A stretch of DNA of 64,000 nt from Amycolatopsis thermoflava N1165. GTDB taxonomy: Bacteria > Actinomycetota > Actinomycetes > Mycobacteriales > Pseudonocardiaceae. Below the pieces are notes generated by a model, which worked only from the letters and a program-made list of their open reading frames with translations, was not told where the DNA came from and did not search any database. Location of the stretch: contig NZ_KI421511.1 of NCBI RefSeq assembly GCF_000473265.1, positions 4,377,560-4,441,559 of the forward strand, read 5' to 3'. Made by a program: the position numbers and the translations under genes. The stretch's first letter is position 1. The number at the start of each line of letters is the position of its first letter. Below are positions 1-64,000 of the stretch, piece by piece.

Positions 1-449
1 AGCAGCTCGATGTTCTCGTGCTCGGCGACCCGCCGGGCCAGGTGGTCGATGACCCCGGAGCCGTGCCGCCCCGGGATCGAGTGGCAGCGCGGCACCGCGT
101 GTCCGGGGTAGTTGAAGTCGGTGACCAGCGACAACGGCAGTCCCGCCGAATCCGCCAGCCACTCCACCAGCGGCGCGCTCACCTCCGCCAGCGTACGGGC
201 CAGCCGCGGATCGGCCTGGCCCTTCGTCTTGGCCATGATGTCGGCGACGAACCGCTCGGGCGAGTCGTCGACGCCCGCCTCGGCCTGCCAGCGCGAACCG
301 GCGCCGGGGAACATCGCGGTCGACATCGACGTGTTGTTGCCGCGCCGGAAGTGCTCGCTGGCCTCGACGACGACCACGCTCAGCCCGAGCTCGGCGGCAC
401 GCAGCGCACCGGCCAGGCCGCCACCGGCACCCGCGACGACGAGATCCAT
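1..449 (-). CDS. FAD-dependent dehydrogenase, N-terminal part (runs off the window)
   Basis: The 149 visible residues begin with a dinucleotide-binding glycine motif (MDLVVAGAGGGLAG), followed by an acidic strand end (VVVVEAS) and a RRGNNT-type segment. This is the start of the flavoproteins related to fumarate reductase and 3-ketosteroid dehydrogenase. The gene is the last visible member of the leftward operon: its ATG overlaps the stop of the racemase-like gene as ATGA, so it is probably translationally coupled. A role in desaturating the substrate of this operon is inference. The catalytic part lies outside the window, so the exact subfamily cannot be decided. Confidence 0.75.
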   Translation of the reverse strand, partial: MDLVVAGAGGGLAGALRAAELGLSVVVVEASEHFRRGNNTSMSTAMFPGAGSRWQAEAGVDDSPERFVADIMAKTKGQADPRLARTLAEVSAPLVEWLADSAGLPLSLVTDFNYPGHAVPRCHSIPGRHGSGVIDHLARRVAEHENIEL

Positions 450-1078
450 CACGCCTCCACCGCCAGCAGCCGCAGCGCAAGCGCCGTCGGGTCGACGATC
501 CGGGCAGGCAGGTCGGCGGGTTCGACGTCCACCGCCGAACAGCCGTTGATGACCGCGGTCGCGCCCAGCGACGCCAGTTCGCGCACCGCGGCGCCCACTG
601 CCCGGTTCCACGTGCCGGTGTCGGCGATCGCCTCGAACGGCAGGTCCAGCACGCGGGTGCCGGCGAAGTAGGCACTCAGCCCGTAGGCGGCGATGCGCTT
701 GCCGAACTCGGCGGCGATGGCCTCGTTGCGCACCACCGCGCCGAACCGCACGCCCTTGCCCGCGAGGTAGGTCGCGGACAGCTTGAGCAGCCCGTGCACC
801 GGCCGCGGATCCGCCGCGACGGTGTCCGGCACCGCGGGATCGAGCACGCAGTCCGGGAAGGCCAGGTCGTAGCCATCCCCCGCCCGCGCGAGGGCGGCGG
901 CCACCTGGCGTTCGGAAGCACGCACGGACTCGTCGGTGTCCAGCGAAGCCGGCGCGGCGGCGCCGACGTCGACGAGCTCGACCTCCAGGCCGGGCGGGGC
1001 GAGCCGGTCGTAGCGGGCCTGCCGCCGCCGGATCTCCTCCGCGGGCAGGTGGATGGGCGTCACCGCGAGGGCACGCAT
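449..1078 (-). CDS. Asp/Glu/hydantoin racemase-family protein
   Basis: This 209-residue protein has the size and the two cysteines expected of the cofactor-independent Asp/Glu/hydantoin racemase family. Cys77 lies in FPDCVLDP and Cys180 in VINGCSAVD, each at the tip of a predicted half-site. Such enzymes use the two cysteines as acid and base to invert a carbon next to a carboxylate or carbonyl; related members are maleate isomerase and arylmalonate decarboxylase. It sits between the MmgE/PrpD gene and the FAD dehydrogenase with ATGA overlaps on both sides, so it probably acts in the same pathway. The substrate is unknown. Confidence 0.72.
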   Translation of the reverse strand: MRALAVTPIHLPAEEIRRRQARYDRLAPPGLEVELVDVGAAAPASLDTDESVRASERQVAAALARAGDGYDLAFPDCVLDPAVPDTVAADPRPVHGLLKLSATYLAGKGVRFGAVVRNEAIAAEFGKRIAAYGLSAYFAGTRVLDLPFEAIADTGTWNRAVGAAVRELASLGATAVINGCSAVDVEPADLPARIVDPTALALRLLAVEA

Positions 1079-2409
1079 CAGTTCAGCTCCTTCTCGTCCG
1101 GCCCGGCCAGCCCGCGCAGGGCGTCCCCGACGCGGGCCAGGCCGGGCAGCTCGTGGCTGACCGCGACGGCGCGGTCCACGAGCCCGGGCTGCCGGGGCAG
1201 CCACGTCTTCAGCAGGGCGACCAGGTCGTCCTCGGCCAGCGGGTGGTGGTCGGCGTCGCCGACCGGGTTGGGCACCTCGCGGGTGAGCGTGGTGCCGTCG
1301 TCGAAGGCGACCGTGACCCGCGCGGCGCGTTCGGCGGGCAGGCGGGCGGTCAGGTCGTCGGCCGCGACCAGCCGCACCCGCTGCGCAAGCGTTCGCACCG
1401 CCGGGTCGTCGAGGGCGCTGTCCGGGCCGACCCGCCCGGTCAGTGCCGCGGTGGCGACCACGAACGGGGTGGAGAACATCGCCGACAACCGGTTCGTCCA
1501 GTCCGTGCCGGTGAGGCCGGCGCCGAGCACGTGTGACTCGACGAGGATCGACGTGATGCCGGCCGCCGGGAACTCGCCGCGCAGCGCGAGGACCGCGTCG
1601 GCCGCCGGGTGGGTGAACGAGCAGGACGCGTGCCGCTTGAAGTAGCCGTGCTGGATGTCCCACCGCGTCCCCAGGTCGGCGGTCAGCTCACCCGGGTCGA
1701 ACGAACCGAGCAGCGTGCCGAGGGACAGCGCCGCGGTGCCGGTGTTGCGGGCCATCCCGGCCGCCGCCATCCGCGCGGCCGCCAACCCGGAGGTCGCGGA
1801 AGCGCCCATCCAGGCGTTGCGCACCGGGTTGCCGGTGGTTGCCGAGTCGAAGTGCCCGGCGATCGCCATGCCCGCCGCGGTGTCGATGGCCGCGGCGGTC
1901 TGCTCCGCGTCGAGCCCCAGCAACCGCGCGCAGCCCGCCGCCGCGCCGGGGACACCCCAGCTGCCGTGCGGGTGCGCGCCGGGCTTCAAGGACGTCGCGC
2001 GACCGAACCGGGACGCGACTTCGTACGCCGCCAGCAGCGCCGCCGCGGTTTCGGCGCCGGTGCTGTCCAGGTCCGCGGCCAGCGCCAGCACCGCGGGGAA
2101 ACCGTGCGCGGCGGGATGTCCCTTGGTGTACTTGTTGCCCTCGTCGAGCTCCAGCGACACCAGGGCCATCCCGTTCAGGAACGCCGCCGCGTCCACGGTC
2201 ACGGATCGCCCGGCACCGAGCAACGGCGCCGGTCCGTCCGGGGCTCGCCACGCCGCGCGCAGCGCCCGCTGCTCCGGCTGCGCCGCGCCCACCGCGGTCA
2301 CCCCGAGGACGTCCAGCAGGACCAGCGCGAGCCGGTCCCGAACCGCGTCCGGGGTGTCCAGTTCGGACACCCACGCGCCGAGCCGTCGAGTCGATTCCAC
2401 CGCTGTCAC
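1078..2409 (-). CDS. MmgE/PrpD family protein (first of two)
   Basis: The 443-residue protein matches the MmgE/PrpD fold family, which includes 2-methylcitrate dehydratase, cis-aconitate decarboxylase and iminodisuccinate epimerase. Family-like segments include LDEGNKYTKGHPAAH near residue 100, AAYEVASRFG, and KRHASCSFTHPAADA in the second half. The GTG start at 2409 is chosen because it overlaps the livF stop as GTGA. Members act on di- or tricarboxylates with an acidic C-H, adding or removing water or CO2. A second, quite different paralogue lies at 10209-11612 in the divergent operon. The actual substrate cannot be read from sequence. Confidence 0.78.
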   Translation of the reverse strand: MTAVESTRRLGAWVSELDTPDAVRDRLALVLLDVLGVTAVGAAQPEQRALRAAWRAPDGPAPLLGAGRSVTVDAAAFLNGMALVSLELDEGNKYTKGHPAAHGFPAVLALAADLDSTGAETAAALLAAYEVASRFGRATSLKPGAHPHGSWGVPGAAAGCARLLGLDAEQTAAAIDTAAGMAIAGHFDSATTGNPVRNAWMGASATSGLAAARMAAAGMARNTGTAALSLGTLLGSFDPGELTADLGTRWDIQHGYFKRHASCSFTHPAADAVLALRGEFPAAGITSILVESHVLGAGLTGTDWTNRLSAMFSTPFVVATAALTGRVGPDSALDDPAVRTLAQRVRLVAADDLTARLPAERAARVTVAFDDGTTLTREVPNPVGDADHHPLAEDDLVALLKTWLPRQPGLVDRAVAVSHELPGLARVGDALRGLAGPDEKELN

Positions 2410-3107
2410 AGTCCCAGGTACGCCTTTCGCACCCGGCTGTCGCCGGCGAGCTCCGCGCCGCTGCCGGACAGCACGGTCGACCCGCTCTCCAGCACGTACG
2501 CGCGGTCCGCGATCGCCAGCGCCTGCTTGGCGTTCTGCTCGACCAGCAGCACCGACACCCCGTTGTCCCGGATCCGCCGCACCGCTTCGAGCATCGTCCA
2601 GGTCAGCTTGGGCGACAGGCCGGTCGACGGCTCGTCCAGCATCAGCAGCTTCGGCGCCGCCATCAGCGCGCGGGCGATCGCCAGCATCTGCTGCTGACCG
2701 CCGCTGAACGTCTGGGCGATCTGCGTGCGCCGCTCGGCGAGGACCGGGAACAGCTCGTAGACCTCGGCCAGCGACTTCGCCGCCTGCGCCGGGGTGCGCG
2801 TCCACGCGCCCATCCGCAGGTTCTCCTCGACGGTCAGCGTGCCGAACAGCGCCCGGTCCTCCGGCACATGCACCAGACCGTCGCGCACGAGCTGGTCCGG
2901 ACGGCGACCCGTGGTCGGCGCGCCGTTGAACGTGATGCTGCCGGACAACGCCTTCAGCTGCCCGCAGATGCTGCGCAGCGTCGTGGTCTTGCCCGCGCCG
3001 TTCGCGCCGACCAGCGCGACGATCTCGCCCTCGCCCAGGTGCAGGTCGACGTCGTGCAGGATCCGCATCCGCCCGTACCCGGCGCACACCTTCTCAAGCG
3101 TCAGCAT
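2406..3107 (-). CDS. livF: Branched-chain amino acid-type ABC transporter ATPase (LivF)
   Basis: The 233-residue ATPase shows Walker A (GANGAGKTT, about residue 34), the ABC signature (SGGQQQM) and Walker B (LLMLDEPS). It belongs to the LivF half of the two-ATPase HAAT importer family. The ATG at 3107 is preferred over an upstream in-frame start because the family begins MLxLExVxAxYG. It overlaps livG by 14 bp. It energises the importer together with LivG. The family name says branched-chain amino acids, but members also import amides, urea and aromatic or dicarboxylic acids; the neighbouring catabolic enzymes suggest a carboxylic acid here. Confidence 0.9.
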   Translation of the reverse strand: MLTLEKVCAGYGRMRILHDVDLHLGEGEIVALVGANGAGKTTTLRSICGQLKALSGSITFNGAPTTGRRPDQLVRDGLVHVPEDRALFGTLTVEENLRMGAWTRTPAQAAKSLAEVYELFPVLAERRTQIAQTFSGGQQQMLAIARALMAAPKLLMLDEPSTGLSPKLTWTMLEAVRRIRDNGVSVLLVEQNAKQALAIADRAYVLESGSTVLSGSGAELAGDSRVRKAYLGL

Positions 3108-3828
3108 GGGTCGGCTCCTCACCGAGGTAGGCGTCGATGACACGCGCGTCGCTGGTGACCTCCTGCGGCGACCCGACGGCGATGACCTGGCCCTGGTCCA
3201 GCACGAGCACGCGGTCGGCCAGCCGCATCACCGCGGCCATGATGTGCTCGATGAACAGCAGGGTCACGCCCTCCTCCTCGCGCAGCCGCGCCAGCAGGTC
3301 CAGCACCGGTTCGCGTTCCGCGGGCACCAGACCGGCGAGGACCTCGTCGAGCAGCAGGACCTTCGGCCGCATCGCGAGCGCGCGGGCCAGTTCGAGCCGC
3401 TTGAGACCGGCCGTCGGCAGCTCCGGTGCGGCCCGGTGGGCCCACGGCCCGAGCCCGACCCGCTCGACCACCTCCAGCGCGTGCTCGCGCAGCTTGCGCC
3501 GCCCGAACCGGTGGTGCTGCGCGGCCAGGCACACGTTCTCCAGCACGGTCATGCTGGAGAACGGCCGCATCAGCTGGAACGTGCGCACCATCCCGGCGCG
3601 GGCGATGCGGTCCGGCGCCCGTCCGGTGACGTCCTGCCCGGCGAACGCGACCCGCCCGGTGTCCGGGGCCAGCGCGCCGGAGACGACGTTGAACAGGGTG
3701 GTCTTGCCCGCGCCGTTCGGCCCGATGATGCCGAGGATCTCCCCCTCGGCCACCTCGAAGTCCACATCGGACAGCGCCCGCAGCCCGCGGAAGGACTTGC
3801 CGACCCCGTCGACCCTGACGATGCTCAT
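3094..3828 (-). CDS. livG: Branched-chain amino acid-type ABC transporter ATPase (LivG)
   Basis: The 244-residue protein carries Walker A (GPNGAGKTT), the degenerate signature TAGLKRLELARAL, Walker B (VLLLDEVLAGL) and the LivG-type ending with FIEHIMAAVMRLADRVLVLDQG. In this family LivG usually has LSYGQQ at the signature; here it reads LPTAGLKRLE, a moderate deviation. Its ATG overlaps the livM stop (ATGA) and its end overlaps livF. It forms the ATPase pair with LivF on the cytoplasmic face of the importer. Confidence 0.9.
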   Translation of the reverse strand: MSIVRVDGVGKSFRGLRALSDVDFEVAEGEILGIIGPNGAGKTTLFNVVSGALAPDTGRVAFAGQDVTGRAPDRIARAGMVRTFQLMRPFSSMTVLENVCLAAQHHRFGRRKLREHALEVVERVGLGPWAHRAAPELPTAGLKRLELARALAMRPKVLLLDEVLAGLVPAEREPVLDLLARLREEEGVTLLFIEHIMAAVMRLADRVLVLDQGQVIAVGSPQEVTSDARVIDAYLGEEPTHADA

Positions 3829-4871
3829 CGACGCCACCTCGCCGCGATCGTTCCGACGATGCCCTTCGGCAGCAGGCGCACGATCAGGATCAGCAGCACC
3901 GCGTACAGCACCACGTCCAGACCGCTGCGCCCCTGCAGGAAGCCCAGGAACTCGGGCGGCGTGCGCAGCAGAGTCGCGGTCACGTCGGTGAGCGAACCGA
4001 CGATGATCGCGCCGACCACCGGGCCCCAGATGGTGCCGATGCCGCCGATCACCACCGGCACGATCGCCTGGATCGACACCGCCGAGCCGAAGCCCAGTTC
4101 CGGGTTCACGAACAGGTAGTACTGGGTGTAGAAGGCGCCGGCGACCGCGGTGATCGCGGCGGACAACGCCACCGTCATCAGCTTGTGCCGCATCACGGGC
4201 GTGCCGAGCGAGGCCGCGGCCAGCTCGTCGTCCCGGATCGCGGTCACGTACTTCCCGGCGCGGGAGTGCAGGAACACGATGCTGATCGCGACCGCCGCAC
4301 CGGCCAGCACCAGCGCGACCCAGAAGTACGCCGGCGAGTCGGCCTCGAACTGCAGCATCCACAGCGACGAGTCCGGGATCAGCGGAACGGTGAACCCGAC
4401 CGCCTTGTTGGCGAACGCGCTGCTGGTCACGACCAGCCGCAGCATCTCGGCGAAGGCGAACGTGGCGAGCGCGAAGTACGCGCCCTGCAGCTTGTAGCGG
4501 AAGGAGAAGTAGCCGATCAGCACGGCGGCCGCGGCGGCCACCGCCATCCCGGCGACCATCCCGATCCACGGCGACACGTTGTGCTTCACCAGCAGGTAGG
4601 CGCTGGTGTACGCGCCGAGCCCGAAATAGGCCGCGTGCCCGAAGCTGAACATGCCGCCGAACCCGCTCATGATGTTCCAGCCGACGGCCATCAGCAGGAA
4701 GATCAGGATCCGCACGGCGACCGCGCCCTGCGCCGGCGGCAGGATTAGCGGCAGCGGGATCGCGATCAGCACCAGCACGGCGAGGATCGCGAGCTGCCGG
4801 TTCTGCGGGCGCAGCGGCGGGGCCTTGACCTTCTCCGCGCCGGCGGGACCGGCGATGGTGATGGTGCTCAT
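3825..4871 (-). CDS. livM: Branched-chain amino acid-type ABC transporter permease (LivM)
   Basis: This 348-residue membrane protein has the LivM-type permease arrangement of about ten hydrophobic segments and the characteristic stretches GGMFSFGHAAYFGLGAY and RDDELAAASLG with a cytoplasmic loop that contacts the ATPases. The first 30 residues form a polar N-terminal tail before the first segment. Start and stop overlap livH and livG as ATGA, showing strict coupling. With LivH it forms the translocation channel. Confidence 0.9.
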   Translation of the reverse strand: MSTITIAGPAGAEKVKAPPLRPQNRQLAILAVLVLIAIPLPLILPPAQGAVAVRILIFLLMAVGWNIMSGFGGMFSFGHAAYFGLGAYTSAYLLVKHNVSPWIGMVAGMAVAAAAAVLIGYFSFRYKLQGAYFALATFAFAEMLRLVVTSSAFANKAVGFTVPLIPDSSLWMLQFEADSPAYFWVALVLAGAAVAISIVFLHSRAGKYVTAIRDDELAAASLGTPVMRHKLMTVALSAAITAVAGAFYTQYYLFVNPELGFGSAVSIQAIVPVVIGGIGTIWGPVVGAIIVGSLTDVTATLLRTPPEFLGFLQGRSGLDVVLYAVLLILIVRLLPKGIVGTIAARWRR

Positions 4872-5875
4872 GCCGCCTTCCTTCCGAACAGGCCCTGCGG
4901 GCGCAGGAAGAGCACGAGGATGAACACCACGAACACCCCCAGCAGCGAGGACTGCCCGCCGAGGTAGATCGTGGTGAGCTGCTCGACCAGCCCGATCAGC
5001 AGGCCGCCGACGAGCGCGCCCACGACGTTGCCCATCCCGCCGAGCACCACCACGACGAACGCGGTGATGTTGAACTGCTCGCCGAGCGTCGGCGTCACGG
5101 TGACCAGCGGTCCCGCCAGCGCGGCGGCCGCACCGGCGCACGCCGTGCCGATCGCGAAGGTGAGCGTGTGGATCCGGCGGACGTTGATGCCGACCAGTTC
5201 CGCGCCCGGCCCGTGCGCGGCGACCGCGCGGATCGCGGTGCCCAGCCGGGTGCGGCGCAGCAGCCAGTACAGCAGCGCGCCGAGCAGGATCGCGCCGAGG
5301 AACGCGTAGAGCCGCGAACCCGCGACGACCGCGCCCAGCAGCGGGAACTGGAAGTCGCCGGGCAGCGCGATGGTCTTGGGCTCGGCGCCGAAGAACATCA
5401 GCAGCCCGTTCTCCAGCAGCAGCGACAGGCCCAGCGTGATGAGCAGCTGGTTCTCCAGCGAGCTGCCGCCGGTGCCGGACAGCAGTCCACGGTGGACGGC
5501 CGCGCCGATCAGGAACAACGCCGGGATGGCGATGACCAGCGTCAGGTAGGGGTGCATGCCGGTGGCCTGCACCATGCCGAAGGAGATGAACATCGCGACC
5601 GCGAGCAACGCGCCGTGCGCGAAGTTGACGATGTCCAGCACGCCGAAGATCAGCGTCAGGCCCATCGCGATCAGGCCGTACAGACCGCCGGTCAGCAGGC
5701 CGGTAACGACCGACTGCCAGACCACCAGCCCGCTGCCCGACTGCAGCAGCGCGACGACGATCGCGACGACGAGGACACCGCCGACGACACCGGCGCGGCC
5801 GAGGAAACCGCGGTCCTTCTTCTGGGGTGGGGAGACTTCGGGGGCGAGCGCCGCCCGCTGTGCTGTTTCGCTCAT
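4868..5875 (-). CDS. livH: Branched-chain amino acid-type ABC transporter permease (LivH)
   Basis: The 335-residue permease carries LivH hallmarks: GLLTGGLYGLIAMGLTLIFG, DIVNFAHGALL and RAVAAHGPGAELVGIN. It is longer than a typical 290-300 residue LivH because of an extra N-terminal tail and one leading hydrophobic segment (about residues 25-45). The start at 5875 is chosen because it gives an ATGA overlap with the livK stop; an in-frame ATG three codons upstream is less likely. It is the second channel subunit of the importer. Confidence 0.9.
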   Translation of the reverse strand: MSETAQRAALAPEVSPPQKKDRGFLGRAGVVGGVLVVAIVVALLQSGSGLVVWQSVVTGLLTGGLYGLIAMGLTLIFGVLDIVNFAHGALLAVAMFISFGMVQATGMHPYLTLVIAIPALFLIGAAVHRGLLSGTGGSSLENQLLITLGLSLLLENGLLMFFGAEPKTIALPGDFQFPLLGAVVAGSRLYAFLGAILLGALLYWLLRRTRLGTAIRAVAAHGPGAELVGINVRRIHTLTFAIGTACAGAAAALAGPLVTVTPTLGEQFNITAFVVVVLGGMGNVVGALVGGLLIGLVEQLTTIYLGGQSSLLGVFVVFILVLFLRPQGLFGRKAA

Positions 5876-7116
5876 GGCCGCCACGTCACCTGGTACTCGG
5901 GCCGGGATTCGGCTTTCTCCGGGGGATAGACCTGCTTGACCTGGCCGTCCTGGATCTGCATCAGGACCGCCATGGCGTTGCGGTTGTCGCCGTTGGGGGC
6001 GAACTGGATCGGGCCCGCGCCCACGGTCAGGGGTGCGACCTGGGCGGCGGCGATGGCATCGCGGACCAGTTTCGGATCGGTGCTGGCAGCCTTCTCGACC
6101 GCCTGCGCGATCACCTGGACCGCGTCGTAGGACAGCACCGCGCCGGTCCGCATCGGATCGCCGTACGTGCGCTGGTACTGCTCGCGCAGCGCGGCGGTCT
6201 GCGGGTTGGTCGCGTCGTAGTGGTAGTTGGTACTGAAGTACAGCGCGCCGAGATCACCGGCGTCGGTGACGAACTTCGGCTGGTCGAAGGCGCCGTTGGA
6301 CACGCCCCAGACCGCGTTGAGATCCGGTTTGACCGAGGCGATCGCCTTGGCCGCCAGGAGGCTGTCGCGGTAGTAGCCCGCCACCGCCAGCACGTCCGCG
6401 CCGGACGCCTTGACCTGCGTGACCTGCGCGGTCAGGTCGCTGACGCTCGCCGCGTCGTAGCTGATGTTCGGGCCGACCTCGATGCCCAGCTGCCGGGCGG
6501 CTTGGGTGAAGGCCTCCGCCGCGCCGCTGCCGAAATCGCTCTGCTCGTGCAAGAACGCGACCTTCTTGACGGGCTTGCCCGCCTGCTGCGACACCTGCTG
6601 GAGGTAATGCGCGGCGGCCGTCGCGATGACCTTGCTGCCCGGCTGCACGCGGAACACGTACTTGTAGCCGTGGGCGTAGATCGCGTCGGACGCGGTCACG
6701 TCGGCGACGAACGGGACGCGGTTGCGTTCCGCCACCACGGCGACGTTCGTGCTGACCGCGCTCTGGTACGTGCCGACCAGGCCGACCGCACCGGCCGAGA
6801 TCAGCCGCTGCGCCTCGCTCTGGCCGATGTCGGCCTTGCCCTGGGTGTCCCCCGTGACCAGCTCGACCTTGCGGCCGCCGAGGGACTTGATGCCGCCTGC
6901 CGCGTTGATGGCGTCCACCGCCATCTGGGCGCCGCGGCGCATCTGCTGCCCGTCCACCGCATTGGACCCGCTGACCGGGTGCAGCGCGCCGATCTTCACC
7001 GGGCCCTCGTCGCGTCCGGCGGCCGCGCCGGCGGCCCCCATCGGAGCCGAGCCCCCGCAACCGGTCGCGAGCAGGGCGCACGCACCGAGCGCGGCGATGA
7101 GCTTTCGCGCGGACAT
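5872..7116 (-). CDS. Branched-chain amino acid-type ABC transporter substrate-binding lipoprotein (LivK-like)
   Basis: This 414-residue protein begins with a short lysine/arginine tip, a hydrophobic core and a lipobox (LLATGC, Cys about residue 20), so it should be lipid-anchored outside the membrane. The body is a type I periplasmic-binding fold with VKIGALHPVSGSNA at the start and YDAVQVIAQAVEKA near the C-terminus, typical of LivK-like receptors. It is first in the leftward operon and therefore sets the specificity for uptake. The ligand is unknown; the downstream MmgE/PrpD, racemase-like and FAD enzymes suggest an organic acid rather than leucine. Confidence 0.88.
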   Translation of the reverse strand: MSARKLIAALGACALLATGCGGSAPMGAAGAAAGRDEGPVKIGALHPVSGSNAVDGQQMRRGAQMAVDAINAAGGIKSLGGRKVELVTGDTQGKADIGQSEAQRLISAGAVGLVGTYQSAVSTNVAVVAERNRVPFVADVTASDAIYAHGYKYVFRVQPGSKVIATAAAHYLQQVSQQAGKPVKKVAFLHEQSDFGSGAAEAFTQAARQLGIEVGPNISYDAASVSDLTAQVTQVKASGADVLAVAGYYRDSLLAAKAIASVKPDLNAVWGVSNGAFDQPKFVTDAGDLGALYFSTNYHYDATNPQTAALREQYQRTYGDPMRTGAVLSYDAVQVIAQAVEKAASTDPKLVRDAIAAAQVAPLTVGAGPIQFAPNGDNRNAMAVLMQIQDGQVKQVYPPEKAESRPEYQVTWRP

Positions 7117-7332
7117 GTCACCTCGTTCCGCTTAGAGAAACATTGGGAGTGATGCGGGCTATCGTGACACCCGCCTCCAGGTCAGGTCAATATCCAGTCA
7201 TAACTTGACGGAGCGCCGTTATCAGTGCGAACTTGGTGACCAGCGCGATGCGTCGGCGACGAAACAGGATGTTTACTGATGTTCCTCCTGGCGAAACGAC
7301 GCTCGCCGGGACGAGAAAGGCAGGTACGCCCC
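7117..7332. promoter_or_regulatory. Divergent promoter region between the liv operon and the CoA-transferase operon
   Basis: This 216-bp gap separates the two divergent operons. It holds an interrupted palindrome, ATAAC-N13-GTTAT at 7200-7222, that encloses TTGACG at 7205-7210, a possible -35 hexamer for rightward transcription. No convincing matching -10 was found. A purine-rich AGAAAGG lies about 16 bases before the CoA-transferase ATG. A shared regulator acting on both operons is plausible, but no regulator gene is adjacent. Confidence 0.35.
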
Positions 7333-8511
7333 ATGACGGGCGCATTGTCCGGGATCCGGGTACTCGACACGGCCACCCTCTTCGCCGGCCCGCTGGCGGC
7401 GACGCTGCTCGGCGACTTCGGCGCCGAAGTGATCAAGATCGAGCACCCGAAGGGCGATCCGGTCCGCAGCCACGGCGCCCAGCGCGACGGTGTCGGCCTG
7501 TGGTGGAAGATGCTCGGCCGCGGCAAGAAGGCCATCACCCTGTACCTCGGCGCGCCCGAGGGGCAGGAGGTGTTCCGGAAGATGGTCGCCGACGCCGACG
7601 TGGTGATCGAGAACTTCCGGCCGGGCACGCTGGAACGCTGGGGCCTGGGATACGACGAACTGCGCGAGATCAACCCCCGCCTGGTGCTCGCGCGCGTCAC
7701 CGGGTTCGGCCAGATCGGGCCGTACGCCAAGCGGCCCGGGTTCGGCACGCTGGCCGAGGCGATGAGCGGGTTCGCGGCCATCACCGGCGAGCCGGACGGG
7801 CCGCCGACGCTGCCGCCGTTCGGGCTAGCCGACGGGATCGCGGCCCTGACCACCGCGTACGCGATCATGACCGCGCTGCGGGCGCGGGAGCAGACCGGGC
7901 GCGGGCAGGTCGTCGACCTGGCGATCATCGAGCCGATCCTGACGCTGCTCGGGCCGCAGATCATCGCCTACGACCAGCTCGGGCAGCTGCAGGAGCGCAC
8001 CGGGAACCGATCGGTGAACAACGCGCCGCGCAACACCTACCGCACGCGCGACGGCAGCTGGGTGGCGATCTCCACCAGCGCGCAGACGATCGCGGAACGG
8101 GTCATGCGGCTGGTCGGGCGTCCCGAGCTGATCGACGAGCCGTGGTTCGCCTCGGGCGCGGAACGGGCGCGGCACGCCGATCTGCTCGACGAGGCGGTCG
8201 GTTCGTGGATCGCGCAGCGGGACCGCGACGAGGTGGTCAAGGCGTTCGAGGAGGCCGAGGCGGCGGTCGCGCCGATCTACACGGCGGCGGACGTGATGAG
8301 CGACCCGCAGTTCGCGGCGCTCGGCACCATCGCGACGGTCGACGACGACGAGCTCGGGCCGGTGAAGATGCAGAACGTGTTGTTCCGGCTGTCCGAGACG
8401 CCGGGGCGGATCACCTCGGCAGGCGCCCCGCTCGGCGCGCACACCGAGGAGGTCCTGGGCCGGTACGGGGTGGATGTGGCCGCGCTGCGGGAAAAGGGCG
8501 TCGTGAAGTGA
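7333..8511 (+). CDS. CaiB/BaiF-type (class III) CoA-transferase
   Basis: The 392-residue protein opens with LSGIRVLDTATLFAGPLAATLLGDFGAEVIKIE-type family sequence and contains ENFRPGTLERWGLGY and the catalytic-aspartate region GLADGIAAL, with Asp167 the expected nucleophile. Class III CoA-transferases move CoA between carboxylic acids through an aspartyl-CoA thioester. The ATG at 7333 matches where the family begins; an upstream in-frame ATG at 7279 would add an unrelated tail. The gene is coupled to a CitE-like lyase, the same pairing used for citramalate and itaconate breakdown, so it probably activates the acid that the lyase then cleaves. Confidence 0.85.
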   Translation: MTGALSGIRVLDTATLFAGPLAATLLGDFGAEVIKIEHPKGDPVRSHGAQRDGVGLWWKMLGRGKKAITLYLGAPEGQEVFRKMVADADVVIENFRPGTLERWGLGYDELREINPRLVLARVTGFGQIGPYAKRPGFGTLAEAMSGFAAITGEPDGPPTLPPFGLADGIAALTTAYAIMTALRAREQTGRGQVVDLAIIEPILTLLGPQIIAYDQLGQLQERTGNRSVNNAPRNTYRTRDGSWVAISTSAQTIAERVMRLVGRPELIDEPWFASGAERARHADLLDEAVGSWIAQRDRDEVVKAFEEAEAAVAPIYTAADVMSDPQFAALGTIATVDDDELGPVKMQNVLFRLSETPGRITSAGAPLGAHTEEVLGRYGVDVAALREKGVVK

Positions 8512-9317
8512 TCCCCCGCAGCTGGCTGTACGTGCCGGGCGACCGGCCGGACCGCATCGGCAAGGCACTGGCCGGGCCCGCGGACGCGGTGATCCTCGAC
8601 CTGGAGGACGCGGTTTCCGCCGCCGCCAAGGACTTCGCGCGGCGGACCGTGCTGGAGACGCTCGCGTCCGCGCCGGCTTTCGTGCGGATCAACGCGCCCG
8701 GGACCTCCGCCGGTGAGGCGGACATCCGCGCGCTGGCTTCCGTCGACGGTGTGGCCGGTGTGCGCGTGCCGAAGGCGGAGGATCCGGGCGAGCTGCGCCG
8801 GGTCGCCGACGCGCTCGGAGTGCCGGTGTACCCCGTGCTGGAGTCGGCGCTGGGGGTGGAGAACGCATTAGGGCTGGCGACCGCGCACCCGCTGGTGGCG
8901 GGGATTTCCCTCGGGGAGGCCGATTTGATGGCGGACCTGCGGGTGCGGGATTCCGGCGCGCTGGCGTGGCCCCGTTCGCGGGTCGTGGTGGCGGCGCGGG
9001 CGGCCGGGTTGCCGAGCCCCGTGCAGAGCGTGTGGACGGCGGTGCGTGACCTGGACGGTCTGCGTGCCTCGACGGCCGCGGGGCGGGACGCCGGGTTCTT
9101 CGGCCGGTCGGTGATCCACCCCGCGCAGATCCCGGTGGTGCACGAGGTGTGCGCCCCCGACCCGGCCGAAACGGCGTGGGCCCGCGAGGTGCTCGCCGCG
9201 GAGGAGTCGGCCTGGATCGACCACAACGGACAGTTCGTGGACGCCGCGATCGTGGCGCGCGCCCGGTGGGTGCTCGAGATCGCGGACCAGTACGTGAAGG
9301 AAGGCAAGGGTTCATGA
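8508..9317 (+). CDS. HpcH/HpaI aldolase / citrate lyase beta-like acyl-CoA lyase (CitE-like)
   Basis: The 269-residue protein shows SWLYVPGDRPDRIGKAL at the start, the active-site acid in LESALGVENA, and the Mg-binding region GISLGEADLMADL, all typical of CitE-like CoA lyases that split malyl-, citramalyl- or HMG-type CoA esters. The GTG at 8508 overlaps the CoA-transferase stop. Leu121 is encoded by TTA (8868-8870), a rare codon in such GC-rich genomes. With the preceding CoA-transferase it forms an activation-plus-cleavage pair. It is a little shorter than the usual 280-300 residues. Confidence 0.82.
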   Translation: MIPRSWLYVPGDRPDRIGKALAGPADAVILDLEDAVSAAAKDFARRTVLETLASAPAFVRINAPGTSAGEADIRALASVDGVAGVRVPKAEDPGELRRVADALGVPVYPVLESALGVENALGLATAHPLVAGISLGEADLMADLRVRDSGALAWPRSRVVVAARAAGLPSPVQSVWTAVRDLDGLRASTAAGRDAGFFGRSVIHPAQIPVVHEVCAPDPAETAWAREVLAAEESAWIDHNGQFVDAAIVARARWVLEIADQYVKEGKGS

Positions 9318-10129
9318 CACAGGATGCGTTGCTGGCGGCGGTGTCCGGCGGGGTGCGGTTGATCGAGCTGGGTCAGCCGTTCTTCACCGGCATGCCGACC
9401 TCGCCGAACCATCCCGGGTTCCGGATGACGTTGATCCGCAGGCACGGGGACATGCAGCGGGCGGACGGCGGTTCGGCGGCGAACGAGATCATCGTGACCG
9501 GCGGGCACGTCGGCACGCACATCGACGCGTTGTCGCACGTGAGTCATTGCGGCAAGCTGCACGGGGACGTGGACGCGGCGGAGGCCCAGCAGGGTGGCGT
9601 GTTCAAGACCCACGGCGCGGAAAACCTGCCCGGCCTGCTGCGGCGCGCGGTGCTGCTGGACGTGGCGGCGGTGCACGGGGTGCCGGTGCTGGAGCCGGGC
9701 TACGGCGTGACGGCGGAGGACCTGGAGGCGGCGGCGAAGCTGGCCGGCGCCGAGCCGGGCCCCGGTGACGTGGCGTTGATCCGGACGGGCTGGGCGCGGA
9801 ACTTCTCGGACCCGGTGGCGTACATGGGCAAGGAGTCGGGCGTGCCGGGCGCGGACGTGTCGGCCGCTTCGTGGCTGACCGCGCGGGGGATCGTCGCGAC
9901 CGGCGCGGACACGACGGCGTACGAGCAGATCCCAGCCGGCGCGGGGCACGCGGTGCTGCCGGTGCACCGGGTGCTGCTGGTCGAGTCGGGGATCTTCATC
10001 ATGGAGCACCTGAACCTGGAGGCGATCGCCGAGTCGGGCGTGCGGGAGTTCGTCTTCATGCTCGCGCCGTTGCGCATCGTCGGCGGGACGGGCTCGCCGA
10101 TCCGCCCCCTCGCGGCGGTGGCGGCATGA
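9314..10129 (+). CDS. Cyclase-family metal-dependent hydrolase
   Basis: This 271-residue protein belongs to the cyclase family (kynurenine formamidase / isatin hydrolase type). It has the metal-site motif GGHVGTHIDALSHVS (HxGTHxDxxxH), and further histidines in HCGKLHG and near PVHRVLL. The family hydrolyses amides or lactams, and less often lactones, with a bound Mn or Zn. Its ATG overlaps the lyase stop (ATGA), so it acts in the same pathway; opening a cyclic or formamide-type precursor before CoA activation is one possible role. The substrate is unknown. Confidence 0.78.
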   Translation: MTQDALLAAVSGGVRLIELGQPFFTGMPTSPNHPGFRMTLIRRHGDMQRADGGSAANEIIVTGGHVGTHIDALSHVSHCGKLHGDVDAAEAQQGGVFKTHGAENLPGLLRRAVLLDVAAVHGVPVLEPGYGVTAEDLEAAAKLAGAEPGPGDVALIRTGWARNFSDPVAYMGKESGVPGADVSAASWLTARGIVATGADTTAYEQIPAGAGHAVLPVHRVLLVESGIFIMEHLNLEAIAESGVREFVFMLAPLRIVGGTGSPIRPLAAVAA

Positions 10130-10212
10130 GGCGCTCGTTCCTGCCCACCCCACGACCCACCCTCGGCACCACCGGCACGCCGGTACAACCCCCCACGGCG
10201 GTGACGGCATGA
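10126..10212 (+). other. Possible 28-residue linker ORF coupling two genes
   Basis: A 28-codon frame starts with ATG overlapping the cyclase stop and ends with TGA overlapping the start of the next MmgE/PrpD gene, so both ends are ATGA junctions. Its last bases (GCGGTGACGGCATGA) nearly repeat the last bases of the cyclase gene (GCGGTGGCGGCATGA), which suggests the gap arose by a short duplication of the junction. The peptide is Pro/Thr-rich and resembles no known family. It may only keep ribosomes moving into the next gene. Confidence 0.25.
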
Positions 10213-11612
10213 CACAAACAATCGTGCAGCGGTTGGCGGAGTTCGCCGCCTCGGTGCGGGCGAAGGGCTTGCCCGCCGAGCTGCGGGAGGACGCGGCGCG
10301 GCGGGCGCTCGACGTGCTGGGCAACAGCCTCGCCGCCACTTCCGAGCGTCCGGCCGCCGCGGTCGGCGCCCTCGTTCGCGAGTGGGGCGGGTCCGGCCGG
10401 GCGACGGCCATCGGGTCGGGTGACCGGCTGCCGGAGCCCAGCGCGGCCCTGGTCAACGGGACACTGGCCCACTCGCTGGACTTCGACGACACGCACCTGC
10501 CGTCCGTCCTGCACCCGTCCGCGTCGGTGGTGCCCGCGGCGCTCGCAGTGGCGGAGGCCCGCGGCTGCTCGGGCGCGCAGCTGCTGGACGCGATCGGCGT
10601 CGGCGTCGAGATCACCGTGCGGCTCGGCATGGCCGGGTACGACTCGGAGCTGGGCAACTCGGTGTTCTTCGAGCGCGGCCTGCACGCCACGGCGATCTGC
10701 GGCGCGCTGGGCGCGGCGGTGGCGTGCGCCATGCTGTCCGAAGTGGATGAAGACGGCATCGCGGACGCACTGGGGATCGCGTCGAGCATGGGGTCCGGCC
10801 TGCTGGAGGCCAACCGCACCGGCGGCACCGTGAAGCGCGTGCACTGCGGGTGGGCCGCGCACGCGGCGGTGACGGCGGCAGGCATGGCGCGGCACGGCAT
10901 CACCGGTCCGCCGACCGTGCTGGAGGGCCGGTTCGGTCTGCTGCAGGCGTTCTGCGGTGACCAGACCGACGTGGACGCGATCAGCCGCGGGCTCGGCGAC
11001 GAGTGGGAGCTGCCCGGCATCTTCTTCAAGCCTTACCCGTGCAACCACTTCACGCACGCCGGGATCGACGCCGCGCGGCGGTTGCGTGAGCGGGGCGTGG
11101 CGGTCGAGGAGATCGAGTCGCTGGAACTCGGCGCGCCGACCGCGGTGCTGCGCACGATCGGTGAGCCGCGGGAGGACAAGATCCGCCCGCGGTCCGGCTA
11201 CCACGCCGCGTTCTCGGGCCCGTACACGGTGGCCGCGGGCTTCCTCGGCGGCGGCGGGCTGGGCGTCTTCCACGACGACTTCACCGACACGGCAGCGGCT
11301 TCCCCGGAGCGGCTGGCGTTGGCGGCGAAGGTGACCTGCGTGCCGGACGCCCGGTGCGACGAGATCTTCCCGCACCAGTTCCCGGCGGTGCTGCGCGCGC
11401 ACCTGCGGGACGGGCGCACGCTGGAGGAGCGGGTGGACGCCAACCGCGGCGGGGCGGCGAACCCGCTGTCCGCCGAGGAGCTGGCGCTGAAGTTCCGCCT
11501 GAACGCGACGCGCGTGGTGTCCGCGGACGCGGCGGACCGGATCACCGAGCTGACGTACGGCCTCGCCGGGCTCACTGACCTCGGTGAGCTGACCAGCCTC
11601 CTGCGGGCGTGA
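10209..11612 (+). CDS. MmgE/PrpD family protein (second of two)
   Basis: The 467-residue protein is a clear MmgE/PrpD member with NGTLAHSLDFDDTH near residue 80, HPSASVVPAALA, the region KRVHCGWAAHAAVTAA, and KPYPCNHFTHAGIDAA around residue 275. The last aligns with the active-site segment of the family. It is much closer to the canonical 2-methylcitrate-dehydratase/aconitate-decarboxylase pattern than the first paralogue at 1078-2409. It is last in the rightward operon. A hydratase or decarboxylase step feeding the CoA-transferase is the natural guess, without direct support. Confidence 0.8.
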   Translation: MTQTIVQRLAEFAASVRAKGLPAELREDAARRALDVLGNSLAATSERPAAAVGALVREWGGSGRATAIGSGDRLPEPSAALVNGTLAHSLDFDDTHLPSVLHPSASVVPAALAVAEARGCSGAQLLDAIGVGVEITVRLGMAGYDSELGNSVFFERGLHATAICGALGAAVACAMLSEVDEDGIADALGIASSMGSGLLEANRTGGTVKRVHCGWAAHAAVTAAGMARHGITGPPTVLEGRFGLLQAFCGDQTDVDAISRGLGDEWELPGIFFKPYPCNHFTHAGIDAARRLRERGVAVEEIESLELGAPTAVLRTIGEPREDKIRPRSGYHAAFSGPYTVAAGFLGGGGLGVFHDDFTDTAAASPERLALAAKVTCVPDARCDEIFPHQFPAVLRAHLRDGRTLEERVDANRGGAANPLSAEELALKFRLNATRVVSADAADRITELTYGLAGLTDLGELTSLLRA

Positions 11613-11669
11613 CCCAGCGCTGTCCGTGCCGGGCTTGTGGCGAGCTCGCCGCAGGTCCGGTGCGGGCGG

Positions 11670-12719
11670 TCAGGGGACCAAGACCAGGCGAATCGGATTG
11701 CCCTCCTTGCGTTCCAGGTGCTCGACGGCCGTCGCGGCGTCGGCGAGCGGGTAGGTGCCGCTGATACTGCGGCTCCATTCCAGGCGGTGGTAGCGCGCCA
11801 GCTCGATGAGCTGCTCGACCGCGCCCGGCTGGGAGCCGTAGTGGCCGAGCAGGCGCTGGCCGCGGTAGCTGAATCCGATGCCGTCGGTGACCGTGAGCGG
11901 TTTCGGGGTCAGGCCGACGAGCACGAGACGCCCGCCGAGGCCGAGGCAGCTCACCGCCTGCTCCCGCACCGGGGGCACGCCGGCCATGTCGAACGCCACG
12001 TCCAGCCCGGAACCGCCGGTGAGGGCGAGGATCTGCTCGCGCAGGGTGGGGTCACCCGGGTCCAGGGCGAGGTCGGCGCCGAATTCGAGGGCCCGCTCCC
12101 GCGCCGCTCCGAGCGGATCCACCGCCACGATCGGGGCGGCGCCGATCAGCCGGAGCAGCTGCACGGCGTGCGCGCCGAGCCCGCCCGCACCCCACACGCC
12201 CGCCGGCCGGGCAGGCTGGGCCTGGCCGGTGCCGGTGACCGCGCCCCACGGGGTGGACACGGCGTCCGGCACGATCGCGGCCTGCACGAACGGCAGGTCG
12301 TCGGGGATCGGGATGAGGGTGTGCTGAGTGGCGAGGGCGTACTCGGCCCAGCCACCGTCGTAGTCGACACCCCGGGTGCGGACCTGCAGGCACGGGTCGC
12401 GGAAGCGGACGCAGTTCGGGCACTGGCCGCACCGCTCCCCCGCCTCCAGGGCGACGCGCTGGCCCTCCCGCCACCGGTCCGGCACGTCGGGGCCGATCGC
12501 GTCGATCTCGCCCGCCACCTCGTGGCCGAGGGTGACCTCGGGGGTTTCGAGGAAGAGCGGCGTGAGGGTGCCGTCGATCAAATGGACGTCGGACAGGCAC
12601 ACCCCGGCCGCGCGCACCTTGATCCGGACCTGGCCCGGCCCGGGTTCGGGGACCGGCACCTCGCGGACGTCGAACTTGCGCGAGCTGATCTCCAGCCTGC
12701 CGGCCAGCATGGTGGCCAT
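11670..12719 (-). CDS. Zinc-binding alcohol dehydrogenase (MDR family)
   Basis: The 349-residue enzyme has the catalytic-zinc residues of the MDR superfamily (GVCLSDVH, GHEVAGE) and the four-cysteine structural-zinc loop CGQCPNC...C near residues 95-110. A Rossmann glycine motif (WGAGGLGAHAVQ) lies near residue 175, followed by an acidic residue in VDP, which suggests NAD preference. It converges with the second MmgE/PrpD gene and is divergent from a small membrane protein. Nothing nearby defines the alcohol or aldehyde. Confidence 0.85.
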   Translation of the reverse strand: MATMLAGRLEISSRKFDVREVPVPEPGPGQVRIKVRAAGVCLSDVHLIDGTLTPLFLETPEVTLGHEVAGEIDAIGPDVPDRWREGQRVALEAGERCGQCPNCVRFRDPCLQVRTRGVDYDGGWAEYALATQHTLIPIPDDLPFVQAAIVPDAVSTPWGAVTGTGQAQPARPAGVWGAGGLGAHAVQLLRLIGAAPIVAVDPLGAARERALEFGADLALDPGDPTLREQILALTGGSGLDVAFDMAGVPPVREQAVSCLGLGGRLVLVGLTPKPLTVTDGIGFSYRGQRLLGHYGSQPGAVEQLIELARYHRLEWSRSISGTYPLADAATAVEHLERKEGNPIRLVLVP

Positions 12720-12850
12720 GCGGGTCCTCCCGTCGTCGCGGCGGCGTTACCCCACATGGTGTCCCAGGTGCGTGATTCTCACACGTGACTTCCTCCTTCT
12801 TGGCACGATCGGTGGCAGAATCGGAGCTGACTGGACTGGGGAGGTCGTTC
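12720..12850. promoter_or_regulatory. Divergent intergenic region, alcohol dehydrogenase / small membrane protein
   Basis: This 131-bp divergent gap must contain promoters for both genes. A short inverted repeat around 12763-12788 (GTGCGTGA and TCACACGTG-like halves) is visible but imperfect. A strong GGGGAGG ribosome site lies 6 bases before the ATG at 12851. No promoter hexamers are convincing. Confidence 0.25.
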
Positions 12851-13063
12851 ATGGTGCTCCTGGTGGTTTTCGTCGGCATCATCGGTTTGCTGCTGGTCGC
12901 CGCGGGGGCGCACGACCTGCGCACCCGCCGGAAGCGCCCGGTGAAGCCCTGGGCGACGGACGAGCTCGTCGAGCACCGCCGCGACCTGCATGCGGCGCAG
13001 GGTGTGAATTTCCGCGTGCGCGACCTCAGCTGGATGGCAGTGCACCGCCGCAAGCCGCGGTGA
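12851..13063 (+). CDS. Small single-pass membrane protein
   Basis: This 70-residue protein has one hydrophobic segment (about residues 1-19, MVLLVVFVGIIGLLLVAAG) followed by a basic, cytoplasmic-type tail with RTRRKRPVKPW. The ATG at 12851 is chosen over an in-frame GTG at 12785 because GGGGAGG sits at ideal distance and the membrane segment begins there. No family is recognised and no partner is evident. Similar short anchored proteins are common and uncharacterised in actinobacteria. Confidence 0.55.
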   Translation: MVLLVVFVGIIGLLLVAAGAHDLRTRRKRPVKPWATDELVEHRRDLHAAQGVNFRVRDLSWMAVHRRKPR

Positions 13064-13485
13064 TTGTTTCGTGGCCAGCGCCGGACGTGCTGGGGCGGGT
13101 TCCAGGGTTTGCGAAACGGGCGGCGACGGGCCGGGCGTTGCGGCCTGGGCGAGTGCACTGAGCGGCCGCTGAAGGCAGGTGGCTGCCCACGGGCGGCCGC
13201 CGCGGCCCGAGGGCCTGCCTGCCACTACGTGCAGGGCGAGTCGGCTGAGCGCACCGCTGCTGGCGAGGCGAGTGGCGGTTACAGCCACGGGAGACTGGCC
13301 GCCGCGGGCCTACCGCCCGCCCCGCGGGGCGGGGCCCGTGGGCAGCGCGCACCCTTGCGTGCGAGGCGAGTCGGCTGAGCACACCCCTGCCGGGCGGGGC
13401 GAGTCGGCTGAGTGCACCACTGCGGGCGGGGCGAAGTGGGGCTAGGCGCGCGCCCCTGCGGGCGGGGCGAGTAGGCGCCGTGCGG
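13064..13485. repeat. Gene-free GC-rich region with dispersed 21-bp repeats
   Basis: These 422 bp contain no supportable gene. A 21-bp unit beginning GGCGAGTCGGCTGAG and ending CACC occurs three times (13235-13255, 13365-13385, 13398-13418), with differences only at two positions. Degenerate copies lie near 13148 and 13464. Copies are usually followed by CTGCGGGCGGGG-like sequence, giving an irregular array. The GCGGGCC-type stretches around 13305-13340 are also self-complementary. No promoter for the flanking genes could be identified inside the array. Confidence 0.6.
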
Positions 13486-13983
13486 TTAAGGCCACGGTGG
13501 GGTGGCCGCCTCCATGAGGAGGGCTCCGGCGCGGGGGCCTAGTACTGGTTGGCGTCCGCCGGGGCCTTGCCAGCCTGCTCGCCATGGCCAGCGGCCTTGT
13601 GCGTCGGCGTGGACGAGTTGTGTTGCGCGCACCTCGGGGCCGTACAGGTCGACCGCGGTGCGCAGGTGCACCGATGGCACCTCGACCGTCACAGCCTCCA
13701 TCAGCAGGTTGCGCGGGCCCGGTAGGCGCTCCCCCGGCGCCAGGTCCGGCTCGCCCGTTCGGAGCAGGTGCGCGGCGACCTCGTTCAGCACGTCGCGCGC
13801 CCGGTGGGGCTCCATGGCTGTCACCACCAACTCCGGTCTGCCGCGCCCCGTCAGACCCGTCGTGTAGGCCCACGGCGGGCGATATCCGTTGCCCTCGAAG
13901 GAGATCACCGCCCAGCCGTGCTCGGCGATGATCTCGCACAGGTGTCGCAGGTGCCCGCCCGGCCGGTCGCACTTTCCGCACAT
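13486..13983 (-). CDS. DUF4262 domain protein
   Basis: The 165-residue protein starts MCGKCDRPGG and has HGWAVISFEGNGYRPPWAYTTGL and GRPELVVTAMEP, the signature stretches of the DUF4262 family common in actinobacteria. The two N-terminal cysteines (CGKC) and a nearby histidine could bind a metal. The start at 13983 is chosen because GAGGGGGAGAAG lies just upstream and because the family starts here. The C-terminal 30 residues are Gly/Pro/Ala-rich and low in information. Function is unknown, and no operon partner is visible. Confidence 0.65.
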   Translation of the reverse strand: MCGKCDRPGGHLRHLCEIIAEHGWAVISFEGNGYRPPWAYTTGLTGRGRPELVVTAMEPHRARDVLNEVAAHLLRTGEPDLAPGERLPGPRNLLMEAVTVEVPSVHLRTAVDLYGPEVRATQLVHADAQGRWPWRAGWQGPGGRQPVLGPRAGALLMEAATPPWP

Positions 13984-14081
13984 CTTCTCCCCCTCGGAGT
14001 TCGGGTCGCTGTGCGATCGACTATGCAGGGCGGCACCGACAAAAAGACAGTCCCGCCCCCGGCGCATTCACCCGATCGTGG

Positions 14082-15827
14082 CTAATTGGGGGAAAATTGA
14101 CGGTGCAGCACCCGGTTCAGCACGTCACGGAGAACCCCGACATGCCCGGACGGCACATCGGACACGGATCGCCAGGCCACGTGACCATCCGGACGAACCA
14201 GGAGGCAACCGGCCTCGTCGAGGTCCGACACCCGGCGCCAGTCACCGTAGGCATCACGCGCACCGGCATCACCGATCCGCACCGCGCGCAGCGACAGCTC
14301 CTCAGCGGCGGAAACCCAGGCACCGCCGGCAAGACCGGTCACCACGGTGAATTCACCCTCGCCAACCAGATCCAAAGTAGACAGACGCTCGCCGTGCTCG
14401 TCCACCAGCCACGCGTGCGGCAACTTCGACCCGGGCCTGGTCGAGGGCTGATGGAACAGCTCCGGATCCCGCTCCCACACCTCCGGCGGAGCGTCGTCCG
14501 GGATCACCGCTCCCGACGAGTACCGCTGGTTCAGCTCGACGCCGTGCGCGTTGAACTCGTAGTTCTTCAGCTCGATCGCCTCGTGCAGCGCCTGCCGCCG
14601 CTTGACGCCCTCCGCATCGGCCGCCCGGCACGCCGCCAGCCCGGCCACGATGCCCTCGTCGTCGCCACCACCGGCGATGCCCAGCGCGGCGAAGATCGGC
14701 CCGAACTGGTCGCGGCTCAGGTTCGCGCGGTCCACGATCTGCCTGCCCACCGGTGCCCGCTCCGCCGTGTACGTGTCGAGCAGGCCCGGCCCCGCCTCGC
14801 CGCGCAGCACCATCGCCAGCTTCCACGCCAGGTTGTAGGAGTCCTGAATGGACGTGTTCGACCCGAGCCCGTTCGACGGCGGGTGCCGGTGCACCGCGTC
14901 ACCCGCACAGAACACCCGGCCGCGCGAATACTCGGTTGCGTAAGAGTGGTTGACCGTCCACAGTGAAGTCGAGGTGATCTCGACGTCGACCGAGGGGTCG
15001 CCGACCAGGTCGTGCACGATGTCCCGCGCGGTCGCCTCGTCGACCTCCGGCGGCGGCTGGTCGATGTCGTAACCCCAGGTCAGCAGCCATTCGTCCCACG
15101 GCCGCACCATCCGCACCAGCCCCATCCCGATGCCGCCGAGGTGCGCGCCGGGCCGCATCACCCAGTACAGCACGCTCGGCCGGTGCGCGACGTGCCGCGA
15201 CAGGTCGGCCCGGAACACGATGTTCATGCTCCCGGCCTTGCCGCTCTGCCCGGCGATCGGCAGCCCGATCTGCTCGGCCACCAGGCTGCGCCCGCCATCC
15301 GCGCCGATCAGGTATCGCGCGCGCACGGTGAACTCGTCGCCCCGCACCCGGTCGAGCAGCCGCGCGGTCACGCCGTCCGCGTCCTGTTCCAGGGACAGGA
15401 ATTCGGTGTCGAACCGCACCTTCGCGCCGCGGGCCGCGGCGTTGCCGATCAGGATGGGTTCCAGGTAGGTCTGCGGCAGGTCGATCATGCCGCACGGGCT
15501 GGCCGCCGCGTATTCGCTGAGCGACCGCGGCCCGGTGCCCCACGTGCGGATGCGGCCGATCTCGTCACCGGCCAGCGACGTGCACAACACGGTGTCGCCC
15601 ATCAGTTCCTGCGGGGTGCCCGCGGCGAGCGCCTCCTTCTCGACTCCGGCGTCCCGCAGCACCTCCAGCGTGCGCTGGTTGGTGATGTGGGCGCGCGGGG
15701 TGTTCGCGACCCAGCCGTACTTGCTGACGAGCAGCGTGTCCACGCCATAACCGGCCAGCAGCAGTGCCGCCGATCCGCCCGCGGGACCGCTGCCCACGAC
15801 CAGGACGTCGGTGTCGTAGGTCTGCAT
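14082..15827 (-). CDS. FAD-dependent aromatic-ring monooxygenase (phenol/2,4-dichlorophenol hydroxylase type)
   Basis: This 581-residue flavoprotein has all landmarks of the class A hydroxylases: GSGPAGGSAALLLAGYG at the N-terminus, the DG motif (YLIGADGGRSLV, about residue 175) and the GD motif (VFCAGDAVHRHPPSNGLGSN, about residue 310). The segment NTPRAHITNQRTLEVLRD is typical of TfdB-like enzymes that hydroxylate phenols. It lies 8 bp after the hydroxyquinol dioxygenase/maleylacetate reductase gene with GGAG spaced for its ATG, so the two are co-transcribed. It probably makes hydroxyquinol (1,2,4-trihydroxybenzene) from resorcinol, hydroquinone or a related phenol; which one is not decided by the sequence. 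Confidence 0.83.
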   Translation of the reverse strand: MQTYDTDVLVVGSGPAGGSAALLLAGYGVDTLLVSKYGWVANTPRAHITNQRTLEVLRDAGVEKEALAAGTPQELMGDTVLCTSLAGDEIGRIRTWGTGPRSLSEYAAASPCGMIDLPQTYLEPILIGNAAARGAKVRFDTEFLSLEQDADGVTARLLDRVRGDEFTVRARYLIGADGGRSLVAEQIGLPIAGQSGKAGSMNIVFRADLSRHVAHRPSVLYWVMRPGAHLGGIGMGLVRMVRPWDEWLLTWGYDIDQPPPEVDEATARDIVHDLVGDPSVDVEITSTSLWTVNHSYATEYSRGRVFCAGDAVHRHPPSNGLGSNTSIQDSYNLAWKLAMVLRGEAGPGLLDTYTAERAPVGRQIVDRANLSRDQFGPIFAALGIAGGGDDEGIVAGLAACRAADAEGVKRRQALHEAIELKNYEFNAHGVELNQRYSSGAVIPDDAPPEVWERDPELFHQPSTRPGSKLPHAWLVDEHGERLSTLDLVGEGEFTVVTGLAGGAWVSAAEELSLRAVRIGDAGARDAYGDWRRVSDLDEAGCLLVRPDGHVAWRSVSDVPSGHVGVLRDVLNRVLHRQFSPN

Positions 15828-15835
15828 GGGAACTC

Positions 15836-17767
15836 CTAGCGCGCGATGCGGAAGGTGAATTCGAGCAACCGCCACTCGCCGTCGACGACCCGTCCGTCCG
15901 GGGTGGGGCCGTGCCGCGGGACGAAGTCCACGACGAGGGAGTCCTTGACGCCGAAGACGGTGTCGCCGCGCCCGGACGAGGCGTCCAGGTACGGCCCGCC
16001 CCGCACGAACAGCTGCGTGATGAGCTGCTGGTGACCCGGCGCGTTGATCATGAAGTGCACGTGCGGCGCCCGCCACGGGTGCCGTCCGGTGGCCGCGAGC
16101 ATCTGCCCGACCGGACCGTCCTCCGGGATCGGGTACTCCTTGGGCAGGATCGACCAGAACCGCACGCGGCCGTCGGCGTCGCTGCGGAAGCGGGCCCGCA
16201 GGACCGGCCCGTCGAGGTCGGGCAGCTGGACGTCGTAGTAGCCGTCCTCGTTGGACTGCCAGACGTCGACGACGGCGTCCGGGACGGGCTCGCCGTCCGG
16301 GCCGGTGACGCGGATGTCGGCCCACATCGGCGTTCCCGGCAGGCCACCGGAGATGTCGCTGCCGTGCTCGGCGGCGGGCGGACCCTCGACGTAGAACGGG
16401 CCGAGCACCGCCGAGGGTGTGGTGTCCGGGGTACGCGAGTTGGTCAGGACGTCGACCGCGCTGGACACCCCGAGCACGTCGGAGAGCAGCACGAACTCCT
16501 GCCGCGTGTCGGTGGTGATGTGGCCGGCGCGGGTCAGGAAGTCGATGGCGTACTGCCATTCGTCCTGGGTGACGTCGTTCGCGGTGACGTAGTGATGCAG
16601 GTGCCGGACGAGGTCCGTGACCAGCTGTTTCGCACGCGGGTCCGGCGTCTGGTCGAAGCTGGCGACGACCTGCCGGGTGAGCCAGCCCAGGTCGGGCACG
16701 GCGCGTCCGCCGCCGGGGCGGGTGCCGTGCCACGCCTGCCGCAGGAGGTCCTCGATGCCCTCTCGGGTCAGCTCGCGCGGGTTCGGGTACGGCTTGGCGG
16801 TGGCGAGTTCGGCCGCGTGCGGGACGTCGTCGAGGCTCATGCCCAGCTCCCGCAGCGACGTCGGCCCGCCGCAGCGGACGACGAGGTCGTGCACGCCGCT
16901 GGGCGCGTCGGTGGCGCCAAGAGCCGCCGCGATGCGGGTCATGACCTCGGTCGCGGCCGGGGCGTTGTAGGCCATGGCGTGCGGGAGGATCACCGTGTGT
17001 GTCTCGGCGTGCGGCAGGTCGAAGGAGCCGCCGAGGGTGTGGCAGAGTTTGTGGTGCAGGCCCATCCCGACGGTGGCCAGGCAGGTGCCGGCGAGCCACG
17101 CGGCCTGCAGGAGGTCGGCCCGAGCGTCCAGATCGGACGGATCGTCGACGAGGACGGGCAGCGACCGGGCGATGCGGGTGATCGCGTCCAGGGCCATCCC
17201 GTCGACGATCGGGTTCGCCTGCGGTGCGTACAGGGCCTCGACCGCGTGGGCCATCGCGTTGACACCGCTGGTGACCGAGACGGCGACGGGCAGCCCGAGG
17301 GTCAGGTCCACGTCGTAGATGACCGTCTCGGGCAGGATCGCGGGTGAGGACCGGGTGGTCTTGCGGCCGTTCTCGGTCTCGCCAAGCACCGGCGTGACCT
17401 CGGAGCCCGCGTAGGTGGTCGGCAAGATGACCTGCGGCAGGTCGGTGCGCACGGCGAGCGCCTTGGCCAGCCCGGTGGTGGAGCCGCCGCCGATCGCGAC
17501 CAGGCAGTCCGCCTCGTGATCGGCCAGCACTTCGAGAGCCTGCCCGGTGACCTCGACAGGCGTGTGCATGGCGGCGCCGTCGAACTCCGCGGCGAGCAGC
17601 GACCCGAGGGCGTCCCGCACCGGCTGGGCGGCATCACGCACGGACGGCCCGGACAGCAACAACACCCGCTTGCCACCCAGCCGCGCCACCTCCTCGCGCA
17701 CCTGAGCCACCGTCCCCGAGCCGAACACGACCCGAACCGGATGAGCCGAGTAGACGAAGCCCCGCAT
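15836..17767 (-). CDS. Bifunctional maleylacetate reductase - hydroxyquinol 1,2-dioxygenase
   Basis: One uninterrupted 643-residue frame joins two complete enzymes. Residues 1 to about 355 are an iron-ADH-like maleylacetate reductase (VFGSGTVAQV, IGGGSTTGLAKA, LPTTYAGSEVTP, GLHHKLCHTLGG, LPHAETHTVILPH). Residues about 360 to 643 are an intradiol dioxygenase (RHLHHYV, RQEFVLLSDVLGVS, LGPFYVEGPP) with the Fe(III) ligands expected in GYYDV, KEYPIP and HPWRAPHVHF. The dioxygenase opens hydroxyquinol to maleylacetate, which the reductase turns into 3-oxoadipate, so the product of one domain is the substrate of the other. ATG at 17767 has a good GGAG-type ribosome site. The gene precedes the phenol-type monooxygenase. 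Confidence 0.88.
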   Translation of the reverse strand: MRGFVYSAHPVRVVFGSGTVAQVREEVARLGGKRVLLLSGPSVRDAAQPVRDALGSLLAAEFDGAAMHTPVEVTGQALEVLADHEADCLVAIGGGSTTGLAKALAVRTDLPQVILPTTYAGSEVTPVLGETENGRKTTRSSPAILPETVIYDVDLTLGLPVAVSVTSGVNAMAHAVEALYAPQANPIVDGMALDAITRIARSLPVLVDDPSDLDARADLLQAAWLAGTCLATVGMGLHHKLCHTLGGSFDLPHAETHTVILPHAMAYNAPAATEVMTRIAAALGATDAPSGVHDLVVRCGGPTSLRELGMSLDDVPHAAELATAKPYPNPRELTREGIEDLLRQAWHGTRPGGGRAVPDLGWLTRQVVASFDQTPDPRAKQLVTDLVRHLHHYVTANDVTQDEWQYAIDFLTRAGHITTDTRQEFVLLSDVLGVSSAVDVLTNSRTPDTTPSAVLGPFYVEGPPAAEHGSDISGGLPGTPMWADIRVTGPDGEPVPDAVVDVWQSNEDGYYDVQLPDLDGPVLRARFRSDADGRVRFWSILPKEYPIPEDGPVGQMLAATGRHPWRAPHVHFMINAPGHQQLITQLFVRGGPYLDASSGRGDTVFGVKDSLVVDFVPRHGPTPDGRVVDGEWRLLEFTFRIAR

Positions 17768-17856
17768 CGCGCTCCACTCCCTTGACACCGACGTGTTGAC
17801 CAGTATCGGCGGTGCTGGGGGCGGTCGCCTGCACGGAATGCGCGTTCTTCGGCACA

Positions 17857-17879
17857 AAAGAGGCGCGAAGCGGCTCTTT
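17857..17879. repeat. Short hairpin with A-rich and T-rich ends
   Basis: AAAGAG-G-CGC-GAA-GCG-G-CTCTTT forms a stem interrupted by one G-G mismatch. It resembles an intrinsic terminator in either direction, yet it lies upstream of the leftward hydroxyquinol operon, so it more likely belongs to the composite palindromic element that follows. Confidence 0.5.
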
Positions 17880-17899
17880 GATCTTTGAACCCAACCCGA

Positions 17900-18050
17900 G
17901 CTGGGTGGTCATCCCGTCGCCTGACACCGGACGATCACCTTGAGCCAGGGCCGCAACCTCCGTGCTCACCGCAGGCCGGATATGCCAACCTTGCGGCCCT
18001 GGCTCAAGGTGATATGCACAAACCGGAAGGCGACGGGATGACCACCCAGC
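17900..18050. repeat. Large nested palindrome (two perfect arm pairs)
   Basis: The outer arms, 17900-17921 and 18029-18050, are perfect 22-bp inverted repeats (GCTGGGTGGTCATCCCG... in the left arm). The inner arms, 17934-17956 and 17991-18013, are perfect 23-bp inverted repeats (ATCACCTTGAGCCAGGG...). Together they can fold into a cruciform or hairpin of about 150 bp. CTCTTTGATCTTT at 17874-17886 and CTCTTTTGATCTTT at 18119-18132 flank it as near-direct repeats. It has no coding capacity and looks like a non-autonomous intergenic repeat (REP/MITE-like). Confidence 0.8.
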
Positions 18051-18136
18051 GACCACCCACCCGAGGTGAGACGACAACGGTCCCCTGGTCATCCCGGAGC
18101 CTGCCCGTCCGGCGAGGACTCTTTTGATCTTTAAAG

Positions 18137-18170
18137 CCGCGCTGACGCGCGGAAAGCGCCTCACGGCGCT
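18137..18170. repeat. Two adjacent small hairpins
   Basis: CCGCGC-TGAC-GCGCGG (18137-18152) and AGCGCC-TCAC-GGCGCT (18155-18170) are perfect six-base stems with four-base loops separated by two bases. The arrangement resembles bacterial REP-type paired palindromes. Confidence 0.6.
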
Positions 18171-18220
18171 CGAAAGGTCACCTTACGACCACCCCCGCCC
18201 CCGATGCCTGATTGTGTTTC

Positions 18221-18280
18221 AGTCGCCGAGCAGGCGTGTCAAGGCGGGAAAGCGTACCTTGACACGCCTGGTCGGCGACT
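18221..18280. repeat. Long hairpin, 24-bp arms
   Basis: Arms at 18221-18244 and 18257-18280 pair over 24 bases with a single mismatch around a 12-base loop; each contains the GGCGTGTCAAGG motif or its complement. There is no T-run, so this could be a structural repeat or a transcription barrier between the hydroxyquinol operon's upstream side and the GH92 gene's downstream side. Confidence 0.65.
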
Positions 18281-18304
18281 AAAGATCGGCTGTGGATCGG
18301 GGGC

Positions 18305-18475
18305 GGGGGAGGTCTGGTTCGATGGTCGGTGCTGTTGCGTTGCCGGCTTGCGTTTTCGGGTGGGGGAGGTCTGGTTGGGGTAGTCGCTTGCTTTGCGTTG
18401 CCGGCTTGCGTGTCGCTGGTGGGGGAGGTCTGGTTGGGGTAGTCGCTTGCTTTTCGTTGCCGGGTGGCGGTTTGT
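18305..18475. repeat. Tandem repeat array, three copies of 57-59 bp
   Basis: Units start with GGGGGAGGTCTGGTT at 18305, 18362 and 18421. The second and third copies agree over about 41 bases, including GGGGTAGTCGCTTGCTTT; the first copy shares the start and the TTGCGTTGCCGGCTTGCG portion. The array ends exactly at the stop codon of the GH92 gene. Confidence 0.7.
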
Positions 18476-20853
18476 TAGTGGTGGTCCACTGGGAGGTCCT
18501 TGCCCCACGTGGTGTTCGGTGTGGCGCCGACTGTCACTGTGATCGAGCCGCCTCCGTTGATCACCGACTCCGGCAACCATGACCTGTCGGTCGCCTTGCC
18601 GTTCACCGATGCCGACTGCACGTAGATGTTCGTCGCCGAAGCTTCTGGGGCGCTCACCGTGATCGTCGGGCCGTCGTCGCGCTTGATCCAGGCCTTTGCG
18701 AACATCGGGCTGGACAACAGCATCTCCGCGCGGCTCGGCGTCTGCGGGTACATGCCCAGCGCGGCGAACACATACCACGCTGACATGGTGCCCAGGTCAT
18801 CGTTGCCGGGCAGGCCGCTCGAGCCCGTCCGGTACACCAAGGAGGCCATCGCCCGGACCGTCTCCTGCGTCTTCCACGGCTGCCCCAACCCGTTGTACAG
18901 CCACGGCGTGTGGATGCCGGGCTCGTTCGTCGGGTCGTAGCGGAAACCGTCGCCGCCCGTGGCCCACGAACCGTCGGGGCGGTGGAAGAACCCGTCGAGC
19001 CGTGCCGCCGCCACCGACGGGCCGCCCATCGCCGCCGCCAGGCCGGACACGTCGTGCTGCACCATCCACGTGTACGTCGCGCTGGTGCCCTGCGCGAAGC
19101 CCACATCCGAAGTCGCCGAGAACGGGCCCACCCAGTTGCCGTTCGCGAGCCGGGCCTGCTGGTAACCGCCCTCCGGGGTGGCCGCCGGGTTGAACGTGTT
19201 GCGCCACCAGCTCGCCCGCGGCATCAGCTCGCGGTACTCGGCGCCGCGCCCCAGCCGCGACGCCCAGTCCGCCAAGGCGAAATCAGCGGTCGCGTCCTCC
19301 AGCGTCTCGGCCGCGCCGCCCCAGCAGTGACAGGTGTCCTGCGGCGCGTAACCGAGCCGCTCGTACTCCGCCAGGTTCGGCCGCTGCCCCTCGCACTGAC
19401 CGGGGCAACCCGCGTCCGACAAGCCGGACGGGTGCGGCACCGTCGCCTGGCGCACCAGCGAGTCGAACGCGCCACGCACGTCGAAGTTCCGCACACCCAT
19501 CGCGTAGAAGCCGGCCAGCGTCGGCGCGGACGGGTCGCCGGTCATGACGTGCGTCGGGCCGTTGACGTGCACCCACCGGTCCCACACGCCGCCGTTCTGC
19601 TGCGCCAGGTTGTACAGCGACTGCGCGAAATCCCCCGCAACCCCGGGCTCCAGCAGCGCGAGCAGCTGCGTGTGCGCCCGGTACTGGTCCCAGCCGGAGA
19701 AGTTGCCGTACTGCGCCCGCTGCCCGCGCGCGAGCCGGTGCACCGCGAAGTCGCTGCCCAGGTAGGTGCCGTCGACGTCGCTGGCGATGTTCGGCTGCAG
19801 GAACGAGTGGTAGAGCGCGGTGTAGAACGTGGTGCGCTGGTCCTCGGTGCCGCCCGCGATCTCGATCGACCGCAGCTGCTTCGACCACGCCTCCCGCGCG
19901 TCCGCGGCCACCGACTCGACGTCGTCCTTCGGCTTGACCTCGGCGGACAGGTTCTTCCGCGCCGCGTCGAGGCTCGTGTAGGAGATGCCGACCTTCATCG
20001 TCACGTCGGTGTCCGCGAAGCTGACGTACCCGCCCGATCCGCGGCCCGCGCGGTCGGCGCCGGTCGCGTAGCCCTCGCCGCCGCCCGCGGTCGTCGTGCC
20101 GGGCCGCAGCTGGTCGTTCACCCACGTGCCGGTGCCGGAGAACGCCTTGTCGAACGACGCCACGAAGTACAGGCGGTAGTAGCTCTTGCGGTTGTTGATC
20201 CCGCCGTTGGCGCGGCGGCCGCAGAACGCGCCGGTCAGCACGGAACCGGTGACGGTGCGGGTGGCCGGGTCGATGGTGATCTCGGCGTCCTCGCTGCCGT
20301 TGAGCGAGTTGGACACCCGGAACAGCAGGTTCGCGGTCTTGCCCGCGGGGAAGGTGAACTCGCCGACACCGGCCCGGGTGGTGACGGCCAGGTCGGCGGT
20401 GGCGCCCGAGTCGAGACCGACGCGGTAGTGCCCGGGTTCGGCGAGCTCGTTGTCGTGGCTGAAGTTGCTCGCGTAGATCTCGTCCCGCGTGTCGGCGGTC
20501 GGCGAGGACGTCACGTCCCCGGCGAACGGCATGATCGGCACGTCACCGGCGGCGCCGGGGTGGCAGCCGGCGCCGTTGACGTGGGTCAGGGCGAAACCCC
20601 GCACGCGCGGGGTGTTGTAGGCGTAACCGTTGGCGCCTGCGGCGTTCGTCTGGTCGCCTGCCGTGGTGGTCGGGCTCCACGAGATCATCCCGAAGGGCCG
20701 CACCGCCCCGGGATAGGTGTTGCCGCCGCCCGCGGAACCGATGAGCGGGTCGACGTAGCGGGCGGGATCGGTGACCTTGGCGGGCGCCGCGTCAGCGGGC
20801 GGCGCGACGAGGAGGGAGCCGGCCATCGCGGCGGCCAGGAGGGTGCGGATCAC
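18475..20853 (-). CDS. Secreted GH92-family alpha-mannosidase
   Basis: The 792-residue protein begins with a signal peptide (about residues 1-22, ending ADA) and matches glycoside hydrolase family 92. Seen are YVDPLIGSAGGGNTYPGAVRPFGM near the start, THVNGAGC, the WDQYRAHTQLL region, GGAAETLEDATADFALA, and the family ending GNDDLGTMSAWYVFAALGMYP. GH92 enzymes are calcium-dependent exo-mannosidases, mostly alpha-1,2, that trim mannoproteins or mannans outside the cell. The gene follows an AraC regulator in the same orientation with a 49-bp gap. Its 3' end abuts a tandem repeat array. Confidence 0.88.
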   Translation of the reverse strand: MIRTLLAAAMAGSLLVAPPADAAPAKVTDPARYVDPLIGSAGGGNTYPGAVRPFGMISWSPTTTAGDQTNAAGANGYAYNTPRVRGFALTHVNGAGCHPGAAGDVPIMPFAGDVTSSPTADTRDEIYASNFSHDNELAEPGHYRVGLDSGATADLAVTTRAGVGEFTFPAGKTANLLFRVSNSLNGSEDAEITIDPATRTVTGSVLTGAFCGRRANGGINNRKSYYRLYFVASFDKAFSGTGTWVNDQLRPGTTTAGGGEGYATGADRAGRGSGGYVSFADTDVTMKVGISYTSLDAARKNLSAEVKPKDDVESVAADAREAWSKQLRSIEIAGGTEDQRTTFYTALYHSFLQPNIASDVDGTYLGSDFAVHRLARGQRAQYGNFSGWDQYRAHTQLLALLEPGVAGDFAQSLYNLAQQNGGVWDRWVHVNGPTHVMTGDPSAPTLAGFYAMGVRNFDVRGAFDSLVRQATVPHPSGLSDAGCPGQCEGQRPNLAEYERLGYAPQDTCHCWGGAAETLEDATADFALADWASRLGRGAEYRELMPRASWWRNTFNPAATPEGGYQQARLANGNWVGPFSATSDVGFAQGTSATYTWMVQHDVSGLAAAMGGPSVAAARLDGFFHRPDGSWATGGDGFRYDPTNEPGIHTPWLYNGLGQPWKTQETVRAMASLVYRTGSSGLPGNDDLGTMSAWYVFAALGMYPQTPSRAEMLLSSPMFAKAWIKRDDGPTITVSAPEASATNIYVQSASVNGKATDRSWLPESVINGGGSITVTVGATPNTTWGKDLPVDHH

Positions 20854-20902
20854 ACGAGGATCTCACCCGCCGGTGCTGTCCAGGACGTGAACGATCTTCG
20901 TA

Positions 20903-21754
20903 CTAGGGGTGATCCCTTCGGTACGCGGCGGGTGTAGTGCCCAGCCGGCCGCGCATCACCCTGGTCAGGTGCTCCTGGTGGGAGAACCCGCACCGCACGG
21001 CGACCTCCGGGATCGGCAGCGTGCTGCCACGCAACAGCCGGCACGCGTGCTCGACGCGCAGGCGCATCAGGTACCGGTGCGGGGTCTCGCCGGTCGCGGC
21101 CTTGAACCGGCGGGTGAACTGGCTGACGCTCAGCGCGGCGACGGCCGCGAGGTCCGCCAGCGGCAGCGGTTCCGCGAGCCGCTGCCCCATGAGCTCGCGC
21201 ACGGCGGCAAGCTGGGTCCGGGACAGCGCGGCCGACTCCGGTTCCACGGCCGTCCCGTAGCGGTGCGCGAGGTGCGCGGCCAGTAGCCCGGCGAGGTGGT
21301 CGACGTAGGTCCGGGCCGTCGGCGTCCACTGCCGCAGCACGCCGTCCAGGCCCAGCATCACCTGCTCGGCCAGCGGATCGGCGACCACGACCTCCTCACC
21401 GAGGCCGACCGGGCCACCGGCCGCCTCGTGCAGCACCGAGTCGGGCAGGTAGGCGTGCACGGTCCGCAGCTTCCCGCCGAGTTCGACGGTGAGATCGCGC
21501 CCGGCGGGGTGGAGGAACAGCCCGCCGGCGGGGATGTGCGCCACCTGGTGCCGCCCGCGGCGCACGGTCACCGGGCCGTCGAGGTGCAGGATCACCAGGT
21601 GGGTGCCCGCCGCGTCGAAGCTCGCGCGGTAGGGCGCTTCGGCCTGAGTCGAGACGTAGAGCCGGTCCCACCCGAGGCCCGCGCTGGAGCGGGCCGGGTG
21701 GATCCACGGCTGGCGCAGGATGCCGTTGGTGTCGGCCAGGCTCAGCTCGGGCAC
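20903..21754 (-). CDS. AraC-family transcriptional regulator
   Basis: The 283-residue regulator has an N-terminal cupin-like sensing part (about 1-140; FLHPAGRDLTVELGG) and a C-terminal double HTH (LADLAAVAALSVSQFTRRFKAATG, then IPEVAVRCGFSHQEHLTRVMRGRLGTTPAAYRR). It starts with GTG, five bases after GAGGAGGA. It directly precedes the GH92 gene in the same orientation, so control of mannosidase expression by a sugar signal is likely but not proven. Confidence 0.82.
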   Translation of the reverse strand: MPELSLADTNGILRQPWIHPARSSAGLGWDRLYVSTQAEAPYRASFDAAGTHLVILHLDGPVTVRRGRHQVAHIPAGGLFLHPAGRDLTVELGGKLRTVHAYLPDSVLHEAAGGPVGLGEEVVVADPLAEQVMLGLDGVLRQWTPTARTYVDHLAGLLAAHLAHRYGTAVEPESAALSRTQLAAVRELMGQRLAEPLPLADLAAVAALSVSQFTRRFKAATGETPHRYLMRLRVEHACRLLRGSTLPIPEVAVRCGFSHQEHLTRVMRGRLGTTPAAYRRDHP

Positions 21755-21797
21755 GCGTCCTCCTCGGCGTCGAGGTCGTGCCCAGTCTAGGTGGCGG

Positions 21798-22025
21798 TCA
21801 GGCGCGGGAAAGGTGGTGACGAGTCCGCGGAGCCGTGGCGGTCCGGATCTCCGGGCGCGCGGCCTCCAGCCGGCGGGCGGCCACCTCGCCGCGGATCCGG
21901 AGCGCGTCGCGGTCTTCGATGTCGAAACTGCCGAACATCCGCGACGGCGCCTGACGGCGGTGGTTGCGGTTCAGGCCCCACACGATCAGGGCGATGAGCA
22001 GGAGGAACATCAGCAATTCGGTCAT
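21798..22025 (-). CDS. Small single-pass membrane protein
   Basis: This 75-residue protein has one hydrophobic helix at residues 4-17 (LLMFLLLIALIVWG) and a charged tail rich in Arg. No family is recognised. It is divergent from the GlxA-like regulator, and its start codon overlaps a TGGCAGAA motif that recurs in the shared promoter region, so it may be under that regulator's control. Confidence 0.5.
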   Translation of the reverse strand: MTELLMFLLLIALIVWGLNRNHRRQAPSRMFGSFDIEDRDALRIRGEVAARRLEAARPEIRTATAPRTRHHLSRA

Positions 22026-22111
22026 GGCAGAAATTATTCGCTGCGCCAGAAGCTGCCAGAAGTGGCAGAACGGTCCTTGTCCGGCAAAATTCTGCCAGCT
22101 ACTCTGACGGG
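22026..22111. promoter_or_regulatory. Divergent operator region with TGGCAGAA repeats
   Basis: TGGCAGAA occurs at 22025-22032 and 22063-22070, and its reverse complement TTCTGCCA at 22090-22097, giving an inverted pair with a 19-base spacer. CTGCCA-GAAG-TGGCAG at 22053-22068 is itself a perfect palindrome. The sites fill the gap between the small membrane protein and the GlxA-like regulator and probably bind that regulator. Confidence 0.5.
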
Positions 22112-23062
22112 ATGCTCCGCACTGTGGCCGCCGTGCTGGTCGATCGCGCCGCCGTCTTCGAGTTCGGCGTCGTCTGCGAGGTCTTCGGCATCGACCGGAC
22201 CGAGGACGGCGTGCCGCCCATCGAGTTCCGCGTGTGCGGCGAACGGCCGGGCGAACCCATCCGGGCGGGCGTCGGTGTGCAGTTCATCCCCGAACACGGC
22301 CTCGACGGGCTCGACGGCGCCGACCTGGTCGCCATCCCGGCGGCCGCCGTCCGCGACGACTACCCGCCCGCCGTGCTGGACGCCATCCGACGGGCCCATG
22401 CGAACGGCGCCACCCTCCTGACCGTCTGCAGCGGCGCGTTCCTGCTCGGCGCCACCGGCCTGCTCAACGGCCGCCCGTGCACCACGCACTGGAAGCACAT
22501 CGAGGACTTCAAGCAGCGGTTCCCCGAGGCGATCCTCGATCCGGACGTGCTGTTCGTCGACGACGGCGACATCATCACCAGCGCGGGCACCGCGGCCGGG
22601 ATCGACGCGAGCCTGCACCTCGTCCGCCGCGAGCTGGGTTCGGCGGTGGCCACCGCGATCGCCCGCCGCATGGTCGTGCCCCCGCAGCGCGACGGCGGTC
22701 AGCGTCAGTTCGTCGAGCTGCCGATGCCGGAGTCCACTGCGGACAGTCTGGAACCGGTGCTGACGTGGATGGTCGAGAACCTCGCCGAGGAGCACACGGT
22801 GCCGGCGCTGGCGCGGCGCGCCCAGATGTCGGAGCGGACCTTCGCCCGCCGGTTCGCCGCGGAAACCGGAACCACGCCGGTGAAGTGGCTGACCACGCAA
22901 CGCGTCCTGCACGCCCGCACCCTGCTGGAGACCACGCGGCTGAGCATCGAGGAGATCGCCCGCGAGTGCGGGTTCAGCACGGGAGCCCTGCTCCGGCACC
23001 ACTTCCACCGGGTGATCGGGGTGTCCCCGCACGACTACCGGCGCACGTTCGCCGGTTCGTGA
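22112..23062 (+). CDS. GlxA/FtrA-like regulator (DJ-1/PfpI domain plus AraC HTH)
   Basis: The 316-residue protein combines an N-terminal DJ-1/PfpI-like domain (about 1-190) with a C-terminal AraC HTH (about 215-310; VPALARRAQMSERTFARRFAAETG and IEEIARECGFSTGALLRHHFHRVIGVSPHDYRR). The nucleophile elbow reads LTVCSGAFLLG, so the cysteine of the PfpI fold is kept. This architecture is used by GlxA, FtrA and ArgR-type regulators of small nitrogenous molecules. It precedes the cysteine-desulfurase-like gene by about 15 bp and likely regulates it and itself. Confidence 0.82.
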   Translation: MLRTVAAVLVDRAAVFEFGVVCEVFGIDRTEDGVPPIEFRVCGERPGEPIRAGVGVQFIPEHGLDGLDGADLVAIPAAAVRDDYPPAVLDAIRRAHANGATLLTVCSGAFLLGATGLLNGRPCTTHWKHIEDFKQRFPEAILDPDVLFVDDGDIITSAGTAAGIDASLHLVRRELGSAVATAIARRMVVPPQRDGGQRQFVELPMPESTADSLEPVLTWMVENLAEEHTVPALARRAQMSERTFARRFAAETGTTPVKWLTTQRVLHARTLLETTRLSIEEIARECGFSTGALLRHHFHRVIGVSPHDYRRTFAGS

Positions 23063-23077
23063 GGCATGCTGGGCCGC

Positions 23078-24274
23078 GTGGCCTATGACGTAACCGCAGT
23101 ACGCAAGCACTTCCCCGCGCTCGACGAGGGCACGGCGCACTTCGACGGCCCCGGCGGCTCGCAGGTGCCGGACGTGGTCGGCGAGGCCGTCGCCAGGACG
23201 CTGTGCGCCGCGATCGCCAACCGCGGCTCGGTCACCGCGGCCGAGCGTCGCGCCGACGCCATCGTCGCCGAGGCGCGCCGGGCCGCCGCCGATCTGCTCG
23301 GCGCCCAGCCCGGCGGCGTCGTGTTCGGGCGCAGCATGACCCAGCTGACCTACGACTTCTCCCGCGCGCTGGCGAAGACCTGGCAGCCCGGCGACGAGGT
23401 CGTGGTGACCCGCCTCGACCACGACGCGAACATCCGCCCGTGGGTGCAGGCGGCGGAGGCGCGCGGGGTCGCGGTGCGGTGGGCGGACTTCGACCCGGCG
23501 ACCGGTGAGCTGCCGGTCGGGGCCGTGACCGGGTTGCTGTCGGACCGCACCCGCCTGGTCGCGGTGACCGCGGCGTCCAACCTGCTCGGCACGCGCCCGG
23601 ACATCCCGGCGATCGCCGCGGCGGTGCACGAAACCCCAGCGCTGCTCTACGTGGACGGTGTGCACCTCACGCCGCACGCGCCGGTCGACGTCACGGCGCT
23701 GGGCGCGGACTTCTACGGCTGCTCGCCGTACAAGTTCCTCGGCCCGCACCTCGGTCTGGTCGCGGCCGCACCCGAGCTGCTGGAGACCCTGCACCCGGAC
23801 AAGCTGGCGCCGTCGACGAACGCCGTGCCGGAGCGGTTCGAGCTGGGCACGCTGCCGTACGAACTGCTCGCCGGCACCACCGCGGCGATCGACTTCCTCG
23901 CGGACCTGGTGCCCGGCGACGGCACCCGGCGGCAGCGGCTGCTGCGGTCGCTGACCGAGCTGGAGGAGCACGAGCAGGCCCTGCTCGACCGGCTCGACGC
24001 GGGCCTCGCGGACATCCCCGGCGTGACCCGGTACGGCTCCCCCACCCGGCGGCGCACGCCCACCGTCCTGTTCTCCGTCGAGGGCGTGCCGTCGCAGGTG
24101 GTCTACGAGCGGCTCGGCGCGCAGGGCGTGAACGCGCCCGCGGGCAGCTTCTACGCGCTGGAATGCTCCCGCCACCTGGGGCTGGGCGACACCGGAGCGG
24201 TCCGGGCCGGCATCGCGCCCTACACGACGGCCGCCGAGGTCGACCGGCTGCTCGACGGGGTCCGGAGCCTCTGA
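23078..24274 (+). CDS. Cysteine desulfurase-like protein (SufS-related, PLP enzyme)
   Basis: The 398-residue protein is a class V aminotransferase-fold PLP enzyme with VRKHFPALDEGTAHFDGPGGSQVPD at the start, TRLDHDANIRPW, LLYVDGVHLTPHAPVDV and the PLP lysine in GCSPYKFLGPHLG. This matches the cysteine-desulfurase-like subfamily that is separate from genuine SufS/IscS. GTG at 23078 fits the family's usual beginning; an ATG four codons upstream is the alternative. It follows the GlxA-like regulator. Whether it uses cysteine is not known for this subfamily. A perfect hairpin after the gene may end transcription. Confidence 0.78.
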   Translation: MAYDVTAVRKHFPALDEGTAHFDGPGGSQVPDVVGEAVARTLCAAIANRGSVTAAERRADAIVAEARRAAADLLGAQPGGVVFGRSMTQLTYDFSRALAKTWQPGDEVVVTRLDHDANIRPWVQAAEARGVAVRWADFDPATGELPVGAVTGLLSDRTRLVAVTAASNLLGTRPDIPAIAAAVHETPALLYVDGVHLTPHAPVDVTALGADFYGCSPYKFLGPHLGLVAAAPELLETLHPDKLAPSTNAVPERFELGTLPYELLAGTTAAIDFLADLVPGDGTRRQRLLRSLTELEEHEQALLDRLDAGLADIPGVTRYGSPTRRRTPTVLFSVEGVPSQVVYERLGAQGVNAPAGSFYALECSRHLGLGDTGAVRAGIAPYTTAAEVDRLLDGVRSL

Positions 24275-24278
24275 CCGG

Positions 24279-24318
24279 GCGAGGTGCACAGGCGCGGCGG
24301 CGAGCCTGTGCACCTCGC
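24279..24318. terminator. Perfect 15-bp stem-loop
   Basis: GCGAGGTGCACAGGC (24279-24293) and its exact complement (24304-24318) flank a ten-base loop, starting five bases after the stop of the cysteine-desulfurase-like gene. There is no T-run, which is usual for GC-rich actinobacterial terminators. It could alternatively be an operator for the NCS1 permease. Confidence 0.55.
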
Positions 24319-24387
24319 ACAGTGACCGGGGCGTTGGCGCTGTTTACGGTGCTGGGAACCGTTTCCTCTCCGGATAAGGAGGTCGGC

Positions 24388-25713
24388 ATGGCCTCGTCAG
24401 TCGGTGTCGACGACTACGCCCTCACCAGAGTCCCGGACAGCGCCCGCTACTCGTGGTGGTCCGTCGCGATCCAACGATTCGGCCAGGTGTCCGCGCTGTC
24501 GCAGTTCCTGCTCGGCGCGACCGTCGGTTTCGGGATGGGCTTCTGGCAGGCGTTCCTCGCGTTCACCCTGGGCTCGGTCATCCTCGAGCTCATCACGATC
24601 CTCGTCGGCGTGATCGGCATGCGGGAAGGCCTGTCGACCTCGATGATCGCCCGCTGGACCGGCTTCGGCCGCGGCGGGTCGGCGTTGATCGGGCTCGCGA
24701 TCGGGATCAGCCTCATCGGCTGGTTCGGCATCCAGTCCGCGGTGTCGGCGCAGGGCCTCGTCTCGCTCATCGGCGGCCTGCCGGAGTGGGCGTGGGCGCT
24801 GGTGTTCGGCCTGGTCGTGACCGCGATCGTGGTGCGCGGCTTCCACTCGATGGCGTGGACGGCGTACCTGACCGTGCCCGCGTTCCTGATCCTGGTCGGC
24901 TGGTCGATCATCTCCGAGCTGTCCAGCCACGACGTCGGCGCGCTGGTGTCGTCGGCGCCGCCAGGTCCGCAGCTCAGCCTGCTGGAGGGCACGACACTCG
25001 TCGCGGGCGGGTTCATCGTCGGCGCGGTGATCACGCCGGACATGACGCGGTTCAACCGCACCACCGGGGACGTGGTCAAGCAGACCCTGGTCGGCATCAC
25101 GCTCGGCGAGTACGTGATCGGCATGGCCGGGGTGCTCCTGGCGCACGCGGTGAAGTCGGCCGAGATCACGACCATCGTCACGTCGTCGGTCGGCTGGGTC
25201 GGCCTGCTGATCGTGATCGCCGGGACCATCAAGATCAACGACTGGAACCTGTACTCGTCCGGGCTCGGCGTCGTGAACTTCATCGGCACCGTGTCCGGCC
25301 GCAAGGCCCACCGCGGCCTGATCACCGCCGTGCTCGGCATCGTCGGCAGCGTCCTCGCGGCGGCCGGGATCCTCGGGGCGTTCAGCGACTTCCTCACCGT
25401 GCTCGGCGTCGCGTTCCCGCCGATCGCCGGGATCATGGTGGCCGAGTACTTCGTGGTCAAGAAGTGGCGCGGCGAGCTGGAAACCGCGCGCGCCAAGGGA
25501 ACCGTGCCCGAGGACGCCCCGGTGTGGGTGCCTGCCACCATCGTGGTCTGGGTCGTCTCCGCGCTGATCGGCAAGTTCGTCGAGTGGGGCCTGCCCAGCA
25601 TCAACTCACTCGTCGTGGCCTTCGTGCTCTACGTGGTGGCGGGCAAGCTCGGCCTGGTGCGCGGCATCGGCCGCAGCCGCACCGCCGACGCCGACCCCGT
25701 TCCCGCCGTCTAA
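24388..25713 (+). CDS. NCS1-family (cytosine/allantoin/hydantoin-type) permease
   Basis: The 441-residue membrane protein has about twelve hydrophobic helices and the CodB-like pattern: ALSQFLLGATVGFGMGFWQAF, ITPDMTRFNRTTGDVVKQT and INDWNLYSSGLGVVN, the helix that lines the substrate site in NCS1 carriers. NCS1 members move nucleobases, allantoin or hydantoins with H+ or Na+; Mhp1 carries hydantoins. The ATG at 24388 follows AAGGAGG at ideal spacing. It heads a run of hydantoinase-type and DUF917 genes, so uptake of a hydantoin-like ring compound is a reasonable inference. Confidence 0.82.
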   Translation: MASSVGVDDYALTRVPDSARYSWWSVAIQRFGQVSALSQFLLGATVGFGMGFWQAFLAFTLGSVILELITILVGVIGMREGLSTSMIARWTGFGRGGSALIGLAIGISLIGWFGIQSAVSAQGLVSLIGGLPEWAWALVFGLVVTAIVVRGFHSMAWTAYLTVPAFLILVGWSIISELSSHDVGALVSSAPPGPQLSLLEGTTLVAGGFIVGAVITPDMTRFNRTTGDVVKQTLVGITLGEYVIGMAGVLLAHAVKSAEITTIVTSSVGWVGLLIVIAGTIKINDWNLYSSGLGVVNFIGTVSGRKAHRGLITAVLGIVGSVLAAAGILGAFSDFLTVLGVAFPPIAGIMVAEYFVVKKWRGELETARAKGTVPEDAPVWVPATIVVWVVSALIGKFVEWGLPSINSLVVAFVLYVVAGKLGLVRGIGRSRTADADPVPAV

Positions 25714-25923
25714 GGAGGAAATCCCTGGTGATCGGCTTGCATGGCGGTGCGGGTAGCGGAACCTCAGACGCCCCCTCGCTGTGGGATCGCCTCCTCATGA
25801 ACGCCAGTTCACCACGTCGGCGCTGTCCTCGCGAGGGGACGCCTGAGAACCCGCCGCGGTGCGAGCTGACTGCCCCACCGCAAGCGGCTGGCGCCGCTTA
25901 GAACCACCGAAAGGAATCTCCCA
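25714..25923. repeat. Intergenic hairpin placed after an orphan ribosome-binding site
   Basis: TAAGGAGGAAATCCCTGGTG follows the permease stop and looks like a complete start region, yet the next real gene begins about 200 bp further on. Between them, CTCAGACGCCCCCTCGC (25763-25779) pairs with 25831-25847 over 15 of 17 bases, with a further palindrome GTCC-TCGCGA-GGGGAC at 25825-25840. The segment resembles a mobile intergenic palindrome that pushed the hydantoinase gene away from its original ribosome site. Confidence 0.45.
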
Positions 25924-27474
25924 GTGCGCATCGGCATCGACGTCGGCGGCACCAACACCGACGCGGTCCTGCTGGACGGGCGGCAGGTGCTCGCCTCGAT
26001 CAAGACCAGCACCACCGAGGACGTCACCTCCGGCATCGTCGCCGCGATCAACGGCCTGCAGCAGCAGCGCGCGTTCGACCCGGCCGCGGTGCAGGCGGTG
26101 ATGATCGGCACCACGCACTTCATCAACGCCCTCGTCGAGGCGCACCGGCTCGCGCCGACCGCCGCGGTGCGGCTCAGCCTGCCCGCCGGCGCGTCGCTGC
26201 CGCCGATGGTGGACTGGCCGCAGCGGCTGGTCGACGCGGTGTCCGGGCGCAGCTACCTGGTGCACGGCGGGCACGAGTTCGACGGCCGCCACATCGCCGA
26301 GCTCGACGAGTCCGAGCTGCGCAAGGCGGCCGAGGACATGGGCGCCCACGGGGTGCGCAGTGTCGCGATCACGTCGGTCTTCTCCCCCGTGAACGCCGAG
26401 TTCGAGGCCCGCGCGGCGGAGATCATCGCCGCCCAGCTGCCGGACGTGGCGATCTCGCTGTCCCACGAGATCGGCCGCATCGGGCTGCTGGAGCGGGAGA
26501 ACGCGACCGTCATCAACGCCGCGCTGCGGGAGCTGGCCGCGCACATCGTGGACGGCCTCGCGGCGTCGGTGTCCGGCGCGGGCATCACCGCGCCGCTGTA
26601 CCTGAGCCAGAACGACGGCACGCTGATGGACGTCGACTTCGCCCGCCGCTACCCGGTGGCGACGTTCGCGTCCGGCCCGACCAACTCGATGCGCGGCGCC
26701 GCCGTGCTGTCCGGTTTGGACACCTGCGCTGTGGTCGACGTCGGCGGCACGACCAGCGACGTCGGCGTGCTGCGGCAGGGCTTCCCGCGCGAGGCGACCA
26801 CGGACGTGAGCGTCGCCGGGATCCGCACCAACTTCCGCATGCCGGACGTGCTGTCCATCGGCATCGGTGGCGGCAGCCGGGTCCGCGGCGGCGCGGGTGA
26901 CGTCACGGTCGGGCCGGACTCGGTGGGCTACGAACTGACCTCGCAGGCCCTGGTCTTCGGCGGCGACACGCTCACCGCGACCGACATCGCGGTGGCCGCG
27001 GGCCGCGCCGAGATCGGCGACCCGAGCCTGGTCGCCCACCTCGACCGCGACCTGGTGCGGGCCGCGCTGGAGAAGATCGCGGCGGACGTCTCCGACGTCG
27101 TCGAGCGGATGCGCACCTCGGCCGAGCCGCTGCCGGTGGTCGCGGTCGGCGGTGGTTCGGTGCTGCTGCCGGACGAGCTGGCCGACGCGGGCAAGGTGCA
27201 CCGGCCGGAGAACTACGCGGTCGCCAACGCGATCGGCGCGGCCATCGCGCAGATCGGCGGCGAGGTCGACCGGGTGTACGCGATCGAGCCGGGCCGCCGC
27301 GAAGCCGTCGTGGAGGAGGCGAAGCAGGAGGCCGTGGACCGCGCGATCGCCGCCGGGGCGAGCCCGGCCTCGGTCGGGATCGTCGACTTCGACGAGGTGC
27401 CCATCCCCTACCTGCCCGGCAACGCCACCCGCATCCGCGTCAAGGCCGTCGGCGACCTGCAGCTGGGAGCGTGA
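25924..27474 (+). CDS. Hydantoinase/oxoprolinase family protein (HyuA-like, no HyuB partner)
   Basis: The 516-residue protein has the ATP-site motifs of the HyuA/oxoprolinase family: GIDVGGTNTDAVLLDG at residues 3-18 and VVDVGGTTSDVGVLRQG near residue 275, with GIGGGSRVRGG and VAVGGGSVLLPDEL later. These proteins activate hydantoin-type rings using ATP and normally pair with a HyuB subunit. No HyuB gene is present; two DUF917 genes follow instead with tight coupling. The GTG start follows AAAGGAA at suitable distance. It probably acts on a cyclic ureide, lactam or thiohydantoin taken up by the NCS1 permease. Confidence 0.82.
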   Translation: MRIGIDVGGTNTDAVLLDGRQVLASIKTSTTEDVTSGIVAAINGLQQQRAFDPAAVQAVMIGTTHFINALVEAHRLAPTAAVRLSLPAGASLPPMVDWPQRLVDAVSGRSYLVHGGHEFDGRHIAELDESELRKAAEDMGAHGVRSVAITSVFSPVNAEFEARAAEIIAAQLPDVAISLSHEIGRIGLLERENATVINAALRELAAHIVDGLAASVSGAGITAPLYLSQNDGTLMDVDFARRYPVATFASGPTNSMRGAAVLSGLDTCAVVDVGGTTSDVGVLRQGFPREATTDVSVAGIRTNFRMPDVLSIGIGGGSRVRGGAGDVTVGPDSVGYELTSQALVFGGDTLTATDIAVAAGRAEIGDPSLVAHLDRDLVRAALEKIAADVSDVVERMRTSAEPLPVVAVGGGSVLLPDELADAGKVHRPENYAVANAIGAAIAQIGGEVDRVYAIEPGRREAVVEEAKQEAVDRAIAAGASPASVGIVDFDEVPIPYLPGNATRIRVKAVGDLQLGA

Positions 27475-27476
27475 CG

Positions 27477-28547
27477 ATGCGCGAGATCACGATCGACCAC
27501 CTCGACGACATCGCCCGCGGCGCCGCGATCCTCGGCACCGGCGGCGGTGGCGACCCCTACATCGGGCGCCTGCTGGCGTCCTCCGCCGTCCGCGACCACG
27601 GCCCGGTCGGGCTGGTGCCGCTGGACGAGGTCGGCGACGACGCCGTGGTCCTGCCCGTCGCGATGATGGGCGCGCCCACGGTGATGGTCGAGAAGCTGCC
27701 CTCGGCCGAGCAGGTCGGGCTGGCCGCCCGCACCCTGGCCACCTACCTGGGCAAGGAGCTGACCCACATCGCGTGCGCCGAGGCCGGTGGGGTCAACTCG
27801 CTGATCCCGGTGGTCGCGGCGGCGCAGCTGGGCCTGCCGCTGGTGGACGCCGACGGCATGGGCCGGGCGTTCCCCGAGCTGCAGATGGTGTTGCCCACGC
27901 TGTACGGCATCCGCGCGACGCCGATGTCCATCGCCGACGAGAAGGGCAATCGGGGCGTGCTGGACACCGTGGACAACCACTGGGCGGAGCGGCTGGCGCG
28001 GTCGGCGACGATCGACATGGGCTGCTCGGCGATGATCAGCAACTACGCGATGTCCGGCACGCAGGCCCGCGAATCGCTGGTGCCGGGCACCCTCAGCCTG
28101 TGTGCCGAGCTGGGCTCCGCGGTGCGGCAGGCACGGGCCGAGCACGCCGATCCCGTCGCCCGCGTGGTCGAGCGGCTGGGCGGCCGGAAGCTGTTCACCG
28201 GCAAGGTCGTCGACGTCGCCCGGCGCACCGTCACCGGCTTCGCCCGCGGTGAAGCGAAGCTGTCCGGAATGGATGGTGACGCGGGCAGCGAGATGGTGCT
28301 GAAGTTCCAGAACGAGCACCTGGTCGCCGAGCGGGACGGGGTCCCGCAGGCGTCCGTGCCGGACCTGATCTGCTGCCTCGACCGCGAATCGGGTGAAGCG
28401 GTGACCACCGAGGGCCTGCGGTACGGCCAGCGCGTCACGGTGATCGCCGCGCCCGCGGACCCGCGGTGGCACACGCCGGAGGGCATCGAGCTGGCCGGGC
28501 CGCGTTACTTCGGCTACGACATCGACCCGGTCGGGGTGCCCGCGTGA
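27477..28547 (+). CDS. DUF917 protein A
   Basis: The 356-residue protein opens with the DUF917 hallmark ILGTGGGGDPYIGRLL and carries ADGMGRAFPELQM (about residue 122), NYAMSGTQARESLVPGTLS and CLDRESGEAVTTEGLRYGQRVTVI. DUF917 (Pfam PF06032) is, as I recall, linked to S-methyl-thiohydantoin desulfuration, which would suit the hydantoinase context. The ATG at 27477 is preferred over GTG 27471 because GGGAG is then well spaced. It is coupled to the hydantoinase upstream and to a second DUF917 gene downstream. Confidence 0.8.
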   Translation: MREITIDHLDDIARGAAILGTGGGGDPYIGRLLASSAVRDHGPVGLVPLDEVGDDAVVLPVAMMGAPTVMVEKLPSAEQVGLAARTLATYLGKELTHIACAEAGGVNSLIPVVAAAQLGLPLVDADGMGRAFPELQMVLPTLYGIRATPMSIADEKGNRGVLDTVDNHWAERLARSATIDMGCSAMISNYAMSGTQARESLVPGTLSLCAELGSAVRQARAEHADPVARVVERLGGRKLFTGKVVDVARRTVTGFARGEAKLSGMDGDAGSEMVLKFQNEHLVAERDGVPQASVPDLICCLDRESGEAVTTEGLRYGQRVTVIAAPADPRWHTPEGIELAGPRYFGYDIDPVGVPA

Positions 28548-29638
28548 GCTGGACACTGACCGAGGAGCACCTGGAAGACCTCGCGCGGGGCGCGGCCGTG
28601 CTCGGCACCGGGGGCGGCGGCGACCCGTACGTGGGCAGGCTGCTGGTGCGGCAGGCCATCCGCGAACACGGGCCGATCACGGTCCTCGACCCGTCCGAGG
28701 TCGGCGACCACGACCTGGTCGTGCCGACCGCGCAGATGGGCGCGCCGACCGTCGTGCACGAGAAGCTGCCCAGCGGCGCGGAACCCGTCCTGGCGCTGCG
28801 CACGCTGGAGAAGCACCTGGGCAAGCGGGCGAGCGCGACGATGCCGATCGAGTGCGGCGGCATCAACTCGATGATCCCGCTGGTCGTCGGCGCGCGGCTG
28901 GGCCTGCCCGTGGTCGACGCGGACGGGATGGGCCGCGCGTTCCCCGAGCTGCAGATGGAGACCTTCGGCGTCTACGGCGTGCCCGGTTCGCCGATGGCGA
29001 TCGGCGGCGAGCGCGGCGAGACGACGGTGATCGACACCGGCTCGGACAACCGGCGGATGGAGTGGCTGGCGCGCGGCGTCACGATCCGGCTCGGCGGGGT
29101 CGCGCACATCGCCGAGTATGCGATGAGCGGCGCGGAGGTCAAGCGCACCGCGGTGCCGCGCACGTTGTCGCTGGCGCTGACCGTGGGCCGCACGATCCGC
29201 GAAGCGCGGGAGAACAACCTGGACCCGATCGCGGCACTGTCCGAGGCGTTGCGCGACACGCTGTACCGGAACCTGCGGGTGCTGTTCCGCGGCAAGGTGT
29301 CCGATGTGGAGCGCCGCACCGAGGCGGGGTTCGCGCGCGGGCGGGCGCAGGCGGTGTCGTTCGACGGCGAGCACAAGCTGGAGCTGCTGTTCCAGAACGA
29401 GAACCTGCTGGCACTGGTCGACGGCGAGGTGCGGTGCCTGGTGCCGGACCTGATCTGCGTGCTGGAGTCCGAGTCGGCCGAGCCGATCACGACCGAGACG
29501 CTGCGCTACGGCCAGCGGGTCGTGGTGATCGGCATCTCGACGCCGGACCTGATGCGCACACCGGAGGCACTGGCCACGTTCGGGCCGTCCGCGTTCGGGT
29601 TGTCCTACGAGTTCACGCCGGTGGAGGAGTTGGTATGA
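28544..29638 (+). CDS. DUF917 protein B
   Basis: This 364-residue paralogue of DUF917 protein A keeps the same order of motifs (VLGTGGGGDPYVGRLL, VDADGMGRAFPELQM, EYAMSGAEVKRTAVPRTLS, VLESESAEPITTETLRYGQRV). Its GTG overlaps the stop of protein A (GTGA). Adjacent non-identical paralogues suggest a heteromeric enzyme or two steps on related substrates. Nothing in the sequence tells which copy is catalytic; both retain the conserved Asp, Glu and Arg residues of the central motif. Confidence 0.8.
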   Translation: MSWTLTEEHLEDLARGAAVLGTGGGGDPYVGRLLVRQAIREHGPITVLDPSEVGDHDLVVPTAQMGAPTVVHEKLPSGAEPVLALRTLEKHLGKRASATMPIECGGINSMIPLVVGARLGLPVVDADGMGRAFPELQMETFGVYGVPGSPMAIGGERGETTVIDTGSDNRRMEWLARGVTIRLGGVAHIAEYAMSGAEVKRTAVPRTLSLALTVGRTIREARENNLDPIAALSEALRDTLYRNLRVLFRGKVSDVERRTEAGFARGRAQAVSFDGEHKLELLFQNENLLALVDGEVRCLVPDLICVLESESAEPITTETLRYGQRVVVIGISTPDLMRTPEALATFGPSAFGLSYEFTPVEELV

Positions 29639-30345
29639 GCCTGGCGGATCGGGTCGTGGTGATCATCGGCGGCGGTTCGGGCATCGGGTTCGAGGTGGCC
29701 CGCCGGGCGGCCGACGCGGGAGCGCAGGTGTTCCTGGGCGGCCGTACCGCGGCCACACTGGAGGCCGCGGCGGCGAAGATCGGCGCGCAGTGGCACGTCG
29801 TGGACAACACGGACTCCGACTCGCTGGCCGAGTTCTTCGGCGCCGTGCCGCGGGTGGACCACCTGTTCACCCCAGGCGCGTCGTACCGGACCGGGCCGAT
29901 GCGCGAGTTGTCCGACGAGGACGCGGCGAGCCCGTTCGTGACGAAGTTCTGGGGCCAGTACCACGCGGTCAAGCACGCGGCGCCGAAGCTGTCGCGCGAT
30001 GGTTCGGTGGTGCTGATGTCCGGGGCGGCGAGCGTCCGCCCGCCCGGGCCCGCGCCCGCGTACGTCGCGTGCAACGCCGCGATCGAGGGGCTCGGCCGCG
30101 GGCTGGCCGTGGAACTGGCACCGGTGCGGGTCAACGTCGTCGCGCCCGGCACGATCGACGGGAACCTGTGGTCGCAGCGGCCGGCGGACGTCCGCGAGGC
30201 GAGCTTCGCGCAGTACCGCTCGGACACGGTGCTGCACCGCGTCGGCACCGAGTCCGAAGTGGCCGACGCGGTGCTCTACCTGTTCGGCGCCACCTTCACG
30301 ACGGGCTCGACGCTCTACCCGGACGGCGGCTACGCGTTCCGGTAG
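29635..30345 (+). CDS. SDR-fold protein with Asn in place of the catalytic Lys
   Basis: The 236-residue protein has the SDR cofactor motif GGGSGIGFEVARRAADAG near residue 12 and the family ending with TTGSTLYPDGGYAF. In the active site, SGAAS and the Tyr of PAYVACNAAIEGL are present, but the position four after Tyr is Asn (AAC) where classical SDRs have Lys. Loss of that Lys usually weakens proton transfer, though an SDR subgroup carries Asn here. Its ATG overlaps the stop of DUF917 protein B, so it belongs to the same operon. It may oxidise or bind an intermediate with altered chemistry. Confidence 0.75.
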   Translation: MSLADRVVVIIGGGSGIGFEVARRAADAGAQVFLGGRTAATLEAAAAKIGAQWHVVDNTDSDSLAEFFGAVPRVDHLFTPGASYRTGPMRELSDEDAASPFVTKFWGQYHAVKHAAPKLSRDGSVVLMSGAASVRPPGPAPAYVACNAAIEGLGRGLAVELAPVRVNVVAPGTIDGNLWSQRPADVREASFAQYRSDTVLHRVGTESEVADAVLYLFGATFTTGSTLYPDGGYAFR

Positions 30346-30394
30346 GGCCGTTGGTCGGGTGTTTTTCAGCCGTCCGTGAGGTTGACTCTCCCGG

Positions 30395-31258
30395 ATGAGA
30401 GCAGCACTCGCATCGGCCGCCGCCGTCGCCGCGATCCTGGTGACGGCGGCCCCGGCCTCGGCCATCAACTCCTACAACGCGACCCCGGCGCCTGAGCGCA
30501 CCGAGGTCGGCGCGCTCGTCGCGACCTGGGACAACGACGCGAACCCAGCCACGCCGGACCGGGTGGACTGGGTGTGCTCGGGCACCATGGTCGACCGCGA
30601 CACCTTCCTCACCGCGGCGCACTGCACCAGCGACTGGCCCGCCGGCGTGCGGTTCTACGTGTCGCTCGACCAGGACGTGCAGTCCGGCCTCGACGCCGCC
30701 GCCCAGCAGCACCCGGGCGATCCCGCCGCGGTGGCACGGGCGGTCGCGGTGGAAGGCGTGGCGCACTCCGACCCGTCCTACCCGGGCAACTCGGCGGACG
30801 CGCACGACATCGCGGTCATCCAGCTGCCCGCGCAGCAGGTCGCCGCACGGTGGTCGTTCACCCCCGCGCAGTTGCCCACCGCCGGGCAGCTGGACCAGCT
30901 CGGTCCGCGCGGCCTGAACGGCACGCCGTTCGTGGTCGCCGGCTACGGGACGCAGGAGGCGGTCAACGGCCCCGGCGGGCAGACCCACCCGGGCGGCGGG
31001 GTCCGGATGAAGGCGCCGGTCACCTTCGACGCGCTCAACAAGACGTGGGTGCGCCTGGCGATGACCGCGCCACAGGGCAACGGCGGCGCCTGCTACGGCG
31101 ACTCGGGCGGGCCGAACTTCGCCACGATCGGCGGCACCCGGACGCTGGTGTCCACGACGATCACCGGTGACGCGCCCTGCTACGCCACCAACGTGACCTA
31201 CCGCCTGGACACCCCGTCCGCGCGCACGTTCCTGGCGCCGTTCACCGCGCTGCCGTAG
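30395..31258 (+). CDS. Secreted trypsin-like (S1) serine protease
   Basis: The 287-residue protein starts with a signal peptide (about 1-23, ending ASA). The catalytic triad is visible: His in [11 protein letters not shown], Asp in AHDIAVIQL and Ser in [11 protein letters not shown]. Four cysteines can form the usual disulphides around His and Ser. There is no recognisable pro-domain beyond a short spacer. It lies between the DUF917 operon and the convergent DUF1445 gene, overlapping the latter's 3' end by 17 bp. It has no evident link to the neighbouring pathway. Confidence 0.85.
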
Positions 31259-32048
31259 GCACGCGGTACTCGCTGTCCCTGCGGTCGGTGATGAACATGT
31301 GCCCAGGCGAGTGGGTGATCGCGAACGGCGGCTTCGACGCCATCAGCGCCGCCTGCGGGGTGACCCCGCACGCCCAGAACACCGGCACGTCACCGGGTTC
31401 CGCCTCGACCGGGTCACCGAAGTCGGGGCGGGCCAGGTCGGCGATCCCGAGCCCGGCGGGGTCGCCGACGTGCACCGGCGCGCCGTGCACCGCGGGCATC
31501 GCGCCGCTGATCGCGATCGCCTCGTCGACCCGGCCCGCCGGGATCGGGCGCATCGACACGACCATCGGTCCGTGCAGCCGCCCGGCCGGCCGGCACTCGC
31601 GGTTCGTCACGTACATCGACACGTTGCGGCCCTGCTCCAGGTGCCGCAGCGGGATCCCGGCGGCGAGCAGCCCGGTCTCGAACGTGAAGCTGCAGCCGAT
31701 CGAAAACGCGACCAGGTTCTCCTGCCACAGCCCGCTGACGTCGTCGACCTCCTCGGCCAGCTCGCCGTGCCGCCACACGCGGTACCGCGGCAGGTCGCGG
31801 CTCAGGTCGGCGCCGGGGGCGAGCGTGGTCGCGGTGCTGCCCGGGTCGGTGACGTCGAGGACCGGACACGGCTGCGGGTTGCGCTGGCAGAACAGCAGCA
31901 CGTCGTAGGCCCAGTCGCGTGGCACCGCGATCAGGTTGGTCTGCGTGAAACCGGTCGCCCACCCCGACGTCGGCGCCACGGTTCCGGCGCGGAACGCCGC
32001 CCGCGCCTGTTCCGGGGTCATGGTGGCTGGATCGTCTACCCTGGTCAT
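31242..32048 (-). CDS. DUF1445 protein (putative hydro-lyase / D-glutamate cyclase family)
   Basis: The 268-residue protein carries the family signatures [74 protein letters not shown] and [13 protein letters not shown], cited here only as landmarks. Bacterial members are named putative hydro-lyases, and a mammalian homologue cyclises D-glutamate to 5-oxo-D-proline. A five-ring lactam chemistry would suit the hydantoinase/DUF917 neighbourhood. Its start at 32048 is only 28 bp from the divergent DUF917 gene; GGAGGT abuts the ATG, so an internal ATG at 32021 is an alternative start. Confidence 0.8.
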
Positions 32049-32076
32049 ACCTCCAGCTCAGCACATGAAGGCAAGC

Positions 32077-33138
32077 ATGCGCATCACCGTGGCGGACGTG
32101 CCCGCGCTCGAACGGGGCGTCGCGCTGCTCGGGTCGGGCGGTGGCGGCGACACGATGACGGCCGCGGCGCTCCTGCGCCAGCACGTCACCCACGGGCGTG
32201 AACCCGACATCTCCGGCGCGCTGGATCCGAACACGCTGGTGATGCCGGTCGGGATCGTCGGCGCGACCGCCGCCTTCACCGAGAAACTGCCCAGCGGCGC
32301 GGAGTTCGCGACCGCGGTGTCGGCGATCGAGCGCTGGACCGGCGCCCGGGCCGGCGCGCTGGTGTCGATCGAGATCGGCGGGCTCAACGGGCTGATGCCG
32401 CTGGTCGCCGCCGTCGAGCTGGGCCTGCCGTGCGCCGACGCCGACCTGTCCGGCCGCGGGCTGCCGCGGCTGGACCAGCTCTCCATCGCCGCGACCGGCC
32501 GCGGGCTGGCCCCTGCCGCGCTCGCCGAGCCGGGCGGTCAGGTGCTGGTGCTGGCGGCCGGTTCGGACGAGTCGGTCGAACGCGGCGCCCGCGCGTTCCT
32601 GGCCAGCTCCGGCGGGTGGGCGGCGATGGCGTTCGCCCCGGTGCCCGCGGGTGAACTGCCGCGGTGCGCGGTGATGGGCAGCGTCACCGGCGCGCTGGAA
32701 CTGGGCAGTCGGGTGCTCGCAGCCGGGGAGGGCCCGGAGCCGGACCGGCTCGCCGAGGCCTCCGGCGGGCGGGTGCTCGCGATGGGCCGCGTGCTCGAGG
32801 TGTCCCGGCACCCCGGTCCCGGGGCGCACGGCCGCGCCGGGTTCGGCCGCGGCAGCGCGACGCTGACCGACCACCGCACCGGGGCGCTGCTCCGGCTGGA
32901 GATGGAGAACGAGTACCTGCTGGCGCTGCGGGACGGCCATCCGGTGGCATCCACGCCGGACGTGCTGGCCGTGGTCGACCACCGCACCGGCGTTCCGGTG
33001 CCCTGCGACGGGATCCGCGCCGGGATCGAGGTCGACGTGCTGCAGCTCGCCGCGGCGCCGTTCTGGACCGATCCGCGACGGCTGCCGGTGCTGCAGCCGC
33101 GCGCGTACGGCATCGACTCGGATCCGGTGCTCGCATGA
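32077..33138 (+). CDS. DUF917 protein C (divergent paralogue)
   Basis: This 353-residue protein is a third DUF917 member (LLGSGGGGDTMTAAALL at the start, ENEYLLALRDG and VVDHRTGVPVPCDGIRAGIEV near the end) but is clearly diverged from A and B. The central DGMGRAFPE motif is replaced by DLSGRGLPR, removing the Met, Phe and Glu, and the NYAMSG/EYAMSG segment reads GGWAAMAF. The ATG at 32077 has AAGG upstream; ATG 32065 is possible. It is coupled to the PucR regulator by an ATGA overlap and is divergent from the DUF1445 gene. Confidence 0.78.
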   Translation: MRITVADVPALERGVALLGSGGGGDTMTAAALLRQHVTHGREPDISGALDPNTLVMPVGIVGATAAFTEKLPSGAEFATAVSAIERWTGARAGALVSIEIGGLNGLMPLVAAVELGLPCADADLSGRGLPRLDQLSIAATGRGLAPAALAEPGGQVLVLAAGSDESVERGARAFLASSGGWAAMAFAPVPAGELPRCAVMGSVTGALELGSRVLAAGEGPEPDRLAEASGGRVLAMGRVLEVSRHPGPGAHGRAGFGRGSATLTDHRTGALLRLEMENEYLLALRDGHPVASTPDVLAVVDHRTGVPVPCDGIRAGIEVDVLQLAAAPFWTDPRRLPVLQPRAYGIDSDPVLA

Positions 33139-34628
33139 TCCTGCGCCGCCTGCTGGCCCTCCCGTCGTGGGCCGGCGTCCGCGTCGCCGCGGGCGAATCC
33201 GGGTTGGACCGTCCACTGGAGACGGTGCGCGCCACCCTCGACGCCGGGGACAGCCCCGGCCCGGGCGAGCTGCTGGTGCTGGCCCGGGAACTGCGCGGCA
33301 CGGACTGGCAGATCGACGCCCTGCTGCGGCGCGGGGCGGACAGCGGCGCGGCGGGCCTGCTCCTTCCGCAGGTCGAACCGCTGACCGCGACCAGGCTGCT
33401 GGCCGACCGGCTCGCGATGCCGCTGCTGGTGACGGCGGCCCGGCCGCTGGACCTGCTCGTCGACGCCCGCCTGATGCTCGCCGCGCCGGAACTGGACCGG
33501 GCGAACCTCGTGCTGGCGACGCACCGGGCGCTCGGCGAACGGCTGCGCTCGCCGGAGGAGGTGGTCACCGCGCTGCGCGGGTTGCTGCGGTCGCCGGTCG
33601 CGTTGCTGGACGACCGGGGTGAGCCGGTGGCCGGGGAACTGGCGTCGGCGGGGCGGATCCGGGTCGGCGAGCCGGTGCCACAGCGGGTGGACCTCGACGA
33701 CGGCGTGCTGCTGGCGCACCCCGCGCTGCTGGCCGGGCCGGTGCTGTGGGTGGCGGCCGAGCTGACCGGCGCGGAGGCGGCGCGGGCGGACGTGGTGCCG
33801 CCGGCGCTGGCGGTCGCGGCCGGCGCGGTGCAGCGGTGGCTGCTGGCGAACCGGCTGGAGCTGGAACGGGACGCCCGGTCGCGCACCGCGCTGCTCGGCG
33901 ACCTGCTGCGGCTGGACGCCGAGCCGGGCGCGGACCTGCGTCGGCGGGCGGCCGACGCCGGGTGGCGGCTGGGCGGCTGGCACGTCGGGCTGCGCATCGG
34001 CGTCGCGTCCAGTGTGGACACCGTGGCGCGGACGACCGAGGTGGTGCGCGCGCTGCGGGCCGAGCAGATCGCCGCGGTGGTCGTCGAGCACGGCGACGGC
34101 TGGACCGGGTGGGTGACCTTCGACCAGGAGCCGACGGCCGAGCGCGTCCGCACGCTGGCCGCCGGGCTGCGGGCGGCGCACAAGGCGCTGCGGCGGACGC
34201 TCGGCGCGCATCTCGGGGTCGGCCGCCCGCACCCGCGCCCGGACGGCCTCGCCGCGACGATCGCCGAGGCCACCGACGCCGCGCGCCTGGCCGCGACCCG
34301 GCCGGAGTCGGGGCACTTCCTGCACGTCGACCAGCTGGGGATGGCACAGCTGCTGCTGGAGTGGACGCGGACGGACACCTTCGAACCGGCGGCCCGCGCG
34401 CTGGTCGCCCCGCTGCGCAACGCGCCCGGTGACCTGGTGCGCACGCTGGCCGTGTACCTGGACGCCGAGTCGTCGATCGCCGAGACAGCGGCGGTGCTCG
34501 GCGTGCACCGCAACACGGTCACCGCGCGCGTCGCCCGGATCGAGCAGCTGCTGGGGGTGGACCTGTCCCGCCCGGACGACCGGCTGGCCCTGCACCTCGC
34601 TTCCCGGGCCATCACCCTGGCCGACTGA
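33135..34628 (+). CDS. PucR-family transcriptional regulator
   Basis: The 497-residue regulator ends with the PucR-type HTH (LRTLAVYLDAESSIAETAAVLGVHRNTVTARVARIEQLLG, about residues 435-475), preceded by a GGDEF-like/CdaR middle region and an N-terminal purine-catabolism-regulator-like sensor. PucR/CdaR regulators control uptake and use of purines, ureides and sugar acids. It is translationally coupled to DUF917 protein C and is the only regulator inside the hydantoinase/DUF917 region, so it is the likely controller of that cluster. Confidence 0.82.
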   Translation: MILRRLLALPSWAGVRVAAGESGLDRPLETVRATLDAGDSPGPGELLVLARELRGTDWQIDALLRRGADSGAAGLLLPQVEPLTATRLLADRLAMPLLVTAARPLDLLVDARLMLAAPELDRANLVLATHRALGERLRSPEEVVTALRGLLRSPVALLDDRGEPVAGELASAGRIRVGEPVPQRVDLDDGVLLAHPALLAGPVLWVAAELTGAEAARADVVPPALAVAAGAVQRWLLANRLELERDARSRTALLGDLLRLDAEPGADLRRRAADAGWRLGGWHVGLRIGVASSVDTVARTTEVVRALRAEQIAAVVVEHGDGWTGWVTFDQEPTAERVRTLAAGLRAAHKALRRTLGAHLGVGRPHPRPDGLAATIAEATDAARLAATRPESGHFLHVDQLGMAQLLLEWTRTDTFEPAARALVAPLRNAPGDLVRTLAVYLDAESSIAETAAVLGVHRNTVTARVARIEQLLGVDLSRPDDRLALHLASRAITLAD

Positions 34629-34641
34629 GCGTGGCGCCGGA

Positions 34642-35046
34642 TCAGGCGGTGGTGAGCTTCGTCAGCAGGCGGTCCAGCTGGGCCAGCTCGTCGGCGTCGA
34701 GCGCGGCCAGCGACGCCGGCGGCTCCTTGAGGATCCGCTCCGCCGTGGCCGCCGCCTCCGCGCCCGCGGGCGTCACCGCCACCAGCTTGCGCCGCCGGTC
34801 CGCCGGGTGCACCGTCCGCGACACCAGTCCGCGCTGCTCCAGGTCGTCCACCACCAGCGTCACGTACGGGCGGTCGGTGTTCAGCCGCTCCGCCAGGTCC
34901 GCGAGGGTGAGCGGCCCGGACGCCAGCCGCCGCAGCGCCTTGATCTTGATGAAGCTCAAGCCGAGCGCCTCGGTGACCGCCTTGCGCCGGTCGTGCCTGC
35001 CCAGCACGTCCTGCATCCGCTCCCACACCCGCTCCGCGGCGGTCAC
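34642..35046 (-). CDS. MarR-family transcriptional regulator
   Basis: The 134-residue protein has the MarR winged helix: LTLADLAERLNTDRPYVTLVVDDLEQRGLVSRTVHPADRRRKLVAVT. The GTG at 35046 overlaps the stop of the MFS gene (GTGA). The two are one leftward operon, with the transporter first. The regulator most likely binds the palindromic region ahead of the MFS gene and represses both until a drug-like molecule is sensed. Confidence 0.85.
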   Translation of the reverse strand: MTAAERVWERMQDVLGRHDRRKAVTEALGLSFIKIKALRRLASGPLTLADLAERLNTDRPYVTLVVDDLEQRGLVSRTVHPADRRRKLVAVTPAGAEAAATAERILKEPPASLAALDADELAQLDRLLTKLTTA

Positions 35047-36482
35047 GTCCGCGCCCCGGCCGGCTCGTCGAACAGCACCGTCGCCCGCCGGGCCGTCCCC
35101 ATCGCCCACGGGGACGTCGTCAGCACGCCCAGTGCCATCACCACCACGCCGCATCCGGCCATGATCCACCACGCGATGTGGCTCGCCGCGGGAAAGCCTG
35201 TCGTGAACGCGCCGGTGATGTGCGTCGTGACCACCGCGCCGAGCACCGCGACCCCGAGTGACGCCCCGACCTGCCTGCTCGTCGACGCCACCGCCGCGGC
35301 CACCCCGGCCTGGGCGCGCGGCATGCCGGACACCGCGGTGTTGGTGATCGGCGGGTTGAGCATCCCGAACCCGGCGCCGAACACGACGTAGGCGACCACC
35401 AGCCACCCGATCCCGGTGTCCGCGCCCAGCCGGGTCAGCAGCACCCCGCTCACCGCGAGCCCCAATCCCCCGGTCACCAGCGGGATCCGCGAGCCGCGCG
35501 CGGCGACGAGCCGGCCGGACAGCGGCGCGAGCGCGAAGATCGCCAGCGCGCTGGGCAGCGTCAGCAACCCGGCGTGCAGTGGCGTGAACCCGCGGACGCT
35601 CTGCAGGTACAGCGCGTTGAGGAACAGGAACCCGCTCAGTCCGGCGAACCCGCACACCGCGATCACCGTCGCCCCGGAGAACGGCGCGCTCGCGAAGAAC
35701 CGGGGGTCCAGCAACGGTTCCGCCCGCCGCCGCTCATAGACGACGAGCCCGGCCGCAGCGGCGGCCGCCACCACGAAGCACGCCACGGTCGGCCCGGACA
35801 GCCAGCCGTGGTGCGGCGCCTCGATGATCCCGTACGTCAGGCTCGCCAGCGCCACCACGACCAGCAGCTGCCCGACCGGGTCGAGCCGCCGCGCGCGTGG
35901 TGCCTTCGACTCCGGCACGAACAACGCGGTCAGCACGAGCGCGGCGACCCCGACCGGGATGTTGATCCAGAAGATCGACCGCCACCCGACGGCGTCCACC
36001 AGCAGGCCGCCGACCACCGGCCCCAGCGCCATGCTCAGCCCGACGACCGCGCCCCAGATCCCGATGGCGCGCGCTCGTTCGCGCGCGTCGGTGAAGGTGT
36101 TGGTGATGATCGACATGGCGACGGGGTTCAGCATGCTGCCGCCGACCGCCTGCACCATCCGGAAGGCGATGAGCAGCCCGATGTTCGGCGCGACGCTGCA
36201 CAGCAGGGAGCCGAGCGTGAACAGCACCAGCCCGGTCTGGAACGTGCGCCGCCGCCCGATCCGGTCGGCGGTCGAGCCGGACAGCATCAGCAGGCTGGCC
36301 AGCACGAGCGTGTAGGCGTCGATCGTCCACTGCAGACTCGACACACCGGCGGAGAAGTCGCGCTCGATCGACGGCAGCGCGAGGTTGACGATCGTGGTGT
36401 CCATCGAGACGACGAAGAGGCTCAGGCAGCAGATCGCCAGCACCAGGAGCCGACGCCGCTGGGACAGTTCCGGCACACGCAC
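35043..36482 (-). CDS. MFS multidrug transporter (14-helix, DHA2 type)
   Basis: The 479-residue membrane protein has 14 predicted helices and DHA2 markers: MDTTIVNLALPSI in helix 1, TADRIGRRRTF after helix 2, GSMLNPVAMSIITNTF, and the motif C-type region GVVVGL-like ALGPVVGGLLVDAVGWRSIFWINIPVG. It probably exports drugs or toxic metabolites by proton antiport. The GTG at 36482 is chosen because it lies just before the first helix; upstream codons read through a palindromic operator. It is followed by its MarR regulator. Confidence 0.83.
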   Translation of the reverse strand: MRVPELSQRRRLLVLAICCLSLFVVSMDTTIVNLALPSIERDFSAGVSSLQWTIDAYTLVLASLLMLSGSTADRIGRRRTFQTGLVLFTLGSLLCSVAPNIGLLIAFRMVQAVGGSMLNPVAMSIITNTFTDARERARAIGIWGAVVGLSMALGPVVGGLLVDAVGWRSIFWINIPVGVAALVLTALFVPESKAPRARRLDPVGQLLVVVALASLTYGIIEAPHHGWLSGPTVACFVVAAAAAAGLVVYERRRAEPLLDPRFFASAPFSGATVIAVCGFAGLSGFLFLNALYLQSVRGFTPLHAGLLTLPSALAIFALAPLSGRLVAARGSRIPLVTGGLGLAVSGVLLTRLGADTGIGWLVVAYVVFGAGFGMLNPPITNTAVSGMPRAQAGVAAAVASTSRQVGASLGVAVLGAVVTTHITGAFTTGFPAASHIAWWIMAGCGVVVMALGVLTTSPWAMGTARRATVLFDEPAGART

Positions 36483-36489
36483 CCCAAAC

Positions 36490-36522
36490 GTTGTATTTCT
36501 ATAACAGTTGAGACTGTACAAC
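36490..36522. promoter_or_regulatory. Probable MarR operator before the MFS gene
   Basis: GTTGTA (36490-36495) and TACAAC (36517-36522) are exact inverted halves, and inside them ACAGT-TGAG-ACTGT (36504-36517) forms a second palindrome. The site ends 8 bp from the proposed MFS start, a position suited to repression. Confidence 0.6.
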
Positions 36523-36568
36523 TTTCTGGCCAGCGGAAGCACTGTGATCTCCAACGCCCCTGGACTTG

Positions 36569-36583
36569 AATCATCGAATGATT
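36569..36583. promoter_or_regulatory. 15-bp palindrome upstream of the dehydratase gene
   Basis: AATCAT-CGA-ATGATT is a perfect 6-3-6 palindrome in an AT-rich patch 43 bp before the dehydratase start. Its size suits a GntR/FadR-type or IclR-type dimer. No such regulator is encoded next to it, so the binding protein is unknown. Confidence 0.5.
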
Positions 36584-36625
36584 TAACGTTCGGAGCGCAC
36601 GTACTCGACGGAGAGGAACAGGCTC

Positions 36626-38350
36626 GTGACGGGGCAGAGGCGCAGCGCGGCGTGGTTCGGGGCGACCGGCCGCGCGGGGATGATCTACCGGTCCTGGATG
36701 CGCAACCAGGGCTTCGGGGCCGAGGTGTTCGACGGCAGGCCGGTCATCGGCATCGCGACCAGCGCGTCGGAACTCGCGCCGTGCAACGCGCACCTGACCC
36801 GCGTGGCGGAGGCGGTCAAGCGCGGCGTGTGGCAGGCGGGCGGGTTCCCGCTGGAGTTCCCGACGATGGCCACCGGCGAGACGCTGATGCGCCCGACCGC
36901 GATGCTCTACCGCAACCTGATGGCGATGGAGGTCGAGGAGCTGATCCGCGCCAACCCGCTCGACGGCGTGGTGCTGCTCTCCGGCTGCGACAAGACGACC
37001 CCGGCGATGCTGATGGCCGCCGCGAGCGTCGACCTGCCCGCCGTGATGGTCACCGGCGGCCCGATGCTCAACGGCAAGTACCGCGGCGCGGACGTCGGCT
37101 CCGGCACGCACGTGTGGAAGTTCGAGGAGGAGCTCAAGGCCGGGCGCATGACCCAGGAGGAGTGCTTCTTCGCCGAGGGCTGCATGGCGCGGTCGAACGG
37201 GCACTGCATGACGATGGGCACCGCGTCGACGATGGCGTGCATGGCCGAGGCGCTGGGCATGCAGCTGCCCGGCTCGGCGACCTGGCCCGCGGTCGACGCG
37301 CGCCGGTTCGAGATCGGGCAGGCCGCCGGGCAGCGGATCGTGGAGATGGTCGAGGAGGACCTGCGCCCGTCGCACATCCTCACCCGCGAGGCGTTCGAGA
37401 ACGCGATCCGGGTCAACGCCGCGATCGGCGGGTCGACGAACGCGATCGTCCACCTGCTCGCGATCGCCGGACGCGCCGAGGTGGACCTCACGCTCGACGA
37501 CTTCGACACGCTCATCCGCGAGGTCCCGACGCTGGTGAACCTGATGCCGTCGGGCAAGTACCTGATGGAGGACTTCTGCTACGCGGGCGGACTGCCGGTG
37601 GTGATGCGGCAGCTCGCCGAAGCGGGGCTGCTGCACACCGGCAGTGTGTCGGTGACCGGCAAGCCGGTCGGCGAGAACGTGGCCGGGGCGGAGAACTTCA
37701 ACACCGACGTGATCACCACCGTCGAGGAGCCGTTCCAGCCCGCAGGCAACGGCACCGCGGTGCTGCGCGGCAACCTGTGCCCGGGTGGCGCGGTGATCAA
37801 GCAGTCGGCCGCGTCCCCGCACCTGCTCAAGCACCAGGGGCGGGCGCTGGTGTTCGACACGGTCGAGGACTACCACGCCGTCGCCGACGACCCGGACCTC
37901 GACGTGGACGAGACGAGCATCCTGGTGATCCGCGGCGCCGGGCCGAAGGGCTACCCGGGCATGCCGGAGGTCTCGAACGTCGCGCTGCCTGCCAAGCTGC
38001 TGAAGGCGGGCGTGACGGACATGATCCGGATCTGCGACGGGCGGATGAGCGGCACCGGGTACGGCACGGTCGTGCTGCACGTGACGCCGGAGTCCGCGGT
38101 GGGCGGGCCGCTCGCGCTGGTGCGCACCGGTGATCTGATCACGCTGGACGTGGCGGCGCGGACGCTGAACGTCGAGGTCTCCGACGAGGAGCTGGCCGCG
38201 CGGCGGGCGTCCTGGCAGGCGCCGGAGTCGCCGTACACCAGCGGGTACACGTGGCTCTACACGGAGCACGTGCTGCAGGCCGACCAGGGCGCGGACTTCG
38301 ACTTCCTGCGCGGGTCCCGGGGCCACTCGGTCCCGCGCGACTCGCACTAG
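36626..38350 (+). CDS. IlvD/Edd-family sugar-acid dehydratase
   Basis: The 574-residue protein keeps the three Fe-S cysteines of the family: Cys53 (APCNAH), Cys121 (SGCDKTTPA) and Cys194 (NGHCMTMG), plus AAIGGSTNAIVH and RICDGRMSGTGYGTVVLH. The ATGRAGMIYRSWMRNQG opening is typical of pentonate/hexonate dehydratases such as L-arabinonate dehydratase rather than the valine-pathway IlvD. It removes water from an aldonic acid to give a 2-keto-3-deoxy acid. The GTG start has GAGAGGAA upstream. It is divergent from the MFS gene; its stop codon shares the bases CTAG with that of the convergent LysR gene. Confidence 0.83.
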   Translation: MTGQRRSAAWFGATGRAGMIYRSWMRNQGFGAEVFDGRPVIGIATSASELAPCNAHLTRVAEAVKRGVWQAGGFPLEFPTMATGETLMRPTAMLYRNLMAMEVEELIRANPLDGVVLLSGCDKTTPAMLMAAASVDLPAVMVTGGPMLNGKYRGADVGSGTHVWKFEEELKAGRMTQEECFFAEGCMARSNGHCMTMGTASTMACMAEALGMQLPGSATWPAVDARRFEIGQAAGQRIVEMVEEDLRPSHILTREAFENAIRVNAAIGGSTNAIVHLLAIAGRAEVDLTLDDFDTLIREVPTLVNLMPSGKYLMEDFCYAGGLPVVMRQLAEAGLLHTGSVSVTGKPVGENVAGAENFNTDVITTVEEPFQPAGNGTAVLRGNLCPGGAVIKQSAASPHLLKHQGRALVFDTVEDYHAVADDPDLDVDETSILVIRGAGPKGYPGMPEVSNVALPAKLLKAGVTDMIRICDGRMSGTGYGTVVLHVTPESAVGGPLALVRTGDLITLDVAARTLNVEVSDEELAARRASWQAPESPYTSGYTWLYTEHVLQADQGADFDFLRGSRGHSVPRDSH

Positions 38351-39237
38351 GTGTACTCGGCCTGGGTGGCGTCGAGGCAGCAGGCGACGAAGTCGGCGAC
38401 GACCGGGTTGTCGTCGTCGGCCGGGTGCCAGGCGATGCCGACCCGGGTGGGGCTGAGGCCGCGCACCGGGCGGTAGACGATGCCGGGCCGGGCGTAGAAG
38501 CGGGCGGCCGATTCGGGGGCGAGCGCGATGCCGTAGCCGTTGGCGATCGCACTCAGCCACTCGTCCGGCTGGTCGGTCACCGCGCCGATGCGCGGCTCGC
38601 CCTCGCGTTCGTCCGCGCCCAGCCAGTGGTCACGCCACCAGCCGGTCTCGGCCGGGGCGGCGACGTACGGCTCGTCCCACAGCTCGCGGAAGTCGATCTC
38701 GTCGCGGCAGGCGAGCGGGTGCGACCCGGGTAGCGCGACCCAGCGGGCTTCGCTGAACAGCTCCCGCACGCGGAGTTCGTCCTGGCCCGGGAACGGGAGG
38801 CGCAACAGCGCGACGTCGACGTCGGCCGCGGCCAGCCCGGCGGTCGGGTCCGACCAGGCGGCCTGCCGCATGTCGACCCGCCACCCCGGACGGCGGCGGC
38901 CGAACGCGGCGATGATGGCCGGCGTCGCCTCGTTGGCGGCGCTGGCCAGGAAACCGACGCGCAGCACGCGGCTGCCCGCCGCGCGGGTCTCGCGGCACGC
39001 CCGGTCCCACCCGTCGAGCAGGGCCGGCACCCGGTCCGCCAGCACCCGGCCCGCGTCGGTGAGAGCCATCCCGCGGCGGGAGCGGGTGAACAACGTCGTG
39101 CCGAGCTGCGCTTCGAGCTGCTTGATCTGCTTGGTGAGCGCGGGCTGGGACACGAAGAGCCGCTCCGCCGCGCGCGTCAGGTGCCCCTCCTCGGCGACGG
39201 CGGCGAAGTAGCGGAGCAGGCGCGTGTCCACGTCCAT
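38347..39237 (-). CDS. LysR-family transcriptional regulator
   Basis: The 296-residue protein has the LysR HTH (LLRYFAAVAEEGHLTRAAERLFVSQPALTKQIKQLEAQLG) and a type 2 periplasmic-binding effector domain. It is divergent from a DoxX-family gene with a 61-bp gap, the standard place for a LysR operator, and converges on the sugar-acid dehydratase. It more likely regulates the DoxX gene than the dehydratase. Confidence 0.85.
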   Translation of the reverse strand: MDVDTRLLRYFAAVAEEGHLTRAAERLFVSQPALTKQIKQLEAQLGTTLFTRSRRGMALTDAGRVLADRVPALLDGWDRACRETRAAGSRVLRVGFLASAANEATPAIIAAFGRRRPGWRVDMRQAAWSDPTAGLAAADVDVALLRLPFPGQDELRVRELFSEARWVALPGSHPLACRDEIDFRELWDEPYVAAPAETGWWRDHWLGADEREGEPRIGAVTDQPDEWLSAIANGYGIALAPESAARFYARPGIVYRPVRGLSPTRVGIAWHPADDDNPVVADFVACCLDATQAEYT

Positions 39238-39298
39238 GCCTTCAGGTTATGAGAGCAGGTATTGGACGCGCTGCTGCCGCCGCCCGAACCTGGTGGTC

Positions 39299-39634
39299 AT
39301 GTACGTGACGGTGACTGTGCTGACGATCGTGTTGAACGCGGCGATCGCGGTCGCTGACTTCGCCAGGGCGCGGTTCGTGCTGGCGAACTCCGCGGCGGTG
39401 GACGTGCCGGAATCTTGGCTACCTGCACTGGGCGCGCTCAAAGCCGCCGGCGCCGTGGGGCTGCTGATCGGGCTCCTGGGTGTGCGGTGGATCGGACTCG
39501 CCGCGGCTGTCGGGCTGGTGCTGTTCTTCACCGGGGCGCTCATCGCCCACGTGCGTGCCAGGGTCTTCGGCAACATCGCCGTGCCCGCGCTGTTCCTCGC
39601 CCTCGCCGCGACGAGCCTCGCGCTCACCCCTTGA
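39299..39634 (+). CDS. DoxX-family small membrane protein
   Basis: The 111-residue protein has four hydrophobic helices and the DoxX-like LKAAGAVGLLIGLLG and IGLAAAVGLVLFFTGALIAHVRA segments. The ATG at 39299 is chosen because the first helix begins there. DoxX-like proteins are associated with redox stress in membranes, but most are uncharacterised. The gene is divergent from the LysR regulator, and its end overlaps the convergent LLM oxidoreductase gene by 11 bp. Confidence 0.75.
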   Translation: MYVTVTVLTIVLNAAIAVADFARARFVLANSAAVDVPESWLPALGALKAAGAVGLLIGLLGVRWIGLAAAVGLVLFFTGALIAHVRARVFGNIAVPALFLALAATSLALTP

Positions 39635-40577
39635 GCTGCGGCAGCACCTTCGACGACCAGGCGTCGAAGAACTTGTCCTGCTCCGGGCCGATCTGCGACA
39701 CGTACACCTCGTCGAACCCGGCGTCGGCGAACTGGCGCACCGCCTGGGCGTGCGCGTCGGCGTCCGGGCCGCACGGGATCTGGCCCGCGACCTGCTCCTC
39801 GGTCACCACCGGCACGGCCTGTTCGAAGTCCCGCGGCGTCGGCAGGATCCGGCCGAGGCTGCCGGGCAGCAGGTCGCTCGCCCACAGCCGGTGCGCGGTC
39901 TCCCGCGCCTCCTCCGCCGAATCGGCCCAGCACACCTTGAACCCGCCCTGGATCGGCCCCCGCCCGCCGGCTTCGCGGTAGGAGTGGACCAGTTCGCCGT
40001 CGGGCATCACCGTGGCGAAGCCGTCCGCGATCTTCGCGATCCGGCGGGCGGTCTTCGGCCCGAACGCCGACACGTAGATCGGCACCGGCTGCTCCGGCAG
40101 CGTGTAGATGCGCGCCTGCTCGACCGTGTAGTGCTTGCCGTAGTGGGTGACCTGCTCGCCGGTGTGCAGCTTGCGGATCACCTCGACGGCCTCCTCCAGC
40201 ATCTCCAGCCGCCGCGGGCCGGGCGGCCACGGGTCGCCGAAGATGTGCTCGTTGAGCGCCTCACCCGAGCCGACCCCGAGCACGAACCGGCCCTCGCATT
40301 GCACGGCCGCCGTCGCCGCGGCCTGCGCGATGATCGCGGGGTGGATCCGCACGGTCGGGCAGGTCACCGCCGTCGTGATCGGCAGCGAGACCGCCTGGGA
40401 CAGCGCGCCGATCACCGACCACACGAACGGGCTGTTGCCTTGTTCACCGGTCCACGGGTGGAAGTGGTCGGAGATCCACAACCGCTCGAACCCGGCCTGT
40501 TCCGCCTTCTTCGCCTGCTCCACCAGCTCGCGAGGCCCGTGCTCCTCGCTGGACAGGAAGTATCCGACGCTCACCAT
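39624..40577 (-). CDS. F420-dependent LLM-class oxidoreductase (G6PDH-like subfamily)
   Basis: The 317-residue protein is a luciferase-like flavin/F420 enzyme with LWISDHFHPWTGEQGNSPFVWSV and RFVLGVGSGEALNEHIFG, stretches shared with F420-dependent glucose-6-phosphate dehydrogenase-like proteins. Residues of the F420 phosphate pocket (SDHFHPW, GSGE) are present. It acts in the cytoplasm by hydride transfer to or from F420. The substrate is unknown and the neighbours give no clue. It is followed by, but not clearly co-transcribed with, any gene. Confidence 0.8.
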   Translation of the reverse strand: MVSVGYFLSSEEHGPRELVEQAKKAEQAGFERLWISDHFHPWTGEQGNSPFVWSVIGALSQAVSLPITTAVTCPTVRIHPAIIAQAAATAAVQCEGRFVLGVGSGEALNEHIFGDPWPPGPRRLEMLEEAVEVIRKLHTGEQVTHYGKHYTVEQARIYTLPEQPVPIYVSAFGPKTARRIAKIADGFATVMPDGELVHSYREAGGRGPIQGGFKVCWADSAEEARETAHRLWASDLLPGSLGRILPTPRDFEQAVPVVTEEQVAGQIPCGPDADAHAQAVRQFADAGFDEVYVSQIGPEQDKFFDAWSSKVLPQLKG

Positions 40578-40599
40578 GTGCCGGGACTACCCACGGGCG

Positions 40600-40920
40600 T
40601 CAACCCTCACGCACCGCGGCCAGCGGTTCGAACCCGGACATCTCCAGCACCCGCCGCACCGGCGACACGGGCGCGACGACCAGGTCCAGCTCCATCTGCA
40701 GCACCTTGAGCCGCCCGGCGAGGGTGAACAGCACACGCAGCCCCGAACTGTCCAAGTAGGTCACATCGGTGAGGTCGATCGAGACGCGCACGGCGTCGTT
40801 GCCGATCGCGGCGAAGATCTGGTCCTGCACCACGGACGCGTTCGCGAGGTCGATCTCGCCGCTGACCCGCAGCAGGACGTGACCGCCGTCGTTGTCGGCG
40901 TCGATGGTGGCCGTCGTCAT
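40600..40920 (-). CDS. STAS-domain anti-sigma factor antagonist
   Basis: The 106-residue protein is a single STAS domain of the SpoIIAA/RsbV type. The phosphorylation site is visible as TYLDSSGLRVL, with Ser58 the expected target. In partner switching, the unphosphorylated form binds an anti-sigma kinase and frees the sigma factor. Its ATG overlaps the stop of the GAF-PP2C-kinase gene, so phosphatase/kinase and antagonist are made together. Confidence 0.87.
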   Translation of the reverse strand: MTTATIDADNDGGHVLLRVSGEIDLANASVVQDQIFAAIGNDAVRVSIDLTDVTYLDSSGLRVLFTLAGRLKVLQMELDLVVAPVSPVRRVLEMSGFEPLAAVREG

Positions 40921-42521
40921 TCCGCGGGCCCGATCGTTCGGCGGATCATGACTTCCGTCCCCTGCGGGCGGTGGTCGATGCGGACCTCGTCCCCGCAGCG
41001 GTGCATCAGCAGCGTTCCCCGGCCGCGGTTCTCGCCGCGCGGCGGGCGCCAGCGGCCCTCGTCGCACACGGTCGCGATCACGTCCTGCCCCCGCAGTTCC
41101 AGCCGCACCTTGATCACGCCGCCCGCGGGCCCGTAGGCGTGCTCCACGGCGTTCGAGGTCGCCTCGCCGACCGCGACCAGCAGGTCGGCCGTGGCGTCCG
41201 CGCTCGCGCCGACGACGGTCAGCCACCGCCGCATCGCGGACCGGACCTCCTTCAGCGACTCCGGCACCGCGGGCACGGTGAGCTCCAGCGGGCCGACGTC
41301 CGCGCCGTTCTGGCGGCGCACGGTCAGCAGCGCCACGTCGTCGTCGGGGGTGTCCTCGCCGATCAGCTCGGCCATCACGTCGGCGCAGACGGTCTGGGCC
41401 TGGGCCGGGTGCACGACGGAGCAGAGGCGGTCGAGCCCGTCGTCGAGCGCGACGCCACGCCGCTCGACCAGGCCATCGGTGTAGAAGCAGACCACCGAGC
41501 CCGGCGGCATCTCCGCCACCGTGACGCGGCGGCGCACGTCCCGCAGGGCGCCGATCGGCGGGTCGACGGCGACGTCGAGCAGCCTGGCCCGTTCGCCCTC
41601 CCGGCCCTGCACCGGCACCAGGTGACCGGCCGAGGACACGTGCAGCCGCTCGAAGTTCGGCTCGATCAGCGCGTACAGCACGGTGGCCATCATGCCCGGC
41701 TCGAAGTGCTGCATCTTGCGGTCGAGGTTGGCGAGCACTTCGGCGGGGTCGCCGCCCTCCATCGCGAAGGCCCGCAGCGCGCTGCGCATCCGGCCCATCA
41801 CGATCGCCGCGGGCAGGCCGTGGCCGACGACGTCGCCGATCACCACGCCGAGCCAGCCGTTGGGCAGGAGGAACACGTCGTACCAGTCGCCGGCGATGGC
41901 GCCCTCGTCACCGGGCACGTACCGCGCGGCGAGTTCGATGCCGGGCACGACGGGCAGCTGGGTCGGCAGGAGGCTGCGCTGCAGCTCGGCCGCGGCCGCG
42001 CGCTCGGCCTTGGAGCGCTGGGCGTGGGCGGCGAGCGCTATCCGGTCGGCGGCCAGCTGGAGCAGCTCGACGTCCTCCGGCGTGAACTCCCGTTGCGAGA
42101 GCGACCCGACGTGCAGCACGCCGATGGCCTCGCCGCCGACCAGCAACGGGACGCCCAGCAGGGTCTGCAGGCCCTTCTCCCAGAGCAGCCGGTTGACCAC
42201 CGTCGTCGAGTCGACCCGCTGCAGCTGCACCGGCTCGCGGCGAGCGACGACCTGACCGGCGAAGCCCTTGCCGACCGGGACGCGGACGCCCTGCGCCACC
42301 TCGGTCTCGATGCCGCGCGCCGCGACCGCGACCAGTTCACGACCGCCCGGTTCGAGCAGCAGCACGGCGGCGGTGTCGGAACGCAGGACCTGGCGGACGC
42401 GGTCCAGGAGCTCGGTGAGCAGATCCTCGGTGGCGAGGTGGGCGAGCGCGCTGTCGCTGACGAGACCGATGCGCTGGAGCTTGTGCTCAGCTTGCAGTCG
42501 CGCGCTGGCCGATGTGGACAT
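40917..42521 (-). CDS. GAF - PP2C (SpoIIE-type) phosphatase - HATPase serine-kinase fusion
   Basis: The 534-residue cytoplasmic protein has three domains: a GAF sensor (about 25-170), a SpoIIE/RsbU PP2C phosphatase (about 185-395; GDWYDVF, GDVVGHGLPAAIVM, DGLVERRG, DDDVALLTV) and an RsbW-like HATPase (about 415-530) with the N-box VGEATSNAVEHAYGP. It carries both the kinase and the phosphatase expected to act on the STAS protein encoded next to it. No membrane segment is present, so it senses an internal signal through GAF. No sigma factor gene is adjacent. Confidence 0.87.
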   Translation of the reverse strand: MSTSASARLQAEHKLQRIGLVSDSALAHLATEDLLTELLDRVRQVLRSDTAAVLLLEPGGRELVAVAARGIETEVAQGVRVPVGKGFAGQVVARREPVQLQRVDSTTVVNRLLWEKGLQTLLGVPLLVGGEAIGVLHVGSLSQREFTPEDVELLQLAADRIALAAHAQRSKAERAAAAELQRSLLPTQLPVVPGIELAARYVPGDEGAIAGDWYDVFLLPNGWLGVVIGDVVGHGLPAAIVMGRMRSALRAFAMEGGDPAEVLANLDRKMQHFEPGMMATVLYALIEPNFERLHVSSAGHLVPVQGREGERARLLDVAVDPPIGALRDVRRRVTVAEMPPGSVVCFYTDGLVERRGVALDDGLDRLCSVVHPAQAQTVCADVMAELIGEDTPDDDVALLTVRRQNGADVGPLELTVPAVPESLKEVRSAMRRWLTVVGASADATADLLVAVGEATSNAVEHAYGPAGGVIKVRLELRGQDVIATVCDEGRWRPPRGENRGRGTLLMHRCGDEVRIDHRPQGTEVMIRRTIGPAE

Positions 42522-42578
42522 GATGCGAGACTAGCCCCTGCCCAGGTCGGAGAAACCTGCGGTTTCCGAGGATTCGGG

Positions 42579-43328
42579 TCATTCCCGCCACGGTTCCGCC
42601 TGAGTCGCCGGGGCGAGCAGAGTCGACGATACCGCAGGCCAGGCGGTGCTGTCCGGGTCGATCAAGGCGAAATGCCCCGCGCCGCGGACGACGGTCAGGC
42701 GCGCACCGGGGTGCACGTCGCGGTAAGCGTGGGAGAGCTCGACGGGCACCACCTCGTCCGCGTCGCCGTGCACGAGGACGACGGGCCCGGCAGGCGACGG
42801 CAGCCGCGCCGGGTCGAGTCCGTCCGGCGGGACGTCGCCGAGGAACGCGCGGGCGGCGCCGTCGCCGAGGCCGAGCCGCGCGGCCAGGGCGAGGTCGGCG
42901 ACCGGCGCCAGCGCGACGGTGGCGGTGAGGCCCGGTGGGGGCGCGGTGGCCGCGGCCAGCAGGGCGAGGTGGCCGCCCGCGGAATGCCCGGTCAGCACCA
43001 CCCGGCCGTCGAACTGCCCGGCGAGTTTCACCGGCAGGTCGCGCAGCGCGGCGGCGACGTCGGCGGTGGCGAGGCGGGGCTCGCCGGGGACGCGGCGGTA
43101 CTCGATCGAGAGGACGTTGACGCCCGTTCGCGCCAGGGCGGCCGCCATCGGCCGGGTGTGCCGCCGATCGAAGGCGGGCCGCCAGAAACCCCCGTGGACG
43201 ACGACGATCAAGGGCGATTCCGGACGGCCCCGCCAGTGGTCGGCGACCTGGTCGGGCCCCGGGCCGTAGCGGAGCTGCCCGTCCGGCTCCGGTGCCGGGC
43301 GGGTGAGGACCGAACGATCTTCCGTCAT
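42579..43328 (-). CDS. Alpha/beta hydrolase (HSL/kynurenine-formamidase-like)
   Basis: The 249-residue enzyme has an oxyanion HGG motif (VVVHGGFWRPAFD), the nucleophile elbow GHSAGGH, an Asp in HGDADEVVP and the catalytic His in GAGHFAL. The arrangement fits the hormone-sensitive-lipase/acylamino-acid or kynurenine-formamidase-like hydrolases. No signal peptide is seen, so it is cytoplasmic. Upstream it faces the large minisatellite, and no operon partner is obvious. Confidence 0.8.
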   Translation of the reverse strand: MTEDRSVLTRPAPEPDGQLRYGPGPDQVADHWRGRPESPLIVVVHGGFWRPAFDRRHTRPMAAALARTGVNVLSIEYRRVPGEPRLATADVAAALRDLPVKLAGQFDGRVVLTGHSAGGHLALLAAATAPPPGLTATVALAPVADLALAARLGLGDGAARAFLGDVPPDGLDPARLPSPAGPVVLVHGDADEVVPVELSHAYRDVHPGARLTVVRGAGHFALIDPDSTAWPAVSSTLLAPATQAEPWRE

Positions 43329-43975
43329 GGGCCGGCCGCCTCCAGAAAATCACTCGTTCGGGTGGCCCGGGGCGCGCCCGCGCCGCGGGCCCGGTGGTGT
43401 GGGCCTGGTGTTGTCGGTCGGCCTTGCCGGCCCGGGGTTGCCGGCCAGGGGTGGCCGGCCAGGTGTTGCAGGCCCGGAGTTGCGGGCTAGGTGTTGCAGG
43501 CCCGGAGTTTCGGGCCAGGCGTTGCAGGCCCGGAGTTTCGGGCCAGGCGTTGCAGGCCCGGGGTTGCGGGCCCCTGTTGCGGGACGGCCTTGCCGGCCCG
43601 CTATTGCCGCCCGTGTTGCACCCCGAGTTGTAGGGCCGGTGTTGCGGGCCGGTGCTGCCGGCCCCCTGTTGCGGGCCCGATGTTCTGCGGGCCCGATGTT
43701 CTGCGGGCCCAGTGTTGTGGGCCCGTATTGCGGGCCGTCCATGCCAGCCCGGTATGGCCGCCCCTGTTGCGGCCCCAGTTGCACACCAGGTGTTGCAGGC
43801 CCGGTGTTGCGGGCTGGTGTGGCCGGCCCAAGTCGCGGGCCCAAGTCGCGGGCCCCACTTGCGGGCCCCACTTGCGGGCCCCACTTGCGGGCCCCACTCG
43901 CGGCCCCCACTCGCGGCCCCCACTCCCGGACCCACTCCCGGACCCGCGCTCGGGAGCGCGGGGCCCGCACCGAAA
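43329..43975. repeat. GC-rich minisatellite region without a supportable gene
   Basis: About 500 of these 647 bp are built from GGGCC-rich short repeats. A 28-bp unit beginning GTTGCAGGCCCGGAG is repeated in tandem at 43465, 43493, 43521 and 43549. A 16-bp unit GCGGGCCCGATGTTCT is repeated at 43671 and 43687. A 13-bp unit GCGGGCCCCACTT repeats at 43848, 43861, 43874 and 43887 with degenerate copies on both sides (43822-43935). Several frames on both strands stay open because the repeats lack stop codons, but their translations are low-complexity and differ in each frame. The segment separates the hydrolase and topoisomerase genes. Confidence 0.8.
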
Positions 43976-46465
43976 TCAGCCGCGCTCGATGAGGTGTCCG
44001 ATGACGTCCGGGCCGGGGTGCGGGGCTCCCGAGGCGTCGCGGCGGAGGGTGGGCTCCGGGAGCTCCACCGGGTCCCCGTTCTTCGACGCTCCGGCAGGCC
44101 GGGGGCCCACCCAGCCGACCGTCAGCCGCGTCTCCCCCTTCAGGAAGCGCTGCGCCCGCACCCCGCCGGTCGCGCGGCCCTTCGCCGGGTACTCGGCGAA
44201 GGGCGTCATCTTCACGCTCGCACCGGTGGCCGTCACCACCATCGGCTCGCCGTGCTCCGCGTCATCCGTGCGGATCGCCCCGAAGAACACCACCTCGGCG
44301 TCCGCGGCGAGCTTGATGCCCGCCATGCCGCCGCCCTTGAGGCCCTGCGGCCGCACCAGCGAAGCCGGGAACCGCAGCAGCGAGGCGTCCGACGTGACGA
44401 ACGCGAACGTCTCCTCGCCATCAGCCAGCCACGCGGCGCCGACGACCTCGTCGCCGTCCTTCAACCCGATGATCTCGAACTCGTCGGACCGCACCGGCCA
44501 GTCCGGCGCCACCACCTTCACCACGCCCTGCCGCGTGCCGAGCGCGAGACCGGGCGACCCGGCCGCCTGCTCGCCCAGCGGCGCGATGCCGATGACCTTC
44601 TCGCCCTTGTCCAGCGGCACCAGCTCCCGCGCGGCCATCCCGCCGCGCAGCGACACCGTCCCGGACTGCTCCGGCAGCACGGGCAACGGCAGCACGTCCG
44701 TCTTGAACGCCCGCCCGCGGCTGGTCACTAGCAGCACCTGGCCACGCGCGGTCGAGTGCACCATCGCCGCCACCGCGTCGTGCTTCACCCGGCCGTTGCG
44801 GCGGCGGCCCTCCGGCGCCTCCTCCGACTCGGCCGCGGTGCGGGCGACCAGGCCGGTGGCGGACAGGATCACCTGGCACGGGTCGTCGGCGACCTCCAGC
44901 GGCCCGGCCGGCTTGGACGCGGCCAGCACCTCCTTGAGGTCGCCGTCGATCAGCGCGGTGCGCCGCTCGGTCTTGAAGTCCTTCGCGATCTTGGCCAGCT
45001 CGTTGGAGACGACCTTCTTCAGCTCCCGGTCGTCGTCGAGGATCTTGGTCAGCTCGGCGATCTCGGCGCGCAGCTTCTCCTGCTCGTCCTCGAGTTCGAG
45101 CTTGTCGTACTTGGTGAGCCGGCGCAGCGGCGTGTCCAGGATGTAGGTGGCCTGGATCTCGGACAGCTTGAACCGCTTCATCAGGCCGTCCTTGGCCTGC
45201 GCGGCGTCGTCGCTGTTGCGGATCAGCCGGATCACCTTGTCGATGTCCAGCAGCGCGATCAGCAGGCCCTCGACCAGGTGCAGCCGCTCCTCGCGCTTGC
45301 GGCGCCGGTACTTCGTGCGCCGCGTGACCACGTCGTAGCGGTGCTCCAGGAACACCTCGAGCAGCTGCTTGAGCCCGAGTGTCTGCGGCTGGCCGTCGAC
45401 CAGCACCAGGTTGTTGATGCCGAACGACTGTTCCAGCGGCGTGAGCCGGTAGAGGTCGGCCAGCAGCGGGTTCGGGTTGACGCCCACCTTGCACTCGATG
45501 ACCAGCCGGGTGCCGTTCTCGCGGTCGGTGAGGTCCTTGACGTCGGCGATCCCGGTCAGCCGCTTGGACTTGTTGACCTCCTCGGTGATCTTCTCGATCA
45601 CCTTCTCCGGCCCGACGCCGTAGGGCAGCTCGGTGACCGTGATCGCCTGGCGGCCGCGGCTGCCGGGCAGCGGGCCGATCTCGACCTTCGCCCGCATCCG
45701 CACCACGCCGCGGCCGGTCTCGTACGCCTTGCGCACCTCGTCCAGGCCCAGCAGCATCCCGCCGGTCGGCAGGTCGGGGCCCGGCACGAACTCCATCAGC
45801 TTGTCCAGGGTGGCGCCGGGGTGGTTGATCAGCCACCGCGCGGCCGCGATGACCTCGCCCATGTTGTGCGGGATCATGTTGGTCGCCATGCCGACCGCGA
45901 TGCCGGACGTGCCGTTGACCAGCAGGTTCGGATACGCGGCAGGCAGCACCGACGGCTCCATCAGCGAGCCGTCGTAGTTCGGCCGGAAGTCGACCGTCTC
46001 CTCGCCCAGCTCGCCGACGAGCAGCATCGCCTCCGGCGACATGCGCGCCTCGGTGTACCGCGACGCGGCCGGGCCGTCGTCCGGGCTGCCGAAGTTGCCG
46101 TGGCCGTCGATGAGCGGCGCGTTCATCGAGAAGTCCTGCGCCAGGCGGACCATCGCGTCGTAGATCGCGGTATCGCCGTGCGGGTGGTAGCGGCCCATCA
46201 CGTCGCCGACCACGCGCGAGGACTTCACGTACGCGTGGTTGGGCCGGTAGCCGGCCTCGTTCATCGAGAACAGGATCCGGCGGTGCACCGGCTTGAGGCC
46301 GTCGCGCGCGTCGGGCAATGCGCGGGAGTGGATGACCGAGTAGGCGTACTCCAAGTAGGAGTCCTCGATCTCGGTCTTCACCGGGTTCTCGAAGACCTGC
46401 GCGCCTGCCTGGTCGAACGCTGCCGGATCGACCCGGGTGACGGCTGTCTTGGATCGGCGTGCCAT
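43976..46465 (-). CDS. parC: DNA topoisomerase IV subunit A (ParC-like)
   Basis: The 829-residue protein is a type IIA topoisomerase A subunit: RDGLKPVHRRILFSM, the quinolone-region HPHGDTAIYDAMVR (Thr99 and Asp103 at the positions of E. coli GyrA Ser83 and Asp87), the catalytic Tyr137 in ASRYTEARMS, and a C-terminal beta-pinwheel. No QRRGGKG-type GyrA box is evident in the C-terminal domain, which favours ParC over GyrA. It follows the B subunit by 22 bp with AGGAGA upstream of the ATG. With ParE it decatenates sister chromosomes. Confidence 0.85.
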   Translation of the reverse strand: MARRSKTAVTRVDPAAFDQAGAQVFENPVKTEIEDSYLEYAYSVIHSRALPDARDGLKPVHRRILFSMNEAGYRPNHAYVKSSRVVGDVMGRYHPHGDTAIYDAMVRLAQDFSMNAPLIDGHGNFGSPDDGPAASRYTEARMSPEAMLLVGELGEETVDFRPNYDGSLMEPSVLPAAYPNLLVNGTSGIAVGMATNMIPHNMGEVIAAARWLINHPGATLDKLMEFVPGPDLPTGGMLLGLDEVRKAYETGRGVVRMRAKVEIGPLPGSRGRQAITVTELPYGVGPEKVIEKITEEVNKSKRLTGIADVKDLTDRENGTRLVIECKVGVNPNPLLADLYRLTPLEQSFGINNLVLVDGQPQTLGLKQLLEVFLEHRYDVVTRRTKYRRRKREERLHLVEGLLIALLDIDKVIRLIRNSDDAAQAKDGLMKRFKLSEIQATYILDTPLRRLTKYDKLELEDEQEKLRAEIAELTKILDDDRELKKVVSNELAKIAKDFKTERRTALIDGDLKEVLAASKPAGPLEVADDPCQVILSATGLVARTAAESEEAPEGRRRNGRVKHDAVAAMVHSTARGQVLLVTSRGRAFKTDVLPLPVLPEQSGTVSLRGGMAARELVPLDKGEKVIGIAPLGEQAAGSPGLALGTRQGVVKVVAPDWPVRSDEFEIIGLKDGDEVVGAAWLADGEETFAFVTSDASLLRFPASLVRPQGLKGGGMAGIKLAADAEVVFFGAIRTDDAEHGEPMVVTATGASVKMTPFAEYPAKGRATGGVRAQRFLKGETRLTVGWVGPRPAGASKNGDPVELPEPTLRRDASGAPHPGPDVIGHLIERG

Positions 46466-46487
46466 TGCTGTTGTCTCCTAGGGGAAC

Positions 46488-48545
46488 TCAGACGTCGATC
46501 GCTTCGCGGTCCACGCGGGCGGCGGATTCGACGAGCCAGTTGCGCCGGGGTTCGACCTTCTCCCCCATCAGCAGCTCCAGCGCGGCCTCCGCGGCCTCCG
46601 CGTCGTCCAGCGTGATGCGGCGGACCGACCGGGTCGCGGGGTTCATCGTGGTCTCCCACAGTTCGTCGGCGTCCATCTCGCCGAGGCCCTTGAACCGCGG
46701 GACCGGCTTGACGATCTGCTTGCCCGCGGCCTCCAGCTCGGCGACCTTCTGCTCCATCTCGCGCTGTGTGAAGGTGAAGATCGTCTCGGGGTTGCGGCCC
46801 TTCGTGACGATCTTGTGCAGCGGCGGCATCGCGGCGAACAGCCTGCCGTCCTCGATCACCGGCCGCATGTACTTCGCGAACAGGGTGATCAGCAGTGTCC
46901 GGATGTGCGAGCCGTCGACGTCGGCGTCGGCCATCAGGATGACGCGGCCGTACCGCATCGCGGACAGGTCGAACGTGCGGCCGGTGCCCGCGCCGAGCAC
47001 CTGCACGATCGAGGCGATCTCGGCGTTCTTCAGCGTGTCGCCGAGCGAGGCCTTCTGCACGTTCAGGATCTTGCCGCGCAACGGCAGCAGCGCCTGGTAC
47101 TCCGACACGCGCGCCATGCGGGCCGACCCGAGCGCGCTGTCACCCTCGACGAGGAACAGCTCGCTGCGGGAGATGCCGGTGGTGCGGCAGTCGACCAGCT
47201 TCGGCGGCATCGCCGCGCCCTCCAGCGCGGTCTTGCGGCGCGCCGCGTCCTTCTGCTGCTTCTGCGTCAACCGCACGCGGGCGGCGTCGACGATCTTCTG
47301 CAGCACGACCTTGGCCTCGGCCTTGGTCTTGCGGTTCTCCGTCCACTCCTTGAGGTGCCGCTCGACGATGCCCTGCACCACGCGGGTGATGCCGGACGTG
47401 GACAGCTCGTCCTTGGTCTGCGAGGTGAACTGCGGCTCGGGGATGCGCACGTGGACGACCGCCGTCATGCCCTCGAGCACGTCGTCGAGAGTCGGCAGGT
47501 CCTCCTTGGCCTTCAGCAGGCCGCGGGTGCGGGAAATGGCTTCCTGCAACGCCTTCGTCGCCCCGCGGTCGAAGCCGCGGCGGTGGGTGCCGCCGTGCAC
47601 GTTGCGGATGGTGTTGGTGAAGCACTCGACCGTGCGCTCGTACCCGGTGCCCCAGCGCAGCGCGATCTCGACCTCGGCGTGGCGCTCCACATTGGACCGC
47701 ATGACCCCGTTGGCGTCGGCCGCGTTCTCCTTGTACGAGCCCTCGCCGCGGATGATCAGCGTGCCGGACACCGGCTTCTCGTCCGACGGCGCGAGGAACT
47801 CCACCATGTCCGCGAGGCCGTTGGGGAAGTGGAAGGTCTCCTCGCTGATCGACCCCTCGGTGGCGGTGCGCAGCACGTACGTGACGCCCGGCACGAGGAA
47901 CGCGGTGTTGCGCAGCTTCGTGCGCACCTGCTCGACGTCGAGCTCCGCGCCCTTCTCGAAGTACCGCGCGTCGTGCCAGTAGCGGATCGACGTGCCGGTG
48001 CGCTCGCCGCGCTTCATCTTGCCCTTGACGCGCAACCCGGGCTGCGGCGTGAACTTCGCCTTCGGGCCGGGACCGTCGAACACGCCCGGCGTGCCGTGCG
48101 CGAAGGACATCTCGTGCACCTTGCCGCCGTTGCGGACGGTGACGTCGAAGCGGTGCGACAACGCGTTGACCGCCGAGGCGCCGACGCCGTGCAGGCCGCC
48201 GGAGGTCTTGTAGCCGGAGCCGCCGAACTTGCCGCCCGCGTGCAGCCGGGTGAGCACCAGCTCGACACCGGACAGACCGGACTTGGCGTGCACACCGGTC
48301 GGGATGCCGCGGCCGTCGTCGTCGACCTGGACGCTGCCGTCCGCGTGCAACGTGACGACCACCTTCGTGGCGTGACCTGCGACACCCTCGTCCGTCGAGT
48401 TGTCGACGATCTCGGTGAACAGGTGGTTCACGCCGCGGCTGTCGGTCGACCCGATGTACATGCCGGGGCGCTTCCGGACCGCTTCCAGGCCTTCCAGGTG
48501 GGTAAGGTCGTCGGCCCCGTAGAGAGGCTCAGCAGAAGCAGTCAC
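46488..48545 (-). CDS. parE: DNA topoisomerase IV subunit B (ParE-like)
   Basis: The 685-residue protein has the GHKL ATPase (RKRPGMYIGS, EIVDNSTDEG, DDGRGIPTG, GLHGVGASAVNAL), the transducer domain, and the TOPRIM part (LFLVEGDSALG, LMADADVDGSHIRTLL). The GTG at 48545 follows GGGAGAGAAG at suitable distance and matches the family's start; a much longer upstream frame has no homology. It is the ATP-driven half of topoisomerase IV and is the first gene of the pair. Confidence 0.87.
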   Translation of the reverse strand: MTASAEPLYGADDLTHLEGLEAVRKRPGMYIGSTDSRGVNHLFTEIVDNSTDEGVAGHATKVVVTLHADGSVQVDDDGRGIPTGVHAKSGLSGVELVLTRLHAGGKFGGSGYKTSGGLHGVGASAVNALSHRFDVTVRNGGKVHEMSFAHGTPGVFDGPGPKAKFTPQPGLRVKGKMKRGERTGTSIRYWHDARYFEKGAELDVEQVRTKLRNTAFLVPGVTYVLRTATEGSISEETFHFPNGLADMVEFLAPSDEKPVSGTLIIRGEGSYKENAADANGVMRSNVERHAEVEIALRWGTGYERTVECFTNTIRNVHGGTHRRGFDRGATKALQEAISRTRGLLKAKEDLPTLDDVLEGMTAVVHVRIPEPQFTSQTKDELSTSGITRVVQGIVERHLKEWTENRKTKAEAKVVLQKIVDAARVRLTQKQQKDAARRKTALEGAAMPPKLVDCRTTGISRSELFLVEGDSALGSARMARVSEYQALLPLRGKILNVQKASLGDTLKNAEIASIVQVLGAGTGRTFDLSAMRYGRVILMADADVDGSHIRTLLITLFAKYMRPVIEDGRLFAAMPPLHKIVTKGRNPETIFTFTQREMEQKVAELEAAGKQIVKPVPRFKGLGEMDADELWETTMNPATRSVRRITLDDAEAAEAALELLMGEKVEPRRNWLVESAARVDREAIDV

Positions 48546-48643
48546 AGGATCTTCTCTCCCAGTAGCGATTGGGGTGGGGCGGCACCAGGGCGCCGCGCGT
48601 ATGCAGGGTAACGGAGGGCACCGACAACCCCGGGGATTGTGGC

Positions 48644-49060
48644 CTACTGCCGCCGTGCGGCGTGGATCGCGCCGGCGAGCATGTCGAGCTCCGGGTCGAA
48701 GACCTCGTCGGCGGTGGCGGCGCGCAGGTGCGGTACCAGTGCTTTCAGTGTAGGCGCTGCCGAGCTCGCCCGTGCGGCTTCGAAGATCCCGGCGTCGCGT
48801 TCCGGCGTGGTGAGGTCGCCGTGCACCTCGCGGTGGGCGCGGCCCGGCACGACGACCAGGTAGAAGCGCACCTGGGCCGGTTCGTCCAGGCCGGCGGCCG
48901 CGAGGACCTCCGCGAGACGCAGCCCGCCGGGGCCGTGGTCGCCGCGGGTCATGATCAGCTCGGCGAAGCCGGCAGGGTCGCCAGCGCGCTGAGCCGGTCG
49001 TTCCCTGCTGTCCGCGGTGGCGGCCGTGAACGGCGTCACCGTGGTCGTCGCGGCGGCCAT
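48644..49060 (-). pseudogene. TetR-family regulator remnant (C-terminal part only)
   Basis: The frame encodes the C-terminal ligand domain of a TetR regulator (GFAELIMTRGDHGPGGLRLAEVL, then ATADEVFDPELDMLAGAI at the end), but the N-terminal HTH is absent. Its first 15-20 residues come from the opposite strand of an MFS remnant. An ATG exists at 49060, so a short 138-residue protein could be made, yet it would not bind DNA. It looks like the residue of a divergent tetR-transporter pair after an internal deletion. Confidence 0.6.
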
Positions 49061-49231
49061 GCTGCCCCGGCTCTCGCCGCGACTCGGCGCGCCCACGGCC
49101 CTGCGCGCACGTAGCTCGCGGTGGGGGCGCAGCCGGCCGCGGCGCCGGCCTACTCGGCGGGGTTCGCGCTGGTCGCCGCGGTGGTGGTCGCGGCGGGCGC
49201 GGTGGCCCCTCGCTACAGTGCTGACCGATGA
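49017..49231 (+). pseudogene. MFS transporter remnants (two out-of-frame fragments)
   Basis: From 49017 the frame reads AAVNGVTVVVAAAMLPRLSPRLG, typical of an internal MFS helix plus loop. From 49121, in another frame, it reads PAYSAGFALVAAVVVAAGAVA, typical of the last MFS helix, ending in TGA at 49229-49231. Everything between the two helices of a normal 400-500 residue transporter is missing. The final stop overlaps the start of the pseudouridine synthase gene. Confidence 0.55.
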
Positions 49232-50154
49232 GACGCAAGCCGCCCCCGTCCCCGCTGCCGCCGCGCGACGGGGTCAACGCGGCGCGCATCCGGACCCCGC
49301 CGGACGGCCCGTGGGACACCATCCGCGACTACCTGGTCCGCAAGCTGACCAAGCTGGACCCGGCGGTGATCGACGCGATGCTGGCCGAGGGCGCGATCGT
49401 CGGGGTGGACGGGCCGATCGACGCCCGCACACCGTTCACGCCCAGCGCCTTCCTGTGGTTCCACCGGGACCGCGGCGACGAGGTGCCGGTGCCGTTCGAG
49501 CTGACCGTGCTCCACGAGGACGACGTCCTGCTGGTGGTCGACAAGCCGCACTTCCTGGCCACCACACCGCGCGGCGGGCACGTCCGGGAGACCGCACTGG
49601 TGCGCCTGCGGCACACGCGGGACCTGCCGGACCTCTCCCCCGCGCACCGCCTCGACCGGCTGACCGCGGGTGTGCTGATGTTCGTCAAGACCGCGGCGCA
49701 CCGCAGCGCGTACCAGAACCTGTTCCGGGATCGCCTGGTGCACAAGGAGTACGAGGCGATCGCGCCCTACTCGCCGGAGCTGGCGCTGCCGCGGACCGTG
49801 GAGAGCCGGATCGTGAAGAAGCGCGGCGTGCTGACCGCGCGCGAACTGCCGGGGCCGGTGAACGCGCGGACGCAGGTGGAACTGATCGAGCACCGCGACG
49901 GGCTGGGCCGCTACCGGCTGGTGCCGGAAACCGGCCGCACGCACCAACTGCGGGTGCACCTGAACTCGCTGGGCATCCCGATCCTGGGCGATCCGCTGTA
50001 CCCGGAGGTCCGCGAGGTGCCGCCCGACGACTTCCGCCGTCCGCTGCAGCTGCTCGCGAAGGTGCTCGCGTTCACCGATCCGCTCACCGGCGCGGAGCAC
50101 CGCTTCGAGAGCGCGCTTCGCCTGCGCGCCTGGGATTCGCACCCGGACTGGTAG
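49228..50154 (+). CDS. RluA-family pseudouridine synthase
   Basis: The 308-residue protein has the RluA core with VLLVVDKPHFLATTPRG, the catalytic-Asp motif HRLDRLTAGVLMF (about residue 147), the KEYEAIA strand and GRTHQLRVHLNSLGIPILGDPLYPE. A partial S4-like N-terminal region (VRKLTKLDPAVIDAMLAEGAIVG) is visible. It isomerises uridine in rRNA or tRNA. It begins with ATG overlapping the stop of an MFS remnant, so it probably lost its original promoter context or uses one within the remnant. Confidence 0.85.
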   Translation: MRRKPPPSPLPPRDGVNAARIRTPPDGPWDTIRDYLVRKLTKLDPAVIDAMLAEGAIVGVDGPIDARTPFTPSAFLWFHRDRGDEVPVPFELTVLHEDDVLLVVDKPHFLATTPRGGHVRETALVRLRHTRDLPDLSPAHRLDRLTAGVLMFVKTAAHRSAYQNLFRDRLVHKEYEAIAPYSPELALPRTVESRIVKKRGVLTARELPGPVNARTQVELIEHRDGLGRYRLVPETGRTHQLRVHLNSLGIPILGDPLYPEVREVPPDDFRRPLQLLAKVLAFTDPLTGAEHRFESALRLRAWDSHPDW

Positions 50155-50172
50155 CACCGTCCACACCGGATC

Positions 50173-50770
50173 GTGACCGAACTCCTCGCATACGGCGACC
50201 ACCCGGTCCTGGCCGGCGCCCGCGTGCAGACCACGCTGCGCAGCCGCATCACCGAGGACCGCCTGCACGCCTCGGGCCTGCGCCAGTACGTGGTCCTCGG
50301 CGCCGGGCTCGACACCTTCGCCCAGCGCGACGGCCGCGTCCGCACCTTCGAGGTCGACCACCCGGCGAGCCAGTCCGCGAAGCGTGAACTCCTCGCCGCG
50401 GCCGGGATTCCCGAGGCGGCCACCGGTTGGACGGCAGCAGGTAGTCCGCGACGAGTTCGCTGCCCGCGGCGAGCCGGGCGAGGGCGGTCAGGGTGGCGTC
50501 GAGCGGCGTCGAGGTACATGAGCACGCCGAGCCAGCTGACGAACGCCGGCGGGCAACGCCTACGTCGAAGCCGTCGGCGGGATGGCCGCGGGCCGGGGTG
50601 AGCCGTGGCGCACGTTCCTCGGCCCGGACGAGATCCGCGCGCTACTCCGGCGGCACGGGTTCGACGTCGTGGAAGACCTCGGCCGGCACGACTTCCTCGC
50701 CGGCCGCGCGGACAGCCTGCGCCCCGCGCACCTGTCCCGCGTCGTGCGCGCCGTCAGGAGCGGTCGCTAG
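50173..50770 (+). pseudogene. SAM-dependent methyltransferase pseudogene with an inverted middle
   Basis: The N-terminal fragment (50173 to about 50420, GTG start) reads GLRQYVVLGAGLDTFAQR and RTFEVDHPASQSAKRELL, typical of the leucine-carboxyl-methyltransferase-like class. The C-terminal fragment (50561-50770) reads GEPWRTFLGPDEIRALLRRHGFDVVEDLG and ends in TAG. Between them, about 50421-50534, the family's middle (WLGVLMYL and, after a frameshift, ATLTALARLAAGSELVADYLLPS) is found on the opposite strand. The gene is thus broken by a local inversion with loss of flanking codons and cannot make an active enzyme. Confidence 0.65.
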
Positions 50771-51368
50771 GCGGCGCCAGCTCGATCTGCCGGTCCAGCG
50801 TCGTCCGGAACACGTCGTGCGCCGCGTCGCCCTGGCCCGCCGTCTCGACGACCACCACGCGGTCGTAGAGCACGTACGCCGCGCCGAAGCGGGCCAGCGG
50901 GGCGCCCACCGGCGTGCCGTACACCGTGACGCCCTCCAGCGACAGGTCCCGGTCGGCGGCCAGCCCCTGCAGCTCCACGCCCGCGCCGTACGCCCGCACC
51001 GCGCCTCGCGGATCACCCGTCGCCAGCGCGTACAGGCCGATCGTCACCCCGGTCCGCACCGCGGTCTTGCGCATCCCGTCGCTCATCCCGGCCGTGGTCA
51101 GCACGTCGACCATCGGCTGCGGCAGCGACACGGTGCTGCGCAGCGCGGCGAGGGTGAACGGCCCGCTCGGACCGGGCGCGCCGGGCGGTTCGACGAGGGC
51201 CAGCGCGCTGTGCTCGGGGGCCGGCTTGGCGTCCGGCGGGTCGGCCAGGCCGGCGTTGCGGGTCAGCAGGTACCCGGTGGTGGACACGGCGAGACCCAGC
51301 GCCAGCACCACGATGATCGCGATCCCGAGGGTCAGCTCCCGGCGCTGCCGGCGGACGTCACTGGTCAC
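50754..51368 (-). CDS. Single-pass membrane protein of unknown function
   Basis: The 204-residue protein has a short basic N-terminus, one membrane helix (about residues 14-36, LGIAIIVVLALGLAVSTTGYLL) and an exported soluble domain of about 165 residues with no recognised fold. The GTG start at 51368 has GGGAGGG about 11 bases upstream, a little far. Its last 17 bp overlap the end of the methyltransferase pseudogene. It is divergent from the glycosyltransferase gene by about 80 bp and may share its promoter region. Confidence 0.6.
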   Translation of the reverse strand: MTSDVRRQRRELTLGIAIIVVLALGLAVSTTGYLLTRNAGLADPPDAKPAPEHSALALVEPPGAPGPSGPFTLAALRSTVSLPQPMVDVLTTAGMSDGMRKTAVRTGVTIGLYALATGDPRGAVRAYGAGVELQGLAADRDLSLEGVTVYGTPVGAPLARFGAAYVLYDRVVVVETAGQGDAAHDVFRTTLDRQIELAPPSDRS

Positions 51369-51447
51369 CGTGAGAAATTCCCTCCCCGCCGCAGATTACC
51401 GGGCATCAGTATCACTCGGGGCCCCAGTACCGGTAGCCTTCCGGCCC

Positions 51448-54264
51448 ATGGTGGGACCTCGGGGGATCGACTGGACGGGCGAGCGCTGCGTGCCCTGGAC
51501 GGACGACATCCAGGTGATCTACGAGCACTACCACCGCTACGCCCTCGCCGCCCGCTACGCCTTCGGGCGGCGCGTCCTCGACCTCGCCAGCGGCGAGGGC
51601 TACGGCAGCGCGCTGCTGGCCGCCCACGCGGCGGAGGTGGTCGGCGTCGACATCGACGAAGCCAGCGTCGAGCACGCCCGCGCGCGCTACGGCGGGCGGC
51701 CGAACCTGCGGTTCACCACCGGTTCGATGACCGACCCGGACCTGCTCGCCGACGCCGGGAAGTTCGACGTCATCACCTGTTTCGAGGCGCTCGAGCACGT
51801 CGCGGAGCAGGACGAGCTGATGGCGCTGGTGCGCGCCCGGCTCGCGTCCGGCGGCGTGTTCTTCACCAGCACGCCGGACGTCCTCGTCTACACGCACGAG
51901 CACGGCAACAAAAACCCCTTCCACGTCAAGGAGTTGACCGAGCCGCAGTTCCGCGCGCTGCTCGGCGCGTCGTTCCGGCACGTGACGGTGCTGCGGCAGA
52001 ACGTGGCGGTCGGCTCGGTGCTCACCAGCGACCGCGAGCACGGCCCGGTGCTGTCGCAGCAGCTGCGCCGCACGGGCGAGGACAGCTGGTCGGTCGGCAC
52101 CGGCGCGCCGCACACCTACCTGGTCGGCGTCGCCTCCGACAACCCGGTGGAGGTGCCCGCCGCGGCGACGATGCTGGACCCGCAGCTCACGTTGCTCGGC
52201 GCGGCCGCCGAACGCGCCGCCGCGCCGCTGCGCGCCGAGATCGAACGGCTCACCAGCGACGACGGCGGCCCGAAGTACCGCAAGGTCATCGAGCGCTACC
52301 GGCCGCGGCGGCGCGCCACCGAAGGCCCGGTCGCGGTGTCGACCAGCGACGAACCGCTCGTCAGCATCATCGTTCCGGTGCACGGGCAGTGGAGCTACAC
52401 GCGCCGCTGCCTGCAGTCGATCGAGGACAGCGGCACGCGCGTGCCGTTCGAGGTCGTGGTGGTCGACGACGCCTCGCCGGACGATTCGGCCGAGCAGCTC
52501 GCCGCGTGCCCCGGTGTCCGGCTCGTGCGCGCCCCGGAGAACCTGGGGTTCCTGCGCGCCGTGAACCTCGGCGCCGCGCAGGCCCGCGGGGAGCTGCTGG
52601 TGCTGCTCAACAACGACACCGAGGTCCGGCCCGGCTGGCTGGACGCGCTCACCGAGGTCGTCCGCGGCGACGGGAGCATCGGCCTGGCCGGGGCGAAGCT
52701 GGTCTACCCGGACGGCAGGCTGCAGGAGTGCGGCGGCATCGTGTTCGCCGACGGCAGCGCCGCCAACTACGGCCACGGCGACAACCCGGAAGACCCGCGC
52801 TACCAGGCCGTTCGCGACGTCGACTACTGCTCGGGCGCGGCGATCCTCGTGCGCCGGGACGTTTGGGAGCGGCTGGGCGGGTTCGACGAGCGCTACTCCC
52901 CCGCCTACTACGAGGACACCGACCTGGCGTTCGCGGTCCGCGCCGCGGGCCACCGCGTGGTGGTGGTCCCGGACGCGGTGGTCGTCCACCACGAGGGCGT
53001 CTCGCACGGCACCGACGTCACGCAGGGCGTCAAGCGGTACCAGGAGGTCAACCGCGAGGTCTTCGCGGCGAAGTGGGCGGGCGAGCTCGCGGAGCAGGCC
53101 GACCCGGGCACGCCGCTGTGGATCGCCCGCCAGCGCGTGCCCGGCCGGCCTCAGCGCGACGGCGACCTGGTGCTGGTCGCCGACGTCACCGTGCCCACCC
53201 CGGACCGCGACTCCGGCTCGGTGCGGTTGCGGTGCCTGCTGGACGAGCTGGTCGCGCTCGGTCACCGCGTGGTGTTCTGCCCGATGGGGCCGCCCGCGGA
53301 CCCGGCGTACCTGGACCAGCTGCACCGCGCCGGGATCACCGTGCTCGCCGACAACGGCCTGCGCGAGCAGTTCCTGCACGAGGCGGGCAAGCACATCCGG
53401 CTGGCGCTGCTGTCCCGGCCGACCGTGGCCTGGCATCTCGCCGACCGGCTGCGGATCTGCGCGCCGCGGGCGCGGATCGTGTTCGACACGGTCGACCTGC
53501 ACTTCGTGCGCTTGTCCAGGGAGGCCGAGCTGGTGGAGCGGCTCGGCGGCGCGCCGGAGACGTCGACGATGCTGCACCAGCGCGCGAAGCTCTACCGCGA
53601 GCTGGAGCTGGCGCTGGTGCGCGCCTGCGACCGGACGTTGGTGGTGTCCGAGGCCGAACGCGACCTGCTGGCCGACCTCGCGCCGGGCGCCCCGGTCAGC
53701 GTGCTGTCCAATGTGCACACGCCGGGGCCGGAGGCGAGCCCCGATGGGCGGCCCGGCGTGTTGTTCGTGGGCAGTTTCGAGCACCCGCCCAACCGCGACG
53801 CGGCGTACTGGCTGGCCGGGGAGATCTGGCCGCTGGTGCGCAGGCAGGTCCCGGACGCGGTGCTCAACCTGGTCGGCCACGACCCGACGAACGAACTGCG
53901 CACGCTCGACGGTCACGGCGTGAAGTTCCGCGGCTGGGTGCCCGCCCTCGGCGCGCTCTACGAAACGGCCCGGCTGTCGGTGGCGCCGCTGCGGTTCGGC
54001 GCCGGCGTCAAGGGCAAGGTCGGCGAGAGCCTGGCCGCGGGTGTCCCGGTGGTCGGCACGACGCTGGCGTTCGAGGGCATGCGGTTGCGCGACGGCGTGG
54101 AGGTCCTCGTCGGCGACAAGGCCGAGGAGATCGCCGCGGGAATCGTGTCGCTGCTGACCGATGACGCGCTCTGGCTGCGGCTGTCCCGGGCCGGGCAGGC
54201 CGCGGTGGCCGCGCAGTTCGGGCCGGGCGTCGCGCGCGCCGCGCTGACCGAGCTGCTGGGCTGA
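51448..54264 (+). CDS. Three-domain protein: SAM methyltransferase - GT2 glycosyltransferase - GT4-like glycosyltransferase
   Basis: The 938-residue protein holds three complete-looking domains. Residues about 1-225 form a class I methyltransferase (VLDLASGEGYGSALL, FEALEHVAEQDEL). Residues about 300-560 form a GT2 transferase (VSIIVPVHGQWSYTRRCL near 306, LLNNDTEVRPGW, YYEDTDLAFAVRAAGH). Residues about 590-930 form a GT-B/GT4-like transferase (LFVGSFEHPPNRDAA near 771, PLRFGAGVKGKVGESLAAGVPVV). It probably builds and methylates a cell-surface glycan. The ATG at 51448 has no clear ribosome site. A membrane acyltransferase gene follows after 3 bp, suggesting a glycan-modifying operon. Confidence 0.82.
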   Translation: MVGPRGIDWTGERCVPWTDDIQVIYEHYHRYALAARYAFGRRVLDLASGEGYGSALLAAHAAEVVGVDIDEASVEHARARYGGRPNLRFTTGSMTDPDLLADAGKFDVITCFEALEHVAEQDELMALVRARLASGGVFFTSTPDVLVYTHEHGNKNPFHVKELTEPQFRALLGASFRHVTVLRQNVAVGSVLTSDREHGPVLSQQLRRTGEDSWSVGTGAPHTYLVGVASDNPVEVPAAATMLDPQLTLLGAAAERAAAPLRAEIERLTSDDGGPKYRKVIERYRPRRRATEGPVAVSTSDEPLVSIIVPVHGQWSYTRRCLQSIEDSGTRVPFEVVVVDDASPDDSAEQLAACPGVRLVRAPENLGFLRAVNLGAAQARGELLVLLNNDTEVRPGWLDALTEVVRGDGSIGLAGAKLVYPDGRLQECGGIVFADGSAANYGHGDNPEDPRYQAVRDVDYCSGAAILVRRDVWERLGGFDERYSPAYYEDTDLAFAVRAAGHRVVVVPDAVVVHHEGVSHGTDVTQGVKRYQEVNREVFAAKWAGELAEQADPGTPLWIARQRVPGRPQRDGDLVLVADVTVPTPDRDSGSVRLRCLLDELVALGHRVVFCPMGPPADPAYLDQLHRAGITVLADNGLREQFLHEAGKHIRLALLSRPTVAWHLADRLRICAPRARIVFDTVDLHFVRLSREAELVERLGGAPETSTMLHQRAKLYRELELALVRACDRTLVVSEAERDLLADLAPGAPVSVLSNVHTPGPEASPDGRPGVLFVGSFEHPPNRDAAYWLAGEIWPLVRRQVPDAVLNLVGHDPTNELRTLDGHGVKFRGWVPALGALYETARLSVAPLRFGAGVKGKVGESLAAGVPVVGTTLAFEGMRLRDGVEVLVGDKAEEIAAGIVSLLTDDALWLRLSRAGQAAVAAQFGPGVARAALTELLG

Positions 54265-54267
54265 GCG

Positions 54268-55449
54268 GTGCCGCGGGACAACTCGGCGGAGCGCACGCAG
54301 CAGATCCGCCCCGTCAAGTACGCCAAGGCCGAGACCGGGTTCGCGTGGCTGCGGCTCATCGGCGCGAGCATGGTCGTCGTCGAGCACTCGTTCCCGCTCG
54401 TCGACCCGCAGCGGCTGACGATCCTGCCGGCGAGCTGGGACCTGTCCCCCGGTTACTTCGCGCTCATGGGCTTCTTCGCGATGAGCGGGTTCCAGATCAC
54501 CGACAGCTGGGCGCGCGACGCGTCATGGTGGCGGTACGCCGCCAAGCGCGTGCTGCGGATCTGGCCGCCGCTGCTCGTCGTCGTCATGTTCACCGCGTTC
54601 GTGATCGGTCCACTGGTCACCGTGCTCGATGCCGGCGAGTACTGGACGGACACTGCGACCTGGGGTTACGTGGTGCACAACGCGGCGCTGTACCCGTTGC
54701 AGCACCTGCTTCCCGGGGTGTTCGCGGAGAACCCGTACCCGTGGTCGGCGAATGGCTCACTGTGGACGCTGCCGATGGAGACCACCGGGTACGCGCTCGT
54801 TCTCGTCGCGGGACTGACCGGTCTGCTCGGCCGCGCCCGCGCCGGCCTGTTCGCGCTGCTGGCCGCGATCGTCGTGCTCGACGGTTTCCTCGGCGCCACC
54901 TACACCTTCCAGGGCCGCGGCGGGTCGTTGCTGTCCGTGCCCGTCGGCGCGATGGTCGCGTTCGGTGTCGCGTTCGTCATCGGCATGGTGATGCACCGTT
55001 ACCACGGAAAGATTCCGCTGTCGCGGGCCGCCGCGTACGCCGGGGTGGCCGGGTACCTGGTGGTCAACTTCGTGCCCGTCCTGCAGCCCTGCGCGCGGAT
55101 CGTGCTGCCGTTCGCCGCCGGGTACGGCGCGATCGTGTGGGCCCACCACTGGCCGCGCCGGCTGGCGCGGTACGACAAGTGGGTCTACGGCAGTTACGGC
55201 ATGTACATCTGGGCGATGCCGGTGCAGCAACTCATCGTGTTCGCCGGGGTGCGGAACTCGTACCTGCTGATGGCGCTGGCGTTGCCACTGGCCTACGCGT
55301 GCGGGCTGCTGTCCTGGCAGCTCGTGGAAATCCCGACGCAACGGCTGCGCGTTTACTTGCGCCCTCAACCGAAATCTCCTCGTAACGCTCGTCCACGCGA
55401 TTCCGTCTCCGGAAGGGGGGCACATCGTCGTGAAAGGACGGGCGTATGA
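54268..55449 (+). CDS. Acyltransferase-3 family membrane protein
   Basis: The 393-residue protein has about ten helices and the acyltransferase-3 (OafA/ExoZ-type) pattern: FAWLRLIGASMVVVEHSF with the conserved His, then a second-helix ALMGFFAMSGFQIT and RVLRIWPPLLVVV. Members add acetyl or other acyl groups to surface sugars. The GTG at 54268 lies 3 bp after the glycosyltransferase stop, so the products very likely act on the same glycan. The C-terminal 35 residues are basic and unstructured and run into the start of the next gene. Confidence 0.83.
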   Translation: MPRDNSAERTQQIRPVKYAKAETGFAWLRLIGASMVVVEHSFPLVDPQRLTILPASWDLSPGYFALMGFFAMSGFQITDSWARDASWWRYAAKRVLRIWPPLLVVVMFTAFVIGPLVTVLDAGEYWTDTATWGYVVHNAALYPLQHLLPGVFAENPYPWSANGSLWTLPMETTGYALVLVAGLTGLLGRARAGLFALLAAIVVLDGFLGATYTFQGRGGSLLSVPVGAMVAFGVAFVIGMVMHRYHGKIPLSRAAAYAGVAGYLVVNFVPVLQPCARIVLPFAAGYGAIVWAHHWPRRLARYDKWVYGSYGMYIWAMPVQQLIVFAGVRNSYLLMALALPLAYACGLLSWQLVEIPTQRLRVYLRPQPKSPRNARPRDSVSGRGAHRRERTGV

Positions 55450-56522
55450 AAACATCCCGAATCCTGCTGGCAGCCGCCACCGCGCTCGCGGTGACACTGG
55501 TTCCGCTCGGCGCCGAGGCCGGCGGCAAGGTGTCCACAGTGGCCGGCGGCCTGGACAGCCCGCGCGGGCTGTCGTTCTCGCCTGACGGGGCCCTGTACGT
55601 CGCGGAAGCCGGCCGCGGCGGCGCTGGTCCGTGCATGGCGGGGCCCGAGGGCGAGGCGTGCTACGGCGAATCCGGCGCCGTCACGCGGATCGACCACGGG
55701 CAGCAGAAACGCGTGCTGAGCGGCCTGCCGTCGCTCGCCGCGCGCGACGGTTCCGGCGCGATCGGCCCGTCGGACGTCTCGTTCCTCGGCAAGGGCAACA
55801 TGTACGTCACCGTCGGTCTGGGGGCGAACCCCGCGCTGCGCACGAACCTGCCGCCGAAGGGCCAGCAGTTCATGGGGTGGTTGCTGCGCAACGGAAAACC
55901 GGTCGCCGACATCGCCGGTTACGAGGCAACGGCCAACCCCGACGGTGGTGAGCCGGACAGCAACCCCAACTCGGTCCTCGCCCTGCCCGGCGGCCGCGTG
56001 GTGGCCGACGCGGGCGGCAACTCCCTGCTGTGGGTCCCGGACAAGGGCGGCATCCACACGATCGCCACGTTCCCGACGCGGATGGCGACGGGGCCGGACG
56101 GCTCGCAGATCCCGATGCAGTCGGTGCCGACCTCGGTCGCGCTCGGCCCGGACGGCGCGCTGTACGTCGGCGAGCTGACCGGCTTCCCGTTCCCGAAGGG
56201 CGCGGCGCGGGTGTACCGGGTGGTGCCGGGCAAGGCGCCGCAGGTGTACGCGGAGGGCTTCACCAACATCATCGACATCGGCTTCGCGCACGGGAAGCTG
56301 TACGTGCTGGAAATCGCGCACAACGGCCTGCTCAGCGGCGACCCGACGGGCGCGTTGATCCAGGTCGGCAAGAACGGCGCGCAGCACATCGTGACGCAGC
56401 AGCTGACGATGCCCGGTGGGCTGGCACTGCGTGACGGCAAGGCGTACGTGTCGAACTGCGGCGCCTGCCCGAACCCGCCGGGTTCACCCGGCAGCGGCAG
56501 CGTGGTGCGGGTCGGTCTGTGA
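55446..56522 (+). CDS. ScyD/ScyE family secreted beta-propeller protein
   Basis: The 358-residue protein has a signal peptide (about 1-25) and NHL/beta-propeller repeats such as LDSPRGLSFSPDGALYVAEAG, PTSVALGPDGALYVGELTGFPFP and the GLALRDGKAYVSNCGACPNP ending, the pattern of the ScyD/ScyE family. The name comes from cyanobacterial scytonemin genes, but the many actinobacterial members have no known role. AAAGGA precedes the ATG, which overlaps the acyltransferase stop. It is exported and may bind a surface glycan or small ligand. Confidence 0.78.
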   Translation: MKTSRILLAAATALAVTLVPLGAEAGGKVSTVAGGLDSPRGLSFSPDGALYVAEAGRGGAGPCMAGPEGEACYGESGAVTRIDHGQQKRVLSGLPSLAARDGSGAIGPSDVSFLGKGNMYVTVGLGANPALRTNLPPKGQQFMGWLLRNGKPVADIAGYEATANPDGGEPDSNPNSVLALPGGRVVADAGGNSLLWVPDKGGIHTIATFPTRMATGPDGSQIPMQSVPTSVALGPDGALYVGELTGFPFPKGAARVYRVVPGKAPQVYAEGFTNIIDIGFAHGKLYVLEIAHNGLLSGDPTGALIQVGKNGAQHIVTQQLTMPGGLALRDGKAYVSNCGACPNPPGSPGSGSVVRVGL

Positions 56523-56529
56523 CGCGGAA

Positions 56530-56559
56530 CCGGCCGCCTGCCGTTCGGCGGGCGGCCGG
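56530..56559. terminator. Bidirectional stem-loop between convergent genes
   Basis: CCGGCCGCC (56530-56538) pairs exactly with GGCGGCCGG (56551-56559), and the inner GCCG/CGGC extends the stem to a TTC-type tight loop. It lies between the convergent ScyD/ScyE-like and hemerythrin-like genes and probably ends transcription from both sides. Confidence 0.7.
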
Positions 56560-56570
56560 CTTCCGGGGCG

Positions 56571-57122
56571 TCAGCGTTTGAGCACGCTCCGGATGGCGTC
56601 GCGGGCTCGGTCCATGAGTGCGGCCGGCGGACCGAGCAGCATGTTCTTCGCGGCGCTTTCCGTTCCCGGGTGCGGGCGCGTCGGGGCCACGGCCTCGGCC
56701 GCCCGCACCGTGTCGGCCATCGCCTCCAGCCGCTTGCTGTCGTAGGCCTGGCGCAGCAGCGGGAACTCCGACCGCTCCTCGTGCTCGGCGTGGGCGAGCA
56801 CGTCGTCCCGGAGCTGGATCAGCAGGGTGTCGAAGCCCTCCGCGTCCGGGCCCATCTCGTCCAATGTGGACAGCAGTTCCTTGGCGCGGTGCTCCTCGCC
56901 GAGGCGGGCCTCGACGATCGGCTCGCCGCCGTCCTGGCGCCGCACCTCGGGATGGACCAGTTCCTCCTCCGCGGTCTCGTGGACCGACAGCAGCCGCACG
57001 AGGTCGCGGAAGGCGTCCTCGCGCTCGTCCCCCTTCGCGCGTTCGACCACGCCGAACAGGCGGCGGATCTCCTGGTGCTGGTCCTCCAGCAACGCGATGA
57101 CGTCCTTCTTGTCCGTCGACAC
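56571..57122 (-). CDS. Hemerythrin HHE-domain protein
   Basis: The 183-residue protein has the expected iron ligands of the HHE fold: EDQHQEIRRLF, SVHETAEEELVHPEV, GEEHRAKELL and LAHAEHEERSEFPLL, spanning residues about 10-125. The C-terminal third is a flexible tail. Such proteins bind a di-iron centre and sense or store O2 or NO. The GTG start follows AAGGAGG with a 6-base spacer, an almost ideal site. Confidence 0.85.
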   Translation of the reverse strand: MSTDKKDVIALLEDQHQEIRRLFGVVERAKGDEREDAFRDLVRLLSVHETAEEELVHPEVRRQDGGEPIVEARLGEEHRAKELLSTLDEMGPDAEGFDTLLIQLRDDVLAHAEHEERSEFPLLRQAYDSKRLEAMADTVRAAEAVAPTRPHPGTESAAKNMLLGPPAALMDRARDAIRSVLKR

Positions 57123-57178
57123 GGTGACCTCCTTCGCTTCGCCGAGAGGGCTACCCGCGCCGGCGGGGGTTCACTCGC

Positions 57179-58162
57179 TCAGTGACGAACGCGGACCACG
57201 ACCTTGCCCACCTGGGTGTTCGACTCCAGGTGCGCGTGCGCCTCGACGATGTCGGACAGGTCGTCGAACACGCGGTCCACGGCCGGGCGCAGGGTGCCGA
57301 TGCGCAGGCCGGCGTTGATGAAGTGCTCGGCCCGGCGCCGCCGCTCGGGGTTGCGCGCGACGTAGCTGCCGTTGCCGTAGCCGAACAGCGTGACCTGCCG
57401 GTCCCAGTTCATCGGCAGCGGCGTGGCCTCGCCGCCCAGCCAGCCGTAGAGGACGAGCAGCCCGCCGACGGCGGTGGCCTCGACCAGGTCGGCCACGCCC
57501 GGTCCGCCGACCGGGTCGAACGTCATCGTCGCGCCGTCGCCGCCGGTGAGCGCGCGGACCTCCTTGACCAGGTCCTGCGAGTCGAGCGTGACGACGTGCG
57601 CGGCGCCTGCCGCCACCAGCAGGTCCCGCTTGGCGGCGGTGCGGGTCACGGCGATGGGCACCGCGCCGAGGTGGTTGGCGATCTGGATCGCCGCGATGCC
57701 GACCCCGCTGGACGCGGCGGTGATCAGCACCGTGTCGCCGGGCCGCAGGCCGCCGCGCTCGACCAGCGCGCCGTACGCGGTCTGGTGCGTCAGCCAGACC
57801 GATGCGCCGGTGACCTCGTCGACCGTGCGGCGGACCAGGCTCGACACCGGCACCACGACCCGGTCGCCGTACACCCCGTAGTCCCGCATCGAGAACGAGG
57901 CGAGGGTGCTGATCTCGGTGCCCTCGGGGAACCCGTCGACGCCGGTCTCCACCACACCGGCCGCCTCGTAGCCGATCCGGGAACCCGGCAGGATCGGCTG
58001 CTCGTAATAGGCGCCCGCGCGGAACAGCGCCTCCGCCCGGTTGAGCCCGATCGCGTCCACCCGGATGCGGACCTCGCCAGGGCCGGGCTCGGGCACCGGC
58101 CGGTCCTCGACACGCAGCACCTCGGGCCCACCGAGCCGGTCGAACAGGACTGCTCTCGCCAT
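57179..58162 (-). CDS. Quinone-oxidoreductase-like MDR dehydrogenase
   Basis: The 327-residue protein is a zinc-free MDR enzyme (no structural Cys4 loop) with GPGEVRIRVDAIGLNRAEALFRAG at the start and the NADPH motif ITAASSGVGIAAIQIANHLG near residue 150. It resembles NADPH:quinone reductases and enoyl reductases. It is divergent from a TetR regulator across an 84-bp gap that contains a 21-bp palindrome, so it is almost certainly repressed by that regulator and induced by a reactive electrophile or quinone. Confidence 0.85.
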   Translation of the reverse strand: MARAVLFDRLGGPEVLRVEDRPVPEPGPGEVRIRVDAIGLNRAEALFRAGAYYEQPILPGSRIGYEAAGVVETGVDGFPEGTEISTLASFSMRDYGVYGDRVVVPVSSLVRRTVDEVTGASVWLTHQTAYGALVERGGLRPGDTVLITAASSGVGIAAIQIANHLGAVPIAVTRTAAKRDLLVAAGAAHVVTLDSQDLVKEVRALTGGDGATMTFDPVGGPGVADLVEATAVGGLLVLYGWLGGEATPLPMNWDRQVTLFGYGNGSYVARNPERRRRAEHFINAGLRIGTLRPAVDRVFDDLSDIVEAHAHLESNTQVGKVVVRVRH

Positions 58163-58185
58163 GACGTCTCCTCAACGGCGTTCGT

Positions 58186-58206
58186 TTACTACACGGCGTG
58201 TAGTAA
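58186..58206. promoter_or_regulatory. Perfect 21-bp palindromic operator
   Basis: TTACTACACG (58186-58195), a central G and CGTGTAGTAA (58197-58206) form a perfect palindrome in the gap between the quinone oxidoreductase and its divergent TetR gene. A related TAGTAG half occurs about 14 bp further on. This is a typical TetR operator. Confidence 0.75.
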
Positions 58207-58246
58207 CAACACGGCGAATAGTAGACCAACGCCGTACAGTGTCAAG

Positions 58247-58939
58247 GTGGGTGAAGCGAGGACGAGCCGCCGGGAACGGCTGCGGGCGGAGACCGCGCGC
58301 GAGATCAAGACCATCGCGCTGGAGCTGATGGCCAAGGGCGGCCCGGACGCGATCTCGCTACGGGCGATCGCGCGTGAGATGGGCATGACGGCCGGCGCGA
58401 TCTACGGCTACTACCCCACCCGCGACGACCTGATCACCACGCTGATCTCCGACGTCTACACCTCGCTGGTGGACACCGCCGAAGCCGCGCGGGACGCCGT
58501 CCCCGCGGACGACCCGGCCGGGCGGATCCTGGCGTGGGGCCGCGCGCTGCGGACGTGGTCGCTCGCCAACCCCGAGGGTTTCCGGCTCATCTACGGCGAT
58601 CCGGTGCCCGGCTACCGCGCACCCGAAGGCGGCGCCGCGGCGGACGCGGAGCGCCGGGCGTGCGCCCTGCTGACCGAGCTGATCGCCGGGGCCTGGCCGA
58701 CGGTCCAGGCCCCGGACGACTTCGACTGGGACGACTTCGGGCCCGCGCTGGTGCAGCACATGCGCGAGGAGTTCCCCGGGCTGCCGCCCGCCGTGCTGGC
58801 CCTGTCGCTGCGGACGTGGGGCCGGATGCACGGTCTGATCTCGCTCGAGGTCTACGGGCACCTCGGCCCGCAGGTCACCGACCCGGCGAAGCTGTACGAG
58901 TCGGAGTTGCGGGCGCTGCTGCGCTCACTGGGCCTGTGA
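58247..58939 (+). CDS. TetR-family transcriptional regulator
   Basis: The 230-residue regulator has an N-terminal TetR HTH (AISLRAIAREMGMTAGAIYGYYPTRDDLITTLI, about residues 33-65) and a TetR C-terminal ligand domain. The GTG at 58247 gives a start 21 residues before the usual helix 1; the nearest ribosome site is weak. It is divergent from the quinone oxidoreductase. Its 3' end overlaps the convergent flavoprotein gene by 65 bp, an unusually long overlap. Confidence 0.83.
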   Translation: MGEARTSRRERLRAETAREIKTIALELMAKGGPDAISLRAIAREMGMTAGAIYGYYPTRDDLITTLISDVYTSLVDTAEAARDAVPADDPAGRILAWGRALRTWSLANPEGFRLIYGDPVPGYRAPEGGAAADAERRACALLTELIAGAWPTVQAPDDFDWDDFGPALVQHMREEFPGLPPAVLALSLRTWGRMHGLISLEVYGHLGPQVTDPAKLYESELRALLRSLGL

Positions 58940-60071
58940 CCTGCCGTCCGCCCTTCACCCACCGCAGGGAACCGGGCTTGCGGGCCTCGCGGCGGATCTT
59001 CAGCACGCCGAGCTTGCAGGCCAGCTCCTTGTAGGCCGCGCCGAGGCGGCCACCGACGTAGAAGTTCTGCGCGGTGTCGTCCTTGTGGGCGAACTGCCGC
59101 ACGGCCGCGTGCCTGCCGAGGCTGACGCACGACCCGACCAGAGCCACGTCGAGCACCGGCGGTTCGGTCCCGGCGATGCGGCTCAACACGGTGTCGGCGG
59201 CCTGCGCGCCGAGCGGCCCGGCGACCTGGCAGCTCATCCGCAGCGGCAGGCCCGACGGCGCGGCGGAGTCGCCCGCCGCGACGATCCGGTCGTCGTCGAC
59301 GCTGGTCAGCGTCTCGTCGGTGAGCAGACGGCCCAGATCATCGGTGCTCAGTCCGCTCGCGGCCGCGAGCTCCGGCACGGCGAAGCCCGCGCTCCAGACG
59401 GTCAGGGCGCTCGCCCGCGTCGTGCCGTCGTCGAAAACGACCGCGTCCGGCCGGACTTCGGCCACCTTGGCGGCCTCGACCACCGCGACCCCGTGCCGGG
59501 ACAGCCACTTGGCGATGTACCGGCGACCGCCCGCGCTCAACGAGGGCGCCAGCGTCCCGCCGCACGCGAGGGTGACCCGGCGTCCCCGTTCGGCCAGCTC
59601 GGCGGCGGTCTCGATGCCGGTCAGCCCGCCGCCGACCACCGTGACCGGCGCTTCCGCGGGCAGCGCGTCCAGCTCGTCCCGCAGCCGCCGCGCGGACTCC
59701 AGTTCGGCGACCGGGACGGCGAATTCGGCCGCCCCGGGCACCGTGGGCGCCGCCGCGGTGCTGCCGACCGCGTAGACCACGTAGTCGTAGCCCAGCTCGC
59801 GGCCCGAGGCCAGCCGCACGGCGCGGGCGGCGGTGTCGATGCGCGTGGCGGTGTCGACCACCAGGTGGACGCCGTCGTCGAGCATCGTGCCGAAGTCCAC
59901 TGTGGCCTCTCCGGTGCCTGCGACGAACTGGTGCAGCCGGATGCGGTCGACGAACGCCGGACGGGGGTTGACCAACGTGACGTCCACGTCGTCGCGCATG
60001 CGCAGGCGGTTGGCCGCGAGCGTGCCGGCGTACCCGCCGCCGATGACGATCACCTTGTGGGTCTTGTTCAT
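58875..60071 (-). CDS. NAD(P)/FAD-dependent oxidoreductase (NDH-2-like)
   Basis: The 398-residue flavoprotein has two Rossmann motifs (VIVIGGGYAGTLAANRLR near residue 8 and VTVVGGGLTGIETAAELAERG near residue 150) and the FAD ending VAAGDSAAPSGLPLRMSCQVAGPLGAQAADTV, the layout of type II NADH dehydrogenases and related enzymes. It lacks an obvious C-terminal membrane helix. It is divergent from an ECF41-type sigma factor across a highly symmetric gap. ECF41 sigma factors characteristically sit beside oxidoreductase genes they control, so this gene is the probable target. Confidence 0.83.
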   Translation of the reverse strand: MNKTHKVIVIGGGYAGTLAANRLRMRDDVDVTLVNPRPAFVDRIRLHQFVAGTGEATVDFGTMLDDGVHLVVDTATRIDTAARAVRLASGRELGYDYVVYAVGSTAAAPTVPGAAEFAVPVAELESARRLRDELDALPAEAPVTVVGGGLTGIETAAELAERGRRVTLACGGTLAPSLSAGGRRYIAKWLSRHGVAVVEAAKVAEVRPDAVVFDDGTTRASALTVWSAGFAVPELAAASGLSTDDLGRLLTDETLTSVDDDRIVAAGDSAAPSGLPLRMSCQVAGPLGAQAADTVLSRIAGTEPPVLDVALVGSCVSLGRHAAVRQFAHKDDTAQNFYVGGRLGAAYKELACKLGVLKIRREARKPGSLRWVKGGRQVTGPVSAAAPATPTRTASPGR

Positions 60072-60097
60072 GGTGGGATTCCCTTCTCTCACCGGAA

Positions 60098-60155
60098 CCG
60101 ACAACCCACCGCCGCGAAACGTCAGGCCTGACGTTTCGCCCCGCTGTCTTGTCGG
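60098..60155. promoter_or_regulatory. Symmetric divergent promoter/operator between flavoprotein and sigma factor
   Basis: A perfect 26-bp palindrome (60114-60139, core AAACGTCAGG/CCTGACGTTT) is centred between CCGACAA (60098-60104) and its complement TTGTCGG (60149-60155), each exactly 9 bp from the palindrome. The whole 58-bp block is therefore mirror-symmetric. It can be read as two back-to-back promoters of the same ECF type, with TGACG-like and TGTCGG-like elements facing each gene, or as a regulator site. Confidence 0.6.
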
Positions 60156-60194
60156 AGTGGTGGAGAAGGCACGACCGAGGGAGCCGAGCACACG

Positions 60195-61085
60195 ATGACC
60201 GAACCGGACGACGGTCTGACCGCGATCATGAGCGAACGGCGTCAGCTGATCAACCTGGCGTACCGGCTCCTCGGGTCGCTCGCCGAGGCCGAGGACGTGG
60301 TCCAGGAGACCTACGCCCGCTGGTACGCCATGTCCCGCGACGAGCAGGACGCCATCGCCTCCCCCGGCGCCTGGCTGACCAAGGTGGCCGGCCGCCTCTG
60401 CCTCAACGTGCTGTCCTCGGCCCGCACGCGGCGGGAAACCTACGTGGGGGAATGGATTCCCGAGCCGGTGCCGGACAGCTCGGAATGGCGCCCCGCCGAC
60501 CCCGCCGACCGGGTCACCCTCGACGAGTCGGTCAGCATGGCCTTCCTCGTGGTGCTCGACTCGATGACCCCGGCCGAGCGCGTCGCGTTCATCCTGCACG
60601 ACGTCTTCCGCTACTCCTTCGCCGAAATCGCCGAGGTCGTCGGGCGCACACCGGCGGCGTGCCGTCAGCTGGCCTCGTCGGCGCGCCGCCGCGTCCGCGA
60701 CGCCCAGGCCCCCGCCACGCCGGTCTCGCGGCAGGCCCAGGTCGTCCGCGACTTCAAACGGGCCTGGGAAGCACGCGACATCGAAGCCCTCCTCGGCCTG
60801 CTCGCTCCCGACGCCACGGCGATCAGCGACGGCGGCGGCCTGGTCAGCACGGTGCTCCACCCGGTCCAGGGCGCCGAACGGATCCTGAGCGCCCTGGCCC
60901 GCCTCGAACACCGGTTCCGCGGGCACACGCTGCTGGAGCGCACCGTCAACGGCCAGCCCGGCCTGGTCGCCCAGGAGGACGGCGTCACCGTGTCCGTGTA
61001 CGCGTTCGAGATCGCGGACGAGAAGATCCAGCGCATCTGGGCGGTGCGCAACCCGGAGAAGCTGCGCGCGTGGACCGCGAGCTGA
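60195..61085 (+). CDS. sigJ: ECF41-type (SigJ-like) sigma factor with SnoaL-like C-terminal domain
   Basis: The 296-residue protein has sigma region 2 (YRLLGSLAEAEDVVQETYARWY), the ECF41 linker motif (GEWIPEPV, corresponding to WLPEP), region 4 (MTPAERVAFILHDVFRYSFAEIAEVVGRTPAACRQLASSARRRV) and a SnoaL-like extension with ISDGGGLVSTV and a terminal NPEKL. These are the diagnostic motifs of ECF41, whose C-terminal domain tunes activity in place of an anti-sigma factor. It is divergent from an NDH-2-like oxidoreductase and probably drives both genes. Confidence 0.87.
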   Translation: MTEPDDGLTAIMSERRQLINLAYRLLGSLAEAEDVVQETYARWYAMSRDEQDAIASPGAWLTKVAGRLCLNVLSSARTRRETYVGEWIPEPVPDSSEWRPADPADRVTLDESVSMAFLVVLDSMTPAERVAFILHDVFRYSFAEIAEVVGRTPAACRQLASSARRRVRDAQAPATPVSRQAQVVRDFKRAWEARDIEALLGLLAPDATAISDGGGLVSTVLHPVQGAERILSALARLEHRFRGHTLLERTVNGQPGLVAQEDGVTVSVYAFEIADEKIQRIWAVRNPEKLRAWTAS

Positions 61086-61973
61086 TCACCGGTCGCCGTC
61101 GGGCCAGTCCCAGCCGGTGATCGTGTCCCGCATCAGCCGCGCCGCGGGCGAGAGGTGACTGCCCGCGCCCCAGTGCAGGGTGACCCGGCGGCGGCAGTCG
61201 GGGCTGTCGACGGCGACCCAGGCGAGCGGGGCCTGGACGGCGGTGCGGCGGGCGAAACCCGGCACGAGACCGATGCCCAGCCCCGCACCGATCAGCTCCG
61301 CGATGGCGCCGGGCTCGTCGCTCTCGCAGACGATCTTCGGCGTGAGGTCGCGGGCGGCGAAGACCCGGTCGAGCAGCCGGCGCAGCCAGTGGCCGCGGCG
61401 GGCGGTGACGAACGGCTGCCCGGCGAGTTCCTCGATCGTCACGGACGTGCGGCGCGCCAGCGGGTGGTCGAGTGCCGTGCCCACGCCCACGGCGTCGTCG
61501 AACAGCTGCACCGACTCCAGCCCGTCGGCGTGGATGGGCTGCGACGCGACGCACAGGTCGACGTCCTGGGCCCGCAGCCGTCGCGGCATGTCCTCGGCAG
61601 GCGACCACTGGAGCTCGATCTCGGCCGACGGGTGGGCGCGCTTGTAGGCCGCGAGCGGACCGGTGAGGGTGAGGAACGTTTCCGAGGCGAGCCGCACGGC
61701 GCCCAGTCCCGTACTGACGGCCTCGGCCACGGCGCGGCGCCCCGCGTCCAGCTCCCCGAGGGACCGTTCGACGTGATCGCGGAAGAGCCTGCCCGCGTCG
61801 TTCAGCCGGAGCCGGCCGCTCCGGTCGAACAGCGGAGTGCCGAGCTCGCTCTCCAGCCGGGCGATGGTGCGGCTCAGCGACGGCTGGGCGACGCGCAGTT
61901 CCTCGGCCGCCCGGCTGAGGTGCTCCAGCCGGGCCACCACCAGGAACTGCCGCAGCGAGGTCAGCTCCACCAT
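61086..61973 (-). CDS. LysR-family transcriptional regulator
   Basis: The 295-residue protein has the LysR HTH (LRQFLVVARLEHLSRAAEELRVAQPSLSRTIARLESELG) and the effector domain. GGGAGG lies too close to ATG 61973, so the next codon, GTG, may be the real start. It is divergent from the membrane protein and multicopper oxidase operon, with a LysR-like palindrome in between, and probably controls it. Its stop codon is immediately adjacent to the stop of the convergent sigma factor gene. Confidence 0.84.
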   Translation of the reverse strand: MVELTSLRQFLVVARLEHLSRAAEELRVAQPSLSRTIARLESELGTPLFDRSGRLRLNDAGRLFRDHVERSLGELDAGRRAVAEAVSTGLGAVRLASETFLTLTGPLAAYKRAHPSAEIELQWSPAEDMPRRLRAQDVDLCVASQPIHADGLESVQLFDDAVGVGTALDHPLARRTSVTIEELAGQPFVTARRGHWLRRLLDRVFAARDLTPKIVCESDEPGAIAELIGAGLGIGLVPGFARRTAVQAPLAWVAVDSPDCRRRVTLHWGAGSHLSPAARLMRDTITGWDWPDGDR

Positions 61974-62005
61974 GCCTCCCGCGTCATAACACCATAGCGA
62001 TATTG

Positions 62006-62019
62006 ATCTTAGACAAGAT
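62006..62019. promoter_or_regulatory. Likely LysR operator
   Basis: ATCTT-AGAC-AAGAT is a perfect palindrome in an AT-rich patch between the LysR gene and the membrane protein gene. The gap is about 70 bp, the usual setting for LysR control of a divergent operon. Confidence 0.5.
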
Positions 62020-62044
62020 AGCAGTAGAGAAATAGCTTCGAGCC

Positions 62045-62440
62045 GTGCAACGAACCACAACGCCCGCCGGATGGGCTTTCCGGGCCGTCGTCAGCGCGCA
62101 CCTGGTGGCGATCGCCGGTCAGCCGGTGTTCGCCGGGGTGTACCTGACCGGCGACTTCGACAGCCTGCGCTGGCACGCGCTCGGCGCCGACCTGACGAGC
62201 TCACTCGGCTACCTGCAGCTCATCGTGGCGATCGTGGTCTGGGTGCGGCTGCGCCGGTCCTGGCCATTCCTCGGGACCGTGGCGGTGGCCGCGGCCGAGA
62301 CCGTGCAGTACTTCGCCGGGCTGGACGGCGCGCTGTGGTTGCACGTCCCGCTCGGCGTGATCACGGTCGCCGCGCTGGTCGTGCAGTTCGTCGCCGTCTG
62401 GCGCGGTCCCCTCGCACGACGGGAGGCGCGCGATGCCTGA
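62045..62440 (+). CDS. Four-helix membrane protein, partner of the multicopper oxidase
   Basis: The 131-residue protein has about four hydrophobic helices (around residues 12-32, 50-68, 74-92 and 98-118) and a short basic C-terminal tail. No family is firmly recognised. The GTG start lies at the divergent LysR promoter, and the gene overlaps the multicopper oxidase start by 8 bp. It may anchor the oxidase or help handle copper; this is inference from coupling only. Confidence 0.65.
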   Translation: MQRTTTPAGWAFRAVVSAHLVAIAGQPVFAGVYLTGDFDSLRWHALGADLTSSLGYLQLIVAIVVWVRLRRSWPFLGTVAVAAAETVQYFAGLDGALWLHVPLGVITVAALVVQFVAVWRGPLARREARDA

Positions 62441-63977
62441 CCAGGGCCTGACCCGGCGGCAGGTGCTGGGCATCGGCGGTGCGCTCGGGTTGGTGGCAGC
62501 CACCGGCTTGTCGACCGCGGCCGCGCTGGCCCGCCGTCCGCCGGTGACCGGTGCGGAACTGCGCAGCGCGGCGCCGCTGCCGCCGCCGTTCCAGGTGCCG
62601 CTGCCGATCCCGCCCGTGCTGCGACCGGCCGGTCCCGGCCGCTACGAGATCACCCAGCGAGAGGCGAGCGCGGATATCCTGCCCGGCCTGCGCACTCCAC
62701 TGTGGACGTACGAGGGCACGTTCCCCGGCCCCACCATCGAATCGCGCCGCGGCTACCCGGTCACGGTGACGCACCGCAACGAGCTGCCCGTGCCGACCGT
62801 CGTGCACCTGCACGGCGGCCGCACCCCGGCGGGCTCCGACGGATACCCCACCGATCTCGTCCTTCCCCGGTCCACAATGCACACCGGGCACGCGATGCAC
62901 GATCCGCGCGCCGTGGTGACCGAGCTGACGCGCGACTACACCTTCCCGCTGGACCAGCGGTCCGCGCTGCTGTGGTACCACGACCACCGGATGGACTACA
63001 CCGCGCCGGCGATCTGGCGCGGGCTGGCCGGGCTGCACATCGTGCGCGACGACGCCGAGGAATCGCTGGGGCTGCCCGCGGGATCCCGCGAACTGCCGCT
63101 GATGATCGCCGACCGCGCGTTCGCCGCCGACGGCAGCCTGATCTACCCCGCGCTGCCGGACCGGCCGGGCGTGACCGAGGAGTACCTCGCCGGTGTGCTC
63201 GGCGACGTGATCCTGGTGAACGGCGCGCCGTGGCCGGTGCACGAGGTCGACGCGGCCCGCTACCGGCTCCGCGTGCTCAACGCCTCCAACGCCCGGCACT
63301 ACGAACTCGAGGCCGTCACCGACGACGGACGACGGCTCGACCTCGTCCAGATCGGCGCCGACCAGGGACTGCTCGCCGCGCCGGTCACCCACTCGGCGCT
63401 GCCGGTCGCGCCGGCCGAACGCTACGACGTGATCGTCGACTTCGCCGGCGTTCCGGTCGGCGGCCGCGTCCGGATCCGGAACCGGCTGGGGGCGGGCCGC
63501 ACGCGGGACGTGATGGCGTTCCGCGTCGTCCGCCGCGCCACCGACGACAGCCGGATCCCCGGCGTGCTCTCGGCCGACCTGCCGGCCTGGCAGCGGTCCG
63601 ACGCGGTGCGGGTGCGCGAGTTCGCCTTCCGCGCGGGACGGACGCACGGCCGCCACGGCTGGCTGGTCGGCGGGCTGCCGTTCGACCCGGTCCGCTCCGC
63701 TGTCGTCACCGCGCTCGGCGACGTCGAGGTGTGGCGTCTGGTCGCCGACGTCCACCACCCGGTCCACCTGCACCTGGCCGGGTTCCGGGTCCTCTCGCGC
63801 GGCGGCCGCCCGCCACTGCCGCACGATGCGGGGCTCAAGGACACCGTCGCGTTGCGACCGGGGGAATCGGTGGAGATCATCACCCGGTTCGACGGCTACC
63901 GCGGCCGGTACCTCTTCCACTGCCACAACGCCGAACACGAGGACATGGGCATGATGGCCAACCTCGAGATCATCTAG
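62433..63977 (+). CDS. Tat-exported multicopper oxidase
   Basis: The 514-residue protein has a twin-arginine signal (LTRRQVLGIGG, hydrophobic core to about residue 32) and three cupredoxin domains. All copper motifs are present: HLHGG (about 124), WYHDH (about 180), HPVHLHLAGF (about 442) and HCHNAEHEDMGM (about 496), with Met as the axial T1 ligand. This is the CotA/bilirubin-oxidase/CueO-like type, oxidising phenols or Cu(I) with O2. GGGAGG precedes the ATG. It is coupled to the membrane protein upstream; the divergent LysR is the likely regulator. Confidence 0.87.
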   Translation: MPDQGLTRRQVLGIGGALGLVAATGLSTAAALARRPPVTGAELRSAAPLPPPFQVPLPIPPVLRPAGPGRYEITQREASADILPGLRTPLWTYEGTFPGPTIESRRGYPVTVTHRNELPVPTVVHLHGGRTPAGSDGYPTDLVLPRSTMHTGHAMHDPRAVVTELTRDYTFPLDQRSALLWYHDHRMDYTAPAIWRGLAGLHIVRDDAEESLGLPAGSRELPLMIADRAFAADGSLIYPALPDRPGVTEEYLAGVLGDVILVNGAPWPVHEVDAARYRLRVLNASNARHYELEAVTDDGRRLDLVQIGADQGLLAAPVTHSALPVAPAERYDVIVDFAGVPVGGRVRIRNRLGAGRTRDVMAFRVVRRATDDSRIPGVLSADLPAWQRSDAVRVREFAFRAGRTHGRHGWLVGGLPFDPVRSAVVTALGDVEVWRLVADVHHPVHLHLAGFRVLSRGGRPPLPHDAGLKDTVALRPGESVEIITRFDGYRGRYLFHCHNAEHEDMGMMANLEII

Positions 63978-64000
63978 CTGTATGAGGCCGTGACGTTGGT

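Follow-up and report, generated by a model that had tools for sequence, protein, structure and literature searches.

A short HyuA-like ATPase paired with DUF917 proteins: a candidate system for importing and opening a cyclic amide in Amycolatopsis thermoflava

The locus

The window, a stretch of 64,000 nucleotides from the genome of the soil actinomycete Amycolatopsis thermoflava N1165, contains the following nine genes at the locus considered here:

24388-25713, forward strand: NCS1 permease (PF02133, 89.1 bits), CodB-like; candidate importer of a cyclic substrate
25924-27474, forward strand: short HyuA-like ASKHA ATPase of 516 residues (Hydant_A_N PF05378, 128.7 bits; Hydantoinase_A PF01968, 121.8 bits)
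27471-28547, forward strand: DUF917 A (Pfam S-Me-THD_N and S-Me-THD_C); proposed hydrolytic subunit
28544-29638, forward strand: DUF917 B (S-Me-THD_N and S-Me-THD_C), paralogue of A; proposed to partner the hydrolytic subunit or to lend it a second specificity
29635-30345, forward strand: SDR oxidoreductase (PF13561; NF005449 at 209.7 bits, under its cut-off of 257); lineage-specific accessory
30395-31258, forward strand: trypsin-like protease gene (PF00089); judged to lie outside the module
31242-32048, reverse strand (antisense): DUF1445/D-Glu_cyclase protein (PF07286, 226.6 bits; NF003969, 416 bits, over its cut-off of 324)
32077-33138, forward strand: DUF917 C, a diverged third paralogue (S-Me-THD_N and S-Me-THD_C)
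33135-34628, forward strand: PucR-type regulator (HTH_30 PF13556 and PF17853 over cut-off; PucR domain PF07905 under its cut-off)

GGAGG precedes the start of the permease gene at 24388. The gene pairs DUF917 A/B, DUF917 B/SDR and DUF917 C/PucR overlap by 4 bases; the junctions read GTGA at HyuA/A and A/B, and ATGA at B/SDR and C/PucR. Every gene named in a preliminary description of this DNA, the PucR-type regulator among them, was recovered with Pfam at the coordinates listed above. The trypsin-like gene at 30395-31258 was absent from that description's gene list. The same description held that a classical hydantoinase gene is missing, and Pfam indeed finds none of the amidohydrolase type among the nine genes of the locus. 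The operon in the window also contains no racemase, carbamoylase or cyclodipeptide-type oxidase, and its sole peptidase is the trypsin-like gene.

A short HyuA without HyuB

The HyuA-like protein shares with the ATP-dependent lactamases and hydantoinases (CapAB, 5-oxoprolinase, N-methylhydantoinase) an ASKHA-type HyuA ATPase with conserved phosphate-binding residues. Both phosphate sites (DxGGTxTD and DxGGT) are kept; T10, D13, D272, G275 and T276 are present in all 31 HyuA sequences compared and D6 in 30 of them, with one gap. Counterparts of these conserved ATP-site residues in CapA, D11 and D295, are important for activity (PMC8453981). The structure-solved sequence relatives 7hk5 and 6yra are common ground with the HyuA-HyuB family, but the protein is short, 516 residues against about 700 (696 in CapA), and its alignment to 7hk5 and 6yra ends at about residue 397; the C-terminal alpha+beta and barrel domains of CapA comprise residues 495-696 (PMC8453981).

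The second difference from the HyuA-HyuB family is the partner: no HyuB lies nearby, and DUF917, which is a different family, occupies the partner position. HyuB (PF02538) is found at six places in the genome, beside six of its seven long HyuAs, and at none of the nine genes of the locus, which bears out the earlier designation of this HyuA as an orphan.

The DUF917 proteins

DUF917 A, B and C match PF06032 and PF20906 over cut-off and are the only DUF917 matches in the genome. Their earlier portrayal as two coupled proteins plus a diverged third is upheld: A and B, joined by the 4-base overlap, are 51% identical, and C keeps the conserved acids, with E69, E99, D121, D123, R127, E168, R172 and E279 occupying the A/B columns. 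B belongs to a clade of 31 sequences (support 0.79) with the same conserved acids as A; the C group forms no resolved clade under midpoint rooting, and C itself is present in all 13 of the Amycolatopsis loci that were compared. Fold comparison, carried out on A, returned the fold of PDB entry 2o3i, which is Chromobacterium violaceum CV_3147 (27% identical), a structural-genomics entry named hypothetical protein. HyuB is not among the matches listed in that search, a result that does not exclude it, so that an equivalent role for DUF917 is argued from gene order alone.

Four acidic positions are kept by most of the HyuA-linked proteins. E74, E104, D128 and E173 each reach 1.00 (rounded) in 175 HyuA-linked DUF917 proteins outside the C group; A, B and C of the window have E, E, D and E there, and within the C group E104 is found in 28 of 33. 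The pattern is not clean: the HyuA-linked DUF917 of one plasmid (L157) carries D at position 74 and A at position 104, and a HyuA-less DUF917 (L156) retains E104, D128 and E173.

Pairing of HyuA and DUF917 across genomes

The preliminary description had proposed a search for the joint occurrence of DUF917, HyuA and DUF1445, and had counted homologous clusters that lack the DUF917/HyuA link as evidence against its reading. The clusters examined do not refute it. Among 80 loci from named genomes, picked by HyuA similarity and retained from 580 looser candidates, DUF917 lies within 8 kb of the short HyuA in 79; Actinomycetota, Chloroflexota, Alphaproteobacteria and archaeal records are among them. 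In 23 annotated plasmid regions (the subset opened of 121 records, with one unnamed gene assigned by BLAST) DUF917 adjoins HyuA in 22 and is separated from it by one small gene in the remaining one. Minimal sets, in which permease, DUF917 and HyuA stand alone or are joined by PucR, are carried by plasmids of Lactiplantibacillus, Limosilactobacillus, Pediococcus, Sodalis and Arsenophonus, and the pair is also present on a Haloferax plasmid. DUF1445 does not follow: it is near HyuA in 1 of the 80 loci (L081, itself Amycolatopsis).

A phylum sample of 296 genomes, the present one included, tells the same story about genomes as wholes. The short HyuA (E <= 1e-40) is found in 16 and DUF917 (by PF06032) in 17; 15 have both, one has the HyuA without DUF917 and two have DUF917 without the HyuA (Fisher p about 3e-22, a value that ignores relatedness). 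Within the genus, 3 of the 15 Amycolatopsis genomes with DUF917 have no match to the short HyuA. Where an operon holds a second, diverged HyuA, a second DUF917 adjoins it (L083, L086, L088 and L137). The HyuA relative beside the DUF917 of L157 is so strongly diverged (82.6 bits) that the boundary of the HyuA family is soft. Apparent gene fusions of NCS1 with HyuA and of DUF917 A with B were dropped: on inspection of the reading frames they proved to be open frames that overlap, with frame changes in L049. Single fungal proteins that combine the HyuA and DUF917 domains may exist.

Annotated records name the pair no further than "hydantoinase/oxoprolinase family" and "DUF917", and we came across no description of HyuA-DUF917 as an enzyme in the part of the open-access literature covered. 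The values tabulated for a Clostridioides trio of permease, DUF917 and hydantoinase agree in sign (1.69, 1.18 and 1.18; PMC12915319); two other papers go no further than listing such genes (PMC7513527, PMC9503626).

Permease, regulator and accessory genes

The carrier had been assigned to the hydantoin/allantoin transporter family. Its NCS1 membership stands, with a correction: the closest solved structure is the cytosine permease 7qoa (E 4e-25), with Mhp1 (2jln) at E 2e-4. At 46 of the 80 loci an NCS1 permease gene, and at 41 a PucR gene, lies no more than 8 kb from HyuA. The remaining genes are much more local. Of the 13 Amycolatopsis loci compared, 10 carry the SDR gene, as do 3 of the 80 across phyla, all Amycolatopsis; the corresponding figures are 5 of 13 and 1 of 80 for the trypsin-like gene. 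DUF1445, found in 8 of 13, is what it was said to be as a gene and a family (NF003969 over cut-off), but we reject it as a core member of the pathway given the single cross-phylum locus; in view of the eight it may still have a role specific to the genus. DUF1445 and the trypsin-like gene are additions within Amycolatopsis.

What the neighbours of relatives suggest about the ring

In one relative (L074) a fused cyclodipeptide oxidase (PF00881 plus PF19585, the latter being CDOB; PMC11055893) follows DUF917 A and B, and in another (L109) a split cyclodipeptide-oxidase-like gene pair, recognized by BLAST, stands beside an NCS1-type module. A nitroreductase (c13) at 5 of 81 loci, in Alphaproteobacteria, was considered as a further fused oxidase and is not counted because L099, the one scanned, has PF00881 and no PF19585. 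An oligopeptide-type binding protein occurs in 11 of 81 HyuA neighbourhoods and a PF01177 racemase in 7; the peptidases nearby are an M19 dipeptidase, an M20 aminoacylase, an isoaspartyl peptidase and a dipeptidase. HyuA operons of relatives also include a carbon-nitrogen hydrolase cluster of five genes, for which the nearest NCBIfam families are nitrilase and N-carbamoylputrescine amidase, both far under cut-off. Most of the relatives that provide such hints have importers other than NCS1.

Much of this company has been met before. DUF917, PF01177 racemases, AroM, peptide importers and peptidases are enriched in CDO clusters without CDPS (PMC11055893), and each is also found near HyuA-DUF917 in some relatives. 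The section of that paper on the clusters names no HyuA, and the locus in the window differs from them in having no such oxidase, racemase or dipeptidase. The gene neighbours of relatives suggest that cyclic dipeptides, with a six-membered ring, may fit as well as hydantoins, with a five-membered one.

A proposed mechanism

We think it somewhat probable that the products of the locus import a small cyclic amide and open its ring, in which HyuA would activate the ring and DUF917 would replace HyuB. The NCS1 permease would import the ring, and the short HyuA would use ATP to phosphorylate its carbonyl, generating a lactim phosphate; the HyuA-type subunits of caprolactamase and 5-oxoprolinase have been proposed to act in this way. 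DUF917, presumably in a complex with HyuA and in the place of HyuB, would hydrolyse the activated carbon and the ring would open. PucR may sense the substrate or the product. The likeliest substrates would be 5-substituted hydantoins or cyclic dipeptides. To that extent the surmise of a poorly described pathway that imports and opens a small ring by means other than HyuB or a classical hydantoinase is plausible.

Alternative readings

The preliminary description had tied the locus to thiohydantoin breakdown, and the corresponding alternative is that the DUF917 proteins are ergothioneine-type desulfurases feeding hydantoin-propionate breakdown. DUF917 does include two curated desulfurase families (NF058532 and NF058529, with names as given in NCBIfam), of which all three locus proteins are distant relatives, and one Streptomycetaceae operon has, between its two DUF917 genes, OsmC and a gene resembling cysteine desulfhydrase (572.1 bits, below the cut-off of 600), which would fit a sulfur-containing substrate. 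Against NF058532, the S-methyl thiohydantoin desulfurase family, A, B and C score 111.7, 85.4 and 68.3 bits, however, with a cut-off of 450 that a genuine desulfurase of the S-methyl-ergothioneine pathway (L158), our positive control, passes at 555.1. That protein shares PF06032 and PF20906 with those of the locus, and D126, R132, R177 and E282 as well, but at 74, 104, 128 and 173, the four positions conserved in HyuA-linked DUF917, it has L, H, A and S (one genuine sequence compared). No HyuA lies within 7 kb of it, in a stretch of 15 kb, and no S-methyl-thiourocanate hydratase in the A. thermoflava genome passes its cut-off (best match 695.3 bits, against 880). We consider a desulfurase function of the locus very improbable, and the thiohydantoin link finds no support here.

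DUF917 might alternatively be a hydantoinase-like hydrolase that acts alone and independently of ATP, with HyuA serving some other step or acting as a regulator. A 2024 paper suggests on sequence and structure comparison that DUF917 proteins are hydantoinases, with HyuA unnamed in its section 6 (PMC11055893); one DUF917 of the desulfurase type has no HyuA nearby, and some DUF917 genomes, as stated above, lack the short HyuA (two of the 17 in the phylum sample, three of the 15 from Amycolatopsis). Yet the other 15 of those 17 do have it, both genes are kept in 79 of 80 loci (which were, it should be said, found by HyuA), and a second diverged HyuA comes with its own DUF917; on balance this seems unlikely. 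Salvage of a nucleobase or ureide (a dihydropyrimidine, cytosine-like or allantoin-like ring), unrelated to peptides, would suit the kinship of the permease with cytosine permease and the PucR genes at 41 of 80 loci, as well as an allantoinase PuuE-like gene near the HyuA-DUF917 pair of L094 (365.9 bits, cut-off 424.6) and the Mo-hydroxylase neighbours, assigned by cluster membership, in L079, L085 and L087. The oligopeptide-type importers that take the place of NCS1 in other relatives and the cyclodipeptide-oxidase-like pair of L109, standing as it does beside an NCS1-type module, argue in the other direction and make salvage decidedly unlikely in our estimation.

Implications

The import-and-open reading can be extended, more tentatively. 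HyuA-short and DUF917 could be a second type of ATP-dependent cyclic-amide hydrolase, with an independent architecture that has an unrelated protein substituted for HyuB, and in many bacteria they would be the missing opener of cyclic dipeptides. On this view the DUF917 desulfurases already known would form a branch without an ATPase, needing none because their substrate already has a leaving group (S-methyl), where elsewhere HyuA must first install a phosphate. We think this extension less likely than not. A caution about names also applies: HyuA-linked DUF917 proteins should not be called thiohydantoin desulfurases.

The pair is widespread, with 80 loci in named genomes and 121 plasmid records that include lactobacilli, rhizobia, a haloarchaeon and insect symbionts. 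Cyclic dipeptides withstood the peptidases tested on them, and degraders have been reported among strains of Paenibacillus, Streptomyces, Leifsonia, Bacillus, Rhizobium and Microbacterium, three of which (Leifsonia, Bacillus and Rhizobium) hydrolyse hydantoins and dihydropyrimidines too (PMC3852281). Leifsonia, Microbacterium, Rhizobium and Streptomyces are also represented in the set of HyuA-DUF917 loci, by strains that differ from those degraders. If the proposal is right, ATP-driven ring opening would have a second architecture, and an old gap, the opening of cyclic dipeptides, would have a concrete candidate to fill it.

Gene content of the locus

The locus (24388-34628 of the window, in a genome of 8.69 Mb) holds nine genes, in the following order:

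NCS1 permease
25924-27474, HyuA-like ATPase (516 residues)
27471-28547, DUF917 A
28544-29638, DUF917 B
SDR
trypsin-like protease
DUF1445, minus strand
32077-33138, DUF917 C
PucR-type regulator

Four-base overlaps join HyuA to A (GTGA), A to B (GTGA), B to the SDR gene (ATGA) and C to the PucR gene (ATGA), and therefore point to translational coupling. The preliminary description had listed these genes correctly, omitting only the trypsin-like gene. An Amycolatopsis tucumanensis contig (L081) encodes a HyuA-like protein with 99.6% identity to the one at this locus. Immediately upstream of the NCS1 gene, at 23066-24274, lies a gene for a cysteine-desulfurase-like protein (TIGR01976, 486.6 bits, above cut-off).

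A short HyuA paired with DUF917

An alignment of HyuA-like proteins was scanned against named genomes, and the best 80 of at least 580 confirmed relatives were retained. Of these HyuA-selected loci, 79 have a DUF917 gene no more than 8 kb from HyuA; the remaining one (L092) has flanks of just 3.1 kb (upstream) and 8.6 kb (downstream). An NCS1 gene accompanies 46 and PucR 41, a window-type SDR 3, and DUF1445 and trypsin one each. Because these loci had been picked by way of HyuA, the converse was examined separately, in 296 genomes of the phylum (short HyuA at E <= 1e-40, DUF917 by PF06032): short HyuA occurs in 16, DUF917 in 17 and both in 15 (Fisher 3e-22, relatedness ignored). The exceptions are two genomes with DUF917 alone (G257, G285) and one with HyuA alone (G149), where the gene lies at the edge of a contig of 3.6 kb. 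Within Amycolatopsis the match is looser: short HyuA is found in 12 of 19 genomes (E <= 1e-60) and DUF917 in 15 (E <= 1e-20), with G300, G302 and G309 having DUF917 (identity 28-37%) and no short-HyuA match. DUF917 copies only distantly related to A (28-37% identical), off the HyuA locus or in genomes devoid of short HyuA, occur in G298, G299, G300, G302, G304, G307, G308, G309 and G310.

Among 121 plasmid records with short HyuA, 23 were inspected, chosen for variety. DUF917 directly adjoins HyuA in 22 (one, labelled just "hypothetical protein", was recognised by BLAST), and a single small gene intervenes in the other. Several of these records hold permease, DUF917 and HyuA only, some also PucR, so that the module seems to need no further dedicated enzyme alongside. 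Plasmids from lactobacilli, Pediococcus, Sodalis and Arsenophonus (L138, L140, L141, L143, L154, L155) carry the small module, in some cases next to transposases.

Thirteen Amycolatopsis loci were compared (the window, L160-L169, L035 and L036; L160 and L081 are probably one and the same record), G308, the twelfth HyuA genome (47% identity), lying outside this set. All 13 have NCS1, HyuA, the three DUF917 genes (A, B and C) and PucR; 10 have the SDR gene, 8 have DUF1445 and 5 have trypsin. DUF1445, which had been proposed as part of the pathway, is therefore a genus-level addition, outside the core.

A second, diverged HyuA with its own adjacent DUF917 shares the operon of the normal pair at L083, L086, L088 and L137. 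Classic HyuA-HyuB pairs lie close to the short HyuA and DUF917 at L123, L134, L136 and L157, which suggests that a second ring-opening step or a second substrate is involved. In a Curtobacterium flaccumfaciens record (L049) the reading frame of the HyuA-DUF917 operon changes several times, probably through sequencing errors. In two metagenome records, one titled Acidimicrobiales (L085) and the other Candidatus Poseidoniales, an archaeon (L087), the genes flanking HyuA agree in order and length; one of the two assemblies is probably misassigned.

The HyuA of the locus does lack a HyuB partner, as first proposed: the genome encodes seven further HyuA and six HyuB proteins, each HyuB adjoining one of those seven and none lying near the locus. 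A long HyuA at C1:1366583-1367500 of the same genome (L010) has no HyuB match reported nearby, unlike the six other long HyuAs. Compared with caprolactamase CapA (6yra, 696 residues) and N-methylhydantoinase (7hk5), the 516-residue window protein is alignable only to about residue 397. In the HyuA tree, the short proteins group together with their diverged copies (36 + 8 sequences; support 0.88), separate from 16 long HyuAs. Scores against the window protein are at least 398 bits for the short group, 123-297 for most diverged copies and 64-114 for long HyuAs; the diverged copy at L157 (82.6 bits) falls within the long range. The nucleotide-site residues T10, D13, D272, G275 and T276 are kept in 31 of 31 sequences, and D6 in 30, with one gap. 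In CapAB, according to PMC8453981, changing the counterpart aspartates of CapA strongly reduced product formation and changing the CapB metal ligands abolished it; its authors consider lactim phosphorylation or carboxylation in CapA, followed by hydrolysis in CapB.

DUF917 and the thiohydantoin desulfurase

The suggested link to thiohydantoin breakdown is not supported for this locus, and the window DUF917s are very unlikely to be desulfurases: with the model for S-methyl-thiohydantoin desulfurase (NF058532, cut-off 450) they reach 111.7, 85.4 and 68.3 bits, they differ from a genuine desulfurase at four conserved positions, and no S-methyl-thiourocanate hydratase above cut-off was found in the genome. 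A genuine desulfurase on Agrobacterium tumefaciens plasmid pAt (555.1 bits) clusters with that hydratase (975.8, cut-off 880) and the N-carbamyl-glutamate amidohydrolase ErtE (576.1, cut-off 520); the 15 kb inspected there contain no HyuA.

In 175 DUF917s linked to HyuA (groups A, B and others, with C treated separately), E74, E104, D128 and E173 are each conserved at 1.00 (rounded), where the single genuine desulfurase compared has L, H, A and S; D126, R132, R177 and E282 are common to both. Window A, B and C all retain the acidic set. E104 is present in 28 of 33 C-group proteins, however, the HyuA-linked L157 protein has D74 and A104, and a Sulfitobacter DUF917 (L156; below both desulfurase cut-offs, no HyuA within the 15 kb inspected) keeps E104, D128 and E173, with D at 74. 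The pattern thus sets these proteins apart from the one genuine desulfurase, but on its own is no predictor of HyuA linkage.

Which ring?

Relatives' neighbours offer indirect hints in several directions. Cyclic dipeptides may be indicated by a Chloroflexi operon (L074) in which a fused cyclodipeptide oxidase (PF00881 + PF19585, the latter the CDOB family according to PMC11055893) directly follows DUF917 A and B, and by a split version of this oxidase adjoining DUF917-HyuA-NCS1-racemase in an Archaeoglobus record (L109; BLAST matches to the L074 protein span 170 residues at 33% and 88 residues at 42%). Oligopeptide-type binding proteins (11 of 81 neighbourhoods) and DppB-like permeases (15 of 81), both raw counts with no background control, would fit the same substrates, as would an M19 dipeptidase (L067), an isoaspartyl peptidase with a dipeptidase (L150) and, at L142, an M20 aminoacylase accompanied by AroM, a racemase and an OPT transporter. 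Hydantoins or other ureides may be indicated by the NCS1 permease (the window's is closer to cytosine permease than to Mhp1), by PF01177 racemases (7/81, again raw and with no background control) and by five carbon-nitrogen hydrolase genes, all of one cluster, in HyuA operons of relatives, with the closest NCBIfam models scoring far below cut-off; that these operons belong to Coriobacteriia is a guess. A sulfur substrate is hinted at by one Streptomycetaceae operon, which includes genes for OsmC and for a protein resembling cysteine desulfhydrase (572.1 bits, cut-off 600). A subtype at L079, L085 and L087 comes with an M24 peptidase, a threonine-synthase-like protein, an SDR and genes clustering with molybdenum hydroxylase subunits.

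A candidate ATP-dependent ring-opening pair

The components belong to families already annotated, and we rate the pair as related to ATP-dependent lactamases; we found no description of it as an enzyme in the open-access literature searched. That DUF917 proteins open hydantoin-like rings was suggested in 2024, in PMC11055893. We propose that NCS1 would import the ring, HyuA would phosphorylate a ring carbonyl, and DUF917 A with B would hydrolyse the activated carbon and so open the ring, under PucR control; C may serve as an additional specificity subunit. By the same logic the desulfurase would need no ATPase, because it would attack a ring carbon already bearing a leaving group.
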